From the NCBI GenBank assembly GCA_009695095.1, contig SIBQ01000011.1, forward strand, positions 1-64,000: 64,000 bases of DNA. The letters run 5' to 3'. Source of the stretch: Lacunisphaera sp. (GTDB taxonomy: Bacteria > Verrucomicrobiota > Verrucomicrobiia > Opitutales > Opitutaceae). Made by a program: the position numbers and the translations under genes. Positions 1 through 64,000 of this stretch are shown piece after piece; the first letter of the stretch is position 1; every line of letters starts with the position of its first letter. The notes below the pieces were generated by a model. The model did no database searches and was not told where the DNA came from. It worked only from the letters and a program-made list of their open reading frames with translations.

Positions 1-82
1 TAATCTCCACGATGCTCTTGCCGCCATCGGCACTCCTCAAAATGCGGATCTTGTCCTCGGTCGTGTGCTTTTTACCTTTCAT
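1..82 (-). CDS. IS3-family transposase OrfA, N-terminal fragment
   Basis: Twenty-seven codons are visible before the window edge, starting MKGKKHTTEDKIRILR and continuing with SADGGKSIVEI. This is the usual beginning of IS3/IS911-type OrfA proteins, where a helix-turn-helix binds the element ends (family knowledge). An OrfB integrase would be expected further left. The ATG is at plus 80-82. The fragment is too short to assign a subgroup. Confidence 0.7.
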   Translation of the reverse strand, partial: MKGKKHTTEDKIRILRSADGGKSIVEI

Positions 83-148
83 GGTCTGGGTCCTCTTTGT
101 TGGCCCAGACTAACACCGAAGGCGGCTCAAAAATTCGGGGTCAGGTCA
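1..148 (-). mobile_element. End of an IS3-family insertion sequence (partial)
   Basis: Read on the minus strand, the element appears to begin with TGACCTGACCCCGAATTTTT (plus 129-148), which resembles the terminal inverted repeats of IS3-group elements, and is followed about 65 bases later by a transposase OrfA start. The rest of the element lies outside the window, so the second inverted repeat and any target duplication cannot be seen. The tip is only 16 bases downstream of the sdhB stop codon, so the insertion left sdhB intact. The exact tip is an inference. Confidence 0.6.
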
Positions 149-164
149 GTTACGCCAAGATGGC

Positions 165-917
165 TCAGCGCTTCAATGCATTTCTCGCCTGCTTGGCCAG
201 CCAGCCCAGCGGGTCGTAAAACTCGTCCACCACGCGCTCCTTCAGCGGGATGATGGCGTTGTCGGTGATCGTGATGTCCTCCGGGCAGACCTTGGTGCAG
301 CACTTGGTGATGTTGCAGAGCCCGACGCCGTGCGCCTGCTTCAATTCCGGGAGGCGATCCTCTGTGTCGAGCGGGTGCATCTCGAGCGCGGCCGTGTAAA
401 CGAGGAAGCGCGGGCCGATGAATTTCTCGTGCTGGTGGTGTTCGCGCAGGACATGGCACACGTCCTGGCAAAGGAAACACTCGATGCACTTGCGGAATTC
501 CTGCACCCGGTCGACATCCTCCTGCGCCATCCGCCACGTGCCGTCAGCCGCGTCGGGCGGGCGCGGCTTGAACGGCTTGATTTTTTTCTTCACCCGGTAG
601 TTCCACGACAAATCGGTCGCGAGATCGCGCACGACGGGAAACGCCTTCAGTGGCTCGATGGTCACCGGCTGGTCGAGCGGGATTTGGCTGAGGCGCGTCA
701 TGCACATGAGGCGCGGGATGCCGTTCACCTCGGCCGAGCACGAGCCGCACTTGCCGGCCTTGCAGTTCCAGCGGCAGGCAAGGTCATTGGCGTGCCGCGC
801 CTGAATCTGGAGGAGCGCGTCAAGCACGACCATGCCTTCGGAAACCTCGGCCGGATATTCTCGGAACTCGCCGCCCTGCGCGTCGCCGCGCCAGATTCTG
901 AACGTGGCCGTGCTCAT
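165..917 (-). CDS. sdhB: Succinate dehydrogenase iron-sulfur subunit SdhB
   Basis: Carries electrons from the flavin of SdhA to quinone at the membrane anchor, as part of the TCA cycle and respiratory chain. The 250-residue protein has an N-terminal ferredoxin domain with a [2Fe-2S] cysteine set (CKAGKCGSC plus a later Cys in RLMC). A C-terminal domain carries CIECFLCQDVC and CNITKCCTKVCP for the other two clusters. Its ATG overlaps the sdhA stop by four bases (ATGA), so the two are probably translationally coupled. The gene order on the minus strand is sdhC-sdhA-sdhB. The C-terminus is complete despite the IS end just downstream. Confidence 0.95.
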   Translation of the reverse strand: MSTATFRIWRGDAQGGEFREYPAEVSEGMVVLDALLQIQARHANDLACRWNCKAGKCGSCSAEVNGIPRLMCMTRLSQIPLDQPVTIEPLKAFPVVRDLATDLSWNYRVKKKIKPFKPRPPDAADGTWRMAQEDVDRVQEFRKCIECFLCQDVCHVLREHHQHEKFIGPRFLVYTAALEMHPLDTEDRLPELKQAHGVGLCNITKCCTKVCPEDITITDNAIIPLKERVVDEFYDPLGWLAKQARNALKR

Positions 918-2740
918 TTCATTTCGTCGATGACTTGTTTCAGGTGCTCCGGCATTTCGGGCAGCGGCTCGCGGTTCACCTGCATCGAACCGTTCGCGCC
1001 TTTGCGGATGACCACGCTCTCCCTGCCGAGCGCGGTGTCCTTGTTGGGGAAGTCGTCGCGAAACTGCGCGCCGCGGCTCTCCTTGCGCTCGAGGGCCGCG
1101 CGTGCGATCGCCTCGGACACGGTGAGCAGGCTGCGCAGGTCCAACGCGGTGTGCCAGCCGGGGTTGAACTGGCGGTGGCCGGTGACGCCGACACGCTGCG
1201 CGCGCGCGTTCAGGCGCTGGAGGCCGTCGAGCGCACGGAGTATTTCGTCTTCGCGGCGCACGATGCCGACGAGGTTCTGCATCATTTCCTGCAAATCGAA
1301 CTGCACCTGATAGGGCCCTTCGAAACCCGCGCCCGCGGTGACGTTGCGACTGAAAGGCTCCAGCGCGCGCTGTGCCGCTTCCTCGACCTGCGCAGCGTTG
1401 ATCTGGCCGGCTTTGTTTCCCTTGGCGAATTTGGCCGCGAACTCACCCGCGCGTTTGCCGAACACGATGATGTCCGAGAGCGAATTGCCGCCCAGCCGGT
1501 TCGCGCCGTTGATGCCCGCCGCGCATTCGCCCGCGGCAAACAGGCCGGGCATGGTCGACATCTCCGTGTCGGCGTCCACCTTCACCCCGCCCATGATGTA
1601 GTGCGTGGTCGGGCCGACCTCCATCGCCTCGCGCGTGATATCGACGTCACCAAGCTGCTTGAACTGGTGATACATGCTCGGCAGCTTGCGCCTGATGTGC
1701 TCCTCGGCGTTCGAGATGCGTTGCTTGATCCACGAAATGTCGAGGAACACCCCGCCGTGCGGGCTGCCCCGGCCTTCCTTGATCTCACGGACGATGCAGC
1801 GCGCGATGTGATCGCGCGTGAGCAAATCCGGCGGGCGGCGCGCCTTCTTGTCGCCCTGCGTGTAGCGCCAGCCCTCCTCCTCGTTGTCCGCGGTCTGCGC
1901 CTTGTAGTTGTCCGGAATGTGGTCGAACATGAACCGCTTGCCGTCCTTGTTCGTGAGGATGCCGCCCTCGCCGCGCACGCCTTCCGTCACCAACATGCCG
2001 CACACGCTCGGCGGCCAGACCATGCCGGTGGGGTGGAACTGGAGGTATTCCATGTCGATGAGTGCGGCGCCCGCGTGATAGGCGAGCGCGTGGCCGTCGC
2101 CCGTGCAGTCCCAACTGTTGCTCGTAATCTTGTAGGCCTTGCCGACGCCGCCGGTGGCGAGCACCACCGCCTTGGCGTGGAAAATCCGGAACTTCCCGCG
2201 TTCGCGGTCGTAGCCGAACGCACCGATTACCCGCCCACCGTCCTGGAGCAGCTCGATTACGCAAACCTCCATGTGCACGTCGATGCCCCGGTGGACCCCG
2301 CGATCCTGGAGCGTGCGGATCAGCTCCAGCCCCGTGCGGTCGCCGACGTGGGCGAGGCGCGGGTATTTGTGGCCGCCAAAATTGCGCTGGAGAATGCGGC
2401 CATCGGGCGTGCGGTCGAAAACGGCGCCCCACGCTTCCAGTTCGCGCACGCGGTCGGGCGCCTCCTTCGCGTGCAGCTCGGCCATGCGCCAGTTGTTGAC
2501 GTATTGGCCGCCGCGCATCGTGTCGGCGAAGTGGACCTTCCAGTTGTCTCGGTCGTCCACGTTGGCCAGCGCCGCCGCGATGCCGCCCTCGGCCATGACG
2601 GTGTGCGCTTTGCCGAGCAGGCACTTGCTGACCATGCCGACGGAGACGCCCGCCGCTGAGGCTTCGATCGCCGCGCGCAAGCCGGCGCCGCCGGAACCGA
2701 TGATCAGCACGTCGTGTTCGACTGTTTCGTAGTCAGGCAT
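914..2740 (-). CDS. sdhA: Succinate dehydrogenase flavoprotein subunit SdhA
   Basis: Oxidises succinate to fumarate with covalently bound FAD. The 608-residue length is normal for the family. The N-terminal dinucleotide-binding motif is DVLIIGSGGAGLRAAIEAS. The NFGGHKYPR segment contains the His expected to link FAD, and HPTGM and the late SLSDIIVFGKRAG segment are conserved. It starts 12 bases after the sdhC stop and overlaps sdhB by four bases, forming a three-gene operon. No separate sdhD is seen. Confidence 0.95.
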   Translation of the reverse strand: MPDYETVEHDVLIIGSGGAGLRAAIEASAAGVSVGMVSKCLLGKAHTVMAEGGIAAALANVDDRDNWKVHFADTMRGGQYVNNWRMAELHAKEAPDRVRELEAWGAVFDRTPDGRILQRNFGGHKYPRLAHVGDRTGLELIRTLQDRGVHRGIDVHMEVCVIELLQDGGRVIGAFGYDRERGKFRIFHAKAVVLATGGVGKAYKITSNSWDCTGDGHALAYHAGAALIDMEYLQFHPTGMVWPPSVCGMLVTEGVRGEGGILTNKDGKRFMFDHIPDNYKAQTADNEEEGWRYTQGDKKARRPPDLLTRDHIARCIVREIKEGRGSPHGGVFLDISWIKQRISNAEEHIRRKLPSMYHQFKQLGDVDITREAMEVGPTTHYIMGGVKVDADTEMSTMPGLFAAGECAAGINGANRLGGNSLSDIIVFGKRAGEFAAKFAKGNKAGQINAAQVEEAAQRALEPFSRNVTAGAGFEGPYQVQFDLQEMMQNLVGIVRREDEILRALDGLQRLNARAQRVGVTGHRQFNPGWHTALDLRSLLTVSEAIARAALERKESRGAQFRDDFPNKDTALGRESVVIRKGANGSMQVNREPLPEMPEHLKQVIDEMK

Positions 2741-2752
2741 GGGTGCGGGTCG

Positions 2753-3553
2753 TCAAACAATGCGCAGATCGTGCCACACGCCCAGCGCGCACAGCCGCAC
2801 GTAAACGTCGGAGAAACCGACCCAGAACAAACTCATCCACGCCCACAGCATGTGGCGGCGATTGAGGCAGCTCACGCAGCGCCACGCATTCGCGCACGTC
2901 GGCGCGCAGGAGATTTCGTCCAAGCCGCCGCCGACGAGGTGCCGCAGCGAGTGGCAGCCAATCGTGTAGCCGCCGAGCAGCACGACGTTCACCGCCAGCA
3001 CGAGCGTGCCGACCCCGATGCCGAACGTCATCTTGCCCGCAGCATCGGCAAACCACAGCGCCTTCCACACGTCGTGCGCCAGCACGAGCAGGAATACCAG
3101 CGCGAGGTAGAGGAAATAGCGGTGAACATTTTGCAGGATGAGCGGCAGCGAGTTTTCGCCCAAGTAGGATTTGCGCGGCTCACCGACGGCGCATGCCACC
3201 GGGTCGGCCCAGAACGACTTGTAGTAAGCGCCCCGGTAGTAGTAGCAGGTCGTCCGGAAGCCGGCCGGAATCCACAAAATCAACAGCGCGGGCGAAAACG
3301 GCAGCCACGACGGCCACAAGCCGGGTTTCGGCCCGAACAGTGCGTGCGGCGAGTCGCCGAACAATTCCGGCGAGTAGAAAGGCGATAGATAAGGCCCGAA
3401 GTGATAGTGCGTTCCCTGAAACGCGGCCCACGTGGAGTAAACTACGAACGCCGACAATCCCGAGAACACGGCCAGCGGTTGCGCCCACCACGCATCGCTG
3501 CGTGAGGTTTCGCCAAAGCGCCGGGGCGCCGGGGACAATTCGACTTGGGTCAT
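2753..3553 (-). CDS. sdhC: Succinate dehydrogenase membrane anchor, Sdh1-like
   Basis: A 266-residue protein with about five membrane segments that should hold SdhAB to the membrane and carry the quinone site. It resembles the single large anchor of actinobacterial Sdh1 complexes, not the short SdhC/SdhD pair of Proteobacteria. This is my reading of motifs such as FRTTCYYYRGAYYKSF, ENSLPLILQNVHRYFLY and the His and Cys residues near CHSLRHLVGG and CAPTCANAW. The ATG at 3551-3553 (MTQVELSP) is preferred to the 44-residue-longer frame, whose extra residues look like translated spacer. First gene of the operon. Confidence 0.8.
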   Translation of the reverse strand: MTQVELSPAPRRFGETSRSDAWWAQPLAVFSGLSAFVVYSTWAAFQGTHYHFGPYLSPFYSPELFGDSPHALFGPKPGLWPSWLPFSPALLILWIPAGFRTTCYYYRGAYYKSFWADPVACAVGEPRKSYLGENSLPLILQNVHRYFLYLALVFLLVLAHDVWKALWFADAAGKMTFGIGVGTLVLAVNVVLLGGYTIGCHSLRHLVGGGLDEISCAPTCANAWRCVSCLNRRHMLWAWMSLFWVGFSDVYVRLCALGVWHDLRIV

Positions 3554-3720
3554 GGCTGAATGGATCCGGGCGTGTGGCTGGAGGGTGCCTGCGTTGATAC
3601 TGCGCGGACCAGCGGAGGCAAGAGAGCAAATGGGGCGCCGTCGAATGCTGAAATATTCCCCGCAGCTTGCTGCGGGGTTTCCCAATTGAGATTAGGGCGC
3701 CGCCCGGCCAGCCCCGGGGA

Positions 3721-3740
3721 GTAGCCCTGGCGAAAGGGCG
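3721..3740 (+). repeat. REP-like palindrome, GTAG type (imperfect copy)
   Basis: GTAGCCCTGGCGAAAGGGCG: a GTAG tetranucleotide followed by a short hairpin (GCCCT/AGGGC), the layout typical of REP sequences mobilised by RAYT transposases. Related copies are at 23062 and 57968, and a diverged one is at 24156. Confidence 0.5.
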
Positions 3741-3946
3741 GCGTTCAATGCCAGCCCACCTCCGCCACACCGGGCCGCACTCTCTGCCGATTCGTGTTCC
3801 ACGCTCTCTGCCTGCCCTTCGTTGCTCGGCCCTGCCGAGCGATGTAGTGTCTTCCTTGCCTGAAACTGCGCCCCCCGAAGCAGGTTTCAGGACAAGCCCC
3901 GGGTTTCCAGAAGGAAACAACAGGGCGTGTTCCATTCCCCTCCAAC

Positions 3947-3979
3947 GCGCCGATCTTTCCGGCGCTTTTTTTGCTTTTT
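3947..3979 (+). terminator. Intrinsic-terminator-like hairpin
   Basis: GCGCCG (3947-3952), a seven-base loop, CGGCGC (3960-3965), then seven T and a further T-rich run. No plus-strand gene precedes it. It could belong to a lost gene or act in the untranslated leader of the DUF2911 gene that starts 70 bases downstream. The role is not known. Confidence 0.45.
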
Positions 3980-4050
3980 ACCGCAATGTTTCCCGTCTTC
4001 ACCTGATTTGATTGGAATCTGCCGCCCGTCTGGTTTCTCTTAATCCTGTC

Positions 4051-4961
4051 ATGATTACCCGTCTGCCCCGTTCTGTTCTGTCTGTTGTCACCGGATTGGT
4101 CCTCGCGACCGGTCTGTTCGCCCAAGCTGCCGCCCAGGCCGCTGCGCCCGCCGCCAAGCCCGCCTCTCCCACGATCGATTTCCCCGCCCCTAGCCCCGCC
4201 GCCACTATCAAGCAGCGCGTCGGCTTCACAGATATCGAAATCGTCTACTCGCGCCCGAGCATGCGAGGCCGGAAAATCTTCGGCGGCCTCCAGCCCTACG
4301 GCGAGATCTGGCGCACCGGCGCCAACAGCGCGACGAAAATCATCTTCAGCACGCCCGTGAAATTCGGCGGCGCCGACGTGCCCGCGGGCTCCTACGCACT
4401 TTCCCCCATCCCCGGTGAATCCGAGTGGACCGTGATCCTGAACAAGGTCGTCGGTCAGTGGGGCGCCTACGCCTACGACGCCAAGAACGATGTCGTCCGC
4501 GTCAAGGCCGTGCCGGCCAAGACGTCCATGACGTTCGAGACCTTTCCCATCAGCTTCAACGACCTCGCCAACGAAGCCGCCGCCACGCTCTATCTCACTT
4601 GGGAAAACACCCGTGTGTCCGTGAAGATCGAGGTGGACATCACCAGCACCCTCGTGCCGCAGATCGAGTCCGTTCTGGCCGCGGACACTTCCAAGAAGCC
4701 CTACTTCCGGGCCGCCATGTTTTACTACGAGAACAACCTTGATCTGAAAAAGCCGTGGCGTGGATGGACGCCGCCATCGCCGAGCAGCCTGATGCCTACT
4801 ACATGGTCTATCGCAAGGGACTCATCCTGGAAAAGGCCGGCGACAAGGCCGGTGCCCTCGCCGCCGCCACCAAGTCGCTTGAAATGTCGAGAAAGGCCAG
4901 CGGTCTGGTTCGCGACGAATACGTCCGCTTGAACGAGGCTCTCATTGCCCGCGTGAAGTAA
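4051..4961 (+). CDS. Exported DUF2911 protein with C-terminal repeat domain (frameshifted)
   Basis: Begins MITRLPRSVLSVVTG, a clear signal peptide ending near AQAAAQA, followed by a DUF2911 domain (YSRPSMRGRKIFGG, YGEIWRTGANSATKI, PAGSYALSPIPG). The function of DUF2911 is not established. The frame breaks at a run of five A (about 4747-4751): one more A would join ENNLDLKK to AVAWMDAAIAEQP and extend the protein to the TAA at 4959-4961, giving a TPR-like tail. As sequenced, the first frame ends at 4932 with an unrelated tail. The upstream in-frame ATG at 4012 would put the signal peptide too far in. A paralogue follows immediately. Confidence 0.75.
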
Positions 4962-4975
4962 CCCCCAAGCTCACC

Positions 4976-5587
4976 ATGAAATCCCGCCTGCTTCCCGCCG
5001 CGCTTGTCGCGGCATCCGTCTTCACGCCACTCTTCGCGCAGTCCCCCGCCGCCACGACCCCGGCCCAGCCCGCCGCCATGACCGTGCCGCCACCGGCCAT
5101 CCCACGCGCCCGCATCAGCCCGCATGAGACCATCAGCCTCAAGGTCGATGGCAACCGCGTGACGCTCATCTACGGCCGGCCCTACTCAAAGGACCCGAAG
5201 ACCGGCGCCATCCGCAAGATCTGGGGCGGCCTGGTGCCTTACGGCAAAGTCTGGCGCACCGGCTCCGACGAGGCCACCACGTTCATCACCCAGCAGGCGA
5301 TCGACCTCGGCGGCACGGTCATCCCCGCTGGCACCTACACGCTCTTCACTGTGCCGATGGAGGACGGCAGCGCACAGCTCGCCGTCAACAAGGAGTTTGG
5401 CCAGTGGGGCGTCGATCCCTACGACGAGAAGCATGAACTCGCCCGCATCAGCCTGAAGAAGGACACGCTCGCGACCCAACTGGACCAGTTCGTGATGGCG
5501 CTCGAGAAAAATCCGGCCGGCGGCGCGGTGTTGAAGATGGCATGGGCGAACACGCAGTTCTCCCTGCCTTTCACGCTCAATAAGTAA
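4976..5587 (+). CDS. Exported DUF2911 protein
   Basis: A 203-residue protein with signal peptide MKSRLLPAALVAASVFTPLFAQ and one DUF2911 domain (TLIYGRPYSKDPKTG, KIWGGLVPYGKVWRTGSDEATTF, PAGTYTLFTVP, NKEFGQWGVDPYDEKHELAR). It is a tandem paralogue of the preceding gene, 14 bases away and on the same transcript, but lacks the C-terminal repeat tail. Probably periplasmic; no reaction can be assigned. Confidence 0.85.
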   Translation: MKSRLLPAALVAASVFTPLFAQSPAATTPAQPAAMTVPPPAIPRARISPHETISLKVDGNRVTLIYGRPYSKDPKTGAIRKIWGGLVPYGKVWRTGSDEATTFITQQAIDLGGTVIPAGTYTLFTVPMEDGSAQLAVNKEFGQWGVDPYDEKHELARISLKKDTLATQLDQFVMALEKNPAGGAVLKMAWANTQFSLPFTLNK

Positions 5588-5599
5588 CTGTTACCTGAC

Positions 5600-8257
5600 A
5601 TGGATTTCCTCTCCTGGCGCCGGGCCCTCATGGTGCTGGTTGACTTTGGTTTGTCATCGAGAGCCCGATGTAACCGGGCGTGGCGATCCAGCTCAATTGC
5701 AGGGGCGCAGTCTTGCTGCGCCCGCCCGGCATCAAAGATAATTGGGCGCAGCAAGACTGCGCCCCTGCTTGGTCTGTTCATTGCCGTCGCGTCTGCCGCT
5801 ACGGCCAGTGGGCAGCCTGCCCTGAGCCGGGTCGAAGGGCTGACGGCGAGGGCGATTCAGCAGGAGCTCCGCAGCCTCGGCACACTCGGCACCGTCCTGC
5901 ACATTGGCGCGCATCCCGACGATGAGAACACCGATCTCATCACCTACCTCTCGCTCGGCCGTGGCTACCGCGCCGCCTACCTCTCGCTCACCCGCGGTGA
6001 CGGTGGCCAGAACGAACTCGGCCGCGACTTCGACGAGAAACTCGGCGTCGCCCGCACCCAGGAACTGCTCGCCGCCCGCCGGCTCGATCACGGCCGGCAG
6101 TTTTTCACCCGCGCCATCGACTTCGGTTATTCCAAGACCCCGGAGGAAACCCTGCGCTTCTGGGACCGTGCCGCCGTGCTGGGCGACGTCGTGCGCATCA
6201 TCCGGCAATTCCGGCCCGATGTCATCGTCACCCGATTCCCCGTCCCGCCCGGCAGCGGCGGCCACGGCCACCACACCGCCTCAGCCATCCTCGCGCTCGA
6301 GGCCTTCCGGCTCGTCAGCGATCCCAAGGCCTACCCCGAGCAGCTGGCCCAGGGCCTCGGTGTTTGGCAGCCGAAACGGATTCTCTGGAATGTGTTTCGC
6401 TTCAACGCCGGCACCCCGCTGCCGTTGAACGGCCCTGTCTTCCAACAGGACATCGCCGGCACCGACCCGGTCAGCGGCGAGACCTTCAGCGCCATCGCGG
6501 CCCGCAGCCGCGCCATGCACAAGACGCAGGGCCTCGGCGGTTTCACTTCGCGCAACCCGACCGGACCCAATGTGCAGAATTTCATGTTGCTGGCGGGTGA
6601 GAACTGGCCCGGCGATTCGACCACCGCCGACCTGATGGCCGGTGTCGACACCACCTGGACCCGCTACCCCGGCGGCGCGGAGATGGCGAAACAGGCCGCG
6701 GCCGCCCTCGCGCAGTTCAAATCCGAAGACCCGTCGGCCAGCGTGCCCGCGCTGCTGGCCCTCCGCGCCAAACTCGGCGCGCTCCCGGTCGACCCGCTCG
6801 TCGCCGACAAGCGCGCCCAGCTCGACCGCATTCTGCAGGCCTGCCTCGGCCTCAAAGTCGAAACCACCCTCGCCAATGCCGAGGTCGTGCCGGGCGAACC
6901 GCTCCGACTGTTCTTCACCTACGAGGTGGCGGCGAAGAGCGCCGGGGTGCGCTATGTGGAGACACGCAGTTCCGCCCTGAAGCTGACTTCCGGCAAGACC
7001 GGCGAACTATACGGTGTGCTGCCGCTCGGCACGCCCGTCACCCAGCCCTACTGGCTTCGCGCCGATGGTGCCGCAGGCATTTCCCGCGTCGATGACCCGG
7101 CCCTGATCGGCCGCGCGGAAACCCCTCCGTCCATCCCGCTTGAACACGTCTTCATGGTGAACGCCCAGACTCTCGTCGTCGCTGACGAACCGGTGCAGCT
7201 GGTTCACGCCCGGATCGGCGAGCAGACTTGGTTGAGCGTCAAGGTTATCCCTCCGGTCTCACTCGCGTTGAATTCCGAAATCTACCTCGTCGCGCCCGGC
7301 ACCACCAAGCCGGTCAGCGTCGAGGTCACCGCCGCCCGCGCCAATATTCGCGGCGTTCTGCGGCTCGACCTGCCGGCGGGCTGGGCGGCCGCACCCGGCC
7401 CGCAGGATTTCCACCTACCTAATATCGGCGACAAAGCGCGTGTCACCTTCAACGTGACCGCCGGGCCCCATGCTTCCTCGGGCCGGCTCAGCGCGATCGC
7501 GAAGGTCGCGGGGCTCGATTACTCCAACCAGCGTTACGAGGTCCGCTACGATCATTTGCCGATGCAGCTCCTCCAGCCGCCGGCCCGGGCGCGCCTCGCC
7601 AGTTTCCCGCTCGCGACCAAGGGCCGGACCGTCGGCTACCTGCCGGGCGCCGGTGATTCTGTGGCCGAGTGCCTCGAACAGATGGGTTTCGTCGTCCACC
7701 GCCTCACCGGTGCCGACCTGACTCTGGAAAAACTCCGGGGTCTCGACGCCGTCGTCATCGGCGTGCGCGCCTTCAACGAGCGCGCCGACCTCAAAGCAGC
7801 CTTCCCCGGTCTGCTCGCCTGGGTCGAGACCGGCGGCACCGTCATCGCCCAATACAACCGGCCCGGCAACCTGCTCACGGAAAACCTCGGGCCCTACCCG
7901 CTCTCCATCCAGGGCGCGGCGCCCGCGTTGCGCGTCACCGACGAGACCGCGCCCGTGACCCTGCTGGCCTCGGATCACACCGCGCTCAATGCGCCGAACA
8001 AGATCACGGCGACGGATTTCGACGGCTGGGTGCAGGAGCGGGGGGCTTATTTCCCCAGCAAGTGGGACGAGACGCGCTACACCGCCCTGCTCGGCATGAG
8101 CGACTCCGGCGAGGCCACGCTGACCAGCAGCATCCTCGTCGCGAAACACGGTCAGGGCCACTACGTCTACACCGGCGTCGCTTTCTTCCGCCAGCTGCCG
8201 GCGGGAGTGCCGGGCGCCTACCGGCTGTTTGCCAACCTGCTTTCCCTAGGAAAATGA
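5600..8257 (+). CDS. Large exported PIG-L family deacetylase
   Basis: PIG-L enzymes are zinc-dependent N-deacetylases of sugar amides. The zinc motif AHPDDE is at residues 104-109, with RGDGGQNELG and a later GHGHHTAS segment, followed by a long C-terminal part with a glutamine-amidotransferase-like fold around AVVIGVRAFNERADLK and GGTVIAQYNRPG. Total 885 residues. The hydrophobic stretch PLLGLFIAVASAATASGQ (56-72) looks like a signal peptide, but no ATG lies just before it. The first 55 residues come from repeat DNA (inverted repeat 5699-5768), so the native start was probably overwritten and the true start is uncertain. The palindrome at 5820-5839 adds ALSRVEG in frame. The stop overlaps the next ATG. 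Confidence 0.8.
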   Translation: MDFLSWRRALMVLVDFGLSSRARCNRAWRSSSIAGAQSCCARPASKIIGRSKTAPLLGLFIAVASAATASGQPALSRVEGLTARAIQQELRSLGTLGTVLHIGAHPDDENTDLITYLSLGRGYRAAYLSLTRGDGGQNELGRDFDEKLGVARTQELLAARRLDHGRQFFTRAIDFGYSKTPEETLRFWDRAAVLGDVVRIIRQFRPDVIVTRFPVPPGSGGHGHHTASAILALEAFRLVSDPKAYPEQLAQGLGVWQPKRILWNVFRFNAGTPLPLNGPVFQQDIAGTDPVSGETFSAIAARSRAMHKTQGLGGFTSRNPTGPNVQNFMLLAGENWPGDSTTADLMAGVDTTWTRYPGGAEMAKQAAAALAQFKSEDPSASVPALLALRAKLGALPVDPLVADKRAQLDRILQACLGLKVETTLANAEVVPGEPLRLFFTYEVAAKSAGVRYVETRSSALKLTSGKTGELYGVLPLGTPVTQPYWLRADGAAGISRVDDPALIGRAETPPSIPLEHVFMVNAQTLVVADEPVQLVHARIGEQTWLSVKVIPPVSLALNSEIYLVAPGTTKPVSVEVTAARANIRGVLRLDLPAGWAAAPGPQDFHLPNIGDKARVTFNVTAGPHASSGRLSAIAKVAGLDYSNQRYEVRYDHLPMQLLQPPARARLASFPLATKGRTVGYLPGAGDSVAECLEQMGFVVHRLTGADLTLEKLRGLDAVVIGVRAFNERADLKAAFPGLLAWVETGGTVIAQYNRPGNLLTENLGPYPLSIQGAAPALRVTDETAPVTLLASDHTALNAPNKITATDFDGWVQERGAYFPSKWDETRYTALLGMSDSGEATLTSSILVAKHGQGHYVYTGVAFFRQLPAGVPGAYRLFANLLSLGK
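5663..5679. repeat. Short hairpin repeat
   Basis: GCCCG-ATGTAAC-CGGGC, a five-base-pair palindrome at the left edge of the repeat cluster that precedes the PIG-L signal sequence. Confidence 0.4.
5699..5768. repeat. Perfect 25-bp inverted repeat with 20-base spacer
   Basis: The left arm 5699-5723 (GCAGGGGCGCAGTCTTGCTG then CGCCC) is the exact reverse complement of 5744-5768. In RNA this would be a very stable 25-bp hairpin. It occupies the place where the start of the PIG-L gene should be, so it may be a small mobile palindrome that damaged the original start, or a control structure over it. Confidence 0.8.
5820..5839. repeat. In-frame palindrome CCCTGAGCCGGGTCGAAGGG
   Basis: Near-palindromic sequence of a type I recall as widespread in environmental bacterial genomes. 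Here it lies inside a coding sequence and is translated as ALSRVEG, directly after the signal peptide of the PIG-L protein, where an insertion is most likely to be tolerated. Confidence 0.6.
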
Positions 8258-8394
8258 GCCAACCCCCTTTGCCTGATGACGATTCCCCCGGCGTGCCCGG
8301 CTTCCGCACTTGGCGGGGCGTCTATCTCTTCGTCATCGGCTGCTTCATCCTCGTCGTCATTACGCTGGCGCTTTTCTCGCGCGCCTTCGCATGA
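8254..8394 (+). CDS. 46-residue single-span membrane peptide
   Basis: MSQPPLPDDDSPGVPGF, then TWRG and the hydrophobic helix VYLFVIGCFILVVITLALFS. Its ATG overlaps the stop of the PIG-L gene (ATGA at 8254-8257) and its TGA overlaps the ATG of the symporter (ATGA at 8391-8394), so three genes are chained by stop-start overlaps. This tight coupling supports real translation. A one-helix accessory subunit of the following transporter is an attractive guess, by analogy with small partners of other SSS carriers; no homologue is recognised. Confidence 0.7.
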   Translation: MSQPPLPDDDSPGVPGFRTWRGVYLFVIGCFILVVITLALFSRAFA

Positions 8395-10091
8395 ACGCCC
8401 TCGACTGGCTCGTGCTCCTCGGGACCATGGTCGGCATCGCCGCTTACGGGGCCTGGCGCACGCGCCATACCGACCACCTCGACACCTACCTCAAGGGCAG
8501 CAAGACCACCGGCTGGTTCACCATTGGACTCTCAGTCGCCGCCACACAGGCCAGCGCCATCACGTTCCTCTCCATCCCCGGTCAGGGCTTCGAGAGCGGC
8601 ATCGGTTTCGTGCAGAATTACTTCGGCCTGCCGCTCGCCCTCATCATCGTCTGCGCCGTCTTCCTGCCGATCTACCGGCGGCTCGGCGTCTACACCGCCT
8701 ACGAATACCTCGGGCAGCGCTTCGACGGCAAAACCCGGCTGCTCGGCGCCGGCCTTTTCCTGCTCCAGCGCGGCCTCGCCTCGGGCATCACCATCTACGC
8801 GCCGGCCATCATCCTCTCCACCGTGCTCGGCTGGCGGCTCGACCTCACCATCATCGGCGCCGGCGTGCTCGTCATCGGCTACACCGTCACCGGCGGGAGC
8901 GTCGCCGTGAGTCTCACCCAAAAATGGCAGGTGGCCGTCATCTTCGCCGGCATGGTCACCGCTTTCGTCGTGCTCCTCGATCGTCTGCCCGAAGGGCTCG
9001 GCTTCAGCGGCGCCGCGCACCTTGCCGGCGCGATGGGCAAGCTTGAGGCCGTGGACTTCTCCCTCGATCCGGACAAACGCTATACTTTTTGGAGCGGCCT
9101 GTTTGGCGGTTTGTTCCTTTCGCTTTCCTACTTCGGCACCGACCAGTCGCAGGTGCAGCGCTACATCGGCGGCGCTTCGCTGCGCGAGGGCCGGCTCGGC
9201 CTGATATTCAACGCGCTGCTGAAGATCCCGATGCAGTTTTTCATCCTGCTGCTCGGCGCCCTCGTATTTGTTTTCTACCAGTTCCAACCCGCGCCGGTCT
9301 TCTTCAACCGCGCCGAGTGGGAGCATCATGCCGCCGGACCCAACGGCGCGGCTTTCCGGGCGCTCGAGGCGAAGCACGCCGCCCTCCACGCCGTGAAACA
9401 GGAGAAGATCGCCGCCTGGCAGGCCGCCCGGACCGGGAGTGGTGACCTGGCTGCCGCCCGCGCCGGACTTGTCGCCGCCCAGGCCGCCACCGAGGCCGTG
9501 CGCGCCGAGGCAAAAAAGGCTCTGACCGCCGCCGACCCGCGCGCAAAGACCAAGGACTCCGACTACGTCTTCATCAGTTTTATCGTCGCCCAGTTGCCCC
9601 ACGGCGCCGTCGGCCTGCTCGTGGCCGTGATGTTCGCCGCCGCCCTCGGGTCAAAGGCCGGCGAGCTCAACGCCCTCGGCAGCACCTCCACCATCGATCT
9701 CTGGCGTCACTTTCGCCCGCTCGCCGCGCATGACGAGGCGCGCAACGTCCGCGTCGCGAAATGGCTCACGGCTTTCTGGGGTTTCTTCGCCATCGGCTTC
9801 GCCCTCTACGCCGGGTTCGCCGAGAACCTCATCGAGGCCATCAACATCCTCGGCTCTATTTTCTACGGCGTCGTGCTCGGGCTGTTCCTCGTGGCGTTCT
9901 TTCTGAAAAAAGTCGGCGGCACCGCGGTCTTTTGGGGCGCGGTCGCGGCGCAGATTCTCGTGTTCATCCTCTTCGCCACGCTGAACATCTCCTACCTCTG
10001 GTATAATCTCATCGGCTGCGCCGCCTGCATGCTCTTCAGCGTCATTCTCCAGGCCTTTTTGCCCGCGAATGACGCGCATGAACGTCCATAG
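8391..10091 (+). CDS. Sodium:solute symporter (SSS family)
   Basis: A 566-residue multi-spanning transporter. SSS features include SVAATQASAITFLSIPGQGF in an early helix and SYFGTDQSQVQRYIGGAS, the signature region of the family. About 85 residues (roughly 305-390), rich in Ala and charged residues, form a predicted helical cytoplasmic loop between helices. The substrate cannot be read from sequence. Its place behind an exported deacetylase suggests uptake of a sugar-derived product (inference). The start at 8391 (MNALDWLVLLGTM) is fixed by the ATGA overlap with the upstream peptide. Confidence 0.9.
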   Translation: MNALDWLVLLGTMVGIAAYGAWRTRHTDHLDTYLKGSKTTGWFTIGLSVAATQASAITFLSIPGQGFESGIGFVQNYFGLPLALIIVCAVFLPIYRRLGVYTAYEYLGQRFDGKTRLLGAGLFLLQRGLASGITIYAPAIILSTVLGWRLDLTIIGAGVLVIGYTVTGGSVAVSLTQKWQVAVIFAGMVTAFVVLLDRLPEGLGFSGAAHLAGAMGKLEAVDFSLDPDKRYTFWSGLFGGLFLSLSYFGTDQSQVQRYIGGASLREGRLGLIFNALLKIPMQFFILLLGALVFVFYQFQPAPVFFNRAEWEHHAAGPNGAAFRALEAKHAALHAVKQEKIAAWQAARTGSGDLAAARAGLVAAQAATEAVRAEAKKALTAADPRAKTKDSDYVFISFIVAQLPHGAVGLLVAVMFAAALGSKAGELNALGSTSTIDLWRHFRPLAAHDEARNVRVAKWLTAFWGFFAIGFALYAGFAENLIEAINILGSIFYGVVLGLFLVAFFLKKVGGTAVFWGAVAAQILVFILFATLNISYLWYNLIGCAACMLFSVILQAFLPANDAHERP

Positions 10092-10133
10092 ACGCCTTGG
10101 CTGGTAGCTTCCCCCTTCACTCTCACTTTCCCT

Positions 10134-10928
10134 TTGGCCTCCCACCCCGTCATCTGCTTCGGCCAGCAACCCTGCGGATTTTTTCCGCGGCGGTTCCTGC
10201 AGGCCAAGTTCGTGACGGCCCGCCGCCTCCAGGCCGAGATCGGCGGCGAGATCGTCTTCTTCCTGCACGACAGCGACCACGACCCGCGCGAGACCCAGAC
10301 TACCCTGCGCCACCTGCGCACCAACGAGCCCGTCACGCTCAACTTCACTTTCGCCAACAAGCTCCAGCGGAAATTCTCCCCGCTCTTCCTCAAGCGCATT
10401 CCGGCTGACTGGCCGGCCCACACCGCCCGCCAGCTCCCGAATTACGTCGACTTGCGCTGGGTCGAGGCCTTACGGCGGATCGCCGCGACCAACTGCGCTG
10501 ACTTCTGCCTCGAAATGTATCGCGCCTTGGGCCTGCTCGACGGCATCCGCGTCGTCCGCTCCAGCGACCCGGCCGTCCGCCTCGCCGCGTGCGACATCAC
10601 CGACTGCTTCGTCGACGTGCCGCACCAAGGCGAGGTGGTCCGCGCGCGGTTGCTGGACGGCGCGCTGAAATTGCACGAGGGCGGCAACTCCTACGTCACC
10701 TTGCCCGCCACGCCCTACACCAAGAAGCAGGTGAGCCCGACCCGCGATAGCCGGTTGCGCTGGATGCAATCCGTGATTCACTGCACCCACTATGTCTGCG
10801 GCGCCGGCGAGCAAGCGTATCTCAACCCCGCCGACACTCCTGAAATCACCTTTGTCCCCCGCGACCCCATCGACCGCTCCGATGAAGCCTACACCGACCT
10901 TCCAATCCAATCGTCTCACAGGAGGTAG
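10134..10928 (+). CDS. Compact BshC-like protein, putative bacillithiol synthase
   Basis: A 264-residue protein with a TTG start (10134); a CTG codon at 10101 is also in frame. It is not a standard family member, but several motifs match BshC, the enzyme that adds cysteine to GlcN-malate. VICFGQQPCGFF at 6-17 matches the GQQ-G nucleotide-site motif, VFFLHDSDHD at 41-50 matches the FW-ASEDHD type motif, and CTHYVCGAGEQAYL at 217-230 matches the late YVGGPGE-AYW motif. BshC proteins are normally about 540 residues, so this would be half-size. It stands directly before bshB1 and bshA, the other two enzymes of the pathway. The stop codon lies in the flanking repeat. Similarity was judged by eye only. 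Confidence 0.5.
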   Translation: MASHPVICFGQQPCGFFPRRFLQAKFVTARRLQAEIGGEIVFFLHDSDHDPRETQTTLRHLRTNEPVTLNFTFANKLQRKFSPLFLKRIPADWPAHTARQLPNYVDLRWVEALRRIAATNCADFCLEMYRALGLLDGIRVVRSSDPAVRLAACDITDCFVDVPHQGEVVRARLLDGALKLHEGGNSYVTLPATPYTKKQVSPTRDSRLRWMQSVIHCTHYVCGAGEQAYLNPADTPEITFVPRDPIDRSDEAYTDLPIQSSHRR

Positions 10929-10982
10929 CAGAGACAGCAGAGGTAATTGATTCCCTTCTCTGTTTTCTCCGTTACCTCCTGT
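10918..10982. repeat. Inverted repeat bounded by ACAGGAGGTA / TACCTCCTGT
   Basis: A perfect 10-bp terminal inverted repeat encloses purine-rich and pyrimidine-rich halves (GCAGAGACAGCAGAGG and CTCTGTTTTCTCC) that can also pair in part. It forms the end of the BshC-like gene and the spacer before bshB1. Confidence 0.55.
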
Positions 10983-11013
10983 TAGCTGAATTTTTCTGGA
11001 ATGGAATTTACTC

Positions 11014-11730
11014 GTGAAACCTCCTGAGCCTCTTCTCGCCTTTGGTGCCCACCCCGACGACATCGAGTTCGGCGCCGGTGGCATCATCGCCCAAGAAACC
11101 CGGGCCGGCCGGCGCGTGAACTTCGTCGTCTGCTCGCGCGGCGAGGCGGGCACCAACGGCACTCCGGCCATCCGGACCCGCGAGGCCAAGGCCGCCGCCA
11201 AGATCCTCGGCGCCACGGTTGAGTTCCTTGAACTCGACGGCGACGCCCACCTCGAGATGAAGGCTACGCACGCCTTCGCGCTGGCCGCCATCATCCGCCG
11301 GGTGAAACCGGGCATTGTCCTCGCGCCCACGGTCGAGCCCAACCAGCACCCCGACCACTGGCGGCTGGGCACACTCGTGCGCGACGCCACGCGGCTCGCC
11401 CGCTACGGGGGCCTGAAGGAGCTGCGCAAGCTGCCACCGCACGCCATCGGCCAGCTGTTTTTCTACGCGCTCAGCCCCGGCAGCGAGCCGGCCGGTGGGC
11501 AACCCATCCTCCTCGACATCTCCGCCCCGGGGGTCGTCACCGCTTGGACCGCCGCCATGTCCGCCCACGCCTCGCAGCTGCAGACCCGCCACTATGTCGA
11601 GTTGCAACTGGCCTGCGCCCGCGTGCGCGGCCTGGATGCCGGCGTCACCCACGTCCAGGCCCTCTGGCCAAACGATCCGCTGGTGTTCGACTCGCTCACG
11701 CCGCTGGAGCGCGGCGCCCGTCGCTTTTGA
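11014..11730 (+). CDS. bshB1: Bacillithiol biosynthesis deacetylase BshB1 (PIG-L family)
   Basis: Expected to deacetylate GlcNAc-malate to GlcN-malate, the second step of bacillithiol synthesis. The 238-residue cytoplasmic PIG-L enzyme has the zinc motif AHPDDIEFGAGG near the N-terminus, the second ligand region QHPDHWRLG, and SRGEAGTNGTPAIRTREA, which fits the BshB1 subgroup. It starts with GTG at 11014 (MKPPEPLLAFG); the nearby ATG at 11001 is out of frame. It lies between the BshC-like gene and bshA. Confidence 0.85.
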   Translation: MKPPEPLLAFGAHPDDIEFGAGGIIAQETRAGRRVNFVVCSRGEAGTNGTPAIRTREAKAAAKILGATVEFLELDGDAHLEMKATHAFALAAIIRRVKPGIVLAPTVEPNQHPDHWRLGTLVRDATRLARYGGLKELRKLPPHAIGQLFFYALSPGSEPAGGQPILLDISAPGVVTAWTAAMSAHASQLQTRHYVELQLACARVRGLDAGVTHVQALWPNDPLVFDSLTPLERGARRF

Positions 11731-11813
11731 TTTTCACCACCGAGACACTGAGAAATTGAAACCCAATAATTCATTCTCTGTGCCTCTGTGCCTTTGTGGT
11801 TCAATCCTCCTTC

Positions 11814-12947
11814 ATGTCTGACCGTCTCCTCAAGATCGGCATCACCTGCTATCCGTCCGTCGGCGGCAGCGGCATCCTCGCCTCGGAACTGGGCGAGGAA
11901 CTGGCCCAACGCGGCCACGAGATTCATTTCATCAGCTACGAGCAGCCGTTCCGGATGCCGGTGGGCCCGAAGGTGTTTTTTCACAAAGTGCAGATCAACA
12001 GCTACGACCTCTTCAAGTATCCCGACTACACGCTCCCGCTCTCGGTGAAGATGGCCGAAGTCAGCCGCGACCACGGGCTCGACGTGCTGCACGTCCACTA
12101 CGCCGTGCCGCACGCCACCGCCGCGTTCCTCGCCCGGTCGATGCTGCACCGGGAGCACCAGCTGAAGATCATCACGACGCTCCACGGCACCGACACGACG
12201 CTGCTCGGCCGCGACCCCGGCTACGGCCCGGCCATCCGCCACGCCTTGGAGCAATCCGACGCCATCACCACCGTCTCGGAGTTCATGCGCACGGAGACGG
12301 TGCGCCTGCTCGGTGTGCAACGACCCATCGAGGTCATCCACAACTTCTTCGAGCCCCACCCCACCGAGCACTCGCAAAAGGAAATCCGCCGGGAACTCGG
12401 CCTCGCCGACGGCGAAGCGATGCTGCTGCACGTTTCCAACCTCCGCCCACTCAAACGCCTCGACCTGCTACTCGACACCGTCGCGCGGCTGAAACCCAAG
12501 CTCGCCTTCAAGCTCGTCGTGCTGGCCGGCGCCGATCCCGGGCCGCTGCTGGCTGAGGCCCGACGCCTCGGCGTAACCGACCGCCTCATCATCCGCGAGC
12601 GCGTGACCGACATCGAAGGCTATCTCGCCACCGCCGATCTCGGGCTCTTCACCTCCGAGGTGGAAAGTTTCTGCCTGAGCATTCTCGAGCTGTTGACGGT
12701 CGGCTGCCCCAGTGTGGCGTTTGCCGTCGGCGGCATCCCCGAGGTCACAATCTCGGGCGAGACCGGTGTGCTTGTGCCGTTGGGCGACACAGCCGCCATG
12801 GCCGGCGCGGTGCAGGCGCTCCTCGCGGACCCTGCCCGCCGGGCCGCGCTCGGTCGCGCCGCCCAAAAACGCGCCCGGGAAAAGTTTTCCGCTGCCGCGA
12901 TCATCCCCCGCTACGAGGCGCTCTACCGGCGGGTGTGCGGGAATTGA
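11814..12947 (+). CDS. bshA: N-acetyl-alpha-D-glucosaminyl L-malate synthase BshA
   Basis: A 377-residue GT4 glycosyltransferase, first step of bacillithiol synthesis: joins GlcNAc from UDP-GlcNAc to L-malate. The N-terminus KIGITCYPSVGGSGILASELG is nearly diagnostic for BshA. The donor-site segment EVESFCLSILELL carries the E-x7-E motif of retaining GT4 enzymes. The ATG at 11814 (MSDRLLKIG) fits the family start better than the ATG six codons upstream. The 3' end (12907-12949) is imperfectly repeated at 13733. Confidence 0.9.
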   Translation: MSDRLLKIGITCYPSVGGSGILASELGEELAQRGHEIHFISYEQPFRMPVGPKVFFHKVQINSYDLFKYPDYTLPLSVKMAEVSRDHGLDVLHVHYAVPHATAAFLARSMLHREHQLKIITTLHGTDTTLLGRDPGYGPAIRHALEQSDAITTVSEFMRTETVRLLGVQRPIEVIHNFFEPHPTEHSQKEIRRELGLADGEAMLLHVSNLRPLKRLDLLLDTVARLKPKLAFKLVVLAGADPGPLLAEARRLGVTDRLIIRERVTDIEGYLATADLGLFTSEVESFCLSILELLTVGCPSVAFAVGGIPEVTISGETGVLVPLGDTAAMAGAVQALLADPARRAALGRAAQKRAREKFSAAAIIPRYEALYRRVCGN

Positions 12948-13176
12948 CCGGACGGGGGCCGTGCGCCCACGGCCACGAATGCTGCCCCGACCGTTGCTCC
13001 CTTCAGGGTGAAGAAGTGAGGCGGAAGCTACGAGCTCGTAGCTAAGAGCTGGAAGCTAACAGCCTAGGCTGGTCTTTTGCACATGAGGCAACGGGGTCGC
13101 AGCCGCCAACGATCAGGAACTACAAACTACAAAGCCTGAACCTCTCCGCTGCGCTTTCGTTAAGCATAAAATCACT
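12948..13176. other. Intergenic spacer, no gene seen
   Basis: Between bshA and the convergent small exported-protein gene. Contains low-complexity text (AGCTACGAGCTCGTAGCTA at about 13027-13045, then AACTACAAACTACAAA) of the type scattered between genes here. No terminator with a clear T-run was found. Confidence 0.5.
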
Positions 13177-13536
13177 TCAATCAGACAGCCGTTGCGCCCG
13201 GAATCCAACTCCGGGAGCTGCTACAAACTTTGGCGCACCGACCGCCTTAGACAAATATTTCCATGGCTTAGGCAGCGGCGTGTTTTCATCCTGACTTAAA
13301 AACTGATCGAATAATCCGTATTTACCCATGACCTTTTCGCAAGATATACCGAAGGTATTTATTTGATACTTCCCTCGCTTAAAAACATGCCCTTGGATCT
13401 TTATGTCTTTTTCGACTATGAAAGTGCCGCAACTGGGCGTCTGTGGGCCTTGGGCCAAACTCTCAGGAACTGGAATTACGATGACGGCCAAAAGAGCAGA
13501 CAGCAGTGCTACTTTTACTGAAACTCTTGCGCACAT
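13177..13536 (-). CDS. Small exported protein of unknown function, AT-richer than surroundings
   Basis: Starting at ATG 13536 it encodes 119 residues with a signal peptide (CARVSVKVALLSALLAVIV, cleavage near SLAQG), then a mature part with two cysteines (SCGTFIVEKDIKIQGHVFKRG, GISCEKVMGKYGLFDQF). In-frame ATGs at 13629 and 13680 would put the hydrophobic segment too far inside. Base composition is clearly more AT-rich than adjacent genes, and the gene sits between bshA and a diverged copy of the bshA 3' end, suggesting it was inserted. No family recognised. Confidence 0.6.
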   Translation of the reverse strand: MCARVSVKVALLSALLAVIVIPVPESLAQGPQTPSCGTFIVEKDIKIQGHVFKRGKYQINTFGISCEKVMGKYGLFDQFLSQDENTPLPKPWKYLSKAVGAPKFVAAPGVGFRAQRLSD

Positions 13537-13732
13537 CGGCGCCACCGCCTGTAATGACTTAATAAATATGGAAATTACTTTCCCACTGACAGGAAGCTGG
13601 ATTTTAAAAGGTCTGATAGGATTTTGCATTGGTTGTTGTGATGGGATACGGCCAGTCGTAGCGCGGGGCAAGGAGTCCATGTGAACCGGGCTGTATTTTC
13701 GACGAAACCGGCATTTTGGCGGCTTTCGCGTG

Positions 13733-13774
13733 CCCCGCTATGAAGCGGTTTACCGGCAGGTGTGCGGAAGGTGA
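13733..13774 (+). pseudogene. Diverged duplicate of the bshA 3' end
   Basis: CCCCGCTATGAAGCGGTTTA and onward reads in frame as PRYEAVYRQVCGR then TGA, against PRYEALYRRVCGN then TGA at the true bshA end (12907-12945). Most bases are identical over about 45 positions. It is a remnant of a second bshA-like 3' end, with the AT-richer exported-protein gene between the copies. Confidence 0.6.
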
Positions 13775-13832
13775 CCGCTCCGGCCCGCAACTTTTAAGCT
13801 GCAGACCCCGGCAGCGAACGCAATGTGCGTCC

Positions 13833-14255
13833 ATGGCCATCGAACACGACGAACCGGAACCGCCGCCGAAGGTTTACGGCTTCAAGGAGCGCGATTTCAA
13901 GCGCGACAACACCCGGACGTCCCCGCCGCCTCCGACCGCGAAGGAGCATGCGATGGTGGCCGGCCATGTCGACAGGAAGGTCCCGCCCTCGGGCGGCGCC
14001 AACCGCGCGGCCGACCCGAACGACGTCTATGCCGTCCTGCAGCAAAACCGCACGGTCGAGCAGAAGTTCGGGTTGAGCGAGGTGCAGATCAAGGAGATCA
14101 AGTCCCGCCGCAAACGGGAATTCTGGCTGCTGCTGGTCGGCGGCAACCTCGCCATCATCGGCGGTGTGTGGCTGGGCGGGATCAATGTCGTTTCGGTCAT
14201 CTTCGGCCTCGCCGGCATCATCATCCTGAGCCTCGGACTCACCTGGGTCATGTAG
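13833..14255 (+). CDS. Hypothetical small membrane protein
   Basis: 140 residues. The N-terminal 90 are polar and proline-rich (EPPPKVYGF, TSPPPPTAKEH), then a charged stretch RTVEQKFGLSEVQIKEIKSRRKR and two hydrophobic helices (EFWLLLVGGNLAIIGGVWLG and NVVSVIFGLAGIIILSLGL). Probably membrane-bound with a cytoplasmic N-terminus. The ATG at 13833 is chosen because the longer frame runs back into the bshA-tail remnant. Ends with TAG. Function unknown. Confidence 0.75.
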   Translation: MAIEHDEPEPPPKVYGFKERDFKRDNTRTSPPPPTAKEHAMVAGHVDRKVPPSGGANRAADPNDVYAVLQQNRTVEQKFGLSEVQIKEIKSRRKREFWLLLVGGNLAIIGGVWLGGINVVSVIFGLAGIIILSLGLTWVM

Positions 14256-14333
14256 CAGGTGATGGACAAATACTGATCCCACCGCCCTCGCTTGAGGCAT
14301 TGCTATTCCCCCAGGATGGCGTAACCTCGGTGG

Positions 14334-14618
14334 ATGGACACCGTCCAAACTGCCGTTCCGCCCCTCGCCGCCCTGCGCTGCTGGGTCCAAGGCCGGCGCA
14401 TTTACCTCGAGATCAACGCCCGTCGTTCAGTCAGTTTTCCGGCCAGCAAATACGCCGCCCTTGCCGACGCCTCGCAGGCCGAGCTGGAAAATATTCAGCT
14501 GCACGGGGCCGGCCGGACCATCCAGTGGAAGTCGCTGGACGAGGAAGTCTCGGTTGACGACGTGGCTCACGGCCGCTTTTTTCACACGCCCAAGGCCGTC
14601 GTCGCTCACGCGGGATAA
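14334..14618 (+). CDS. DUF2442-like small protein
   Basis: 94 residues. RIYLEINARRSVSFPASKYAAL, then ELENIQLHGAGRTIQWKSLDEEVSVDDVAHG, match the pattern of DUF2442 (ligand unknown; sometimes found beside toxin-like partners). No toxin gene is adjacent. It converges on the DUF1501 gene with 23 bases between. Confidence 0.65.
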   Translation: MDTVQTAVPPLAALRCWVQGRRIYLEINARRSVSFPASKYAALADASQAELENIQLHGAGRTIQWKSLDEEVSVDDVAHGRFFHTPKAVVAHAG

Positions 14619-14641
14619 AGCCAGGCCGGGCCCGGCGCCGG

Positions 14642-16252
14642 TCAGCTGCCGGCAGGCTTCTTCCGAGCTATGCGCTTTTGCCGCAGCCGCAGCAGGGCGA
14701 GCGCACTGAGCGCACCCATGAAGTAAGTGCTGGGCGCTCCGCCACCACCGCCACCTGATGAACCGGACGGCGTGGTCGTGCTCCCGGTGGCCGGGGGTGG
14801 AGTCACCGGCGTGCTGGGGGTGGTCGGAGTGGTCGTGCTGGCGGAAAAGAGGCCGAGGCTGGGCCGGCCGCCGAAGCGGCTGCTGAAGGCCGGCAGGACG
14901 TAGTCCATGTTGCCGCTGCTGACACCGAACCACGCGAGCAGGTCGCGGGCATATTCGTCGACCGCGATCCCGGGGATCAGGCGGCCCTGGCCGGTGTCGA
15001 TCGACGCCAGGTTGCGAAAATCGGGATAATAGCCGCCGGCCGCATCGCCGTAGACCTTGCCACCGCCGACCGCCCCGCCCATCACCAGATGGTTGCCGCC
15101 CCACGCGTGGTCGGAGCCGTTGCCGTTCGACGTGAGCGTGCGGCCAAAATCCGAGGCGGTGAAGAGCGTGACGCGGTCGGCGAGCCCGATCTCGGTGAGG
15201 GCGGAGGAAAACATCCCGATCGCCTGGCTCACCGTGCGCAGCATCGACAGCTGGTTATTGATCACTTCGTCATGGTGGTCCCAGCCGCCGAGTTGCACGA
15301 AGAAGATCTGCCGCGACGCGCCGAGGCGGCTGCGGGCCGAGATGACCTTGGCGATCATGGCTAGGCTGGAGGCGAGGGAATTGCCGGAGGGAACGGCGGT
15401 GCTCAGCGTGACGCCGTTGAGCGCCGCGGAAAACTCGTAGTAGGAATCGACCGCACCGCTCGTGCTCCGGGCGTAGGTTTGCTCGAAGAGGTTGCGGTAA
15501 TTCTGATCCATGATGCTGTCGACGCCCTTGGTGCGCTGCGCGGTGAGGCTGTTGACCGCGGTTGGGCTGTAGCCGGTGAGCGCGATGGCACCGGCGGTGC
15601 TGACGCTGTAGGTGAAGGCATTCTGGCCGGTGAGAAACACACTCTGGCCCGACAGCGAGATGTTCATCGACACCTGGCTCGGGCTGTTGAGTGAATTGAT
15701 GATGTCGGCGGCCCGCCCGCCCCAGCCGATGGCGGTGCGTTGGTCGGGCATGCACGTCTGCCATTGCTTGATCTGGTCGGCGTGCGAGTAGAGCGACAGG
15801 GGCAGGTAGCGGCTGGCCCGGTAGTCGGCGAGCGACATCGGGCGGACCAGCGAGCCGACATTCGACACAAAGGCGAGGCGGCCTTGGTTGAACAGGTCGC
15901 GGACCTCCGTCATCGAAGGATGGATGCCGAGCGTGCGGCCGCCGAGGTTGGTCGGGGAGATTTGCAACAGCGTGTCCTTCGCGAGGGCGAGATTGCGGCG
16001 CACCGCGGCGTAGGCCTCATATTCCCCGGCCGTCGTCGGCACGAGCATGTTGAAGGAGTCATTGCCCCCGCCGAGGAAGAGGCAGACCAGCGCCTTGTAA
16101 TCGCCGGAGGTGGTCTGCGCCGCGAGCGAGTTGGCGAGGCGCAGCGTGAGCAGGGTGGAGAAGAGCGACGCCGAGCTGATGGCCGCGCAGCTGGCCTGGC
16201 CGATAAACTGGCGGCGGCTGAGGGGATCGCCGGGCGGAGGGGCTGAGCTCAT
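14642..16252 (-). CDS. Exported DUF1501 protein with Gly-rich C-terminal sorting-like tail
   Basis: 536 residues. The N-terminus has a twin-arginine-like signal (LSRRQFIGQASCAA). The body has DUF1501 motifs (LVCLFLGGGNDSFNMLVP, QLGGWDHHDEV, DFGRTLTSNGNGSDHAWGG), related to alkaline-phosphatase-fold sulfatase-like proteins. After a Thr/Pro linker the C-terminus is GGGGGGAPSTYF, a hydrophobic helix, then RLRQKRIARKK: a three-part layout like PEP-CTERM or GlyGly-CTERM signals. It follows the DUF1800 gene by eight bases; the two families almost always occur as a pair. Function unknown. Confidence 0.9.
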   Translation of the reverse strand: MSSAPPPGDPLSRRQFIGQASCAAISSASLFSTLLTLRLANSLAAQTTSGDYKALVCLFLGGGNDSFNMLVPTTAGEYEAYAAVRRNLALAKDTLLQISPTNLGGRTLGIHPSMTEVRDLFNQGRLAFVSNVGSLVRPMSLADYRASRYLPLSLYSHADQIKQWQTCMPDQRTAIGWGGRAADIINSLNSPSQVSMNISLSGQSVFLTGQNAFTYSVSTAGAIALTGYSPTAVNSLTAQRTKGVDSIMDQNYRNLFEQTYARSTSGAVDSYYEFSAALNGVTLSTAVPSGNSLASSLAMIAKVISARSRLGASRQIFFVQLGGWDHHDEVINNQLSMLRTVSQAIGMFSSALTEIGLADRVTLFTASDFGRTLTSNGNGSDHAWGGNHLVMGGAVGGGKVYGDAAGGYYPDFRNLASIDTGQGRLIPGIAVDEYARDLLAWFGVSSGNMDYVLPAFSSRFGGRPSLGLFSASTTTPTTPSTPVTPPPATGSTTTPSGSSGGGGGGAPSTYFMGALSALALLRLRQKRIARKKPAGS

Positions 16253-16260
16253 GGGCGGGG

Positions 16261-17985
16261 TTATTTCAGGATGGCAAAATCCGGGGACACGGCGACGAGG
16301 TAGACCGCGAGCCGCGCCTTGGTGAGCGCAAGCGTGCTGCCGGTGGGGACCATGGCGGTGGTCACGCCGTTGACGGCGGTGATGACCACCGCCCGCGTGG
16401 CGCTGCTGAGCGTGCCATGCGTGAGCAGGAGGTCGATATTGTCCACCAGGGCGCCGGCGTTGTCGGCCAGCGCGGCCTGGGGACTGAGATCGAGGGTGAA
16501 GCTGCCGGCGCTCGGCACCTCCTGATTGACGACGCTGATGATGAACTTCGTGTTGAGGAGATTGTAGAGGGCGTTCGGCGTCGTGATGGCGAAGACCGAG
16601 TTCAGGATCTGGAACTCGGGCCCGACCAGGCCGGCCGCGCCAAGCGGGCCCGGCGGCTCGAAGTCCGGCAGGTAGAAATTGAACACGGACGGTGCCGACA
16701 TCGGATACTGGCCGAGGGTCGTCTCCGTCACCGCGGAGGCGAAGTCATAGGGCAGCAGCGAACCGCTCACGCTGTAACGGAAGGCGCGCAGCAGGTGGGT
16801 CGTGCGCACGAAGGGTTCGCGGAGCTTGCCGTGCTCGGGATCGACGATGAAGGCCGGGTTGCGCGCCTCTGGGTCGAGCAGGATGGCCTTGATGACGGCC
16901 ACCATGCTGCCGCGCTGCCCCGAGCCGTTGTTCGCAAACGCGCCGGCGACCCGGGCCACATAGCCATCCGAGGGGTTCGAGGTCACGAGGCGCTGGATCA
17001 GTTGCCGGCAGATGAAGGGGTCGGTGTTGGGATGCTCCACGAGGTTGTCGAGCGCGTCGTTGATGTCCTGCAGCCCCGACTGGTTGGCTGGCAGGCTGGC
17101 CTTCCGTGCCCCGGCGTAGTTGTGCAGGTTCTTGGCGCCGGTGTCGTGCCGGGGATCCCACATCTTCATCGGGTCGGTGTAGTTTTGGGCCGTGACCCGT
17201 GGGAAATCAGTGCGGCCGGAGCCGGTGCCGACGGCGCCCGGGTTGTTGTCCTCGTCCGTGAAGCCGGTGAAAACGCGGGCGAACTCGGTGATCTGGTCGT
17301 TGGTGTAGGCCTCGAGGGGCCGGCCCGTGACGTCGAACTGGTAGGTCCCGTTGGGATTGAGCCGGTAGAGCCCGATGGTGAACAACTGCATCACCTCGCG
17401 CGCATAGTTTTCGTCGGGCCGCGTGCCGGCCGCCGGGTCGGACTTGCGGTTGTGATAATGGCTCAGGAACCGGCCCATCATCGGGTGGCGCGTCACATCC
17501 ATCAGCAGCTGCCGGAACGTGCCGAAGCTGTCGTTGACCAGCATGTCGTAGTAACTGCTTGAGCCTTCCTCGGCATTGCTGATGGCAGAGATGTTGTCCG
17601 AGATCACGAAGATCTGGCTCAAGGCGTAGGCAACCCGCTGGCGCAGCTGGTCGCTGGCGGAGATCATCACCTGGTTGCGGGCGCGGCGGTTGTAGGCATT
17701 CGTGATCGACGTGATCTGGCCGGAAGTCTTCGCGGCCACGGCGAGGGGCGCCGCGAGGGTGGCGGGCTTGGCGACCTCGCGGTCGATCCACCCGTTGTAA
17801 TCGTTGCCGAGCCCGCGCAACTCGGCGATGGCCTCGGTCGTCGGGCCAAAGGTTGCCTGGGCCAGGAAGCGCGAGGCGAGTTCGTCCGGGCTGAGGTTTG
17901 TGTCCGGCTGGACGGTCTGGGCGGTCAGGCCGCCGGCCAGCAAGGTCGCAGGCAAAAACAGTCGGATGAGAAGCGGAACCCTCAT
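16261..17985 (-). CDS. Exported DUF1800 protein
   Basis: 574 residues with signal peptide MRVPLLIRLFLPATLLAGGLTAQ. DUF1800 features are the early ASRFLAQATFGPT segment, VNDSFGTFRQLLMDVTRHPMMGRFLSHY, DENYAREVMQLFTIGLYRLN and the SAPSVFNFYLPDF region. First gene of the pair with the DUF1501 protein; presumably both act outside the cytoplasmic membrane. The biochemical role of the family is not established. Confidence 0.9.
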   Translation of the reverse strand: MRVPLLIRLFLPATLLAGGLTAQTVQPDTNLSPDELASRFLAQATFGPTTEAIAELRGLGNDYNGWIDREVAKPATLAAPLAVAAKTSGQITSITNAYNRRARNQVMISASDQLRQRVAYALSQIFVISDNISAISNAEEGSSSYYDMLVNDSFGTFRQLLMDVTRHPMMGRFLSHYHNRKSDPAAGTRPDENYAREVMQLFTIGLYRLNPNGTYQFDVTGRPLEAYTNDQITEFARVFTGFTDEDNNPGAVGTGSGRTDFPRVTAQNYTDPMKMWDPRHDTGAKNLHNYAGARKASLPANQSGLQDINDALDNLVEHPNTDPFICRQLIQRLVTSNPSDGYVARVAGAFANNGSGQRGSMVAVIKAILLDPEARNPAFIVDPEHGKLREPFVRTTHLLRAFRYSVSGSLLPYDFASAVTETTLGQYPMSAPSVFNFYLPDFEPPGPLGAAGLVGPEFQILNSVFAITTPNALYNLLNTKFIISVVNQEVPSAGSFTLDLSPQAALADNAGALVDNIDLLLTHGTLSSATRAVVITAVNGVTTAMVPTGSTLALTKARLAVYLVAVSPDFAILK

Positions 17986-18130
17986 GGCACCTGGTACTGG
18001 GGATATGACGCTCAGGCTACGCCGGAGTTACAACGCGTCGAGCGCAATGTGGGCTAACATTTGGTCAAAGTCCGGCGCGGGCCAGATCTGGGGGCACCCA
18101 AGTTGCTTGGCCCCTCCCTGCCCCGGCAGC

Positions 18131-19207
18131 CTAGCGCCGCGCGGCCGGGTAGCTGCCGAGCCACTTCACGAGCGGACACATCCGGCGCAGTTCCTTTAGC
18201 GCCGCCTGCATCGCCGGCTCCTCGTAATGCCCGGTCACATCCAGGAAAAAATAGTAATCCCACTGCCGCACGCGGCTCGGCCGTGATTCAATGCGCGTCA
18301 TGTTCAGCCCGCGCCGGCTGAGCGGCTTGAGCATCTTCAGCAGCGCGCCGGGCTCGTCGTGCAGCGAAACCAGCAGGCTGGTCTTGTCACCACCGCTGCC
18401 CACGGGGCCGGACGGCTCGCGCCCGATGATGGCGAAGCGCGACACGTTGTTCTTCTGGTCCTGGATCTTGTCAGCCAGCACCGCCACGCCGTAGCGCTCG
18501 CCGGCCAGCCGCGCCGCCACCGCCGCCGCGCCTTTTTCCTTTTTCGCCAGCTGCACGCCGTGCGCCGTGCTGTCCACCTCGACCAGCCGCGCGTGCGGCA
18601 GGTTCCGCTCCAGCCACTGGCGGCATTGCGCCAATGCCTGGTCCTTCGAATAAACCTTGGTGACCTTGCCCAGCGGCGAGTTCGAGAGCAGCGCGTGATG
18701 GATGTCGAGGTAGACCTCGGCGACGATGACGACACTGGACTCGACGAACAGGTCGTGCGCATCGCGCACCGCGCCCTGCGTGGAGTTTTCCAGCGGCACG
18801 ACGCCGTAGTCCGCCTCGCCTTTTCCCACCGTGGTGAACACGTCGCCGATGGTCGCCAGCGCCCGGTATTCCACGCTGGCGCCGAATTTCCGCAGCGCGG
18901 CCTGGTGGGTGTTGGTGGCCTCGGGTCCGAGGTAGGCGATTGACAGCGGTTTCTCCAGCGCCAGGGCGGCCGACATGACCTCGCGGTAGATGGCCTGCAG
19001 CGCGGTGTCCTTGAGCGGGCCCGGATTGATCCGCTTCAGGCGCGCCAGCACCTCGGCCTCGCGCTCGGCCACGTAGATGCGGCCCGACGCGGAGCGCTTG
19101 AGCTCGCCGATCTTGGCCGCGAGCTGCAGCCGCCGGTTGAGCAGGCCGACGAGGCGCTGGTCGAGGACGTCGATGTTGTTCCGGATTTTGGCGAGTTGCT
19201 TTTTCAT
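18131..19207 (-). CDS. pheA: Bifunctional chorismate mutase / prephenate dehydratase
   Basis: Converts chorismate through prephenate to phenylpyruvate, the committed branch to phenylalanine. 358 residues: AroQ-type chorismate mutase helices at about 1-90 (IRNNIDVLDQRLVGLLNRRLQ); prephenate dehydratase at about 95-275 (YLGPEATNTHQAAL, VVPLENSTQGAV, NVSRFAIIG); a C-terminal ACT domain at about 285-358 with the Phe-binding MTRIESRPSR. The ACT domain suggests feedback inhibition by phenylalanine. The start codon overlaps the aroF stop (ATGA), so both lie under the upstream attenuator. Confidence 0.93.
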   Translation of the reverse strand: MKKQLAKIRNNIDVLDQRLVGLLNRRLQLAAKIGELKRSASGRIYVAEREAEVLARLKRINPGPLKDTALQAIYREVMSAALALEKPLSIAYLGPEATNTHQAALRKFGASVEYRALATIGDVFTTVGKGEADYGVVPLENSTQGAVRDAHDLFVESSVVIVAEVYLDIHHALLSNSPLGKVTKVYSKDQALAQCRQWLERNLPHARLVEVDSTAHGVQLAKKEKGAAAVAARLAGERYGVAVLADKIQDQKNNVSRFAIIGREPSGPVGSGGDKTSLLVSLHDEPGALLKMLKPLSRRGLNMTRIESRPSRVRQWDYYFFLDVTGHYEEPAMQAALKELRRMCPLVKWLGSYPAARR

Positions 19208-20259
19208 GACGCGACGGGAGACGGACGGGCGGTGCGGGACAAAGCATGGAGGCCCCGGGCCCGGGTAATCAACTCCGCAAGCACCTTGGGGGTGACGGCC
19301 TGCTTCGGGTCGTCCCCCAGCCCGTGGCTCGGGCTGACGTGCGCCTCGATGCACAGGCCGTCGGCGCCGTAGGCCACGGCGGCGAGCGCGCAGGCCGGCA
19401 CATACGCCGCCTTGCCGACCGAGTGCGACGGGTCGACCACAACCGGCGCCCAGGTGCGCTCCTTGAGGAGGGGCGTGATGGACTCGTCCGGGTGGTTGCG
19501 GTAACCATCGAGCCCGGGCTGCGTGCCGCGCGGACAAAGGATGACGTTGGGGTTGCCGAAGTTCACGATGTATTCGGCGGCGGAGATGAACTCGTTGAGC
19601 GTGCCGTGGTGCATCCCGCGCTTCAACAGGACCGCGGTCGGCCGACCGGCGATGGCTTTGCCGATCTGGCGGAGGAGCGAGTAGTTAAGCGCATTGCGTG
19701 CGCCGATCTGCAGCACCTGCACGCCGGCGTCGAGCGCGAGGCGCAGCTGCTCCTCATCCATCACCTCGGCCACCGCGGGCAGGCCGGTGCGGCGCGAGGC
19801 GTCCATCAGGATGTCGAGCGAGCGGACGTCGCCCTGGAACGCGTAGGGCGTGGTGCGCGGTTTCCACACGCCGCCGCGCAGCGCCTGCGCCCCGGCCGCC
19901 TTCACCGCCAGCGCGGTTTCCAGGAAGAGACTGGGCTGGGCCGGATCGATGGTGCAGTGGCCGGCGATGAACAGCAACTCCTCCCCGAGGGTCACGCCGC
20001 CTATGGCCAGCCGGTGGCTGGCGAGGTCGGACTTGATGTCCATCAGCTTGTGCGGCGACTGGATCGTGTCGACGCGGTCCACATACGCCAGGCCCTCGAG
20101 CCGGCTGATCATCAGCTCGTGGCGCTCGTCGCCCACGATGGCGTAGATGGTCCGCATGGCGCCGACGATCGGCTGGATTTTGCAGCCGAACTCGGCGACG
20201 ATGGCGGTCAACTCGGCGACTTCCTCGTGGGCGAGGCGGTTGATTTTGGGGAGGATCAT
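19204..20259 (-). CDS. aroF: DAHP synthase, type I-beta (AroF-like)
   Basis: First step of the shikimate pathway: erythrose 4-phosphate plus PEP to DAHP. 351 residues. An N-terminal ferredoxin-like regulatory domain (1-75) precedes the barrel with LRGGVWKPRTTPYAFQG, IQIGARNALNYSLL, LLKRGMHHGTLNEF, LCPRGTQPG and VDPSHSVGKAAYV, as in the Thermotoga-type enzymes where that domain binds tyrosine. The usual AGPCS reads AGHCT here; the metal-binding Cys is kept. Its ATG is 14 bases after the attenuator T-run. A class I-alpha paralogue is at 25113. Confidence 0.9.
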   Translation of the reverse strand: MILPKINRLAHEEVAELTAIVAEFGCKIQPIVGAMRTIYAIVGDERHELMISRLEGLAYVDRVDTIQSPHKLMDIKSDLASHRLAIGGVTLGEELLFIAGHCTIDPAQPSLFLETALAVKAAGAQALRGGVWKPRTTPYAFQGDVRSLDILMDASRRTGLPAVAEVMDEEQLRLALDAGVQVLQIGARNALNYSLLRQIGKAIAGRPTAVLLKRGMHHGTLNEFISAAEYIVNFGNPNVILCPRGTQPGLDGYRNHPDESITPLLKERTWAPVVVDPSHSVGKAAYVPACALAAVAYGADGLCIEAHVSPSHGLGDDPKQAVTPKVLAELITRARGLHALSRTARPSPVAS

Positions 20260-20272
20260 GGCGGGGGTGGGT

Positions 20273-20305
20273 TAAAACAAAAGAGCCGCCCGTGGGGGGC
20301 GGCTC
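20273..20305 (-). terminator. Attenuator terminator upstream of aroF
   Basis: On the minus strand GAGCCGCC (plus 20298-20305) pairs with GGCGGCTC (plus 20283-20290), an eight-base G/C-rich stem followed by TTTTGTTTT. It lies between the leader peptide stop and the aroF start, and its 5' arm can pair alternatively with the leader segment at 20351-20358. Confidence 0.85.
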
Positions 20306-20331
20306 CTTTGCAAATTGGTTCTGGGGATGGG

Positions 20332-20421
20332 TCAGAATTTGCGTGAGGACAAGCCGCCTCCGGTTTGCGGGGTAAAGTAACCCGCAAAGCCAAAGTAAAA
20401 GTAGGCGGCAAAACGATTCAT
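20332..20421 (-). CDS. Phe/Tyr-rich leader peptide of the aroF-pheA attenuator
   Basis: A 29-residue peptide starting MNRFAAYFYFGFAGYF and ending SSRKF. Eight of its first 16 residues are Phe or Tyr (positions 4, 7, 8, 9, 10, 12, 15, 16), and a ninth aromatic residue is the last one. Such clustering is what leader peptides of Phe/Tyr-controlled operons show (for example E. coli pheL). Its ATG overlaps the stop of the upstream membrane protein gene (ATGA), so ribosomes may be handed on. The stop is 26 bases before the terminator stem. Its likely role is sensing, by ribosome stalling, with no function for the peptide product. Confidence 0.8.
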   Translation of the reverse strand: MNRFAAYFYFGFAGYFTPQTGGGLSSRKF

Positions 20422-20984
20422 CGGGCGCCAGTGGTGACCGGCCCGGGCCCGGCTGTCAATCCTGCAGCGGACCGGGGCGAAAACCAGCGCACCGCCAGCG
20501 CGATGGGCAGGCCGACACAGAAGAGGTGGATGAAAAACTGGGGCAATCCGAGCGCGGGCGGCGGCGGACGCACATACCCGGTGAGGTAAAGTAACTTCAG
20601 CTCAATCATCAGCGGCAACACGCCGCAGGTCATGAAGAAATAGACCCCGGCGCCGTAGACCAAGCCGGCGGGCACGCCGCCCCAGCGGAGCAGGATCGGG
20701 AAGCGCCGGCTCAACCCGTAGAAAATCACCGTGACCGTGAACGCCACGCTGAAGTGCATCGCCAGCCCAAGCGCGGCACTGGCCAGCCCGCCCTTAAAGG
20801 TGGCCGGACCAAGCAACGCGCCGGCCACGCCTTGGAGCAGCAGAAATGGCGTTCGACCGGCCTGGATGTAGGCACTGATGAATGCGGCGCTGATATCCAT
20901 GACCCCGCAAATCAACCAGCCCCACAGGATGCCCCGGGGCAGCCGAAATTTTTCGGGCACAGTGTTTGTCGTGACAGTTTTCAT
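20418..20984 (-). CDS. Hypothetical membrane protein
   Basis: 188 residues with about four hydrophobic helices (LPRGILWGWLICGVMDISAAF, MHFSVAFTVTVIFYGLS, GLVYGAGVYFFMTCGVLPLMI, FFIHLFCVGLPIALAV). The ATG at 20984 overlaps the stop of the upstream FAD oxidoreductase, and its own stop overlaps the leader-peptide ATG, so it is the middle of a coupled chain. Starting further upstream would only add residues from the overlapping gene. Function unknown. Confidence 0.75.
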   Translation of the reverse strand: MKTVTTNTVPEKFRLPRGILWGWLICGVMDISAAFISAYIQAGRTPFLLLQGVAGALLGPATFKGGLASAALGLAMHFSVAFTVTVIFYGLSRRFPILLRWGGVPAGLVYGAGVYFFMTCGVLPLMIELKLLYLTGYVRPPPPALGLPQFFIHLFCVGLPIALAVRWFSPRSAAGLTAGPGPVTTGAR

Positions 20985-22129
20985 AAAGGCGATCCCACTT
21001 TGCCCGCGGGGCGGCGGGCCTGATCCAGCAACTCCACCCACTCCGACGGCCGGCCGCAGGCGAGCCGGGCCGCCGCTTGGGCACTTAAAACGCCCACGAT
21101 GTTGCCCGTGCCTGAATAGGCCCCCACGGCCCAGACCTTGGGCCGCACCTGCTCGAGCACCGGCAGGCCGTCCGCGGTGTAGGCCACCGAGGCCGCCCAG
21201 CGGTGCGTGACCGGCGCCCGCACCTTCAGGTGTTCGCGCAGGAATTTCTCCAGCAGTCCCTGGATGAAATCGGTCGGCTCGGTTTCGTCCGTCCATTCCG
21301 CCTCCAGTGCATGGTCGCGAAAACCGCCCAGCACCAGCGTGCGGTCCGGCTGCTGCTGCCAGTATTCGTAGCCGTAGCGCCAGTAGACCGGTCGCGAAAA
21401 ATTCACTTCCGGCGCCGGCGCGGTGGCCAGCATCTGCAGTCGCGCGGTGCGCACCCGCGGACGCAATTCAGGAAAGATCTTATCCAGCCCGCCGTCCACC
21501 GCGGTGATGACCGTGTCGCACAAGATCGTGCCGGCGTCCGTCACCACCGAGCCCGGCACCATCCGCCGCACCGGTGAATTTTCGAAGAGCCGCACCTTTT
21601 GTTCATGGAGCTTTTGCGCGAGCGCCTGCACGCGGTGCAACGGTTGCATGACCCCGTCCGTCGGCAGCAGGATGCCCTCGCCTTCCGACCCGGCATAGGG
21701 CTCCGCGGCAAAACCATTCTCGCGCAATGCCGCCAGGTGTTTCCGGCAATCGACCAGCTCCGCCGCATCGGCCGCGATGCGCAGCGAGCCGGTCAGCCGA
21801 ATGAGATCCGTTTTCTCCCGCGCCTGCCGCTGGATTTCCTCCGCCGTCAGCCGGTAGATCGCCGCCGCGGTTTCGCGGCCGAACCGCGCGACTGTCTCGT
21901 GGAAAAACTTCGCCAGCCCCGCGAGCACGAAGCCCCCGTTGCGTCCCGCCGCGCCCGCCCCGACCCCGCGGGCGTCGACGCCGACCGCGCTGATCCCGAG
22001 TGCCGACAACTCCGCCAAGGCTGCCAGCCCCGAGCCGCCCAGTCCGATCACACAGACATCCGCCCACACCGGGCCCTCGAGCCGCGGCAACGGTTTCCAT
22101 TCATGGTCGTCCCAGACGGGGATGTTCAC
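20981..22129 (-). CDS. FAD-dependent oxidoreductase (DAO family)
   Basis: 382 residues from a GTG start at 22129 (VNIPVWDDHEW). FAD-binding VCVIGLGGSGLAALAEL lies near the N-terminus and the late VGAYSGTGNIVGVLSAQAAARLA closes the flavin site, as in glycine oxidase or sarcosine/D-amino-acid oxidase-like proteins. The substrate is unknown; an amine or amino acid is typical. The in-frame ATG at 22225 would add 32 residues from the divergent promoter region. Transcribed divergently from a methyltransferase; first gene of the chain leading to aroF-pheA. Confidence 0.85.
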   Translation of the reverse strand: MNIPVWDDHEWKPLPRLEGPVWADVCVIGLGGSGLAALAELSALGISAVGVDARGVGAGAAGRNGGFVLAGLAKFFHETVARFGRETAAAIYRLTAEEIQRQAREKTDLIRLTGSLRIAADAAELVDCRKHLAALRENGFAAEPYAGSEGEGILLPTDGVMQPLHRVQALAQKLHEQKVRLFENSPVRRMVPGSVVTDAGTILCDTVITAVDGGLDKIFPELRPRVRTARLQMLATAPAPEVNFSRPVYWRYGYEYWQQQPDRTLVLGGFRDHALEAEWTDETEPTDFIQGLLEKFLREHLKVRAPVTHRWAASVAYTADGLPVLEQVRPKVWAVGAYSGTGNIVGVLSAQAAARLACGRPSEWVELLDQARRPAGKVGSPL

Positions 22130-22223
22130 ACGGCGATATTCACAGGCCGGCCCAACGTGGCAAGTTCGTGTGCGCACAATTGACGCGGGCCAGCCCGCCC
22201 GCCTTGATGCGGTCGCCTGTTTC

Positions 22224-23039
22224 ATGAAGCCACTCTACGATTTCAGCCACCTGTCGGTCGACCGCACCATCGCGCCCCGCGACGGCATGGTGGCGGCCGA
22301 CTTGCCGGAGCAATACTTCGACCTCGGCCGCCGCGCGCTGGAGCTGATCCATTTTTCCGCCGAGCCCTGCGACAAGCCCCACTATCCCGACATTCTCGAC
22401 CTGCCCTGCGGCCACGGCCGGGTGCTCCGCTGGTTGCGCGCCCACTACGGCTACGCCACCATCACGGCATGCGATCTCGACTGCGACGGGGTGGATTTTT
22501 GTGCGAAGCAGTTCGGCGCCCGGCCCGTCTACTCCGAGCTCGATCTGCACCGGCTGCCCTTTCAGGCCCAGTTCGACCTGATCTGGGTCGGCTCGCTGGC
22601 CACACACCTCCGCCAGGACCGCTGGCTGGCCGCGCTCGACTGCCTCGTCAAATGGACGCGCGAATGCGGTGTCATCGTGTTCACCACCCAGGGGCGCAGT
22701 GTCTCCAGCCTGCTGGCGCGCGGTCGCAAGAACATCGCCGAGAACATCGACAAGCCCGCACTGCTCGAGGAATACGCCCGCACCGGCTTTGCTTATTAGC
22801 GCTATTTCAAAAGCAACGCGCAGGAGGACTACGGCCTGACACTCACCTCGCCCGAATGGCTCATGCGCACGCTGCAGCGCCACCCCGACATCATCATGCG
22901 CGCCTACCTGGAGGAAGCGTGGGGCATGCAGGATGTCATTGTGCTCTACAAGAAGGCCGGCCATTTTAAGCCGTTGCTGGGCTTGCCGGAGCTAAATGCG
23001 GCCAAGCCCGGTTTGCTCAGCCGGTTGCTGGGAAGATAG
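22224..23039 (+). pseudogene. SAM-dependent methyltransferase with in-frame TAG
   Basis: Class I methyltransferase: ILDLPCGHGRVLRWL is the SAM-binding motif I, followed by ITACDLDCDGVDFC and FDLIWVGSLATHL. The frame is interrupted by TAG at 22797-22799 (codon 192, after TGFAY). The same frame continues convincingly for 80 codons (RYFKSNAQEDYGLTLTSP, EEAWGMQDVIVLYKK) to the TAG at 23037-23039. Trp (TGG) would fit the interrupted codon. Either a nonsense mutation or a base-call error. The substrate is unknown. Confidence 0.8.
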
Positions 23040-23061
23040 GGACCGTTGCCCCTTGTCGTGC

Positions 23062-23081
23062 CGTAGCCTTGGCGAAGGCTG
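23062..23081 (+). repeat. REP-like palindrome, GTAG type
   Basis: CGTAGCCTTGGCGAAGGCTG: GTAG followed by the perfect stem AGCCTT/AAGGCT with loop GGCG. It lies in the 43-base space between two convergent genes, a usual site for REP elements. Confidence 0.7.
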
Positions 23082-23082
23082 A

Positions 23083-23883
23083 TCAACAACCCACGGACGC
23101 TTGGGGCAAGCGCCCCTCCCCGCGTTGCCAGAAAAATTCCCAGCAGAGCACAGCGGCGGCGGCGGAGACATTCAACGATTCCACCGCATCGGTCCCGGGA
23201 ATTTTCACCAGCCGGTCGCACAGCGCCGCCACGCCGAGCGCCAGGCCCTTCTCCTCGTTGCCGAGGATCACCGCCGGCGGGCGCAGGATGCCGCGCTCCT
23301 TGACCTTTGCCGGGGAAAGCTGGTTGCCGGTCAGGCTCGTGCCAATCAGAAAATGATGCTGCTTAAGCTCCACGCAAAATTCCGGCAGCGCCGGCACGCG
23401 GTAGAAATCCACAAACTCCATGCCGCCTTCCGCCACACGGTAGGCCGCCTCTCCCGGCAGCGCCTGCCCGGGATGATCGGGCACGATGAGGGCCCGCACG
23501 CCAAAAAACGCCGCCGTGCGAGCGATCGCGCCGACGTTGTTCGCGTTGCTCACGCGGTCGAGCAGCAACAGCGACGCCTTGGTCCGGCCCCATTCTTCCA
23601 TCACCTCACGCGTCACTTTTTTCAGCGGCCGCTCGGCGATCACAGCCACGATGCCGCCATGATGCACCGTGCCGGTGATTTTTCCCAGCTCAACCGCGTC
23701 CACCTGCCGGTAAACCTTCTTCTGCTGCGCCAGCAGCGAGCAAAACTCCCCCGTCCGCTTGCCCGTGGCGGGGTCGAAGAAGAGCCGCCGCACCTCGTCG
23801 GGGTGCTGGGCGAACAAGGCCGAGACCGCCGGCCAGCCGCAGACATTCAGCTCCTTTTGTTTGGCGATGAACTGGGATTTCAT
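23083..23883 (-). CDS. TrmH/SpoU-family RNA 2'-O-methyltransferase
   Basis: Transfers a methyl group from SAM to a ribose 2'-OH of tRNA or rRNA. 266 residues: an N-terminal substrate-binding domain (about 1-100), then the SPOUT knot domain with motif 1 VSNANNVGAIARTAAFFGV, motif 2 AVILGNEEKGL and motif 3 VKIPGTDAVESLNVSAAAAVLCWEF. The target base cannot be told from sequence. The start overlaps the upstream RlmM-like gene by four bases, making an RNA-modification pair. Confidence 0.88.
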   Translation of the reverse strand: MKSQFIAKQKELNVCGWPAVSALFAQHPDEVRRLFFDPATGKRTGEFCSLLAQQKKVYRQVDAVELGKITGTVHHGGIVAVIAERPLKKVTREVMEEWGRTKASLLLLDRVSNANNVGAIARTAAFFGVRALIVPDHPGQALPGEAAYRVAEGGMEFVDFYRVPALPEFCVELKQHHFLIGTSLTGNQLSPAKVKERGILRPPAVILGNEEKGLALGVAALCDRLVKIPGTDAVESLNVSAAAAVLCWEFFWQRGEGRLPQASVGC

Positions 23884-24941
23884 GGGAGCACTTCACCGAC
23901 CAGTGTGAATTCCTCGCGGTCGTGGTAAAGGTGACGGATGCGCAGCCTGCCGGCGTGCGCCGCGAAGGGCGAGTCTTTCGCGCGCACCTCGCGAAGCAGC
24001 GCCAGCGAGTCCACATGGCCGAACTTCAGATTGATGATGAAGTGTCGGCACCAGCCATTGGCCAGCCACGGCGTCGCAATGTTCTGCATCACATGGTGTG
24101 GTTCCTCCACCAGATCACAGAACAACCAATCGAACCTTTCTCCATTCGAAGGCTTGCCATCCGTAGTCTTGGTGAAGGATGGCTGAAAGTGAAAGGCGTC
24201 CTCCAGTCGGTGTTCGATGAGCGGATGGCTGAGAGCCCCCCCACGGAGCGGACCGTTGTCCACGGCGATCACACGTGCCCCGCGCTTCGCCGCGCTGTAA
24301 CTCCAGCCGCCCGGCGCTGCGCCGAGATCGACCACCGTCTCGCCAGGCTGCGGCTCGCGCCCGAGCACGATATAGGCCTCCTCGACTTTCAGGTAGGAAC
24401 GCGACGGGGCCGCGTCGTCGTCTGCCATCCGGCGCTGCCCGCCCAGCCACGCCTCACGCGCGGCGAACACCCGGCCGAAATCGGCGAAGAAAACAAACAG
24501 CCCGCGTGCTTTCCCCGCCCCGCGCGGCAGTTCCGGCACGGCCAGCCGGGCGATGCGAGAAAGTTTTTTCTTCAACAACTCGCCGAAGGCCTTCTCGACT
24601 GCGCTCGCCCGGCGGCCGAGGCCGACCACTTCGGACACGGTTTGAAAAACGCACGGCCACGCCGCCTCAATCCGCTCGGCGCGCAGGCTCTCGAGAAAAA
24701 ATTCCGCCAGTTGCGCCGCCAGCGCGTTGACGGAGTCGCCACGGAATTCGCGCGGAGCCGGCAGCGTCAGATGGAGGAAGGCGAAGTCCGGCTGTGGCAG
24801 CGTGCTTGCACGCGACTCGTCGCGACCAAGGTCGCTCCCACACAGCGCCCAGCCCGGGCCCTTCTCCGTCACGGCCAGCCCGGCCTCGCCGAGCTCGCGC
24901 TCGAGGAGCGCTTCGTAACCGTGCTGGCAAAGGCAGAGCAT
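23880..24941 (-). CDS. RlmM-like 23S rRNA 2'-O-methyltransferase (FtsJ/RrmJ fold)
   Basis: 353 residues. The C-terminal FtsJ domain has SRSYLKVEEA, the SAM motif VVDLGAAPGGWSYSAA, FDWLFCDLVEEP and IINLKFGH, giving the expected K-D-K catalytic residues. Layout fits RlmM (2'-O-methylation of C2498 in 23S rRNA), though shorter. Two repeats lie in frame: a palindrome cluster at 24801-24843 (residues about 33-47, SDLGRDESRAST) and a hairpin at 24156-24183 (residues about 253-262, SFTKTTDG). Neither interrupts the catalytic motifs. Followed by the TrmH-like gene with a four-base overlap. Confidence 0.8.
   Translation of the reverse strand: MLCLCQHGYEALLERELGEAGLAVTEKGPGWALCGSDLGRDESRASTLPQPDFAFLHLTLPAPREFRGDSVNALAAQLAEFFLESLRAERIEAAWPCVFQTVSEVVGLGRRASAVEKAFGELLKKKLSRIARLAVPELPRGAGKARGLFVFFADFGRVFAAREAWLGGQRRMADDDAAPSRSYLKVEEAYIVLGREPQPGETVVDLGAAPGGWSYSAAKRGARVIAVDNGPLRGGALSHPLIEHRLEDAFHFQPSFTKTTDGKPSNGERFDWLFCDLVEEPHHVMQNIATPWLANGWCRHFIINLKFGHVDSLALLREVRAKDSPFAAHAGRLRIRHLYHDREEFTLVGEVLP
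24156..24183. repeat. Diverged GTAG-type palindrome inside coding sequence
   Basis: GCCATCC (24156-24162) and GGATGGC (24177-24183) are perfect inverted repeats around GTAGTCTTGGTGAA, a diverged form of the GTAGCCTTGGCGAA core. On the coding strand it gives SFTKTTDG, placed just before the catalytic FDWLFCD segment of the RlmM-like protein. Confidence 0.65.
24801..24843. repeat. Triple-palindrome repeat inside coding sequence
   Basis: Contains CGTGCTTGCACG (24801-24812), CGCGACTCGTCGCG (24811-24824) and GCGACCAAGGTCGC (24822-24835), ending TCCCACAC. The core GTGGGAGCGACCTTGGTCGC on the minus strand resembles REP sequences known from Pseudomonas and Xanthomonas relatives. Read in frame in the RlmM-like protein. 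Confidence 0.65.
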
Positions 24942-25058
24942 TCCGCAGCATTACCCTCCGGCTCATGGCAGCCGAGGCGAAAATCCAGCCACAAATAAGG
25001 TGAAACCTGATCTCCGAGCAGGTTCATACCCACCCGGAGGCCGAACACCACTCAAGCC

Positions 25059-25085
25059 GCCCCAAAATCTCCGTGCATTTGGGGC
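25059..25085 (+). other. Hairpin in the leader of aroG
   Basis: GCCCCAAA (25059-25066) pairs perfectly with TTTGGGGC (25078-25085) around an 11-base loop, 27 bases before the aroG start. No T-run follows and no aromatic-rich leader peptide was found before it, so it is noted only as a structure. Confidence 0.4.
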
Positions 25086-25112
25086 GCAGGCTCGTTCAAT
25101 TGGTCGTTCACC

Positions 25113-26180
25113 ATGCGTCAGCCGACTTCCGACCTCCGCATCCGCTCCGCCCGCCCGTTGCTTTCGCCCGCGATCCTCGAGGAGGATCTGCCGCTCCCCG
25201 AGTCCGGCGCCGCGCTCGTGCACGGCGCACGGCGCGCCATCGGCGAGATTCTTGCCGGCCGGGATCGCCGCCTGCTGGCGATTGTCGGCCCGTGTTCCAT
25301 CCATGACCCGGCGGCGGCGCTGGACTATGCGCACCAGCTCAAGGCGGTGGCTGACCGGCTGGCCGGCGACCTGCTGGTCGTCATGCGCGTCTATTTTGAA
25401 AAGCCCCGCACGACCGTGGGCTGGAAGGGCCTGATCAACGACCCGCACCTCGACGGCAGTTTCCAGGTCAACACCGGCCTGCGCCTCGCCCGCCAGCTGA
25501 TGCTCGATATCAACGTTGTGGGCCTGCCCATCGGCACCGAGTTTCTCGATACCATACTCGGCCAGTACTACGCCGACCTCGTCTCGTGGGCCGCCATCGG
25601 CGCGCGCACCACCGAGAGCCAGATCCACCGCGAACTCGCCCCCGGCCTTTCCATGTCGGTCGGCTTCAAGAACCGCACCGACGGCGACCTGCAGGTGGCG
25701 GTGGACGCGATCGTGTCGGCGCGGCACCCGCATTGTTTCCCCTCTCTCACCCGCGAGGGGGCGCCGGCCGTCCTCGCCACCACGGGCAATCCCGAGGGAC
25801 ACCTCGTGTTGCGCGGCGGTAGCCGCACCGGCCCGAATTACGACCGTAAATCTGTCCACCAGGCGGTGGCCCTCCTGAAGAAATCCAGCTTGTTTCCCGT
25901 CGTGCTGGTGGACTGCACCCATGGCAACAGCGGCAAGCAGCACGGCGAACAGTCGCAGGTGGCCGCAGCCATCGCCACGCAGGTGGCAGCCGGCGAACGC
26001 GCCATCATCGGCTTCATGCTCGAAAGCAATCTGGTGGGCGGCGCGCAAAAGCATGAGCCCGGCCGGCCGCTCACGCCTGGGCAGAGCATCACGGATGCGT
26101 GCCTGTCCTTCGGCGAAACTGTGCCAGTGCTCGAGAAACTAGCCCGCGCCGCGGTGACCCGTCGTCAGGCAAAAGCCTGA
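25113..26180 (+). CDS. aroG: DAHP synthase, type I-alpha (AroG-like)
   Basis: 355 residues. Motifs IVGPCSIHD, MRVYFEKPRTTVGWKGLINDP, GTEFLDTILGQYYADLVSW, IGARTTESQIHREL and GFKNRTDGDLQVAVDA are typical of the E. coli AroF/G/H group, which are feedback-inhibited by aromatic amino acids. Together with the I-beta enzyme at 19204 this gives two unrelated control types for the entry to the shikimate pathway. Divergent from the RlmM-like gene; followed 12 bases later by glycerate kinase. Confidence 0.93.
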   Translation: MRQPTSDLRIRSARPLLSPAILEEDLPLPESGAALVHGARRAIGEILAGRDRRLLAIVGPCSIHDPAAALDYAHQLKAVADRLAGDLLVVMRVYFEKPRTTVGWKGLINDPHLDGSFQVNTGLRLARQLMLDINVVGLPIGTEFLDTILGQYYADLVSWAAIGARTTESQIHRELAPGLSMSVGFKNRTDGDLQVAVDAIVSARHPHCFPSLTREGAPAVLATTGNPEGHLVLRGGSRTGPNYDRKSVHQAVALLKKSSLFPVVLVDCTHGNSGKQHGEQSQVAAAIATQVAAGERAIIGFMLESNLVGGAQKHEPGRPLTPGQSITDACLSFGETVPVLEKLARAAVTRRQAKA

Positions 26181-26192
26181 GACTTTATCGTG

Positions 26193-27326
26193 ATGCGCGT
26201 CCTCCTCGCTTTCGACAAGTTCAAGGACGCGCTCACGGCGCAGCAGGCCGGCGAGGTGGCGGCCCGGGTTTTGCGCGCCAAGCATCCCGACTGGCAGCTT
26301 GATCTTTGTCCGCTCACCGATGGCGGCGAGGGTTTTTGCGACATGCTCACCCGCGCCGTGGGAGGTCGATTGGAGCACGTGGAGGTTTCCGGGCCACGCG
26401 GCAGGCTCGTGAACGCCGTACTTGGCTTCATCGGGGCGAAAAGCATTCCCGCCTCAGTCCACCACCGTCTGCCGGTCGAAACCACCCTCGCGGTCATTGA
26501 CCTGCCCTCCGCGAGCGGGATCGGCTTGCTCCCCCTTGAGCAACGCGACCCCTGGCACACGACGACTCATGGCACGGGCGAGCAAATCCTCTCCGCCGCG
26601 AAAGCGGGCGCCGGCGCCATCCTGCTCGGTGTCGGGGGCAGCGCGACCAACGATCTCGGACTCGGCGCGCTCGCGGCGCTGGGTTGCAGATTTCTCGACG
26701 CCGCAGGCGCAGTCATCGCGGTGCCGGTGCCAGCGACGTGGGAAAAGATCACGCACATCGACTGTTCCGGTGCGATCAAGCTACCGCCGATTTTGATCGC
26801 GTGCGACGTGACCAATCCCCTGCTTGGTCCGCACGGCGCCACGGCGACGTTCGGCCCGCAAAAGGGATTGCGCGCCGGCGACGTGCCCCGGCTTGAGGCG
26901 CAGGCCGCGCGGATGGCGGCATTGTTATGCGAGGCCTGCGGAAAATCGCTTTCGCTGGCGGACACACCTGGCGCGGGCGCAGCCGGCGGCATCGGATTTG
27001 GCTTGATGGTCGCGTGTGGCACAATACTCGTGCCGGGATTCGACCTCGTGTCCGACTGGCTGGATCTGCCCGCACGCCTCGCCGCCGCCGACCTTGTGCT
27101 CACCGGTGAGGGGCGGTTCGACGCCACCTCGCTCGGAGGCAAGGGCCCGGGTTCGCTTTTCACGGAGGCCCGCCGCTTGGACAAACCTGCGCACGTCTTC
27201 GCCGGCAGCCTCGGCGTGCCCGCGGACCAGGCGTTTCACGTCATCACGCCTGCCGGCCTGCACCTGGTCGAGGCCCTGCCACGCACGGCGGAGCTGCTGG
27301 CGGCCGCCGTGGCCCGCGTGTTCTGA
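26193..27326 (+). CDS. Glycerate kinase (GlxK/GK-II family)
   Basis: Phosphorylates glycerate with ATP. 377 residues: LAFDKFKDALTAQQAGEVAARV at the N-terminus, PLTDGGEGF, LGVGGSATNDLGLGALAALG, and PGAGAAGGIGFGLM with LTGEGRFDATSLGGKGP near the end, all hallmark segments. The start at ATG 26193 (MRVLLAFDKFKD) is preferred to the overlapping GTG at 26190. Likely co-transcribed with aroG; no metabolic link to it is obvious. Confidence 0.92.
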   Translation: MRVLLAFDKFKDALTAQQAGEVAARVLRAKHPDWQLDLCPLTDGGEGFCDMLTRAVGGRLEHVEVSGPRGRLVNAVLGFIGAKSIPASVHHRLPVETTLAVIDLPSASGIGLLPLEQRDPWHTTTHGTGEQILSAAKAGAGAILLGVGGSATNDLGLGALAALGCRFLDAAGAVIAVPVPATWEKITHIDCSGAIKLPPILIACDVTNPLLGPHGATATFGPQKGLRAGDVPRLEAQAARMAALLCEACGKSLSLADTPGAGAAGGIGFGLMVACGTILVPGFDLVSDWLDLPARLAAADLVLTGEGRFDATSLGGKGPGSLFTEARRLDKPAHVFAGSLGVPADQAFHVITPAGLHLVEALPRTAELLAAAVARVF

Positions 27327-27345
27327 AACCGTCAAAACAATAATG

Positions 27346-27454
27346 GCCACAAAGAGTCACAAAAATGTGCCTCGAAGCATGACCCTTAACACCGCGCCTT
27401 TAGGCGCACGGAACACTCAGTCGAAGCCACACCCCTCCTGGGGCTTTTTGTGGC
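27346..27454. repeat. 109-bp segment bounded by near-perfect inverted repeats
   Basis: GCCACAAAGAG (27346-27356) is matched by CTTTTTGTGGC (27444-27454) with one mismatch. Inside are GCGCCTTTAGGCGC (27394-27407) and CCCCTCCTGGGG. It lies between glycerate kinase and the NamZ-like gene, possibly a miniature mobile element; the last hairpin with its T-run could also end transcription of aroG-glxK. Confidence 0.5.
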
Positions 27455-27561
27455 AATAATCCGGGTTTGGTTGTTTTGATCCAGCTAGACCGCATTGTGA
27501 CATTTTCCGTGCAACGATTCTCCTCGCCAAGTTCTCCCGGCATTTTCAGAAATTACGGCAC

Positions 27562-28923
27562 ATGTCCTGCCGGCCGCTCGTGAAGATTTCCCTCGGAACC
27601 GCCGCCGCCTGCGCCTTGGCGCTGGGGCTCGGTTGCGCGAGCAAGCCAACCAAGGCTGCGACCAAGCCGGCCGCCCCGGCCGCGGTCCTGCCCGCCTTGC
27701 CGCCGGAGATCCTGCCGCCCGTCATGCTGGGCATAGACGTGCTGGAAGCCGACAAATTCGCCGCCATCGCCGGGAAGAAAATCGGCCTGCTCACGCATCC
27801 CGCCGGCGTGAACCGGCGCGGCGAGAGCACCGTCAGCGTGCTGCGCCGTGCAACCAACGTGAAGCTGGGGGCCCTTTTCGCGCCCGAGCACGGCATCGAC
27901 GGCCAGATCAAGGCGGAGGTGCGCTTCGGCAATTCAATCCACGCCCCGACCGGCCTGCCCATCTACTCCGTGCATGGCGAGAGCCGCAAACCCACGCCCG
28001 CGATGCTCAAGGGGCTCGATGCCGTCGTCATCGACCTGCAGGACATCGGGGCGCGTTCCTACACGTTCACCAGCGCCATGGCCTACATGATGGCCGCCTG
28101 CTTCGAAAACAAGGTCGAGGTCATCGTGCTCGATCGGCCCAACCCGCTCGGCGGCCTCAAGGTCGACGGCCCGCCGCTCGATGCGGATTTCAAGAGTTAT
28201 GTCGGGGTGTTCCGCGTGCCCTATGTGCACGGCCTGACCATCGGCGAACTCGCGCGCCTGGCCATGGGCAGCCCCGGCGTCCTGTCAGTGCCCGGCGCGA
28301 CCGGCATTAATGTGACCGACAAGGTGCGCGCCCGGGGCAAGCTCACCGTCATCCCCATGCGCGGCTGGACCCGCGCGATGCGCTGGCCGGACACCGGGTT
28401 GAAATGGATCGCCACTTCGCCCCTGATGCCGTCCTACGAGGCGACGGTGGGCTACGCCATGGTCGGCCTCGGCTGCCTGAGCAGCGACTGGAGCTCGGGC
28501 ATCGGGAAGGAATTCCCCTTCCGCGGCCTCGGTTACCCGAAGAAAACCCCCGAAGAGATCATCAAGGCGCTCGAGTCCTACAAGATTCCCGGCATCATGC
28601 TGGTCAAGCAGCAGGGGCTGGATCGTGACGGCAAACTCATCACCGGGGTATACGTGGAGGTCGTCAACTGGGAGCAATGGCATCCCACCGAGCTGTCCTT
28701 CTACATGCACAAGCAGGCCGCGACCTGGCAGCGCCTGAATCCCTTCGCCGTGATGACCACGGACGATACGCGCACCTTCAACATCCACGTCGGCTCCGCC
28801 GCGTGGACCGCCGCCCTCAAGCGCGACGGACCGCGGGTTGATGTCGCCCTGTTCCTCAAAAACTGGGCGGAGCGCGCCGCCACCTACCAGCAGCAGAGTA
28901 AGAAATACTGGCTCTATCCGTGA
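27562..28923 (+). CDS. DUF1343 lipoprotein, NamZ-like exo-muramidase
   Basis: 453 residues. The N-terminus has a lipobox (ALGLGCAS) after a hydrophobic stretch, so it should be anchored to a membrane as a lipoprotein. The body matches DUF1343: KKIGLLTHPAGVNRRG, LFAPEHGIDG, VVIDLQDIGARSYTF, VIVLDRPNPLGG. Members of this family characterised as NamZ release N-acetylmuramic acid from peptidoglycan fragments, which points to cell-wall recycling or scavenging here (by homology). Confidence 0.88.
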   Translation: MSCRPLVKISLGTAAACALALGLGCASKPTKAATKPAAPAAVLPALPPEILPPVMLGIDVLEADKFAAIAGKKIGLLTHPAGVNRRGESTVSVLRRATNVKLGALFAPEHGIDGQIKAEVRFGNSIHAPTGLPIYSVHGESRKPTPAMLKGLDAVVIDLQDIGARSYTFTSAMAYMMAACFENKVEVIVLDRPNPLGGLKVDGPPLDADFKSYVGVFRVPYVHGLTIGELARLAMGSPGVLSVPGATGINVTDKVRARGKLTVIPMRGWTRAMRWPDTGLKWIATSPLMPSYEATVGYAMVGLGCLSSDWSSGIGKEFPFRGLGYPKKTPEEIIKALESYKIPGIMLVKQQGLDRDGKLITGVYVEVVNWEQWHPTELSFYMHKQAATWQRLNPFAVMTTDDTRTFNIHVGSAAWTAALKRDGPRVDVALFLKNWAERAATYQQQSKKYWLYP

Positions 28924-28970
28924 GCTTGGTTCGGGTTTGCGCTGCGAAGGCGAGGCGGGTTTAACAGGCC

Positions 28971-30262
28971 ATGACACCCCTGCCCCGCGCACCCCTCGCC
29001 CGGTCCTTGCCCTGGATTTTGTTACTGCTCGGTTTCGCCACCACCCTCCACGCCGCGCCGGGTTTTGATCCCGTCGCCGAGACGGAGAAACTGATTAACA
29101 CCCTGCCGGCCGAGGCCCGCGCCAAGTCCGACGCCTACTTCGAAGGCGGCTACATCATCCAGGTCTGGAATCTGGCGTTCTCCCTCTTCATCGCGTGGGT
29201 TCTCCTGAAATTCGGCGTCACCGTCAGGCTGCGGGATATCGCCGAGCGGTTTTCAAGGCCCGCTACCTGCAGGGTGTGCTTTCCATTGTGATGTTCGCGG
29301 TGGTGTCGGCGGTACTCGATCTGCCCAGCGACTACTACGTGGGCTTCATCCGGGAACACCGCTTCGGCCTGTCCAACCTGACGACCGGCGGCTGGCTGGG
29401 CGAGCAGTTGAAGGGGCTCATGGTCGGCCTGATCGTCTTCAGCCTGATCGGCTCGCTCCTGTATCTGGGCATCCGGAAATCGCCCCAAGGCTGGTGGGTG
29501 CGGGCGTCCCTCGCTACGCCGTTCTTCATAATTTTCCTCACGGTGCTCGCGCCGGTGTTTGTCGCCCCGCTGTTCAATAAATACACGCCGCTCACCGACG
29601 CCAAGGTGCGCGACCCCATCCTGTCGATGGCCCGCGCCAATAGCGTGCCGGTGGACAACGTCTACCAGTTCGACGCCTCGAAGCAGACCAAGCGCGTCAG
29701 CGCCAACGTCAGCGGGGCGCTCAATACCATCCGCGTGTCCCTCAACGACAATCTCCTCAACCGCTGCTCGCCCGGTGAAATGCAGGCCGTCATGGGCCAC
29801 GAGCTCGGCCACTACGTGCTGAACCACGTCTACAAGGGCGTCGTCTTTTTCTCGCTGCTTTACGCCGCCGGGTTCGCGTTCACCCACTGGTTTTTCGGCG
29901 CGGCCAGCCGGCGGTTTGGCGCGGGCTGGGGTCTGCACGGCATCGACGACTTCGCCGGCCTGCCGCTGATCATGGCCGGTTTCAGCGTGTTCATGTTTCT
30001 CGCGACGCCGGTGCGCAACACGCTCATCCGCACCAACGAGGTGGAGGCCGACATCTTCGGGCTCAACGCCGCGCGGCAGCCCGACGGCTTCGCCACCACC
30101 GCGCTCAAGCTCTCCGAATACCGCAAGCTTGCCCCGGGCAAATGGGAGGAAATTTTCTTCTTCGACCACCCCAGCGGCCAACAACGCATCCTGATGGCGA
30201 TGCGCTGGAAGGCGGAGCACCTCGCGGAAATCCCCCCGGCCGCGCCGGCGGCGGGCAAATGA
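28971..30262 (+). CDS. Ste24-like M48 family membrane metalloprotease (frameshifted)
   Basis: Integral membrane zinc protease. The zinc motif is HELGHY, with a later NEVEADIFGLNAA glutamate ligand, and about six membrane helices. The frame breaks near 29246-29249: adding one T to the TTTT run turns RDIAERFSRP into RDIAERFFKARYLQGVLSIVMF and joins the N-terminal part (28971-29291) to the remainder. With that base the protein is about 431 residues, as expected for CAAX-protease-like Ste24 homologues. Ends directly against the convergent msrB stop. Confidence 0.85.
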
Positions 30263-30898
30263 TCACTTAGTGCTGGCCACCGCGGGGCTGTTCTTCGCCA
30301 CCCAGGCCGCATACTCGGCACGGGGCATGAACTTCAGCGAGGCGGAGTTGATGCAGTAGCGCTGGCCGGTCGGCGCCGGGCCGTCGTCAAACACGTGGCC
30401 AAGGTGGCCGCCGTCCACCTTGGAGTGCACCTCGACCCGGGTCATGCCGAAGCTGCTGTCGGTGGTCGCGCCGACCAGGGCCTTTTCGATCGGCTTCGTG
30501 AAGCTCGGCCAGCCCGTGCCGGAGTCAAACTTGTCACGGCTGTCGAAGAGCGGCGTGTCGCTGCCGACGGAGAAATAGACGCCGTCCTCGTGGTTGTCCC
30601 AATACGCGTTGCGAAAAGGGGGCTCGGTGCCCTGCCGGCGGGACACCTGGTATTGTTCGGGCGTGAGCAGCGCGCGCCACTCGGCGTCGGTGTGCTTCAC
30701 CTTGTTCTTGCTCATGTCGATGACGACCTTGGAGGGCAGGCCGCAGGCGGAGATTTCACCGGGCTTGCACTCGAGGGCGTCCTTGGCGGGGGGCGTCTTG
30801 GCGGATTTCATTTTGGAATCGGCGGCCAGCACGGCCGCCACGGCGATCAAGGGGAGGATGAAAAAAGGCCACTTTTCCATGGAAGAATTGATAGTCAT
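30263..30898 (-). CDS. msrB: Exported peptide-methionine (R)-S-oxide reductase MsrB
   Basis: Repairs methionine-R-sulfoxide in proteins. 211 residues: an N-terminal hydrophobic segment ([18 protein letters not shown]) indicates export or membrane anchoring, followed by the MsrB fold ([51 protein letters not shown]) and catalytic Cys in [11 protein letters not shown]. The frequent GCGWPSF reads GTGWPSF and the CxxC zinc pairs are absent. Two cysteines in [10 protein letters not shown] near the N-terminus could serve as resolving cysteines. An alternative start is six codons later. Confidence 0.9.
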
Positions 30899-31017
30899 GC
30901 TTTGGGTCTTGGCAACCGCGGGGAACCCGGGGCCGGACGTGAGAGCCCCTCCGTGGCAGATTATTCCGTGAGAAACCTGTTGCCCCGCGCCCGGGTCTCG
31001 CGTGCGCTAGAGCCCGC

Positions 31018-32965
31018 ATGGAAGCCAGCGAAAGCAAGCTGACGCGTCCGGGCCGGTGGGCCATCGCGTTGCTGACCCTCCTGTATGGCGGCGCGCATCT
31101 GGGGTGGGGGGCACGCCGCTGGGGCAGAGCCCTGTACTCGACGAGCGAGAGAACCTGCAACTGACCGCCCAAATCACGCAGGGCTCGCTGCCCTCCGAGC
31201 CGTTTTACCGCGCGATGGGTTACCCGCTGTTTCTCGCCGGTCTGCGCGCCACCGGAACGCTGACCGACGAATTGCCGCAAGCCGCCATGGCCGCGGAATT
31301 GCTGCTGCATGTCCTCAACACCCTGCTGGTGGTGCGGCTTACGCAAAAATGGTTCGGCTCCGCGCGCACCGGGCTCGCCGCCGGGCTATGTCACGGGCTC
31401 AACCCCGTGCTCATCCACTACGCGACGCAAATCCTCGACAGCACGCTGGCGAACACCCTTTCCCTCGCCGGCCTGCAGTTTCTGCCCGAGCGCGCTAAAG
31501 CCGGCCCCCCGCACCGCAACGCACTCTAGCTCTCCCTCACCTGGACGGCCGCCGCGCTTGTACGTCCGCAATTCCTTCTGGTGTGGCTCGCGCTGCCGTT
31601 GCTCTGGGTCGCAGCGATCGGCCCACTGCGGTTGTGGCGCGCGCAGCTTCGCCCGATCGGACTTGCGCTGGCTGCCGGCGGACTGCTGTGGCTGGCCGAA
31701 GGCCTATGGCAATGGCGCGTCAGCGGCGAGTTCCGCCTGCTGCCGTGGCAGGGCGCCTATAATCTCTGGGCGGCCAACAAGCCCGGCGCCAACGGCCGCT
31801 ACTATGCCCAGACGATGTGGTTTGAGGCGCCGGCGCGCGGCGCGCAGGAAAACCCGGCACGGCGGGAATCGCTGCTGCTTTACCAGCAGGCCACGGCCGA
31901 CACCGGGCCGCTGCGCATCGATCCATTCAACCGCTACTGGCGGCAGCGGCTGTTCGTTGAAATCCGCGCCCACCCCGCCGCGTGGTTGAAGCTCGAACTG
32001 CGCAAAGCCTACTACATGGCGAACAATCACGAGCAGTATAACAACAAAACCTACTCTTTTCACCAAGCCCGCTCGCCGTGGCTGCGGTTCAACCCGCTCG
32101 GCTGGGGTGTGCTGCTGCTGGGCGGAACGCTGGGCATCATCGCCCTCGGCCGCTCACGGCCGCCGCTGCGCGACGCCGTGTTGCTGCTGGCCGGCGCCGT
32201 CGCCGCGGGCCTGTTCTTGTTCTATGTCAGTGCGCGCTTCCGCCTGCCGCTGGCGGCGTTGCTCTGCGTGCTGGCCGGGGCGGAGTGGCGGTCCCCCGCG
32301 CATGGTGGCCCAGGAGCTTCCGGGCAAAAATCGCGACCACCCTGCTGATTGCGGGGCTCGGGGTGATTACATTCACCAGCTGGTTCGGCGCAGCTGACCA
32401 GTCCACCTACCTGCAGGATCATCTGCTGCTGACCGCCGCCGCGGAAAGCAGCGGCGCCGTCCAGATCACCTGGACGGAAGCGCGCGCAGCGCTGGTCATG
32501 CGACCGGGGCACCCCGATGCGCTGCGCATGGGCCTGACGAGTTATTTCAACCTGCTCCTGACCGGGGCGCCAGCCGATGATTCGGAAAAAATCTGGCAGG
32601 ACATCTCCCGCCAGCTTTATGCGCAAACCGCGGTGCCGGCCCGACACCGGCACGCCAACATCGTAGCCCTGGCCCTGTGGCGGGCCGGTGAGCCAGCGGG
32701 ACTCAATCTCTGGCGGCAGCGATGGTTGGAAAACAGCGACCCCGACGCGCTCACGGCGCTCTGCCTCACCGGCCAAGCCCGGCCCGGTGAAATCGAGCAC
32801 GCCCAAGCCCTGCCGCTTACCGCCGCACTGAACATCTTCCTGCTCATGGCCAAGGCGCGCTTCTCCCCCGGTGAGTTGGAAGCGTGGGCCCGCGGAAACC
32901 GGAGCCCGAAGTGGCTGGCCGCCTTGCGGGTGGCGACGGACAATTTGTTTCCTGTCCCGCGCTAA
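31018..32965 (+). pseudogene. GT-C-type membrane glycosyltransferase, broken at three sites
   Basis: Reading from ATG 31018 gives a membrane protein (RWAIALLTLLYGGAHLGW) whose frame must gain one G in the GGGGGG run near 31106-31111 to continue as GTPLGQSPVLDERENLQL, SEPFYRAMGYPLFLAGLRA. A TAG at 31527-31529 interrupts NAL/LSLTWTAAAL (TGG would fit). One C is missing from the CCCCC run near 32292-32296, after which AWWPRSFRAKIATTLLIAGLG continues to TAA 32965. Full length would be about 650 residues, GT39-like with a soluble C-terminus. Either a decayed gene or accumulated sequencing errors. Confidence 0.65.
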
Positions 32966-32968
32966 GCG

Positions 32969-34258
32969 TCACTCCTCGGCCCGCACACGCACCGCGCCAT
33001 CGTGGAATTCGTTCACGAGCGGCTGGCCACGCTTGATGCTCTTCGCCCGGGCGACCGGCCGGCCCGCCGCGTCGCGAACGATGGCATAGCCGCGCTTGAG
33101 CACTGAGGCCGGACTGGCCGATTCCAGCCGCTTGCACAGTGAGTGGAGCCGATGCGATTCCTGCTGCACGCGTTTTCCCGGCGATGCCGCCGACAGCCGG
33201 GACCGCGCATGTGTCAACTGCCCGCGGCGCAACTGCAGGGCCGAGCGCAGGGCCGAGCCCAGCCGGTTGCCCAGATCGTCGAGCCGCAGGTGGCTTTGCT
33301 CGATGGCAGCCACGGGCGTGAGCAGCCGCAACCGGCTGCGCGCATGGTCGAGCCGTTCCCGCGCCCGCTCCAGCGCGGCGTCCACGGTGCTGGCCATGTT
33401 ACCGGCCACCCGGGTCAGGCGCCCGGTGCCCGCAAGATAATTGCTCGAGATGAGCTCGGCCGCACCGCTGGGCGTCTCGGCCCGCACGTCGGCGGCGAAA
33501 TCGCACAGGGTGTAGTCAATCTCATGGCCGACGGCGGAAATGATGGGCACGCCGCACGCCGCCACCGCGCGGACGAGCGGCTCCTCGTTGAACGCCCCCA
33601 GGTCCTCGATGCTGCCGCCGCCGCGACCGATAACGAGCAGGTCGAAAATTTTCAGCGCCTCGCCCGTGTGCAGCATCGCGATCATTTCGGCCGCCGCACC
33701 CTCGCCCTGCACCTTGGCCGGCAACACGACCAGCCGGCCGGTCCACCCGCGCCGTTGCAGGATGCGGATGAAGTCCTGCACCGCTGCGCCGGTCGCCGAC
33801 GTGATGAAGCCGACGGTGCGGGGCAGAAGCGGAACCGGCTGTTTGCGCGCGGGGTCGAACAGGCCCTCGGCCGCCAGCCGCGACTTAAGTTTTTCCAATT
33901 CCTGCTGGAGCCGGCCAGCGCCGTGCCCAATCAGCGCGCGTACGACGAGTTGATACTGGCCGCGCGCCTCGTAGACGCTGACCTCGCCGTGGGCCAGCAC
34001 CTGCAGCCCGTCGCGCAGCACCACGCTCTGCCGCGCGGCATCGCCCCGAAAGAGCACGCAGGAGAGCTGGGCGCCCGCATCCTTGAGTGAAAAATAAACG
34101 TGCCCGCTGGACTGGGCGCGGAAATTGGAGACCTCGCCGCGGACCCAACCCGGGCGGAGGCCGCCCTCCAGCAGCTCCTTCACCTCGCGGGTGAATTCGG
34201 TGACGGTCCGCACGCGGCCCGCGTCGTCAAGGGGAAGTTCAGGGTCTTTTTTTGCCAT
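32969..34258 (-). CDS. xseA: Exodeoxyribonuclease VII large subunit
   Basis: Degrades single-stranded DNA with XseB. 429 residues: OB-fold at about 15-110 (WVRGEVSNFRAQSSGHVYFSLKD, LSCVLFRGDAA), catalytic core with RTVGFITSATGAAVQDF, LLVIGRGGGSIEDLGAFNEE and ISAVGHEIDYTLCDFAADVRAETPSGAAEL, then a helical region and the final ASVLKRGYAIVRDA segment. xseB is not adjacent. It overlaps the upstream VTT gene by 20 bases. Confidence 0.93.
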   Translation of the reverse strand: MAKKDPELPLDDAGRVRTVTEFTREVKELLEGGLRPGWVRGEVSNFRAQSSGHVYFSLKDAGAQLSCVLFRGDAARQSVVLRDGLQVLAHGEVSVYEARGQYQLVVRALIGHGAGRLQQELEKLKSRLAAEGLFDPARKQPVPLLPRTVGFITSATGAAVQDFIRILQRRGWTGRLVVLPAKVQGEGAAAEMIAMLHTGEALKIFDLLVIGRGGGSIEDLGAFNEEPLVRAVAACGVPIISAVGHEIDYTLCDFAADVRAETPSGAAELISSNYLAGTGRLTRVAGNMASTVDAALERARERLDHARSRLRLLTPVAAIEQSHLRLDDLGNRLGSALRSALQLRRGQLTHARSRLSAASPGKRVQQESHRLHSLCKRLESASPASVLKRGYAIVRDAAGRPVARAKSIKRGQPLVNEFHDGAVRVRAEE

Positions 34259-34943
34259 AGTGCCGCCGCAGCAGGTGAACGGCCAGCGCCACCGCGACCA
34301 GAACGCTGAGCCCTAGGAAAGCCACCTTGGCCTTGCCGTGCAGGATGGCGTCCCCAAACACGATAAACCCGGTGGCGTAGGCGATCGAGATGATCCACGA
34401 AATCCAAAGATAGGTGCGGAACTCCACGCCCGCGAGCCCGAGCAGGTAGCTTTGCACAAAGAAGGGCGGGCCGGGCGTGATGCGCAGCAGCAGGGTGATC
34501 TCGGCGTGGTCGGCCGTGGCCACGACCGGGATTTTGTATTTGGTGCGACTGATCATTTCTTCCAGCCACGGGCGGAGCGTGTAACGCGCGAGCCAGTAGG
34601 TCAGTGTGAGATTGACCAGGAGGGCGGCGCCGGCCGCCGCGATCACTCCGCCCAGTCCGATTTTCTCCGTGAAGGCCGAGCCCGCGGTCAGGTAAAACAC
34701 CGACATGGGAAAACCCAGCGCGGGCAGCACCGCAAACGCGATGAAAAAGGCCCACGGCCCGGCGTCGCGCAGCACGGCGATACTGGCCTCGATGGATTGC
34801 CGCACGTTGAAGTCGTGAATCTTCAACCACCACAGGCCCGCGCCGGTCACGATAAGCAGGAGCAGGACAAGGACGACGAGCTTCAGGGGTGACGGGCGGT
34901 TTCCCACGCCCCCACCATGCCGAGGCGGCTTCGCGGCCGTCAA
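34239..34943 (-). CDS. TVP38/TMEM64 (VTT domain) membrane protein
   Basis: 234 residues, several membrane helices. The VTT signature is visible in LGFPMSVFYLTAGSAFTE with LLVNLTLTYWLAR, and RITPGPPFFVQSYLLGLAGV follows. DedA/VTT proteins are linked to lipid scrambling and membrane homeostasis in other organisms; the specific role here is unknown. Upstream partner of xseA with a 20-base overlap. Confidence 0.8.
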   Translation of the reverse strand: MTAAKPPRHGGGVGNRPSPLKLVVLVLLLLIVTGAGLWWLKIHDFNVRQSIEASIAVLRDAGPWAFFIAFAVLPALGFPMSVFYLTAGSAFTEKIGLGGVIAAAGAALLVNLTLTYWLARYTLRPWLEEMISRTKYKIPVVATADHAEITLLLRITPGPPFFVQSYLLGLAGVEFRTYLWISWIISIAYATGFIVFGDAILHGKAKVAFLGLSVLVAVALAVHLLRRHYGKKRP

Positions 34944-35012
34944 GGGCGGAGCGCGGCGCCTGAAAAGGCTTTCCTAGCCCCGATGCGCCGCTAGCGTGGC
35001 CACGGGTTCCGC

Positions 35013-35702
35013 ATGAAACTTTCCATTGTCATCCCCTGCTACAACGAGCGAAACACCATCCGCGAAATCGTGGCGGCGGTGCGCGCCGCCCCGGTGGCGG
35101 ACAAGGAGATCATCGTCGTGGATGATGGCTCCTCCGACGGCACGCGTGAACTCCTGCGCGCGGAGATCGAGCCGCTGGTGACGCGGGTCATCTACCACGA
35201 CGTGAACCAGGGCAAGGGCGCGGCACTGCGCGCGGGCTTCGCCGCCGCGACCGGTGATGCCGTCATCGTGCAGGACGCCGACCTCGAATACGACCCGCAG
35301 GAATACCCCCGGCTGTTGAAGCCGCTGCTCGACGGCAAAGCCGACGTGGTCTTCGGCTCGCGTTTCATGGGCGCCGAGGCGCACCGCGTGGTTTATTTCT
35401 GGCACATGGTGGGCAACCGCTTCCTCACGCTGCTCTCGAACATGTTCACCAACCTCAACCTCACGGACATGGAGACGTGCTACAAGCTGTTCCGTCGCGA
35501 GGTGCTGCAAAAAATCAAGATCGAGGAGAACCGCTTCGGTTTCGAGCCGGAGATCACCGCCAAGATGGCCCGGCTGGACGGCTGTCGCATCTATGAAGTG
35601 GGCATCTCCTACTACGGCCGCACCTATGCCGAGGGCAAAAAGATCGGCTGGCGCGACGGCTTCCGCGCCATCTACGTGATCGTGAAATACAATCTTGGCT
35701 GA
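35013..35702 (+). CDS. GT2 glycosyltransferase, polyprenyl-phosphate sugar synthase type
   Basis: 229 residues. [48 protein letters not shown] and the DxD region [14 protein letters not shown] are the usual DPM1-like motifs. Such enzymes load a sugar onto undecaprenyl- or dolichyl-phosphate on the cytoplasmic side. The GT-C membrane proteins that follow would be its natural users. First gene of the glycosyltransferase block; no membrane helices of its own. Confidence 0.88.
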
Positions 35703-35710
35703 GCCCCGGA

Positions 35711-37383
35711 GTGCAACCCGGCGTAATCCCCCCGGCTCCCTTCGCCCTACACCGGCTCGCGCCCTGGGCGTGGCTGCTGCTGCCGCTCGCGTGCCACCTC
35801 GGGTTTTCCTGGATCGGATTCACCCCGACGGATGATGGCTGGCTGCAGGCGGTGGCTCGCCGGATGCTCGACGGAGAATTTCCCCACCGGGATTTTATCT
35901 TTGTGCGGCCGGCTCTCTCGGCCCTGCTGCAAGTACCCGTGGTGTGGCTGGGCGGCGAACACACGATCTGGCTCTCGCGGCTGTGGGGCTGGCTGACCAT
36001 CGGCGGCCTGAGCTGGATCTGGAGCGGGTTCGCCCTGCCGGGCCAAATCCCGTGGTCCGTGCGCTATCCGTTCTACGCCGGCGTTTTCTTCCTGACGGCG
36101 CATGTTTTTCCCGTCATGGCCTGGCACAGCCTGGTCGGCATGCTGTTCTGCTCGCTGGCGGTCGGGCTGGCGGCGCGCGGCACTCTGGGCGGATTGCGCG
36201 CGGCGTTTGTCTGCGTCGGGCTGGCGGCGCTATGCCGGCAGAATTTCGCGCTGCTCGCACCATTTCTGCTGTTGGCCACGCCCGACACACGCAAGTGGCG
36301 CGCCATGTTCTGGGCCGCGCTGCCGCCACTGGCCTACCTCGCCGCGACTGCGGTGGCCGGCTGCCTGCCGGAATTCCTCCACCAAGCCGCCGCCACGGGC
36401 GGGGCGTTCAAGGGCGTGGTGATCGACCGCTTCACCCGGACGCCCGTATTCCTCTGGGCAATCCCGGTGGGCGCGCTGGTGGGGAGCCTGATTCATTTTG
36501 CCGGACGGCGGCCGGGCGTCGCGGGCGGTGTACTCGCCCTGTTCACCGCGCTGGCCGCGGCGGGTTTTGCCGCGGTGAATCTCTGGCAGGGTCCGGGGGA
36601 TTACCATGACGGCGCCTTCAAGCTTTTTGGTTTTGCCCTCGGACTGGTTTTCGCGGCGGTGCTAACCGGGCGCGAGCTGCCGGCCGCCGAGCGGCTGCCG
36701 CTGGTGGCGGGGCTCGCCTGACATGGGTGACGGCAATTTCACTTGGCTACAACAGCCCGGCCCTGATGACCGGCGTTCTGCTGGTGCTCATCTGGCGCGG
36801 CGGGCACCAGTTGCTGGCGGCCGCGGGACAGCCGCCGGCCCAGTGGATCCAGAGGGCGGCGCTCGTCTCGCTGCTGGCCATCGGGGCCGCGTTCTGGCAC
36901 GCGCGGCAGTTGTATCCCTACCGCGACCGGCCGGCGGCCGAGTTGCGCTTTGAAGTCAGCGACGTGCTCCCCGGCGGCGCTGGCCTGCGCACCAACGAGC
37001 TCACCTATGCCGTGCTGGCCGATTTGCGCCAGCTGGTCGCGCGTTGCGAAGCCGAGCACCAACCCTATGCCATTCTCACGGATTGCGCGGCCGTCTGGAT
37101 CCGCAGCCCGCAGCGCAATCCCCTGCCCGCCAAGTGGCCGCAGGAAACCGAACTCGGTTACGACGCCACGCTGGTCAACCGGGTGGTCGACGCGGTGCGC
37201 CGGCTGCCACCCGGCACCCGGATTTTTGTGCAACGCTGCCTGATCTCCGAACTCAGCCTCGGGCTTTACGGGGTGCCGGCGGAGTGGAATTACTACTTTG
37301 TCCAAAACTGGGTGCGAAAACACGCGCGCCGGACCGGCGAGTCGCGCTTCTTTGAAGTTTATTCACCGCCCGCTCCGCCCTGA
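35711..37383 (+). CDS. Multi-spanning GT-C-like membrane protein (frameshifted)
   Basis: About 557 residues across a break. The first part (35711-36721) has roughly nine helices with TPTDDGWLQAVARRMLDGEFPHRDF, an acidic loop after helix 1 as in GT39/GT83-type enzymes. It ends LPLVAGLA-TGA near 36718; adding one base gives GLAWTWVTAISLGYNSPALMTG and continues to 37383 with a periplasmic domain (PYAILTDCAAVWIRSP). Lies eight bases after the GT2 gene. Donor and acceptor are unknown. Confidence 0.7.
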
Positions 37384-37467
37384 ACCCCCGCCCGTCGCAC
37401 TGGAGAACAAAATCCCCCTGTCCGACCGCTTGCACTGGCCGCGGGCATCTGTCTTAATCATAAAAGC

Positions 37468-38415
37468 ATGGCCCATTCCACGTCGCAACCAGCAGTCACG
37501 GTCGTCATCCCGATTTTCAACGAGGAGCCGGTGCTGCCGGAATTGCTCGCCCGCCTGACCGCGGTCTTTGACCAGAATCCCGGCGTCAAGTGGGACGCCC
37601 TGCTGGTGGACGACGGCAGCCGTGACGGCTCGGCAGCTTTGATTCGCACCCACGGCAGCCGCGATCCGCGGTTTGCCCTCATCGAGCTCAGTCGCAATTT
37701 CGGCTTTCAGGCTGCGCTCGCCGCCGGGCTGGCCCACGCCGGCGGCACCGCCGTCGTCACCATGGACGCCGATCTGCAGGATCCACCGGAATGCATCCCC
37801 GAGATGGTCGCGCAATGGCGTGACGGCGCCGAGGTGGTGCGCGCCGTCCGGCGCTCGCGGCAGGAGACGGGCTCGCGGCGTTTCGGCATGAATGTATTCC
37901 ACGGCCTGTTCAACCGCATCTCGGATTATCCTATCGAAGCCAACACCGGCACCTTTGGCCTGCTCGACCGCGTCGCGGTGGACGCCATGAACCGGCTCCC
38001 TGAGCGGCACCGGTTTTTCCCCGGCATGCGCTCGTGGGTCGGTTTTGCCACGACGGAGATTTATTATGACCGGCAGCAGCGCGCCGCCGGCCAGCCGCAG
38101 CAGTCGATGAAGCGGCTGGCGCGCTACGCCTTCGACGGGGTGTTCGGTTTTTCCTACCTGCCGCTGCGCCTGCTGACTTACACCGGCCTCACGATTGGCA
38201 CGGCGGGCTTCGTGCTCGGCCTCTATTATGTGATCAAGCGCCTGATCAACATCGAGACGGCGCCGACCGGCTTCACGACGCTGGCGGCGCTGGTCTTGTT
38301 TCTCGGCGGCGTGCAGTTCATCGGGATCGGCGTGCTCGGCGAATACCTCGCCCGGGTCTATGACGAGGTGAAGGAGCGCCCGCTCTACCTCATCAAGCGC
38401 GGCCCGACCCGCTGA
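37468..38415 (+). CDS. GT2 glycosyltransferase with two C-terminal membrane helices (DPM/GtrB-like)
   Basis: 315 residues. TVVIPIFNEEPVLPELLARL, LLVDDGSRDGSAALI, SRNFGFQAALAAGLAHAGG and MDADLQDPPECIPEM form the catalytic domain. Two hydrophobic helices near the end (LLTYTGLTIGTAGFVLGLYYVI and TLAALVLFLGGVQFIGIGVLG) match GtrB/ArnC-type polyprenyl-phosphate glycosyltransferases. Probably supplies lipid-linked sugar for the neighbouring GT-C proteins. Its stop is eight bases before the next gene. Confidence 0.9.
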   Translation: MAHSTSQPAVTVVIPIFNEEPVLPELLARLTAVFDQNPGVKWDALLVDDGSRDGSAALIRTHGSRDPRFALIELSRNFGFQAALAAGLAHAGGTAVVTMDADLQDPPECIPEMVAQWRDGAEVVRAVRRSRQETGSRRFGMNVFHGLFNRISDYPIEANTGTFGLLDRVAVDAMNRLPERHRFFPGMRSWVGFATTEIYYDRQQRAAGQPQQSMKRLARYAFDGVFGFSYLPLRLLTYTGLTIGTAGFVLGLYYVIKRLINIETAPTGFTTLAALVLFLGGVQFIGIGVLGEYLARVYDEVKERPLYLIKRGPTR

Positions 38416-38422
38416 GCCACTC

Positions 38423-40510
38423 ATGCCGCCGTCCCGTCCCCGCCGGTATCGCGCAGCCCTGCTGGTCACGCTGGTCCTGCTCCTTTACTGGGTGATGGCC
38501 GTAAGCGTCTCGCCGCGCATGGGCGTAACGGCGGACGAGGTGGTGCACCTGACCGGCGGTTACACCTACTGGAAATTCAACGACTACCGGCTGCACCCGG
38601 AGAACGGCACGCTGCCCATGCGTCTCGCCGCGTTACCCCTGCTAGGCCTGGATCTGAAATTCCCGCCACTCGACAGCCCCTTGTGGCTTAATTCGAGGGT
38701 CAACCTCGTCGGGGAAATCTTCTTCTACCAGCTCGGCAATCCCCTGGCGGAAATGCTGCAGCGCGGGCGGGCGGTCATCGGCCTCCTTGGCGTGCTGGCC
38801 TGCTGGCTGACATGGCGCTGGGCGCGCGGGCTCTTCGGCCGGACGGCCGGCTGGCTGGCGCTGGCGCTGGCGGTTTTCTGCCCGGCCCTGCTGGCCCACG
38901 GCGGTCTCATCACCTCCGACATGGCGTTCACGCTCTGCGCCACCGCGTCATTGTCCGCTGTCTGGCTGCTGCTCCACCGGGCCACCTGGTGGCGGTTGCT
39001 CGGCGCGATCACCGCGTGCGGCGCATGTTTCCTCTCGAAAATGTCCGGCAGCATCATCGTGCCGCTCATCGCCGTGCTCCTGCTGCTGCGCTGGCTGCGC
39101 CCGGTGCCCTATGTGGTGGCGCTCGGCCGGGTGCACTGGCTGCGCCGGCGCAGTGCGGTGGCCGCGACCACGCTGGGACTATTGCTGGTGACCGCTGCGG
39201 GCAGCCTGACCCTAGTGTGGGCCAATTACTCGTTCCGATACGAGGGGCCGGACCGGACCCGCTCCGCTTTCACCGACTACTATTCCCCGTGGGACGTCGT
39301 GCTCGACAAGGCCAAGGTGCCGTGGAGCGACAGCAGCGCACTCACGGCCTTCACGCCGCCCTTCCGGACACCACAGCAGACGGGTATCACCAAGCTGGTC
39401 GGCTTCCTGCGCGACCACCGGCTGCTGCCGGAGGCCTATCTCTGGGGCTTCGCGCACACGTACAAATTCGCCAAGGAGCGGCCCGCCTATTTCATGGGCG
39501 AATACCGCAAAACCGGCTGGCCGATGTTTTTCCCCGTGGCGTTCCTGATGAAGACCACGCTGCCCGCCTTGCTTCTGTTTGTCGCCGGCGTGGCCGCGAT
39601 CGTTTGGGCACAGTGCCGGGCCGCCGGGCTCGCCTTGAAACAAAAACCCGCCGGATTGCGTTTCCGCCGTTCCCTTGCCTACCGGGCCGCGCCGTTGATA
39701 TTGTTTTCCGTCGTTTACTGGATCATGGCGGTGAACATGACATTGAACCTCGGTCACCGGCATATCCTGTCCGTTTACCCCGCCTTCTATGTCTTCGCCG
39801 CCGCCTCGGCGCTCTGGCTGGCCAGCCGCGCCGCCCGGATGGTGGCCATCGTGCTGGGGCTGGCCGTGGTGTTGCACGCATTCGACTCGGTCTCGGCGCG
39901 GCCATTCTACCTCTCGTATTTCCAGCCGCTCACCGGCGGGACGGAGAGCGCCTACCACTGCTTTGTCGAGTCCTCGCTCGACTGGGGGCAGGGCCTGCCC
40001 GACCTGGGCCGCTGGCTGGAGCAGAAAAAATCGGAGGGCAACAAGCTGCCCGTCTTCCTCACCTACTTCGGCGCCGACTCGCCCCGCGCCCGCCAGCTCG
40101 ATGTCGTGCGCTTCGGCGACGAGATGAACGATTCCGGCGTGCGCTATTTTCCCGCGCAGGCCCGCGGCGGCTGGTTTGTCATCAGCGCCACGTATTTTCA
40201 CTGCACTTTCCTGCCAATGCGCGGCACCTGGGCCGAGCCTCAGGAAACGCTTTACGGGCAGCTCGGGCAGCGCCTGGGCCAGGCCGCGGCGCGCCAGGCC
40301 AGCCTGACGCCGGACGAACAGGCGCAGATGTCGCGCGACGCCATGGACATCGAGATCCTGCAATTTGCCCGGCTGTGCCGCTACCTTCGTAGGCGCGAAT
40401 CCCTCCAGCTCATCGGGGGCTCGTTGTTGCTGTTCAAACTCACCGATCAAGAAGTGCAGCAGGCCCTCTACGGTCCCGTTATTCTGGACGTTCAACGTCC
40501 GCTGCGCTGA
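38423..40510 (+). CDS. GT-C family membrane glycosyltransferase (paralogue 1)
   Basis: 695 residues. After helix 1 comes VTADEVVHLTGGYTYW with an acidic pair typical of GT39/PMT-like catalytic loops, then about ten helices (HGGLITSDMAFTLCATASL, LGHRHILSVYPAFYVFAAAS) and a large C-terminal exterior domain (ESSLDWGQGLPDLGRWLEQK, LTYFGADSPRARQL). The protein at 40774 shares all these landmarks, so the two are tandem duplicates. Likely transfers a sugar from a lipid carrier outside the membrane; substrates are unknown. Confidence 0.8.
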   Translation: MPPSRPRRYRAALLVTLVLLLYWVMAVSVSPRMGVTADEVVHLTGGYTYWKFNDYRLHPENGTLPMRLAALPLLGLDLKFPPLDSPLWLNSRVNLVGEIFFYQLGNPLAEMLQRGRAVIGLLGVLACWLTWRWARGLFGRTAGWLALALAVFCPALLAHGGLITSDMAFTLCATASLSAVWLLLHRATWWRLLGAITACGACFLSKMSGSIIVPLIAVLLLLRWLRPVPYVVALGRVHWLRRRSAVAATTLGLLLVTAAGSLTLVWANYSFRYEGPDRTRSAFTDYYSPWDVVLDKAKVPWSDSSALTAFTPPFRTPQQTGITKLVGFLRDHRLLPEAYLWGFAHTYKFAKERPAYFMGEYRKTGWPMFFPVAFLMKTTLPALLLFVAGVAAIVWAQCRAAGLALKQKPAGLRFRRSLAYRAAPLILFSVVYWIMAVNMTLNLGHRHILSVYPAFYVFAAASALWLASRAARMVAIVLGLAVVLHAFDSVSARPFYLSYFQPLTGGTESAYHCFVESSLDWGQGLPDLGRWLEQKKSEGNKLPVFLTYFGADSPRARQLDVVRFGDEMNDSGVRYFPAQARGGWFVISATYFHCTFLPMRGTWAEPQETLYGQLGQRLGQAAARQASLTPDEQAQMSRDAMDIEILQFARLCRYLRRRESLQLIGGSLLLFKLTDQEVQQALYGPVILDVQRPLR

Positions 40511-40525
40511 GCGCGATCCCCGGCG

Positions 40526-40762
40526 ATGAACCCTGCCCAAGGATATGTCGCCAGGATCCGGCCGGGCTTCCTGGCCGCCCTGCTGCTCGCCTGGTTCTGG
40601 GGCCAGGTCATCAGCGTGTCGCCCGAACTCGGCTACCGGGCGGGCGCCTTCCCCCAAGCCGAGCAGGCCGCCCGCTCGATCCTTTCGCTGCCGATGTTTC
40701 CCGAGATGAATCGCGCGCAGTGCGACTACGCCTGCGAAAGCTTGCGCGCTGCGCTGGGCTGA
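40526..40762 (+). pseudogene. Chimeric remnant: GT-C N-terminus joined to a DegT aminotransferase C-terminus
   Basis: 78 codons. The first half (PGFLAALLLAWFWGQVISVSP) resembles helix 1 of the adjacent GT-C paralogues. The second half (ELGYRAGAFPQAEQAARSIL then SLPMFPEMNRAQCDYACESL) is the typical C-terminus of DegT/DnrJ/EryC1 sugar aminotransferases (GY-x-GDFP-x-AE ... LSLPMFP). A deletion appears to have fused the two and removed the rest of both genes. Not expected to be functional. Confidence 0.65.
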
Positions 40763-40773
40763 CCGCGCCCGCC

Positions 40774-42747
40774 ATGGAAACCACGCGCCGTGACTGGAAA
40801 GTGTGGGTGGGCGTGGTGTCGCTGCTGATCCTGCACGCCGCACTGGGTTTGCGGGCGGTAGCCGGCAAGAGCGTGACGGCGGATGAAATTTTTCACGTGA
40901 CCGGCGGCTATCTGTTCGACCGGTATGGCGACTATCGCATCCATCCGGACAACGGCGTGCTGCCGCAGCGGCTCCACGCTCTGCCCGCGGTGCTGGCGGG
41001 GGCCAAGCCTCCGCCATTCGAGGGCAACGACTACTGGCGCGCGTCCGACGTCTATGTGATGAGCTACCAGTTTTTCTACGAAAGCGGCAACGACCACTGG
41101 CCGATTTTGATGCGGGCGCGGGCGATGAACGTCCTCTTCAGCCTCGGGGCCGGGCTGCTGGTCTTCCTTTGGACCCGCCGGCTGGCGGGTGATATCGCCG
41201 GCTTGACGGCGCTTGGACTGCTGGCGCTCTCCCCCACTTACCTGGCCCACGGGCCGCTCGCGACCTCCGACGCGGCCGCCGCGTTGCTCTTGACCGCCAG
41301 TGCCGGTGCCTGCTGGTGGCAGCTCCGGGGAGACCGCCCTAGGCGCGTCCTCGCCAGCGCGCTGGTTTTCGGGCTGGCTTGCGTGGCAAAATTCTCCGCC
41401 GTGCTGCTACTGCCCGTGTTTGTCTTCCTGACGGCCTGGCACCTCCTGTCCGTGCCCGCCGGGGAGCGACGCTATGCGCGCACTTTCCTGCAACTCGCCG
41501 GCCATGGTGTCGCGGCCGGGCTGATCATCTGGGCGTTTTTCGGATTTCGTTACACGGCGTTTGCGCCGGACCTGCCACCCGCGGATCATTTTATCCGCAG
41601 CTGGAACTGGATGCTGGGACAAATCGGCTGGCAGGCGCCGGTCATCAACCTGTGCCGCAAGCTGCACCTGCTGCCCGAGGGTTTTCTGTTTGGCTACACC
41701 CATGCCTGCGTCGGGGCCCAGGCCCGGGCGGCCTTTCTGGCGGGAGAATACAGCAGCCAGGGCTGGGTGCGGTTCTTCCCACTGGCCTTCCTCTGGAAAT
41801 CCACGCCCGCCGAACTCGCCGGTCTGGTGCTCGCGATCATCGCGGCCGCGCTGCGCTGGCGCCGGGCGCGGGAATGGACTCTGCGGCTCGCCCCACTGTT
41901 GATGCTCGCCGGGGTCTATGGTGGCGTCGCGCTGACCAGCCACTTGAACATCGGCCACCGGCACCTGCTGCCGCTTTACCCGGCGCTGTGCATCGTGGCA
42001 GGGATTGCGGTAATGCGGATCGCAGCGGCCCCACGGGTCCGCTTGGCACTTGCCGGACTGCTGGGCGCGCTGCAGGGCGTGGAAGCCGGGCGCATCCATC
42101 CCGATTACCTTGCCTACTTCAATGGCTTCGCGGGCGGCCCGGCAAATGGCTGGCGGCTGCTCGTGGACAGCTCACTTGATTGGGGCCAGGATCTGTCCGG
42201 CTTAAACGCGTGGCTGGAGGCCCAGGGCCGGTCGGCCGACGGCCCGATCCGGCCGCTGTTCCTCTCCTACTTTGGCTCGGGTAATCCCGACTACTACCAC
42301 CTCGACGCCGCCCGCCTGCCGTTTGTGAACGACTTCAAGTTCACGCATCGCTGGTATGAGCTCACCGCCGGAGTTTACTGCGTGAGCGCGACGATGCTGC
42401 AGCAGGTGTACAGTCCGGTCCGGGGTGACTGGACTCTGATGCGGGAAAAGGAATACCAGGAACTGCGGAGCAACGAGCACCTTTATCGCGAATACTGGCG
42501 CAATCCCGCCGCGCAGCGCGAGGTGCAGGCGACGGGGGCGGCCGAGGCCTTTGAGCAAACTTGGGCACGCTACGACATGCTGCGCTTTGCGCGGCTGTGC
42601 CACTACCTGCGGGCCAGGAAACCGGAGGTCGTAATCGGCCATTCGATTTTCATCCACCGCCTGACCGAGGCGGAAGTGGCCGCGGCCGTGAAGGGCAATT
42701 ACAGCGACTGGCTCCGGATCATCGAGCGCGCCCGCAGTAAAAATTAG
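40774..42747 (+). CDS. GT-C family membrane glycosyltransferase (paralogue 2)
   Basis: 657 residues. VTADEIFHVTGGYLFDRYGDYRIHPDNG, HGPLATSDAAAALLLTA, LNIGHRHLLPLYPALCIVAG and the C-terminal DSSLDWGQDLSGLNAWLEAQ correspond one by one to landmarks of the 38423 protein. The ATG at 40774 is chosen because upstream residues belong to the remnant's reading region. Its TAG stop overlaps the convergent minus-strand stop by three bases (42745-42747 against 42744-42746). Confidence 0.8.
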   Translation: METTRRDWKVWVGVVSLLILHAALGLRAVAGKSVTADEIFHVTGGYLFDRYGDYRIHPDNGVLPQRLHALPAVLAGAKPPPFEGNDYWRASDVYVMSYQFFYESGNDHWPILMRARAMNVLFSLGAGLLVFLWTRRLAGDIAGLTALGLLALSPTYLAHGPLATSDAAAALLLTASAGACWWQLRGDRPRRVLASALVFGLACVAKFSAVLLLPVFVFLTAWHLLSVPAGERRYARTFLQLAGHGVAAGLIIWAFFGFRYTAFAPDLPPADHFIRSWNWMLGQIGWQAPVINLCRKLHLLPEGFLFGYTHACVGAQARAAFLAGEYSSQGWVRFFPLAFLWKSTPAELAGLVLAIIAAALRWRRAREWTLRLAPLLMLAGVYGGVALTSHLNIGHRHLLPLYPALCIVAGIAVMRIAAAPRVRLALAGLLGALQGVEAGRIHPDYLAYFNGFAGGPANGWRLLVDSSLDWGQDLSGLNAWLEAQGRSADGPIRPLFLSYFGSGNPDYYHLDAARLPFVNDFKFTHRWYELTAGVYCVSATMLQQVYSPVRGDWTLMREKEYQELRSNEHLYREYWRNPAAQREVQATGAAEAFEQTWARYDMLRFARLCHYLRARKPEVVIGHSIFIHRLTEAEVAAAVKGNYSDWLRIIERARSKN

Positions 42748-45170
42748 GCCGCGCACCGGGCGGCTGTCACCACGGTCTGCAGCAGCCAGCCCGCCAGCAG
42801 GATCATTAGCAACCAGGTCAGCGGCTGCGTCCCCAACCGCCAGTAATGCTGCAAGGACTCGTATTGCGCCACCGGCACCTTCACGGACCCGAGGTTGACC
42901 GCTGCGCATAACAAACCGTCCTGCCAGAGCACGAGCGGAACGAGCCATAGCGCCACCCGACTCCACGGCACCGAAGCCTTCTGCTGCTCGCGCCATGAAT
43001 CCCAGAGCCACGGTCCGAGCCAGAGGGCGAATATCCAGCGGTAGGAGTAGTTTGACCCCGCGGCAAAACACGCGAGCAACACCACCGCCGCCAGAATAAA
43101 GGCCGGCGCATTATCCGCCCCCGATGATCCCCGCATCCGGCCGCCGCGCACCAGCCAGGCCGCGGCAACCACGTGAACCAGCAGGATGACCGGGAGCGCA
43201 AAATCCGCGCGCAGTCCCAGATCCTCCAACCACAGCCGCCCGCCCCACACGTGAACCGTCGGCTCGATGGGAAAAACTCCCCGCGCCAGCTGCGGCCACA
43301 CACTCCACAGTGTTGCGCCCAGGGCCAGCGCCGCGGCCAACACCGTCACCACCATCGACCGGATCGGCCGGACCAGCAGAAATGCCGCTCCGGCTGCGAC
43401 CGGATAGAACTTCAGGCCCGTGGCCACCACCACGGCCGCGATTCCGAGCAAGCAACCCCACGCCCCCGGCAACCGTCGGGCCAGCAGGGCCAGCGCCAGC
43501 AGGGCGAAGATCACCAGGTCATTGTTGGCCCGGACAATCCCCTGCAGCACCGAGGGACTCAGCACCAGCAGCGCGAGCCAGGCTGCCTCAGCATGGCTTC
43601 GCGGCCGCAGCGTCAGAAAGATCGCCCCGAGGAAACCCAGCACCCAGCTGGAACCCACCAGAAAATTATCCTCGCGGGTCAAGCCCAGTCGGACCAGACC
43701 CAGCCACCAATCAGAGTAACGGTGCGGCCGGTTGAGCGGGTCGTAGGAATTCGCCTGGGTGATATCTAGTCCGTCCCGGTGAGCGTCGCTCGCCGCCAGC
43801 ACGGCGTAGGAGTCGAGGAACCACATGCCATAATCGGTGATCCCCAGGACCGCCCGCGCCCGGGGCGCGAGGACATAACCGAGCAACCCGAACACCACCA
43901 ATCCCGCCAGCAAGCTGCGCGGCGTCAGCCAGCGCGGCCAAGTCCACTCGCGTTGTAGATCGCGCCAATATTCGTACCACAGCTCGAGCAGCCAGCCGGC
44001 CAGCAGCGCCATCAGCGCCCAGATGAGCGGCTGAGACACCAGCCGCCAGATGCGCTGGCCGCCCATCATGATACCATCGTCGAGCCGGACCAATGTCAGA
44101 TTCAGTCCGAGGCAGATGAGCCCGTCCATCCAAAGCGCGATGACGAGCAAGGTCAGCGCCCGACGGGCCGCCGGGACGCCCTCCCGCTGGCGCCGCAGCA
44201 ACCACGGCAGCAGCAGCAGGGCAAATACCCATCGATAGGCGAAACTTACACCCGCCAGCCAACAGGCGACCAGCAGCATCGCGCCCGCGGCGAACGCGGC
44301 TCGCTCGCCCAAGGGTTGCGTGCGGTCGGCGAGTCCCGTCGTGTAATTGCGCCGCACCAGAAGTACCGCGGCCGCCAGGAGCACGGCGGGCGAAAGCAGG
44401 ATTACCCCCGGCCCGGCCCGGCCGAGGTCGCGCCAGAGCAGTGGCGCGCCAAAGGTATAGAAACCCGCCGCGGCCGGAATGACCGCGCGGGTGAAGTAAT
44501 CCCACTGGCTCCACAGCACCTAGGCGCCAGCCAGTCCGGCCGCCACGCCAACTGACATGACCCGGCCCGTCGGCCGGGCCGCAAGCAGGGCGCCCAGCGC
44601 GACGAGCGGATAAAATTTCAGCCCCGTGGCCAGCACCACGGCGAGGCCAAAAACCGCCAGCCGCCATGGCGCGCTGGCGCGGAGCAGCAGCAGGCCGGCG
44701 CCCACCAGCGCGAACACCACCAGGTCATTATTGGCGCGAATGACCGCCAGCAGCACCGGCGGGGACAGGACCAGCGCAGCGCACCCCAGTGCCTCCCGGC
44801 GCGTGACCGGCCGCAGGCCGGCCAGCGCCACCGCGAGGAACGCCAGCACGCAGCTACCGCCCAGCAGGAAATTATCCGCCCGAGTCAGGCCGAGTTTGCC
44901 GAGCACAAACCACCAGCCGGAATAACTGTGGGGCCGATGCAGGGGATCCAGGGGATTAAGCTGGGCCGGATCCAAACCGGCCTGCACGGCATCGCTGGAA
45001 GCCAGAATGGCATACGAATCCAAAAACCACCTGCCTTCGTCAAAGATGCCGAGCTTCCGCTGCACGGTGGGCAGCAGCACGAACAGGCCATAGCCCGCCA
45101 ACACTACGAGGATCAGCCAGAGCCCCGGAGTGAACAAACTGCGGGCGGGCTTGGTTCCGTTATCGTTCAT
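42744..45170 (-). CDS. Tandemly duplicated multi-spanning membrane protein, GT87-like (in-frame TAG)
   Basis: Two homologous halves in one frame. Half A (from ATG 45170): WFLDSYAILASSDAVQAGLD, LDPLHRPHSYSGWW, IRANNDLVVFALVGAGLLLL, ATGLKFYPLVAL. Half B: WFLDSYAVLAASDAHRDGLD, YDPLNRPHRYSDWW, VRANNDLVIFALLALALLA, ATGLKFYPVAAG. No stop or clear new start separates them, so a fused protein of about 808 residues is likely. A TAG at 44520-44522 falls inside half A (GA/VLWSQW against GATLWSVW in B); TGG would fit. Family resemblance to GT87/DUF2029 is tentative. Confidence 0.65.
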
Positions 45171-46656
45171 GGTTTGGCTCTTTCCTGCGACTGGTCAGGC
45201 CCGGCCTCAAGGCTTTTGGCAGTGGGAAAATAGCGCAGGGCAAAATGACTCTGGGCCGGCTCTTCATAGAGGATGACGGGATCGGCGGGAACCGCCGAGC
45301 AGATCTTTTCCACCGGCGGCTCCAAGCGTGCCAGCCACAGGCAGTAGAGCGCGTCGTCCAGCGGCTGGATGCGGTGTTCGGCCATCAGCGTAGCCAGAGG
45401 ATTCCACGGAAAATAATAGCTCCCGGGGTGCTGGCGGGCCAGATCCACCAGATGCCCGTGACTATGCGGCACTTTCCAGTGCGAACCGGGATTCAAGGAA
45501 AACACCACCGCGTTGCCTAGCGGCGTCACCACAGCAACCAGCCACCACAGGCCGGGCGCCAGCCATGAGGCCGGCCGCGACGGCCGGGGTTGCGCAAAAG
45601 CGTGAAACGCAAGAATTAGTAAGGCCACCAACAGATAGTGCACCGAGTGCAGGGAATTTAATCCACCGCCGGCCTTCAGCACCGCCATCAGGCCCAGCGG
45701 CAGCTGGATGATCGCGGCCCAGATCAGCAGACGCACCAGCGACGCTGTGGCGGCAGGAAGATCTTGCGCACTGGAGTCGCGCCGCAGCCAGACGACCAGG
45801 CCGGCCAGCGGGAGCCACACCCAGGAGGATGTTATCAGACGAGCAAGTTCCTCCTGTAACAAGCCTGCCCCCGCCAGGGATTGCGGCTGTGCACCAGCCA
45901 GCCGTTGAAAAGAAGTTCCTCAGTGCCGAAGTATAAAAAGACCATCACCGACAAAAACGCGGTGCAGACCACGCACCAGAATACCAGCCGCCCAAGCAAC
46001 CGGCGCTGCCCTTCCCGCCACAGCCAGATCAACATCGCCAGAGCCAGGAGGCAGGAAATTTGCTTGGTCCAGAACGCCCCGGCCAGGGCGGCCGCCACCA
46101 CCGGCAGCCAACGCTCGTTTCCCTGGGTTACCGCCCGATGCAAGGCCGCACACGCCACCAGTCCCGCGGCTAGGCACAACGCATCCACATGGATGAAATA
46201 AAACCCGTAGTTAGTGACCAGGTTACCAAGCAACAGCACACCTGCGAACGCCGCTTCCGCCAGAGTCAGCCAGCCACGCGCCACCCCGGCGGCATGCAAC
46301 AGGAGGGCGACGGGCACCAGCCAGGTGAGCACGTTCCAGCCGCCTGCAATCAAAAGCGCGTGGGTGGGATTGGACGTCAAGGTCGCCGGCAGATTCCAAA
46401 CCGGAAAACCCGGTCCATAAAACCAGCCCAACTGCTGGCCGGAGTCGCGCAACGCATATACCGGCAGTCCATAGGCCAAGGCAAAAGAAGGCGCCAGCCG
46501 GGCCGCATTCCACGGGACCCCGGAGGAAGCCGCGGTGCAAAGCGCGCTCCAGAGCAAAGGCGGCAAAGCCAGCGCCGCCAGCACCAGTCCGGCGCGGAAC
46601 CAGGCCGACCGGGAAAATTCGCACGACGGCGGAATGCGCCCGTGCAAATTATTCAT
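45167..46656 (-). CDS. Multi-spanning membrane protein, GT-C-like (frameshifted)
   Basis: About 496 residues once one G is restored to the GGGGG run near 45858-45863, joining LVHSRNPWRG to AGLLQEELARLITSSWVWLPLAG. Around ten hydrophobic helices (AWFRAGLVLAALALPPLLW, ALLIAGGWNVLTWLVPVALLL) and a C-terminal exterior part (HPGSYYFPWNPLATL). It overlaps both neighbours by four bases, so it belongs to the four-gene minus-strand operon. No specific family assigned. Confidence 0.7.
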
Positions 46657-48440
46657 GGCTTGGCGATCGTCGGGCTCGCGCCGGCGGGGGGCAGGTTCAC
46701 CGCCATCAGGCGGCTGATGCGGGTGATCTTGGTGCCGAATCGTTTTTCTGTCACGAGCTCGAGGTCGAAGCCCGGCGGCAGGCGGTCCTCGGGCACGAGA
46801 TGGTGGTCGCCTTGCACCGTCGTGGGCCGCAGGGATTGCATCACCAGGATTTCCCGGAACGCCTCCCGCTCAAGCTGGTATTGTAACCGGTCGCCGACCA
46901 GGCGCGCCCGACCGATAAGAATCGACGGCGTTTTCACCAGCAGCCAGGGCAGCGTCGATTTGTTGCTGATGACTAGGCGCTCCCGGGGGGGCAGCGCAGC
47001 GACATACCGCTTTTCCCACTCAATCTCATCAATGCCCAGATAGGAGTAGAGGTGCTGGGCGCTGTGGCTGGTCGTCACACCCAGCGCAAACACCGTCATG
47101 CCGCCCAGCAGGGCCAGGCTGGCGGGCCCGCGGCGGTCGAGGCGCGCCGCCAGCACCACGACGGCAAACGCCAGCACCAAGTGAAAGGGCAGGCTGAACC
47201 GGGAGGCAATGGGATCATCGAACTTGGACCAATAATAGAACATGATGATGACCGTGTTGGTGACCATGCCAATCCCGAGCAGGAAGAGTGCGGTGTGATC
47301 GGGATTCGCGCCGGTAAAGGACGGCCGAACACGCAACAACCGCCACAGGACATAGCCGAGCGCGAGAAAGCCCAGCACGGCCAGCGGCCAGGAATTGGCC
47401 AGCCGGGGGTTGGTGTTGAAGAAAAATTCCCGCGCGCTGTCGAGGTTGCCGGACAGATAATCGAGGCTGAAGCGGCTCTCCTGGTTGTCGCGCAGCTCCC
47501 ACAGCCACTTGGTGTTGTTTAGGACCTTGTTTTGCAGGGCGCAGGGAATGAGCAGACAGGGCGCTAGCACGGCCGCCCACGACAGCGAGATGCGGCGCTG
47601 CCGCCACCAGCCGAGCGCGATGATCAGGGCGACCGGCGCGACGTAGATGGCGGATTCATAGCGGGACTGGGCCAACAGCACCGCCCCGAGCACCAGCGCA
47701 GAAAGCCGGGTGTCGTCCGGTTGCCGGAGATAGGCGGCGCCGAGCGCAGCCACCGCAAGCAGCATGATGATGTTGAGCAGTTCCATGCTGGAGCTGGTGG
47801 CGTTCTGGCCGAGTAGCGGCAGCGAACCCAACAACAGCACCGCCAGCAAGCCGCCGTGCCTGCCGTTCAACCGCCGGCCGAGGTAATACACCAGTCCCAG
47901 TGTGACCGGCAGCAGCACGGCGTTCAGCCGGTGGGCGTTGGCGGTGCGGTAACCGGTCAGGTCGTGCACGAGCGAAATGAGGAAGGGATAAAAATTCGGA
48001 CGCTTGTCGAGATAGTTGTCCGTCGAGAGAAAGACTCCGAGAATATCGTAGCCCCGCGCCATCGTCGCAGTGTCGCGGAAATAATGCATGTTGTAGGCGG
48101 TGGATTGGAGGACGAACTCGTCGTAAAGTATCTTGCTCCGGAAAGCCTCGGCGGTGATGGCCACCAGCGAGAGCAAGCCGATGGCGAGCCCGGCCCAGAG
48201 GCACTCCCGCTGGCTCAGGTTCTCCCCCGCGGTCCGCCGCTGCCACAGCCGCCAGAGGGCGGTCACCCAAAGGGCAAAGGTCACCAGCAGGAAATAATAC
48301 CCGTAGCGTTTCACCACCATGCCGGCCGGCTCCACGTCCAGGCCGAGGAACCCAAAATAGACCGCCGCCAGCGCCGACAGGCCGAAGCCGGCCAGCCGGA
48401 CATCGGAGCGCTGCAGCAGCTTAAGGAAAATTTCGCTCAC
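46653..48440 (-). CDS. Multi-spanning GT-C-like membrane protein (paralogue of 48468)
   Basis: 595 residues. RSKILYDEFVLQSTAYNMHYF gives the acidic loop after the early helices, then DKRPNFYPFLISLVHDLTGYRTANA, SLPLLGQNATSSSMELLNIIML, AQSRYESAIYVAPVALI and FYYWSKFDDPIASRFSLPFHL. The same landmarks occur in the protein encoded at 48468-50309. C-terminal exterior domain of about 120 residues. The substrate is unknown. Confidence 0.8.
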   Translation of the reverse strand: MSEIFLKLLQRSDVRLAGFGLSALAAVYFGFLGLDVEPAGMVVKRYGYYFLLVTFALWVTALWRLWQRRTAGENLSQRECLWAGLAIGLLSLVAITAEAFRSKILYDEFVLQSTAYNMHYFRDTATMARGYDILGVFLSTDNYLDKRPNFYPFLISLVHDLTGYRTANAHRLNAVLLPVTLGLVYYLGRRLNGRHGGLLAVLLLGSLPLLGQNATSSSMELLNIIMLLAVAALGAAYLRQPDDTRLSALVLGAVLLAQSRYESAIYVAPVALIIALGWWRQRRISLSWAAVLAPCLLIPCALQNKVLNNTKWLWELRDNQESRFSLDYLSGNLDSAREFFFNTNPRLANSWPLAVLGFLALGYVLWRLLRVRPSFTGANPDHTALFLLGIGMVTNTVIIMFYYWSKFDDPIASRFSLPFHLVLAFAVVVLAARLDRRGPASLALLGGMTVFALGVTTSHSAQHLYSYLGIDEIEWEKRYVAALPPRERLVISNKSTLPWLLVKTPSILIGRARLVGDRLQYQLEREAFREILVMQSLRPTTVQGDHHLVPEDRLPPGFDLELVTEKRFGTKITRISRLMAVNLPPAGASPTIAKP

Positions 48441-48467
48441 AGGAGGGACAGCAAGCGGCCGGTCAGC

Positions 48468-50309
48468 CTAGGGCAGGCGCTTGATGAAGTTATCCAGGTA
48501 ATCCAGCCGGATTTTCTCCCGCTCGGCCGGCGTGAGTTTCTCCAGCAAAGGCGGCGGGCGCACCGGCGGAGTAGTGGGACCTTCGCGGATGGAGACAACG
48601 CGGCTGATGCGGCTGACCGTCAGCGGCGTGAAGCGGCGTTCCCAGACCGTTTCGAGCTGGTAGTCGAGCCCCAGGTCATCGTCGCTTTGCACCGTCGCGC
48701 GGCCGTTGTCTGGGTCGATGCTCAACCGCTGGAAGACATAGATGGCGGAAAAGATGTGATTGCGGAAATTGAAGATGATATTCCCCTTCTGATCGAGCGC
48801 CTGCTTCACCGGCGTGCCCGAAACCAGGTGGGTAATCCAGATGATGGAGTTGTTGTCGATGAAGAGATAGTCCCGCTCCGGATGCGCGACGATGAACTTG
48901 CGCCGCCAGTCCATCTCTCGCCCCACGTAATATTCGATTGAGTAGCCATGCCGGGCCATGGCGGGCAGCGAGTGAGCAAAGAAACCCGCTCCGACGAGCA
49001 CCGCCAGAATGCGCCAGATGTAACCACGCCAGTTCATCTCGGCCGCCACGGTGACGAGGGCAATCACTAGCGTGAGATTCAGCGGCAGGCTGAGACGGCG
49101 GATGACAGGATCGTCGAATTTGCCCCAAAAATAACACAGCAGCAGCAGGGTGTGCGCCGCAAACCCGAGGGCAAAGATCGCCAGCGCCGCTTGGGCCGGC
49201 GGCGCTTCGCGCAATTTGCGCAAAGTCTGGAACGCCCACAACACGAAGAACAGCAGCGCGCCGAAGCCGAGAATGGATAGCACCAGTGAATTCGAGTGCT
49301 CTCCGGTGGTGTTGAAGAAGAAATTCAGGTCGTGCGCGATGTTGTCGGGCACGTAGGCGAACGCGAAGGGCCTGTTGTGGCCAGGCTGGCTGGCCATCTC
49401 CCAGGACGAGGCGCGGACATCGAAGACTTTATTGTGCAGGGCGTAGGGCAGCAGCAACAGGGGCATGGCCACCACCACCCAGGTCAGGGTTGGCCGCCGG
49501 TCATTCCACCAGACCCAAAGCACCGTCAGCCCGACCGGCAGCAGAAAGAGCACGGATTCGTAGCGGGTCTGGGCGAGCAGGATGCCCGAGAGGCCAAACG
49601 CCTCGAGGGAGTTTCCGTCCCGCTTGCCCATGTAACGCATGCCCAGCAGCAGGGTGCTGAGGATCATCACGAGATTGAGCAGCTCAAAGCCGCCGCCTGT
49701 GGCGTTTTGCGCGAGCAGGGGCAGGCTGGTCAGCAGCAACACCGCCAAAGCTCCCGCGCCGCGCCCGCCGATCCGGTTGCCCGTCAGGTAGGTCAGGGTC
49801 AGCAGGACAAACGTGAGCACGGTATTGAGGGCGAAGACATTTTCCGGCCGGTAGCCCGTGAGGTCGTGCAACAGGGACACGAGGAAGGGTTGGAACAGCG
49901 GCCGCTTGTCGAGTTGTCCTGCCATCAGCTGGAACGCACCCTGAATGTCATGGCCGCGCATCGGCACAACCACGGTCTTGTCGAAATGCATGCTCATCGA
50001 GGTGCCGAGCAGCATCACTTCATCCATCAGGATCTTGAACCCGTAGGCCTCGTGCACGAGCAGGAGCAGGCCGCAACTGATGACCAGGACCGCGGGCCAG
50101 CGCGGATTTTTTCGCCAAGCAGCCAGTCCAGGCCAGGAATCAAGCACTACCTTCAGCATCGCCCAGCCGAACAGCCCGGTCAGAACCAGCATGGCCCAGT
50201 AGCCGCCGTATATCACGGCAAGCAGGGACTGCCCGGGGGTGAGCGTGACAAAGCCCAAAATCACGGCCATGGCCGCAGTGAGCAGAAGCAAAACAAGGCG
50301 ACGATCCAT
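48468..50309 (-). CDS. Multi-spanning GT-C-like membrane protein, first gene of operon
   Basis: 613 residues. KILMDEVMLLGTSMSMHFDK, DKRPLFQPFLVSLLHDLTGYRPENV, SLPLLAQNATGGGFELLNLVM, AQTRYESVLFLLPVGL and CYFWGKFDDPVIRRLSLPLNL match the 46653 protein almost block for block, showing a tandem duplication. Followed by three more membrane-protein genes in a tightly packed minus-strand operon. The pilin-like gene lies upstream behind a strong terminator. Confidence 0.8.
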   Translation of the reverse strand: MDRRLVLLLLTAAMAVILGFVTLTPGQSLLAVIYGGYWAMLVLTGLFGWAMLKVVLDSWPGLAAWRKNPRWPAVLVISCGLLLLVHEAYGFKILMDEVMLLGTSMSMHFDKTVVVPMRGHDIQGAFQLMAGQLDKRPLFQPFLVSLLHDLTGYRPENVFALNTVLTFVLLTLTYLTGNRIGGRGAGALAVLLLTSLPLLAQNATGGGFELLNLVMILSTLLLGMRYMGKRDGNSLEAFGLSGILLAQTRYESVLFLLPVGLTVLWVWWNDRRPTLTWVVVAMPLLLLPYALHNKVFDVRASSWEMASQPGHNRPFAFAYVPDNIAHDLNFFFNTTGEHSNSLVLSILGFGALLFFVLWAFQTLRKLREAPPAQAALAIFALGFAAHTLLLLCYFWGKFDDPVIRRLSLPLNLTLVIALVTVAAEMNWRGYIWRILAVLVGAGFFAHSLPAMARHGYSIEYYVGREMDWRRKFIVAHPERDYLFIDNNSIIWITHLVSGTPVKQALDQKGNIIFNFRNHIFSAIYVFQRLSIDPDNGRATVQSDDDLGLDYQLETVWERRFTPLTVSRISRVVSIREGPTTPPVRPPPLLEKLTPAEREKIRLDYLDNFIKRLP

Positions 50310-50498
50310 AATGTAAGTGCCGACAGGCCATAAAAAAGCCGTTTAGCACATGATGGAGAGCTCACCCGTAAAACAAAAGCTCTGTTTCAGCAATACACTG
50401 GCGGGCAGCGCCGGATGCGCACGGATCGGCCAAAGCCTCTTCGGTCAATGGGATCCCGCGGTTGTTTTCCGGCGTCCGCTTACTATCACCCCGGACAG

Positions 50499-50527
50499 AA
50501 AAAGCCGCCCCAGTGAAGGGGCGGCCT
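50499..50527 (-). terminator. Intrinsic terminator downstream of the pilin-like gene
   Basis: On the minus strand GCCGCCCC (plus 50518-50525) pairs with GGGGCGGC (plus 50504-50511), loop TTCACT, followed by TTTTTCTG. It lies about 35 bases after the pilin stop and separates it from the glycosyltransferase operon. Confidence 0.85.
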
Positions 50528-50561
50528 TGATTAAACAGCCTCGGCTGAGAGCTACTACGCG

Positions 50562-50909
50562 TTAGGGAGCGTAGGTCACGGTGCGCGCACCAGCGATGCC
50601 GCTGATCGTAATCGTGATGCCTTGCGTGAAGCCGGTCGGGTAGGTCTCCCCGGCGACCGTGTTGACCGCTTTCACATAGTTGGTCGAGCCGACGAGGTCG
50701 GTGAAGGCGACCGTGGTGACACCGTTCTCCAGGAAGTATCGGTCAGCAGCCGCAGACAGCTGGCGGGCGTTGTTAAGCACCGCTTTGTCTTGCGAGGACT
50801 GGCGAACCTTCTGGAACGCGGGGATGGCCATCGCGGCCAGGAGGCCGATGATGACCACGACGATCATGATTTCAACGAGGGTGAAGCCCTTGGTGGAACG
50901 TGTATTCAT
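50562..50909 (-). CDS. Type IV pilin / pseudopilin-like protein
   Basis: 115 residues. The class III signal is MNTRSTKG followed by FTLVEIMIVVVIIGLLAAMA, with cleavage expected after Gly8 and the conserved Glu at position 5 of the mature protein. The short soluble head (RQLSAAADRYFLENGVTTVAF, TYPTGFTQGITITISG) fits a minor pilin or GspG-like pseudopilin as well as a major pilin. It is alone on its transcript, with its own terminator and a candidate sigma-54-type promoter. Abundant expression as a filament subunit is possible; no assembly genes are in the window. Confidence 0.9.
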   Translation of the reverse strand: MNTRSTKGFTLVEIMIVVVIIGLLAAMAIPAFQKVRQSSQDKAVLNNARQLSAAADRYFLENGVTTVAFTDLVGSTNYVKAVNTVAGETYPTGFTQGITITISGIAGARTVTYAP

Positions 50910-50976
50910 ATTTTATTTTGGTTTATGGCTTATTATTAACTGCCCACGGTAGTGTGAGCACTTTGCATTAGAGCCT

Positions 50977-50993
50977 GCATCAAACTTTCCCAC
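50977..50993 (-). promoter_or_regulatory. Candidate sigma-54-type promoter of the pilin-like gene
   Basis: The minus strand reads GGGAAAGTTTGATGCA: a GG and a GC doublet separated by ten bases, as in -24/-12 promoters, about 70 bases before the ATG. Pilin genes in other bacteria often use sigma-54. A weak sigma-70 reading (TTGTGG, 17 bases, TCTAAT) overlaps the same place, so the choice is open. Confidence 0.3.
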
Positions 50994-51005
50994 AAGAGGG
51001 AACTG

Positions 51006-51476
51006 TTAAAGATATGGCAAAATCCTCCCGCCCACCGAGGGTGTGTCTTTATACTCTTTTACTTGGGTATTTACATACTTGAGGAATTTCGCCAGCGCCA
51101 GTTCGTTGGCGTCTTTCCACAGCAACTCCATCCGATACTTGTCGCGATTATCCGGCGTGAAGAGGTGCACCATCAGCTCGAACACATCCACCACGGTCCA
51201 ACCGCTGCCTTTGGTGGTGTCCACCCCCAGTATCCTGACCTGCTGCTCGTCCAGCACGCGTTCCAGCTCAATGCGTAGTGCGCGCAGGTGGGGTTCGGAG
51301 TTGCCAGTCGCCAGCACCAGGTAATCGGTGATGCTCGACAGCCCGCTCACGTCCAGCACGCGCAGGTCCTCCGCCTTTTTGTCCGCCAGGGCCTGCACGA
51401 TTATTTTCAGGAGTTTCTCCGAGGGATTCGTCTTGCGGATCTTTCTGGTCGGTTTCGGGGGGGCGGAGGCTTTCAT
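51006..51476 (-). CDS. rsfS: Ribosome silencing factor RsfS
   Basis: 156 residues. Binds ribosomal protein L14 and blocks subunit joining under poor nutrition (family knowledge). LSSITDYLVLATGNSEPHLRAL and GSGWTVVDVFELMVHLFTPDNRDKYRM are the conserved blocks. It has a longer charged N-terminus (PPKPTRKIRKTNPSEKL) than many homologues. ATG at 51476, five bases after the nadD stop; the nadD-rsfS pair is common across bacteria. Confidence 0.93.
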   Translation of the reverse strand: MKASAPPKPTRKIRKTNPSEKLLKIIVQALADKKAEDLRVLDVSGLSSITDYLVLATGNSEPHLRALRIELERVLDEQQVRILGVDTTKGSGWTVVDVFELMVHLFTPDNRDKYRMELLWKDANELALAKFLKYVNTQVKEYKDTPSVGGRILPYL

Positions 51477-51481
51477 CAATA

Positions 51482-52060
51482 TCAGCGATAGAGCTTCTTG
51501 CTTTCGATATACGCGATTACTTTCTGCGGACAAAAATAGTTCAGTGACAGCCCCGCGCGCACCCGCTGGCGCAGCTCGCTCGAGCTGATCTCGATCAAGT
51601 GGCCGTCGCAGCGGTGCAGGCGCAGCCCGGGTATGTCCGGGTGCGGCTTGCTCGGGTGCCTCGGCCGCTCGAGGAAGATGAATTCCACCAGCTTTGCCAG
51701 CTCGCCGATGTCCTTCCACTTGTGCAATTGGGGCAGCTGGTCGCCGCCGATGATCCAGAACAGCTCGTCGCGCGGGAACTGCGCCCGGAAATGCCGTGCC
51801 GAGTCGATCGTGTAGCTCACGCCGCCCTTGGTCAGCTCGTAGCCGGCGATTTCGAGGCGCCGGTCCCACTCGCACGCCGCCCGCAGCATCTGCCACCGGT
51901 CATCCGTGGTGGACTGCATCTCATTCGGTTTCAAAGGTGCCTGTGCCGCCGGCACTAAATAAAGCCGGTCGAGCTGGTATTGCTCTTTCACATCCTGCGC
52001 CGCGATCAGGTGCCCGAAATGCACCGGGTCAAAACTCCCGCCCAAAAAACCGATCTTCAT
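51482..52060 (-). CDS. nadD: Nicotinate-nucleotide adenylyltransferase
   Basis: 192 residues. Adenylates nicotinic acid mononucleotide in NAD synthesis. IGFLGGSFDPVHFGHL contains the HxGH-type nucleotidyltransferase motif and EISSSELRQRVRAG is the late ISSTxIR motif. Followed directly by rsfS and divergent from the tRNA-Leu gene. Confidence 0.95.
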   Translation of the reverse strand: MKIGFLGGSFDPVHFGHLIAAQDVKEQYQLDRLYLVPAAQAPLKPNEMQSTTDDRWQMLRAACEWDRRLEIAGYELTKGGVSYTIDSARHFRAQFPRDELFWIIGGDQLPQLHKWKDIGELAKLVEFIFLERPRHPSKPHPDIPGLRLHRCDGHLIEISSSELRQRVRAGLSLNYFCPQKVIAYIESKKLYR

Positions 52061-52171
52061 GCGCCAAGGTCGGCCGCGCCGTGTCGGGCGGGCCAGGACA
52101 ACTGCACTAGGAACTCTCTTGCCACGCGCCCCACTTCATTCCGCAATCTTGATTCAGCAATCCCAAACCTT

Positions 52172-52257
52172 GCCCGGGTGGCGGAATGGTAGACGCTGGG
52201 GACTTAAAATCCCCTGGCTGCAAGGCCATGTGGGTTCGAGCCCCACCCCGGGCACCA
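52172..52257 (+). tRNA. tRNA-Leu (anticodon UAA)
   Basis: 86 bases including an encoded CCA. Acceptor stem GCCCGGG (52172-52178) pairs with CCCGGGC (52247-52253), discriminator A, then CCA. The D-arm is GCGGAATGGTAGACGC. The anticodon stem GGGGA/TCCCC encloses the loop CTTAAAA, giving anticodon TAA. A long variable arm (about GGCTGCAAGGCC) and T-arm TGGGTTCGAGCCCCA fit a class II leucine tRNA. Confidence 0.95.
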
Positions 52258-52516
52258 GGTTTCCTTCTGGGGCAGAAAGAAGCTTGTCCGGCGAAGACGG
52301 ACCGCTGAGCCATTAAATGCCCCGTGAAATTCATCCGCCGCCTCGCATCTAGAAAAATTCCGCCCGGCCGCCCCCGCCTCGTCCTCGACAGCACTCCGGC
52401 GATGTCATAGTTTGCCGCCCTGCCCCCGACTCAACGGGCTCGCCCTTGCCGCGCCGAGGCTTCAGCGTAGGCGGGTTGCCGCCCCTTTCATTTTTTATCC
52501 TCACCTTCTCTTTCAA
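52258..52516. other. Spacer between tRNA-Leu and prpB, no gene seen
   Basis: Frames through this stretch are open but low in coding character, and upstream in-frame starts for prpB give an unlikely basic, Pro-rich extension. The promoter of prpBCD should be here; no operator or riboswitch-like fold was recognised. Confidence 0.5.
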
Positions 52517-53347
52517 ATGTCCGCTGGTTCAAAATTTCGCAAAGCCCTTCAGACCGAGAAACCTCTCCAGATCGCCGGCGCGATAAATGCCTACGCCGCC
52601 CTCCTCGCCCAGCGCGCCGGCTTCCGCGCCCTCTACGTCTCCGGCGCCGGGGTCGCCAATCACTCCTGCGGGGTGCCCGACACCGGCCTGACGGAGCTGG
52701 CTGATGTGCTCATCGACGTCCGCCGGATCACCCAGCGCGTCGACCTCCCCCTCCTCGTCGATATTGACACTGGCTGGGACGACCCCGCGACCGCAGTTCG
52801 CGAAATGGCCGCCGCGGGTGCCGCCGCCGTTCACCTCGAGGATCAAATCCCCGCCAAACTCTGCGGTCATCTGCCGGGCAAGCATATCGTCTCCGTGGAC
52901 GAAATGATCGGACGCGTGAAAGCCGCCGTCTGCGGCAAACCAAGCCGTGACTTCGTCGTCATGGCCCGCACCGACGCCGCCGCCAATGAAGGCGTGCCCG
53001 CCGCCATCGCCCGCGCCCAGGCCTACGTCGCCGCCGGTGCCGACATGATTTTCGCCGAGGCGCTTCACACGCTCACCGACTACAAGAAGTTCGCCGCCGC
53101 CTTGAAGGTACCCGTCCTCGCCAACCTCACCGAATTCGGCCAGACGCCCTATTTTACCCTCAAGGAACTCCGCTCCGCCGGCATCGCTCTGGCGCTCTAC
53201 CCGCTCTCCGCTTCCCGCGCCGCCGCCGCCGCGTCACTCGAAGTCTATGCCGCCATCCGCCAGGATGGTACCCAGCGGGCCGTCGTGGGAAAGATGCAAA
53301 CCCGCGCCGACCTCTACGCCATCCTCGGCTACAAATCGAAGAAGTAG
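52517..53347 (+). CDS. prpB: 2-Methylisocitrate lyase
   Basis: Cleaves 2-methylisocitrate to pyruvate and succinate, last step of the methylcitrate cycle. 276 residues of the isocitrate lyase/PEP mutase superfamily: INAYAALLAQRAGFRALYVSGAG, LLVDIDTGWDD, VHLEDQIPAKLCGHLPGK with the catalytic Cys in the KxCGH motif, and MARTDAAANEGV. The ATG at 52517 (MSAGSKFRKAL) fits family length. First gene of prpBCD. The function is assigned mainly by context with prpC and prpD. Confidence 0.92.
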   Translation: MSAGSKFRKALQTEKPLQIAGAINAYAALLAQRAGFRALYVSGAGVANHSCGVPDTGLTELADVLIDVRRITQRVDLPLLVDIDTGWDDPATAVREMAAAGAAAVHLEDQIPAKLCGHLPGKHIVSVDEMIGRVKAAVCGKPSRDFVVMARTDAAANEGVPAAIARAQAYVAAGADMIFAEALHTLTDYKKFAAALKVPVLANLTEFGQTPYFTLKELRSAGIALALYPLSASRAAAAASLEVYAAIRQDGTQRAVVGKMQTRADLYAILGYKSKK

Positions 53348-53411
53348 CCACGCCACTGCCTCCTGAATTCTGGCTCCTGACTCCTCGCTCCTAACTCCCT
53401 GCTTTCTTCCC

Positions 53412-54584
53412 ATGCCTGCTCCCACGCCCACCCCCGAGTTCAAGCCCAAGAAATCCGTTGCGCTCTCCGGTGTCGTGGCGGGCAACAGCGCCATCTGCAC
53501 GGTCGGCCACTCGGGCAACGACCTGCATTACCGGGGCTACGATATCGCCGAGCTCGCTGCCTCGGCCACCTACGAGGAGGTCGCGCACCTGCTCATCCAC
53601 GAGCGCCTGCCCAACGCCGCCGAACTCACCGCCTACCGCACCAAGTTGAAAAAACTCCGCGGGCTGCCCGTGCCGCTCCGGGCGGTCCTCGAACAGATCC
53701 CCGCCACGGCGCACCCGATGGACGTCCTCCGCACCGCCTGCTCCATGCTTGGCAACCTCGAGCCGGAGAAGCTCCCCGCCACCGGAGGCAACGCCGCCAC
53801 CGTGGACGGCGCGCGCGCCATCGCCGACCGGCTCCTCGCCTGCTTTCCGTCCTTGCTGCTCTACTGGCACCACTTCTCCGCCCACGGCAAACGCATCATG
53901 GTCGAGACGGCGGACGATTCCCTCGCCGCACATTTCCTGCACCTGCTGCACCAGCGCCTGCCGGTTGGCTCGCACGTCCGCGCCCTCGACCGCTCGCTCA
54001 TCCTCTACGCCGAGCACGAGTTCAACGCCTCCACTTTCACCGCGCGCGTCATTGCCGGCACCGGCTCCGACTTTCACTCGTGCATCACCGGCGCCATCGG
54101 CGCGCTCCGCGGCCCCAAGCACGGCGGCGCCAACGAGGTCGCCCTCGAAATCCAGCAGCGCTACAAGACGCCCGACGACGCCGAGGCCGACATCCGCGCC
54201 CGCGTCGCCCGCAAGGAAATCGTCATCGGCTTCGGCCATCCCGTTTACACCATCGGCGACCCGCGCAACCCCATCATCAAGGATATCGCGCACCGGCTCA
54301 GCGCCGAGGCCGGCGACATCAATCTTTTCCACGTCGCCGAGCGGATCGAGACCCTCCTGTGGAACGAGAAGAAGATGTTTCCCAACCTTGATTGGTTCAG
54401 CGCCGTCGCCTACCACCGGATGGGCGTGCCCCTGCTCATGTTCACGCCGCTCTTCGTCATGGCCCGCACGGCCGGCTGGGCCGCGCACATCATCGAGCAG
54501 CGCCTCGACGGCAAGATCATCCGCCCCGGAGCCAACTACACCGGCCCGGCCCACCGCCCCTACGTGCCCCTGGCCCAAAGATGA
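53412..54584 (+). CDS. prpC: 2-Methylcitrate synthase
   Basis: Condenses propionyl-CoA with oxaloacetate. 390 residues of the citrate synthase family, short form as usual for Prp[28 protein letters not shown] with a catalytic His, [17 protein letters not shown] with the second His, and [14 protein letters not shown] with the catalytic Asp region. Lies 64 bases after prpB; the spacer has low-complexity CTCCTGA-type text. Some citrate synthase activity is likely. Confidence 0.92.
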
Positions 54585-54669
54585 TCTTTCACACCAAGAT
54601 CGCAAAGGTCGCCAAGACAGCTGCCTTGCCTCTGCGTTCTTTGCGTCCTTCGTGTAAACCCTCTCCTGC

Positions 54670-56145
54670 ATGAGTTCGCATATTTCAAACGTTCGTCCGC
54701 CGCCGGACAAACTTCTCACCGATCTCGCTGATTACGCGCTCAACGCGAAGATCACGAGCGGCGAGGCCTACGACACCGCCCGCTGGTGCCTCGTTGACAC
54801 GCTCGCGTGTGGCATCATGGCCCTCGCCTACCCGGCCTGCACCAAGCTCCTCGGCCCGGTCGTCCCTGGCGCCTCCATCCAGCACGGCGCACGCGTCCCC
54901 GGCACACGCTACGAACTTGATCCTGTCGTCGCCGCCTTCAACATCGGCACCATCATCCGGTGGCTCGACTTCAACGACACCTGGCTCGCCGCCGAGTGGG
55001 GCCACCCCTCCGACAATCTCGGCGCCATCCTCGCCACCGCCGACTGGCTCTCCCGCAACGCCGCTGCCGGTACTCCTGTCTCTGCCTTCTCATCACTTGT
55101 CACTCGTCACTCATCACTAACGGTCAAGGACGTCCTGACTGCCATGATCAAGGCCCACGAGATCCAGGGCGTCCTCGCCCTTGAGAATTCCTTCAACCGC
55201 GTCGGCCTCGACCACGTCCTGCTCGTTCGCGTCGCCTCCACGGCCGTCACCACCGCGATGCTCGGCGGCACGCGCGAGCAGGTCATCAACGCCATTTCCC
55301 AAGCCTGGCTCGACGGCTCCGCGCTCCGCACCTACCGTCACGCGCCCAACACCGGCTCCCGCAAATCCTGGGCCGCCGGCGACGCCACCAGCCGCGGCGT
55401 CCGCCTCGCCCTCATCGCCCTGACCGGCGAGATGGGCTATCCTTCGGCCCTCACCACCAAGACCTGGGGATTTCAAGATGTCTCCTTCAAGGGCAACCCG
55501 GTGAAGCTCGCCCGCCCGCTTGGCAGCTACGTCATGGAGCAGATCCTCTTCAAGATTTCCTTCCCCGCCGAGTTCCACGCGCAAACCGCTGTCGAATGCG
55601 CGATGCAGCTCCATCCGCTTGTGAATAAGCGCCTCAACCAGATTGAGCGCGTCGAGCTGACCACGCACGAGTCGGCCATCCGGATCATCGACAAGACCGG
55701 CCCGCTCCACAATCCCGCCGACCGCGACCACTGCCTCCAATATATGACGGCCATCGGGCTCATCTTCGGTGAGCTCACGGCCGACCACTACGAGGACAGG
55801 ATCGCTGCCGACCCGCGCATCGACGCCCTCCGCGCCAAGATGACCGTCACCGAGGACAAGTCCTACTCGAAGGACTACCTCGACCCGGAAAAGCGCTCCA
55901 TCGCCAACGCCGTGCAGATTTTCTTCCAGGACGGCTCCAAGACGGGAAAAATCGCCGTCGAATATCCCATCGGTCACCGCCGCCGGCGGAAGGAAGGTAT
56001 CCCAGTCCTCCAGCAGAAAGCCTCCGGCGCCTTCACCGCTCATTACGGCGCCAAAAACACCGCCAAGCTGATGGAGCTCTTCGCTAACCGCGAACGCCTC
56101 GAGGCGATGCCCGTCCACGCCTTCGTCTCCCACTTCGCGAAGTGA
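54670..56145 (+). CDS. prpD: 2-Methylcitrate dehydratase
   Basis: Dehydrates 2-methylcitrate to 2-methylaconitate (or onward to methylisocitrate). 491 residues, MmgE/PrpD family: [82 protein letters not shown]. Residues 141-150 ([10 protein letters not shown]) are encoded by a short tandem-repeat segment of the kind found between genes (55090-55117), inserted at a loop between two conserved blocks without shifting the frame. Third gene of the operon. Confidence 0.93.
55090..55117. repeat. Tandem 6-7-base repeat inside prpD
   Basis: TCATCACT, TGTCAC, TCGTCAC, TCATCAC follow each other. This low-complexity motif is typical of spacers, yet here it is translated as [10 protein letters not shown] between conserved PrpD blocks. 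It keeps the frame. Confidence 0.7.
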
Positions 56146-56371
56146 TATCGCAGCCTATCACGAACGAAGCTGAAAACTGATTGCGCCATTTATAGCAGAA
56201 CCTACTGGAGCTGTGGCCGATCTCCTCCCGACCTCGCGCTGGAAGCCCGCCCGGCCAATGTTATGGGAAACCGACACTCCACCGTTGACGAGCGGGGCAC
56301 ACGCAGCGCTAGGTTACCTCCACATTGGCGACCACCCGGTCGCACCCGATTAATCCCATCCCGCTATAGCC
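56146..56371. other. Spacer between prpD and the Dabb-domain gene, no gene seen
   Basis: About 225 bases with no convincing reading frame, RNA fold or repeat. It presumably contains the prpBCD terminator and the promoter of the next gene, but neither is clear. Confidence 0.5.
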
Positions 56372-56740
56372 ATGAAAAAACTCCTCCTCTCTCTCCTCGT
56401 CACTGCCGGCCTGCTGGGCGCGGGTACGGCCTTCGCCGCCGCTTCGGCGCCAAAGACCATCGTCCACGTCGTCACCGTTTCCTGGAAGGCCGGCACCACG
56501 CCCGAGCAGATCCAGGCCGCACTCGACGGTGCCCAAGCCCTGCCCGCCCAATACAAGGGCATCACGCATGTGTGGACCAAGACGGTCAAGGCCCAGGGCG
56601 ACCGCACCCACGCCATCGTCATGGAATTTGCCGACGCGGAAGCGTTCAAAAATTACACCGACAGCGCCGCGCAGAAGGAGTGGTATAAGGTCTACCTGCC
56701 CATCCGCGAGCGCAGCACCACGTTCGACATCTCGAACTGA
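56372..56740 (+). CDS. Exported Dabb (stress-responsive A/B barrel) protein
   Basis: 122 residues. Signal peptide MKKLLLSLLVTAGLLGAGTAFA, then a Dabb domain: IVHVVTVSWKAGTTPEQIQAAL, THVWTKTVKAQGDRTHAIVMEF, KNYTDSAAQKEWYKVYLP. Dabb proteins are small dimeric barrels without one fixed function. Single gene with its own start; export is unusual for the family. Confidence 0.85.
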   Translation: MKKLLLSLLVTAGLLGAGTAFAAASAPKTIVHVVTVSWKAGTTPEQIQAALDGAQALPAQYKGITHVWTKTVKAQGDRTHAIVMEFADAEAFKNYTDSAAQKEWYKVYLPIRERSTTFDISN

Positions 56741-56848
56741 GCTGCCAGCCCGACGCGCAACAATCGCGGGCCGCAGGTGAACGGCGGCCCTATTTCCCCC
56801 GGTCTTTATCCGTGCTCATCCGCGTAATCCGTGGTTAATAATTCTTCC

Positions 56849-57040
56849 ATGAGCCGCGCCGCCCGGACTGTTCTCGTGTTTGGCGTCTACCTGATCGTCG
56901 TGGGCGTTGGCTTGGTCGTGATCCCCAACACCGTGCTGGGTCCGCTCGGGTTTCCGGCGAGTCACGAGATCTGGCCGCGCGTGGTTGGCGTGCTGGCGCT
57001 GTGCCTCAGCTACTACTACATCGCCGCGGCTCGCACCGGT
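56849..57040 (+). pseudogene. Truncated small membrane protein
   Basis: MSRAARTVLVFGVYLIVVG, then VVIPNTVLGPLGFPASHEIW and ALCLSYYYIAAARTG form the first half of what looks like a four-helix membrane protein of about 130 residues. After RTG the frame runs into unrelated sequence and ends at 57127. The following bases belong, in another frame, to a VOC-domain fragment, so a deletion seems to have fused two genes. The exact junction is uncertain. Confidence 0.6.
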
Positions 57041-57269
57041 CACGCTCTGCCTCAACGCCCCCTCGCGGGCCCAGGATCCAAAGTGGAACTGGATGGGCTC
57101 GGCCTGCGTCGCCCTGGCGGTGGATGACGTGCCCGCCACCATCGCGCAGTGCCGGAAGCGCGGCGTGAAGATCCTCATCCCGCCGGTGGAAACGCGGGTC
57201 TGCTGGATCGCCGATCCGGCGGGCAACCGCTTCTGCCTGCACTCGCGCAAGGACGGCACCGCCGGTTGA
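57037..57269 (+). pseudogene. C-terminal fragment of a glyoxalase/VOC-domain protein
   Basis: VTLCLNAPSRAQDPKWNWMG, VALAVDDVPATIAQCRKRGVKI, VCWIADPAGNRFCLHSRKDG: the VDDVPA and IADPAGNRFCLH blocks are typical of the second half of a VOC module. No start codon or N-terminal half precedes it; the DNA before it encodes the membrane-protein fragment in another frame. A remnant. Confidence 0.6.
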
Positions 57270-57339
57270 GGATTGCCGCGGGACCCCCGCGCCTGCAGCC
57301 TGCCCAGGTCAGCTGACCCGATTTCACCGCCATGCCATT

Positions 57340-57972
57340 ATGAGCAACACCCTGGAAGCTTACCGGCATTCGGGAAAATTCAAATTCTCCGCCGTGGCGC
57401 TCTGCCTCGGTTCGGCCGCGGCTCTCGGCTTCCCGCTCGGGCTCGCCTACGCCTTCTTCATCGGCTGGGTGCCCTTCATCTACTTCAACATGCTGGCCAC
57501 GGTGGCCTACGGCCTCGCCTTCGGCTGGCTCGCAATCAAGACCCTGAAGTCGGGCCAGGTGAGCCATGACGGGCTCGCCGCGGGCTGCGGGCTGGCCGCC
57601 GGCCTCCTCGCGCTCTACTTCGAGTGGAGCGGCCATGTCCACATGCTTTACAAGGATGCGCCGTGGTTTCTCTGGCCGGATCAGATCCTAGGGGCGATGT
57701 CCTCCCTTTATGAGCACGGTTCCTGGGGCATGCACAAAGGTGAGAATTTCACCGGCATCCCGCTGGCTCTGGTCTGGGTGGCCGAAGCCGGCCTCATCGT
57801 CGGCCTGGCGGCCTGGCTGCCCTATGCCTTCGTGAAGGACACGCCCTTCTGCGAGAAAACCCGGTGCTGGCTCGATGAGAACAAGAAGATCGACGCCCTG
57901 GAGGCGGGATTATTAGTCCCGCGAGGCATGCGTATCGAAGCGGCCACCCGCGGGCTAACCTGTCGGCCGTAG
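57340..57972 (+). CDS. Hypothetical membrane protein with repeat-derived C-terminus
   Basis: 210 residues with about five hydrophobic helices (VALCLGSAAALGFPLGLAYAF, LAAGCGLAAGLLALYFEWSG, ALVWVAEAGLIVGLAAWLPY). After KTRCWLDENKKIDALEA the last 21 residues (GLLVPRGMRIEAATRGLTCRP) are encoded by repeat DNA: a hairpin at 57904-57922 and the beginning of a GTAG-type REP. The native C-terminus was probably longer and has been replaced. Function unknown. Confidence 0.7.
   Translation: MSNTLEAYRHSGKFKFSAVALCLGSAAALGFPLGLAYAFFIGWVPFIYFNMLATVAYGLAFGWLAIKTLKSGQVSHDGLAAGCGLAAGLLALYFEWSGHVHMLYKDAPWFLWPDQILGAMSSLYEHGSWGMHKGENFTGIPLALVWVAEAGLIVGLAAWLPYAFVKDTPFCEKTRCWLDENKKIDALEAGLLVPRGMRIEAATRGLTCRP
57904..57922. 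repeat. Hairpin GCGGGA-TTATTAG-TCCCGC in coding sequence
   Basis: Six-base-pair perfect palindrome translated as part of AGLLVPRG at the end of the membrane protein. Together with the REP at 57968 it marks a composite repeat insertion. Confidence 0.5.
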
Positions 57973-57988
57973 CCTTGGCAAAGGCTGG
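57968..57988 (+). repeat. REP-like palindrome, GTAG type
   Basis: CGTAGCCTTGGCAAAGGCTGG, preceded by CTGTCGGC: the same core as the 23062 copy with one change in the loop. The stop codon TAG of the preceding gene lies inside it (57970-57972). Confidence 0.7.
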
Positions 57989-58007
57989 TAGCCCCACCGC
58001 TAAAAAA

Positions 58008-58290
58008 TCACTGCCGGGTCGGCGCGGTGAACGGCTTGCTGTTCACGACGACGTTTTCAGCACGCGGCTTTCCCCCGGCCCGGGCACGAGCCTCTCATCC
58101 GCAAGCTTCACGTCGACATTTTCCAGCGTGATGTCGCGCAACGGGTCGCCCCGCAGTGTGCCGAGCGTGCGATATTCGCCGCTGATGTTCCGGAGCGTGA
58201 TGTCATTCAACGTGCGCTTCGGCGCCGGCAGCCCCTTCAGGTCGAAGAACTGGGTCCAAGGCGCCCTGTTCAGCAGCCGGCCATCAGCAG
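58008..58290 (-). pseudogene. C-terminal remnant of a GH28-like (polygalacturonase) enzyme
   Basis: APWTQFFDLKGLPAPKRTLN, DITLRNISGEYRTLGTLRGD and PLRDITLENVDVKLADERLV have the repeating beta-helix pattern (DITLRNI, DITLENVDV) of GH28/pectinase C-termini. At 58062-58065 one A is missing from a run of four; with it, LKNVVVNSKPFTAPTRQ and a TGA follow. The catalytic part is absent, so the gene is a fragment. Confidence 0.55.
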
Positions 58291-58479
58291 CGGGGCGGCA
58301 AAGGAAACGGCACGGGCAAACGTCGTCACGGCTTTTCGAGCTGGGTGCTTTTTGCCCATGAGGCGTGAAGCGAAGCAAGGCGAGTTTCCTCCGGATGGAA
58401 AGACCGCAAAAGCGGCAGCCAAATTTCAGGCTTCTGCATCCACGGTCATCCGTGTAATCGTGATCACAACACCCCCAGC

Positions 58480-59877
58480 ATGCCCCGCACACTTGTCAAA
58501 GACGCCCTTAACGCCACCGGCCCGATGGAGGTTATATTGCTCCAAGGCTGGGTTCGCACCCGGCGCGACGCCAAGGCCTTTTCCTTCATCGAACTCAACG
58601 ACGGTTCCTGCCTCAAGGGCCTGCAGGTTATCGTCGATGCCGCGCTGCCGGACTACGCACACATCACGAAGGCCAATACCGGCGCGTCGGTCGAAGTGCG
58701 CGGCCAGCTCGTTGCGTCGAAGGGCGCGGGCCAGAAATGGGAGGTCGTCGCAGAAAAATTCACCGTGCTCGGCGAGGCCGACGCCACCTACCCGCTCCAG
58801 AAGAAGGGTCACTCGCTGGAGTTCCTGCGCGAGATCGCCCACCTGCGCCCGCGCTCCAACCTCTTCGGCGCCGTTTTCCGAGTGCGCAGCCGACTGGCCT
58901 ACGCGGTGCACCAGTATTTCCAAGCGAAGGGCTTTTACTACGTGCACACGCCCATCATCACCGCCAGCGACGCCGAGGGAGCTGGCAACCTGTTCCGTGT
59001 CACGGCACTCGATCCATCGAATCCGCCCAAGGACGCGACGGGTGCCGTGGACTACGCGCAGGATTTCTTTGGCAAGAAGACTTTTCTCACCGTCAGCGGC
59101 CAGCTCGAGAGCGAGATCTTCGCCACGGCGCTGAGCAACGTCTACACCTTTGGCCCGACCTTCCGCGCCGAGAACTCCCACACCTCGCGCCACGCCGCCG
59201 AGTTCTGGATGATCGAGCCCGAGGTCGCGTTCTGCGACCTGCACGGCGACATGGATCTCGCCGAGGAATTCGTGAAATATCTCATCCGCGACGCCAAGGA
59301 GCATTGCGCCGCCGACTTGGAGTTCTTCTCCAAATTCGTGGACAAGGAACTGCTCGCCCGGCTCGACTTCGTGCTCGAGCGGCCGTTCCAGCGCTGCAGC
59401 TACACCGAGGCGGTCGAGATTCTTACCAAGAGCGGTAAGCGGTGGGAGCATCCCGTCGCGTGGGGCGACAACCTCCAGTCGGAGCATGAGCGTTTCCTCA
59501 CCGAGGAGCACTTCAAGTGCCCGGTTACGGTCTACAACTACCCGCGCGCGATCAAGGCGTTCTACATGCGCTTGACCGACGGCGACGCGCCGGACCGCCA
59601 GACCGTCGCCGCGATGGATTTGCTGGTGCCCGGCATCGGCGAAATCATCGGCGGCAGCCAGCGCGAGGAGCGTCTCGATCAGCTCAAGGAAGGCATGACG
59701 TTCCACCATCTCGATGAGAAAGCCTACTGGTGGTATCTCGACTTGCGCCGCTATGGCAGCGTGCCGCATGCGGGCTTCGGCCTCGGCTTCGAGCGGATGT
59801 TGATGTTTGTGACCGGCGTCGCGAACATCCGCGACGTCATCCCGTTCGCCCGCACGCCCGGCGCGGCGGAATTCTGA
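58480..59877 (+). CDS. asnS: Asparaginyl-tRNA synthetase
   Basis: 465 residues, class II. N-terminal OB-fold anticodon-binding domain ([21 protein letters not shown]). Catalytic domain with [40 protein letters not shown]-type motif 2 ([20 protein letters not shown]), and motif 3 [17 protein letters not shown]. The [14 protein letters not shown]-terminus is standard for AsnRS. Starts at ATG 58480 directly after the remnant region. Confidence 0.95.
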
Positions 59878-59933
59878 GCGGCCCGGCGCTTTCCCCGGCT
59901 CCTGCTACCCGCCTGCAGCCACGCCCCCTTGCC

Positions 59934-61129
59934 CTACTTCTTCGCCAGGACCTGCTCCGCGAGGCCGTCATCTCCGCCTCCTTGTGCAGCGTGCGGCTGA
60001 TGATGAAACGCTGCACCTCGCTCGAGCCCTCACCGATCTCGCACAGCCGGGCGTCGCGCCAGTAGCGCTCGACGAATGTGTCGCGGGTGTAGCCCCAGCT
60101 GCCGCAAATCTGCAGGCAGCGGTTGCAGGCGCGCGAGGCGACCTCGGAGGCGTAGAGCTTGGCGATGGAGCCCTCAAGGGTATGGCACTGCCCGCGGTCG
60201 GACATGACGGCGGCCTGAAGCAAGAGCGCCTCTGCGGCGCGCAGCTCAACCTCGCAGTCGGCCAGCATGAACTGCAGCGCCTGGAATTGCGCGATGCGCT
60301 TGCCGAATTGTTTGCGCGTCAGCATGCGCTGCTGGGCGATCTCCATCGCGGCGCGGCCGAGGCCGAGCGACATGCCGACGATGCCCAGCCGGCCGATGTC
60401 GAGGCAGGCGAGCGCGGCGTTCTGGCCCTTGCCGCGCACGCCGATCAGCTCGCCGCTCACCTTTTCCAGCTTCAGCTCGCTCGTGTTGCTCGGACAGACG
60501 CCGGCGGTGGGAACCTTCCGGACTTTCGTCGCACCGGCGCTGTTGATCCAGTAGGCGGAGAATTCCTTGCGGCCCTTCTCGTCCACGCCGCTGACCGCCA
60601 TGACAATCATGCGGTCGGAGTGGTTGCCCATCGTGATGTAGGTCTTGTGGCCGTTCAACTCCCAGATGCCGTCAGGCTGCAACGTGGCCGCGGTAGTGAC
60701 GCCGCTGGTGTCGGATCCGGCGTTGGGCTCGGTGAGCGCCCACGCGACCATCCAGTCACCGTTGAGGACGCTGGGAAAAATCTTCTTCTTCAACTCTTCG
60801 CTCGCGAAATGGAGCGGGTGGCCGACGCAGAGCGCGTTGTGCGCGGCGAGGTTCATCGCGAACGCCCCGCAGTGCCGCGCCAGCTCCTCGATGGTCAGCG
60901 CGTAGCAGAGTTTGCCGAAGCCCTGGCCGCCGACGCTCACGGGCGCCATGACGCCCATCAGGCCGGCGCGGCCCGCCTTGGTGAACAGATCGCGCGGCAG
61001 CTCCTCCGTCTCCTCCCACTCAGTCGCGTGCGGCGCGATTTCCCTGGCGCAGAAGTCGGCTACCTTTCTCAGGAAGGCGAGTTCCTCCGCCTTGAGGTGG
61101 TCGTAATAGAGCGAATGGGTATGAAGCAT
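59934..61129 (-). CDS. Acyl-CoA dehydrogenase (C-terminal frameshift)
   Basis: About 398 residues when repaired. ATG at 61129 (MLHTHSLYYDH). WALTEPNAGSDTSGVTT and ITMGNHSDRMIVMAV form the flavin and substrate site. QICGSWGYTRDTFVERYWRD, then EIGEGSSEVQRFIISR, are the usual C-terminal helices. Near 59969-59972 one base seems missing: with it, HKEA continues as GDDGLAEQVLAKK and ends at TAG (plus 59934-59936). As sequenced the frame runs on to 59837 with an Arg-rich tail. Divergent from the IcmF-like genes, suggesting a shared catabolic role in short or branched acyl-CoA oxidation. Confidence 0.85.
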
Positions 61130-61291
61130 GGCGAAAGGTTGGCTGGAATCTAAGCCCGGCCTTCCGCCGTGCAAGCGCGCACCGGGCCCCGGCCGGGCCA
61201 TTACGCTAAAAGGCGGATATAAGCCCCGGTGGCGCCGGTCGGTCCGCTCAGCCATTGCGCCCGGCGCATTCCTCCCCATCTTTCAAAGTTC

Positions 61292-62530
61292 ATGTCCGCT
61301 GCCAAAACCACCCGTCCCACCGTCCCGCTCCGCATCCTGACCGCGGTGCCGGTGTGCGACGGACACGACAGCGCCGTCACCACCATCAATATCGAGCTGG
61401 CCCGCCACGGCATCGAAGTCATTTATCTCGGCTACCACCAGGCCGCGTCGGCCATCGTCCGCGCTGCCATCCAGGAGGACGTGAATGTCGTCGGCCTCTC
61501 GTCTTACAACGGCGGGCACATCGTCTTCTTCAAGGAGGTCGTCGACCAATTAACGAAACTCGGCAGCGGCGACATCCCCGTTTTCGGCGGCGGAGGCGGC
61601 ACGATCACCAAGGCTGACGAGCGCGTGATGAAGCGCCAGGGGACCGACTGCATCTATTTTGCCGGCACGTCACTTGACACGATGGTGGCCGAGATCAAGC
61701 GCAACTATGGCCTCGTGGCGAAGCCCCGCGCCCGGTTCAAGGGCGACCGCGCCCTCGCCCGGGCCATCACGATCGCGGAGACTGAATCCCTGGAGGCGCG
61801 GCGACCCCGCCGCGCAGGCTCCGCGGGCGAGGTCGCCCGCGCTCCAAAGAAAAAACCCTTCGTCGTCGGCGTCGCCGGTCCCGGTGGGGCGGGGAAATCC
61901 ACGCTCATCGACGAACTCACATCGCGCTTTCTCCGGAATAATTCCGCCGGCCGGATCGCCCTCCTCGCGAACGACCCGTCGCATCCCGACACCGGCGGCG
62001 CCATCCTCGGCGACCGCGTGTCCGCCATCTACTCGCAGGACGACCGCGTGTTCTTCCGCTCGCTCGCGACCCGCGGCAGTCTCACCGGCCTTTCCGCCGC
62101 CGCGCCGGCCGCCATCGATATTTTGAAAAACTCCGGCGAGTTCGATCTCATCCTCGTCGAGTCGGTCGGCGTCGGCCAGGAGAGCGACCCGTTCCGGATT
62201 TTAGGAAAAGGGCCACCGCTTGTCGACGCGACGCTCTTCGTGCTCGCGCCTTATTACGGCGGCCGCATCCAGCTTCAGAAAATCGCCCTGCTCGCTGGCG
62301 CCGACCTCGTCGCGCTCAACAAATGCGACCACCCCATGGCGCACACCGCCAGGGCCGAGATCCAGGCCCGGCTCGACCAGAACAGCAAGAACCAGAAACT
62401 CCACGCCACCACCGCGGCGAAACATTTTGATCTCGGCGTCGACGCGCTTTTCGCCGCCATCGCCCGGCGGGGGCATCTGCCGGTTTCCGCGGGGGGAGAG
62501 AAAGCCTGCTCGACGGCGGATCCCCTATGA
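61292..62530 (+). CDS. IcmF-like B12-binding and MeaB-type GTPase subunit
   Basis: 412 residues. The B12-binding domain (about 12-140) has the cobalamin ligand His25 in VCDGHDSA, then AAIQEDVNVVGLSSYNGGHI and IPVFGGGGGTITKADE. The G-domain (about 190-410) has Walker A GVAGPGGAGKST, LANDPSHPDTGGAILGDR, LILVESVGVGQES and LNKCDHP. This is the N-terminal half of IcmF (fused isobutyryl-CoA mutase), where the GTPase chaperone protects and loads B12. Residues 167-185 in the linker come from a palindromic repeat. The stop overlaps the start of the mutase subunit (ATGA). Confidence 0.85.
   Translation: MSAAKTTRPTVPLRILTAVPVCDGHDSAVTTINIELARHGIEVIYLGYHQAASAIVRAAIQEDVNVVGLSSYNGGHIVFFKEVVDQLTKLGSGDIPVFGGGGGTITKADERVMKRQGTDCIYFAGTSLDTMVAEIKRNYGLVAKPRARFKGDRALARAITIAETESLEARRPRRAGSAGEVARAPKKKPFVVGVAGPGGAGKSTLIDELTSRFLRNNSAGRIALLANDPSHPDTGGAILGDRVSAIYSQDDRVFFRSLATRGSLTGLSAAAPAAIDILKNSGEFDLILVESVGVGQESDPFRILGKGPPLVDATLFVLAPYYGGRIQLQKIALLAGADLVALNKCDHPMAHTARAEIQARLDQNSKNQKLHATTAAKHFDLGVDALFAAIARRGHLPVSAGGEKACSTADPL
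61791..61846. repeat. 56-bp double palindrome inside the IcmF-like GTPase subunit
   Basis: TGGAG and CTCCA flank two hairpins, GCGCGGCGACCCCGCCGCGC (61796-61815) and GCGGGCGAGGTCGCCCGC (61823-61840). Read in frame as LEARRPRRAGSAGEVARAP, it lies exactly in the linker between the B12-binding domain and the GTPase domain. Confidence 0.75.
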
Positions 62531-64000
62531 GCCAGCTCGGAAAAATCGCCGACTCAGTCGACGCCTACAATGCCCACGTGATCGCCGAGGTGGCGCGTGC
62601 CCGCACTGACTCCAAATTCGCCGCCGATCTCCGCGCCCGCTGGGCCAAGATCCACGAGACGGTCGACTGGACCGTGTCGCCCACCGGCACGCCCCTGCCC
62701 CGGCTTGCGCTCCCGCAGACCGACGACCCCGGTGTCATCGCCGAGTATCTGTTCGGCCAAGGCCTGCCCGGCGGATTCCCCTACGCCAACGCCGCCTACC
62801 GCGAGATGTATCTCAACCGGCTGACCGGCACAGGCGAGGAGCCGATGCGCCTTTTCGCCGGCCTCGGGCTCGCCGAGGACACCAATGCCCGCTTCCACTA
62901 CCTCGGCACGCACCAAAAAAGCCTTCGCCTTTCCACCGCGTTCGACGGTCCGACGCTCTACGGTCTCGACTCTGATCACGAGGGCGTGCTCGGCAAGGTC
63001 GGTGAGGGCGGGGTGGCGATCGACACCGTCGAGGACATGACGCGGCTCTTCGCCGGCTTCGACCTCACGCGCAAAGACGCCTCGGTCTCGATGACGATGA
63101 ATGCGCCCGCGCCGATGATCCTCGCGATGTTCATCGCCGCCGCGAAGCGCCGTTTCGGCCCCGGTTGCGCACCCAACCTCCGCGGCACCATCCAGGCCGA
63201 CATGCTCAAGGAAGTGCAGGCTCAAAACGAGGTCATCTTCCCCATCGATGCCTCGCTCCGCTTCCTCTGCGACATGATTGAGTGGTGCGTGCCGAACATG
63301 CCGCGCTGGTATCCCGTCTCCATCTCCGGTTACCACATCGCCGAGGCCGGGGCCACGCCCGTGCAGCAGGCCGCGTTCACCCTTTCCAACGGCTTCACCT
63401 ACACCGGGCTGCTCAAGGCGCGCGGGGCCGACGTCAACAAATTCGGCCCGCGCCTGTCCTTCTTCCTCGATTGTGGGCTCGACGTGGAATACCTCGTGCT
63501 CGGCCGCGTCTGCCGCCGCATCTGGGCCATCGGCATGAAGGAGGTCTTCGGCGCCGGCCCCAAGGCGCAGATCCTCAAGCTCCACACCCAGACCTCCGGC
63601 CGCTCGCTTATCGCCGCCGAGTTCCAGAACAACCTCACGCGCACGGCCGTCGAGCTGATGCTCTCCTACATGAATTACACCAATTCATGCCACTCCAACT
63701 CCGCCGACGAGCCCTTCACCACGCCCACCGAGAGATACGCCACCCTCGCCTCGCACGGCCAGTCCATCATCATGGAGGAGTCCGGCGTGTTCAAACACAT
63801 GATGAACATGTTCGGCGGCGCGCCCGGCCTGCTGATTTTGGAAAAGCAGGTCGAGAAGGCCATCCTCGAGGTGTTCCGCGAGATGGACACCCTCGGCGGC
63901 GTCCTCCCGGCGCAGGAGCAGCGCTACCAGCGCAGCAAGATCCAGGAAGCCGGCCACAACTACGAGAAACAGATCTACGCCGGCGCCCGGCCCATCATCG
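62527..64000 (+). CDS. IcmF-like acyl-CoA mutase catalytic subunit (runs off the window)
   Basis: At least 491 residues visible. LFAGLGLAEDTNARFHYL, LRLSTAFDGPTLYGLDSDHEG, VSMTMNAPAPMILAMFIAAA, GTIQADMLKEVQAQNEVIFP, VSISGYHIAEAGATPVQQAAF and the late HNYEKQIYAG are mutase-barrel motifs, closest in layout to the C-terminal part of IcmF. Gln233 occupies the place of the methylmalonyl-carboxylate-binding Arg of methylmalonyl-CoA mutase, which argues for a substrate without that carboxylate (isobutyryl/butyryl-CoA type). Tyr95 seems to occupy the other specificity position. Coupled by ATGA to the B12/GTPase subunit. Confidence 0.88.
   Translation, partial: MSQLGKIADSVDAYNAHVIAEVARARTDSKFAADLRARWAKIHETVDWTVSPTGTPLPRLALPQTDDPGVIAEYLFGQGLPGGFPYANAAYREMYLNRLTGTGEEPMRLFAGLGLAEDTNARFHYLGTHQKSLRLSTAFDGPTLYGLDSDHEGVLGKVGEGGVAIDTVEDMTRLFAGFDLTRKDASVSMTMNAPAPMILAMFIAAAKRRFGPGCAPNLRGTIQADMLKEVQAQNEVIFPIDASLRFLCDMIEWCVPNMPRWYPVSISGYHIAEAGATPVQQAAFTLSNGFTYTGLLKARGADVNKFGPRLSFFLDCGLDVEYLVLGRVCRRIWAIGMKEVFGAGPKAQILKLHTQTSGRSLIAAEFQNNLTRTAVELMLSYMNYTNSCHSNSADEPFTTPTERYATLASHGQSIIMEESGVFKHMMNMFGGAPGLLILEKQVEKAILEVFREMDTLGGVLPAQEQRYQRSKIQEAGHNYEKQIYAGARPII

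Follow-up and report, generated by a model that had tools for sequence, protein, structure and literature searches.

A very likely phenylalanine-sensing transcription attenuator with a predicted leaderless leader peptide upstream of aroF in Opitutaceae

Described leader-peptide attenuators and the aroF locus

Descriptions of ribosome-mediated attenuators come mainly from Proteobacteria, Actinobacteria, and Firmicutes. In the pheL-pheA system of Escherichia coli, a leader coding for phenylalanine, competing hairpins, and a terminator are located before the gene for chorismate mutase-prephenate dehydratase. In Corynebacterium glutamicum, aroF is preceded by the leader aroR, which is reportedly leaderless. 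According to excerpts from a review (PMC11802643), the E. coli attenuator is controlled by Phe-tRNA, and aroR contains the sequence Phe-Tyr-Phe and gives read-through under phenylalanine limitation, with the availability of tyrosine having no effect. Excerpts from PMC7298713 state that in Sinorhizobium meliloti the leader-peptide ATG forms the 5' end of the attenuator RNA rnTrpL. Leaderless leader peptides upstream of amino-acid genes (leuL, trpL, ilvL, and others) are described for Streptomyces lividans (Actinobacteria) in excerpts from PMC8079986, and the 8 leaders named there include none for phenylalanine or aroF and several without a clear terminator.

The locus described here was identified in the window, by which we mean the whole stretch of 64,000 nucleotides of Lacunisphaera sp. 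DNA that was analyzed. The aroF gene (20259-19204, minus strand) encodes a DAHP synthase that belongs to the type I family and has a ferredoxin-like domain at its N terminus. The protein matched PF00793 and PF18152 above cut-off, and its NCBIfam scores were sub-cut-off, with 274 bits for the best model, PRK08673 (cut-off 335), and 221 bits for TIGR01361 (cut-off 268). The pheA gene (19207-18131, minus strand), the first 4 nt of which coincide with the end of aroF, encodes a chorismate mutase-prephenate dehydratase-ACT protein (PRK11898 with 264 bits, cut-off 219; PF01817, PF00800, and PF01842). The DNA upstream of aroF is very likely to represent a ribosome-mediated transcription attenuator that has its own sigma-70-type promoter and a leaderless or nearly leaderless leader, and that senses Phe-tRNA.

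Like pheL-pheA, the predicted attenuator combines a Phe-coding leader with competing hairpins and a terminator, but the first controlled gene is aroF and the leader is located at the predicted 5' end. It shares with aroR an aromatic leader peptide before a DAHP-synthase gene, although aroR belongs to a different phylum and the likeness drawn here is one of description. As in the excerpted account of rnTrpL, the RNA would start at the leader ATG, which is here a prediction only, whereas rnTrpL is a Trp sensor located before trpE(G) in Alphaproteobacteria. Membership in the Rfam family Phe_leader (RF01859) was rejected; the score was 20.9 bits against a gathering threshold of 55 (E 0.23), the family was not listed at gathering, and 2 unrelated Rfam families slightly outscored it on the same stretch.

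A term search of a broad attenuator survey (PMC2965389) did not find the word Verrucomicrobi, and no paper on attenuation, leaderless, or leader peptides in Verrucomicrobi* was evident from titles and the beginnings of abstracts in the open-licence literature. The type of mechanism is already known; its occurrence in Verrucomicrobiota would be new, no report having been found for this phylum.

The leader peptide and its pairing segments in relatives

Two sets of relatives were compared with the window. For the first set, 57 genomes were searched, 51 of which matched at E ≤ 0.001, and 30 loci were kept; for the second, 80 named loci were kept of 110. Removal of duplicates resulted in 96 distinct aroF loci, and 92 informative rows remained after 4 non-members with less than 400 nt upstream had been set aside. 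Loci were selected as members by a GCCGCC/GGCGGC terminator upstream of aroF, which was present in 31 of the 96 distinct and 31 of the 92 informative loci, while 61 of the 92 informative relatives contained aroF without this attenuator. A leader rich in Phe and Tyr codons was identified in all 30 members with enough upstream DNA, the 31st member, L061, being cut by a contig end. It is from the sequence and from these comparisons that the elements, their conservation, the compensatory pairing, the conservation of the promoter, and the geometry were established. The preliminary description had claimed a complete attenuator of 4 segments before aroF-pheA and had called for a comparison with related Opitutaceae; this comparison supported the anatomy. 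All 30 uncut members contained both the aromatic-rich leader and the terminator, and partner-swap tests supported the stems, which were kept in relatives with compensatory changes.

The leader in the window, MNRFAAYFYFGFAGYFTPQTGGGLSSRKF, is encoded by an open reading frame on the minus strand (20421-20332) with its ATG at 20421, and the 29 amino acids, the length given previously, include 6 Phe and 3 Tyr. Counterparts were present in the 29 other members. The leaders consisted of 23 to 29 codons, with 21 ATG and 9 GTG start codons, and the first bases were [AG]TGA in 26 of the 30. A Shine-Dalgarno site was found in none of them (0/30), which is not specific to the leaders because the aroF starts were also without such a site (0/30). 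Each leader contained 3 to 7 Phe (mean 5.1; 30/30), compared with 0 to 4 Tyr (mean 2.0), the latter being absent in 1 of the 30. It had been suggested that the leader reports both amino acids; the Phe part of this suggestion held, whereas the Tyr part was weakened, and as read from the leader sequences the constant signal is phenylalanine, with tyrosine variable.

In every one of the 30 members, the last Phe or Tyr codon ahead of GGCGGC ended exactly 15 nt from this segment, and the leader stop codon was located 0, 12, or 18 nt beyond GGCGGC. Many of the aromatic codons fall within a predicted hairpin loop, where U-richness could be structural, and TTT accounted for 112 of the 154 Phe codons across the 30 leaders, as might be expected if the frame were not sensed at all and the aromatic codons were a by-product of U-rich loops in an element that acts only as a constitutive terminator or as the gene for a small RNA. 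We consider this very unlikely, since TTT and TTC, as well as TAT and TAC, interchange among the leaders, which argues that the amino acid was kept rather than the base, and since the frame, the start, the stop, and the 15-nt distance from codon to stem were all conserved. It is also at odds with the function of the downstream gene, which makes the precursor of exactly Phe and Tyr, and with the leaders for I/L/V and His that were identified before matching genes in the same genome.

The 152-nt element was predicted to fold at -59.3 kcal/mol, compared with -38.3 kcal/mol (sd 3.7) in 200 shuffles (z -5.6), none of which was as good (0/200). All segments are on the minus strand. Segment 1, GCCGCC (20409-20404), is the outer arm of the 1:2 hairpin, with 88.9% of the cells paired. 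The inner part of this hairpin consists of the 5' arm TTTGCGGG (20388-20381), located within the Phe and Tyr codons, and the 3' arm CCCGCAAA (20371-20364), for which the swap test and the pair counts are those of the 5' arm. Segment 2, the switching segment GGCGGC (20358-20353), is contained in GGCGGCTT (20358-20351). The antiterminator inner stem follows, with the 5' arm GCAAATTCTG (20342-20333) and the 3' arm CAGAACCAATTTGC (CAGA..AATTTGC; 20323-20310), the latter identified by folding and by the swap test. The intrinsic terminator (20305-20274), the 5' arm of which is segment 3, is formed by the stem arms GAGCCGCCC (20305-20297) and GGGCGGCTC (20291-20283), followed by TTTTGTTTT (20282-20274), and 97% of the stem cells were paired in the 30 members. 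The terminator ends 14 bases before the aroF ATG (20259), precisely as the earlier reading had it.

The antiterminator is composed of the GGCGGC/GCCGCC pairing plus the inner stem, and the region that extends from segment 2 to the terminator 5' arm had a mean z of -3.75 over the 30 members, in all of which the antiterminator was predicted to overlap this arm and to be mutually exclusive with the terminator. A switching segment with 2 alternative partners had been proposed before; the pairing was borne out, and the antiterminator turned out to be longer than claimed, because GCAAATTCTG and CAGA..AATTTGC had been missed. The inner stem occurred in 3 versions (GCAAA/TTTGC, GCGAA/TTCGC, and GCATAAACTG/CAGATTTAAGC) that do not align column by column. 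Counting pairs in a single alignment register was therefore discarded for this stem, and partner-swap tests were used instead. The mean energy was -8.5 kcal/mol with the own partner and -4.75 kcal/mol with swapped partners, and the own partner was better than the mean of partners from other versions in 30 of 30 members, although in a few rows up to one third of the single swaps outdid the own partner.

For the inner 1:2 hairpin, the corresponding values were -10.6 for the own and -7.6 for the swapped partners; the own partner was better in 29 of 30 members, and in 27 of 30 with wider arms. In this stem, 75.8% of the cells were paired and 3 of the 8 pairs had changes on both sides. A cruder first swap test with arms of half a leader spoke against the pairing, the own partner being better in only 7 of 30 members. 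The 1:2 segment as a whole had a mean z of -2.1, with values of about zero in 5 members (L052, L059, L069, L080, and L085). When the 1:2 and terminator stems were examined in alignment A2, 24 cells were changed on both sides compared with 9.7 in shuffles (0/500 as high), and the covariation score was 0.156 compared with 0.129 (0/500). The number of further pair types in A2 was not raised (18 compared with 19.6 in shuffles, 491 of 500 being at least as high), and the 6 pairs changed on both sides were matched by most slid controls. The pair counts back the 1:2 hairpin on most, but not all, measures.

The promoter and the genes upstream

The hexamer TTGACA, the -35 element of the attenuator's own promoter, was located on the minus strand at 20459-20454 and was invariant in 30 of 30 members; the preliminary description had overlooked this promoter. 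It was followed by 17 variable positions and then by CA (C in 30 and A in 29 of 30), with a T six positions past the C in 25 of 30; in the window, this -10 region is CACCACT (20436-20430, minus strand; TTGACA-N17-CAnnnnT), with column counts of C30 A29 C25 ... T25 out of 30. The distance from TTGACA to the leader start codon was 30 to 32 nt in 29 of the 30 members and 35 nt in L080. The information content was 2.0 bits per column in TTGACA, compared with near-random values of 0.55 and 0.34 in the spacer and the flank, and the mean pairwise identity of the spacer was 41% beside the invariant hexamer. Among 28,116 ATG or GTG sites in the 80 named loci, 23 of which carry the leader, 28 had a TTGACA at 30 to 32 nt.

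The covariance model R1, built for this element with only the terminator paired and without the promoter, retrieved 17 further leaders, after L008 and L018, which were already known, and L133, which equals L025, had been left out. All 17, some of which are close relatives of each other, contained TTGACA at a distance of 30 to 32 nt. A generic scan with the sigma-70 consensus did not call a promoter here, and the -10 sequence bears little resemblance to TATAAT, so that its assignment rests on conservation. This is probably a sigma-70-type promoter whose start site is no more than about 3 nt away from the leader start codon, which would make the leader leaderless or nearly so. From the promoter spacing, transcription in the window is predicted to start at 20424-20421 (minus strand), 0 to 3 nt from the leader ATG.

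It was also noted that TTGACA is scarce in general; the 80 named loci (L032 to L111), which amount to 1.02 Mb with both strands counted, contained 70 sites. The window contained 7 copies compared with a mean of 16.0 in shuffles, and 100 of 100 shuffles had at least 7. Selection against -35 hexamers at stray positions may account for this scarcity.

A gene for a membrane protein (20984-20418, minus strand; the start is a prediction) is located immediately upstream, with its last codons on the promoter, outside the conserved unit. Its TGA (20420-20418) overlaps the leader ATG as ATGA (20421-20418), and a gene for an FAD oxidoreductase ends at 20981, overlapping the predicted start of the membrane gene by 4 nt in an operon-like packing. 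From the stop-start overlap, the preliminary description had placed the attenuator inside an operon with the membrane gene, with ribosomes arriving by ATGA coupling. The overlap itself is real, but an operon-internal element fed by coupling is unlikely, given that the element has its own promoter at a fixed spacing to the leader, the TTGACA of which was present in all 30 members and in all 17 further leaders. The membrane gene, in contrast, matched none of the 109 other loci by tblastn (flanks of about 1.5 to 3 kb) and no family in Pfam or NCBIfam. In 11 of the 30 members, a homolog of the FAD oxidoreductase gene ended 5 to 82 nt ahead of TTGACA, and the membrane gene was absent from the interval; other members had different DNA upstream. 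Since 26 of the 30 leaders begin with [AG]TGA, a reading frame that runs into the promoter may readily end there, and the overlap arises easily. Coupling is therefore neither needed nor conserved. Transcriptional read-through from upstream may add to the expression of aroF.

Proposed switch, other leaders, and distribution

In the mechanism that we favor, a leader-peptide attenuator with its own promoter, RNA polymerase would start no more than about 3 nt from the leader start codon, and the ribosome would read the leader on an RNA that is leaderless or nearly so. With Phe-tRNA, and secondarily Tyr-tRNA, charged, the ribosome would reach the leader stop and cover the inner antiterminator arm; segment 2 would then pair with segment 1 or stay free, and the GC-rich terminator would halt transcription 14 nt before aroF. 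A shortage of Phe-tRNA would stall the ribosome on the aromatic codons, where it would cover segment 1, so that GGCGGC and GCAAATTCTG could pair with CAGA..AATTTGC and GAGCCGCC, the terminator would be blocked, and aroF-pheA would be transcribed. The 15-nt gap and the position of the stop codon would fit a stalled ribosome that leaves segment 2 just free and a ribosome at the stop that covers the inner arm. The start site, the stalling, the termination, and the response to phenylalanine are predicted features of the model.

T-boxes likewise switch amino-acid genes by means of a terminator and an antiterminator, and the element could in principle be a T-box or another leader that binds tRNA or protein rather than a translated attenuator. 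We regard this as extremely improbable, as no Rfam T-box was matched either at gathering or when the element was searched with a lenient limit of E 10, no conserved specifier loop or T-box sequence was seen by eye in alignment A1, and the leader forms an open reading frame that contains regulatory codons.

Two other leaders were identified in the same genome. One is an I/L/V-rich leader, MNLSLALVALITAVLALLATDPNTHGRLTEASAS, before ilvD, with ilvB beyond it (G000:C32:21733-21892, L162); it is associated with a terminator and an antiterminator in alternative pairing, and with TTGACA-N17-CAGCTT located 36 nt upstream of the ATG. Leaders rich in I/L/V were also present before ilvD in other genomes of the family (L142 to L148, L154 to L157, and L159). 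The other is a His leader, MVLNHHHHHVN, before hisG, with hisD further on (G000:C39, L175, reverse strand, about 293-430). Behind it lies the terminator CCCCGGC..GCCGGGG-TTTT, and the match of this leader to the Rfam His_leader was sub-threshold (26.9 compared with 49 bits, E 0.51). The ilvD and hisG genes were named by eye from the sequence, and ilvB and hisD by family models. A Trp leader was not found in the approximately 400 nt of contig DNA ahead of trpE in this genome.

The locking of the promoter and the start codon at 30 to 32 nt suggests that the sensing ribosome loads on leaderless RNA. On balance, it seems fairly likely that Opitutaceae attenuate several pathways via ribosomes (aroF by Phe/Tyr, ilvD-ilvB by Ile/Leu/Val, and hisG by His), that the ribosome sensing phenylalanine loads on leaderless RNA, and that the 15-nt geometry keeps Phe, and not Tyr, as the signal. 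A conserved full example, together with the I/L/V and His leaders, would imply tight coupling of transcription and translation in Verrucomicrobiota, for which the attenuator would also provide ready-made regulatory parts. The predicted leaderless start combined with the 15-nt stall geometry (30/30) would make a clean natural test of leaderless RNAs in attenuation.

The gene for pheA was located after aroF in 21 of the 31 attenuator loci compared with 0 of 61 other loci for which at least 800 nt were available after aroF. In the other 10 of the 31 loci, the attenuator preceded an aroF behind which pheA was not found, which indicates that the constant target is aroF and that the association is wider than aroF-pheA. 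In an AroF tree inferred with a quick method, the 21 loci with both attenuator and pheA formed a single clade (SH-aLRT 98), in which 21 of 21 loci had the attenuator. The 10 other attenuator loci belonged to a second clade, mixed with loci without it, and the presence of the attenuator on the tree needs at least 6 changes.

A search with R1 in 200 Opitutaceae genomes resulted in 45 genomes with a match at E < 5e-8 that was not located before ilvD, of which 35 were inspected and 10 were counted by score. At E ≤ 0.01, matches were obtained in 141 of the 200 genomes, but most of these were partial matches to the terminator end and were not counted. The matches in G060 and G128 were weaker, yet both genomes contained a Phe-rich leader before aroF. 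A distant DNA search for the element in plasmids gave no match. Among 384 genomes of the class, 19 matched at E ≤ 1e-5. The matches outside the family (G378, G403, and G543) were rejected because they resemble ordinary terminators that follow other genes. Within this sample, the element was found only in Opitutaceae, in a search so strict that it also drops divergent copies within the family, such as that in G060.

Two minor observations concern the surroundings of aroF. A gene for a second DAHP synthase, of the AroFGH type of E. coli (TIGR00034, 465 bits), was identified in the window about 5 kb from aroF on the opposite strand (25113-26180, plus strand). The gap between the terminator and aroF was 133 to 371 nt in 8 loci (L003, L004, L005, L007, L008, L012, L015, and L040), compared with 20 nt in the window, and several of these long gaps contained, as judged by eye, similar phrases that look like repeats, such as ATCCGTGAAATCCGTGGT.
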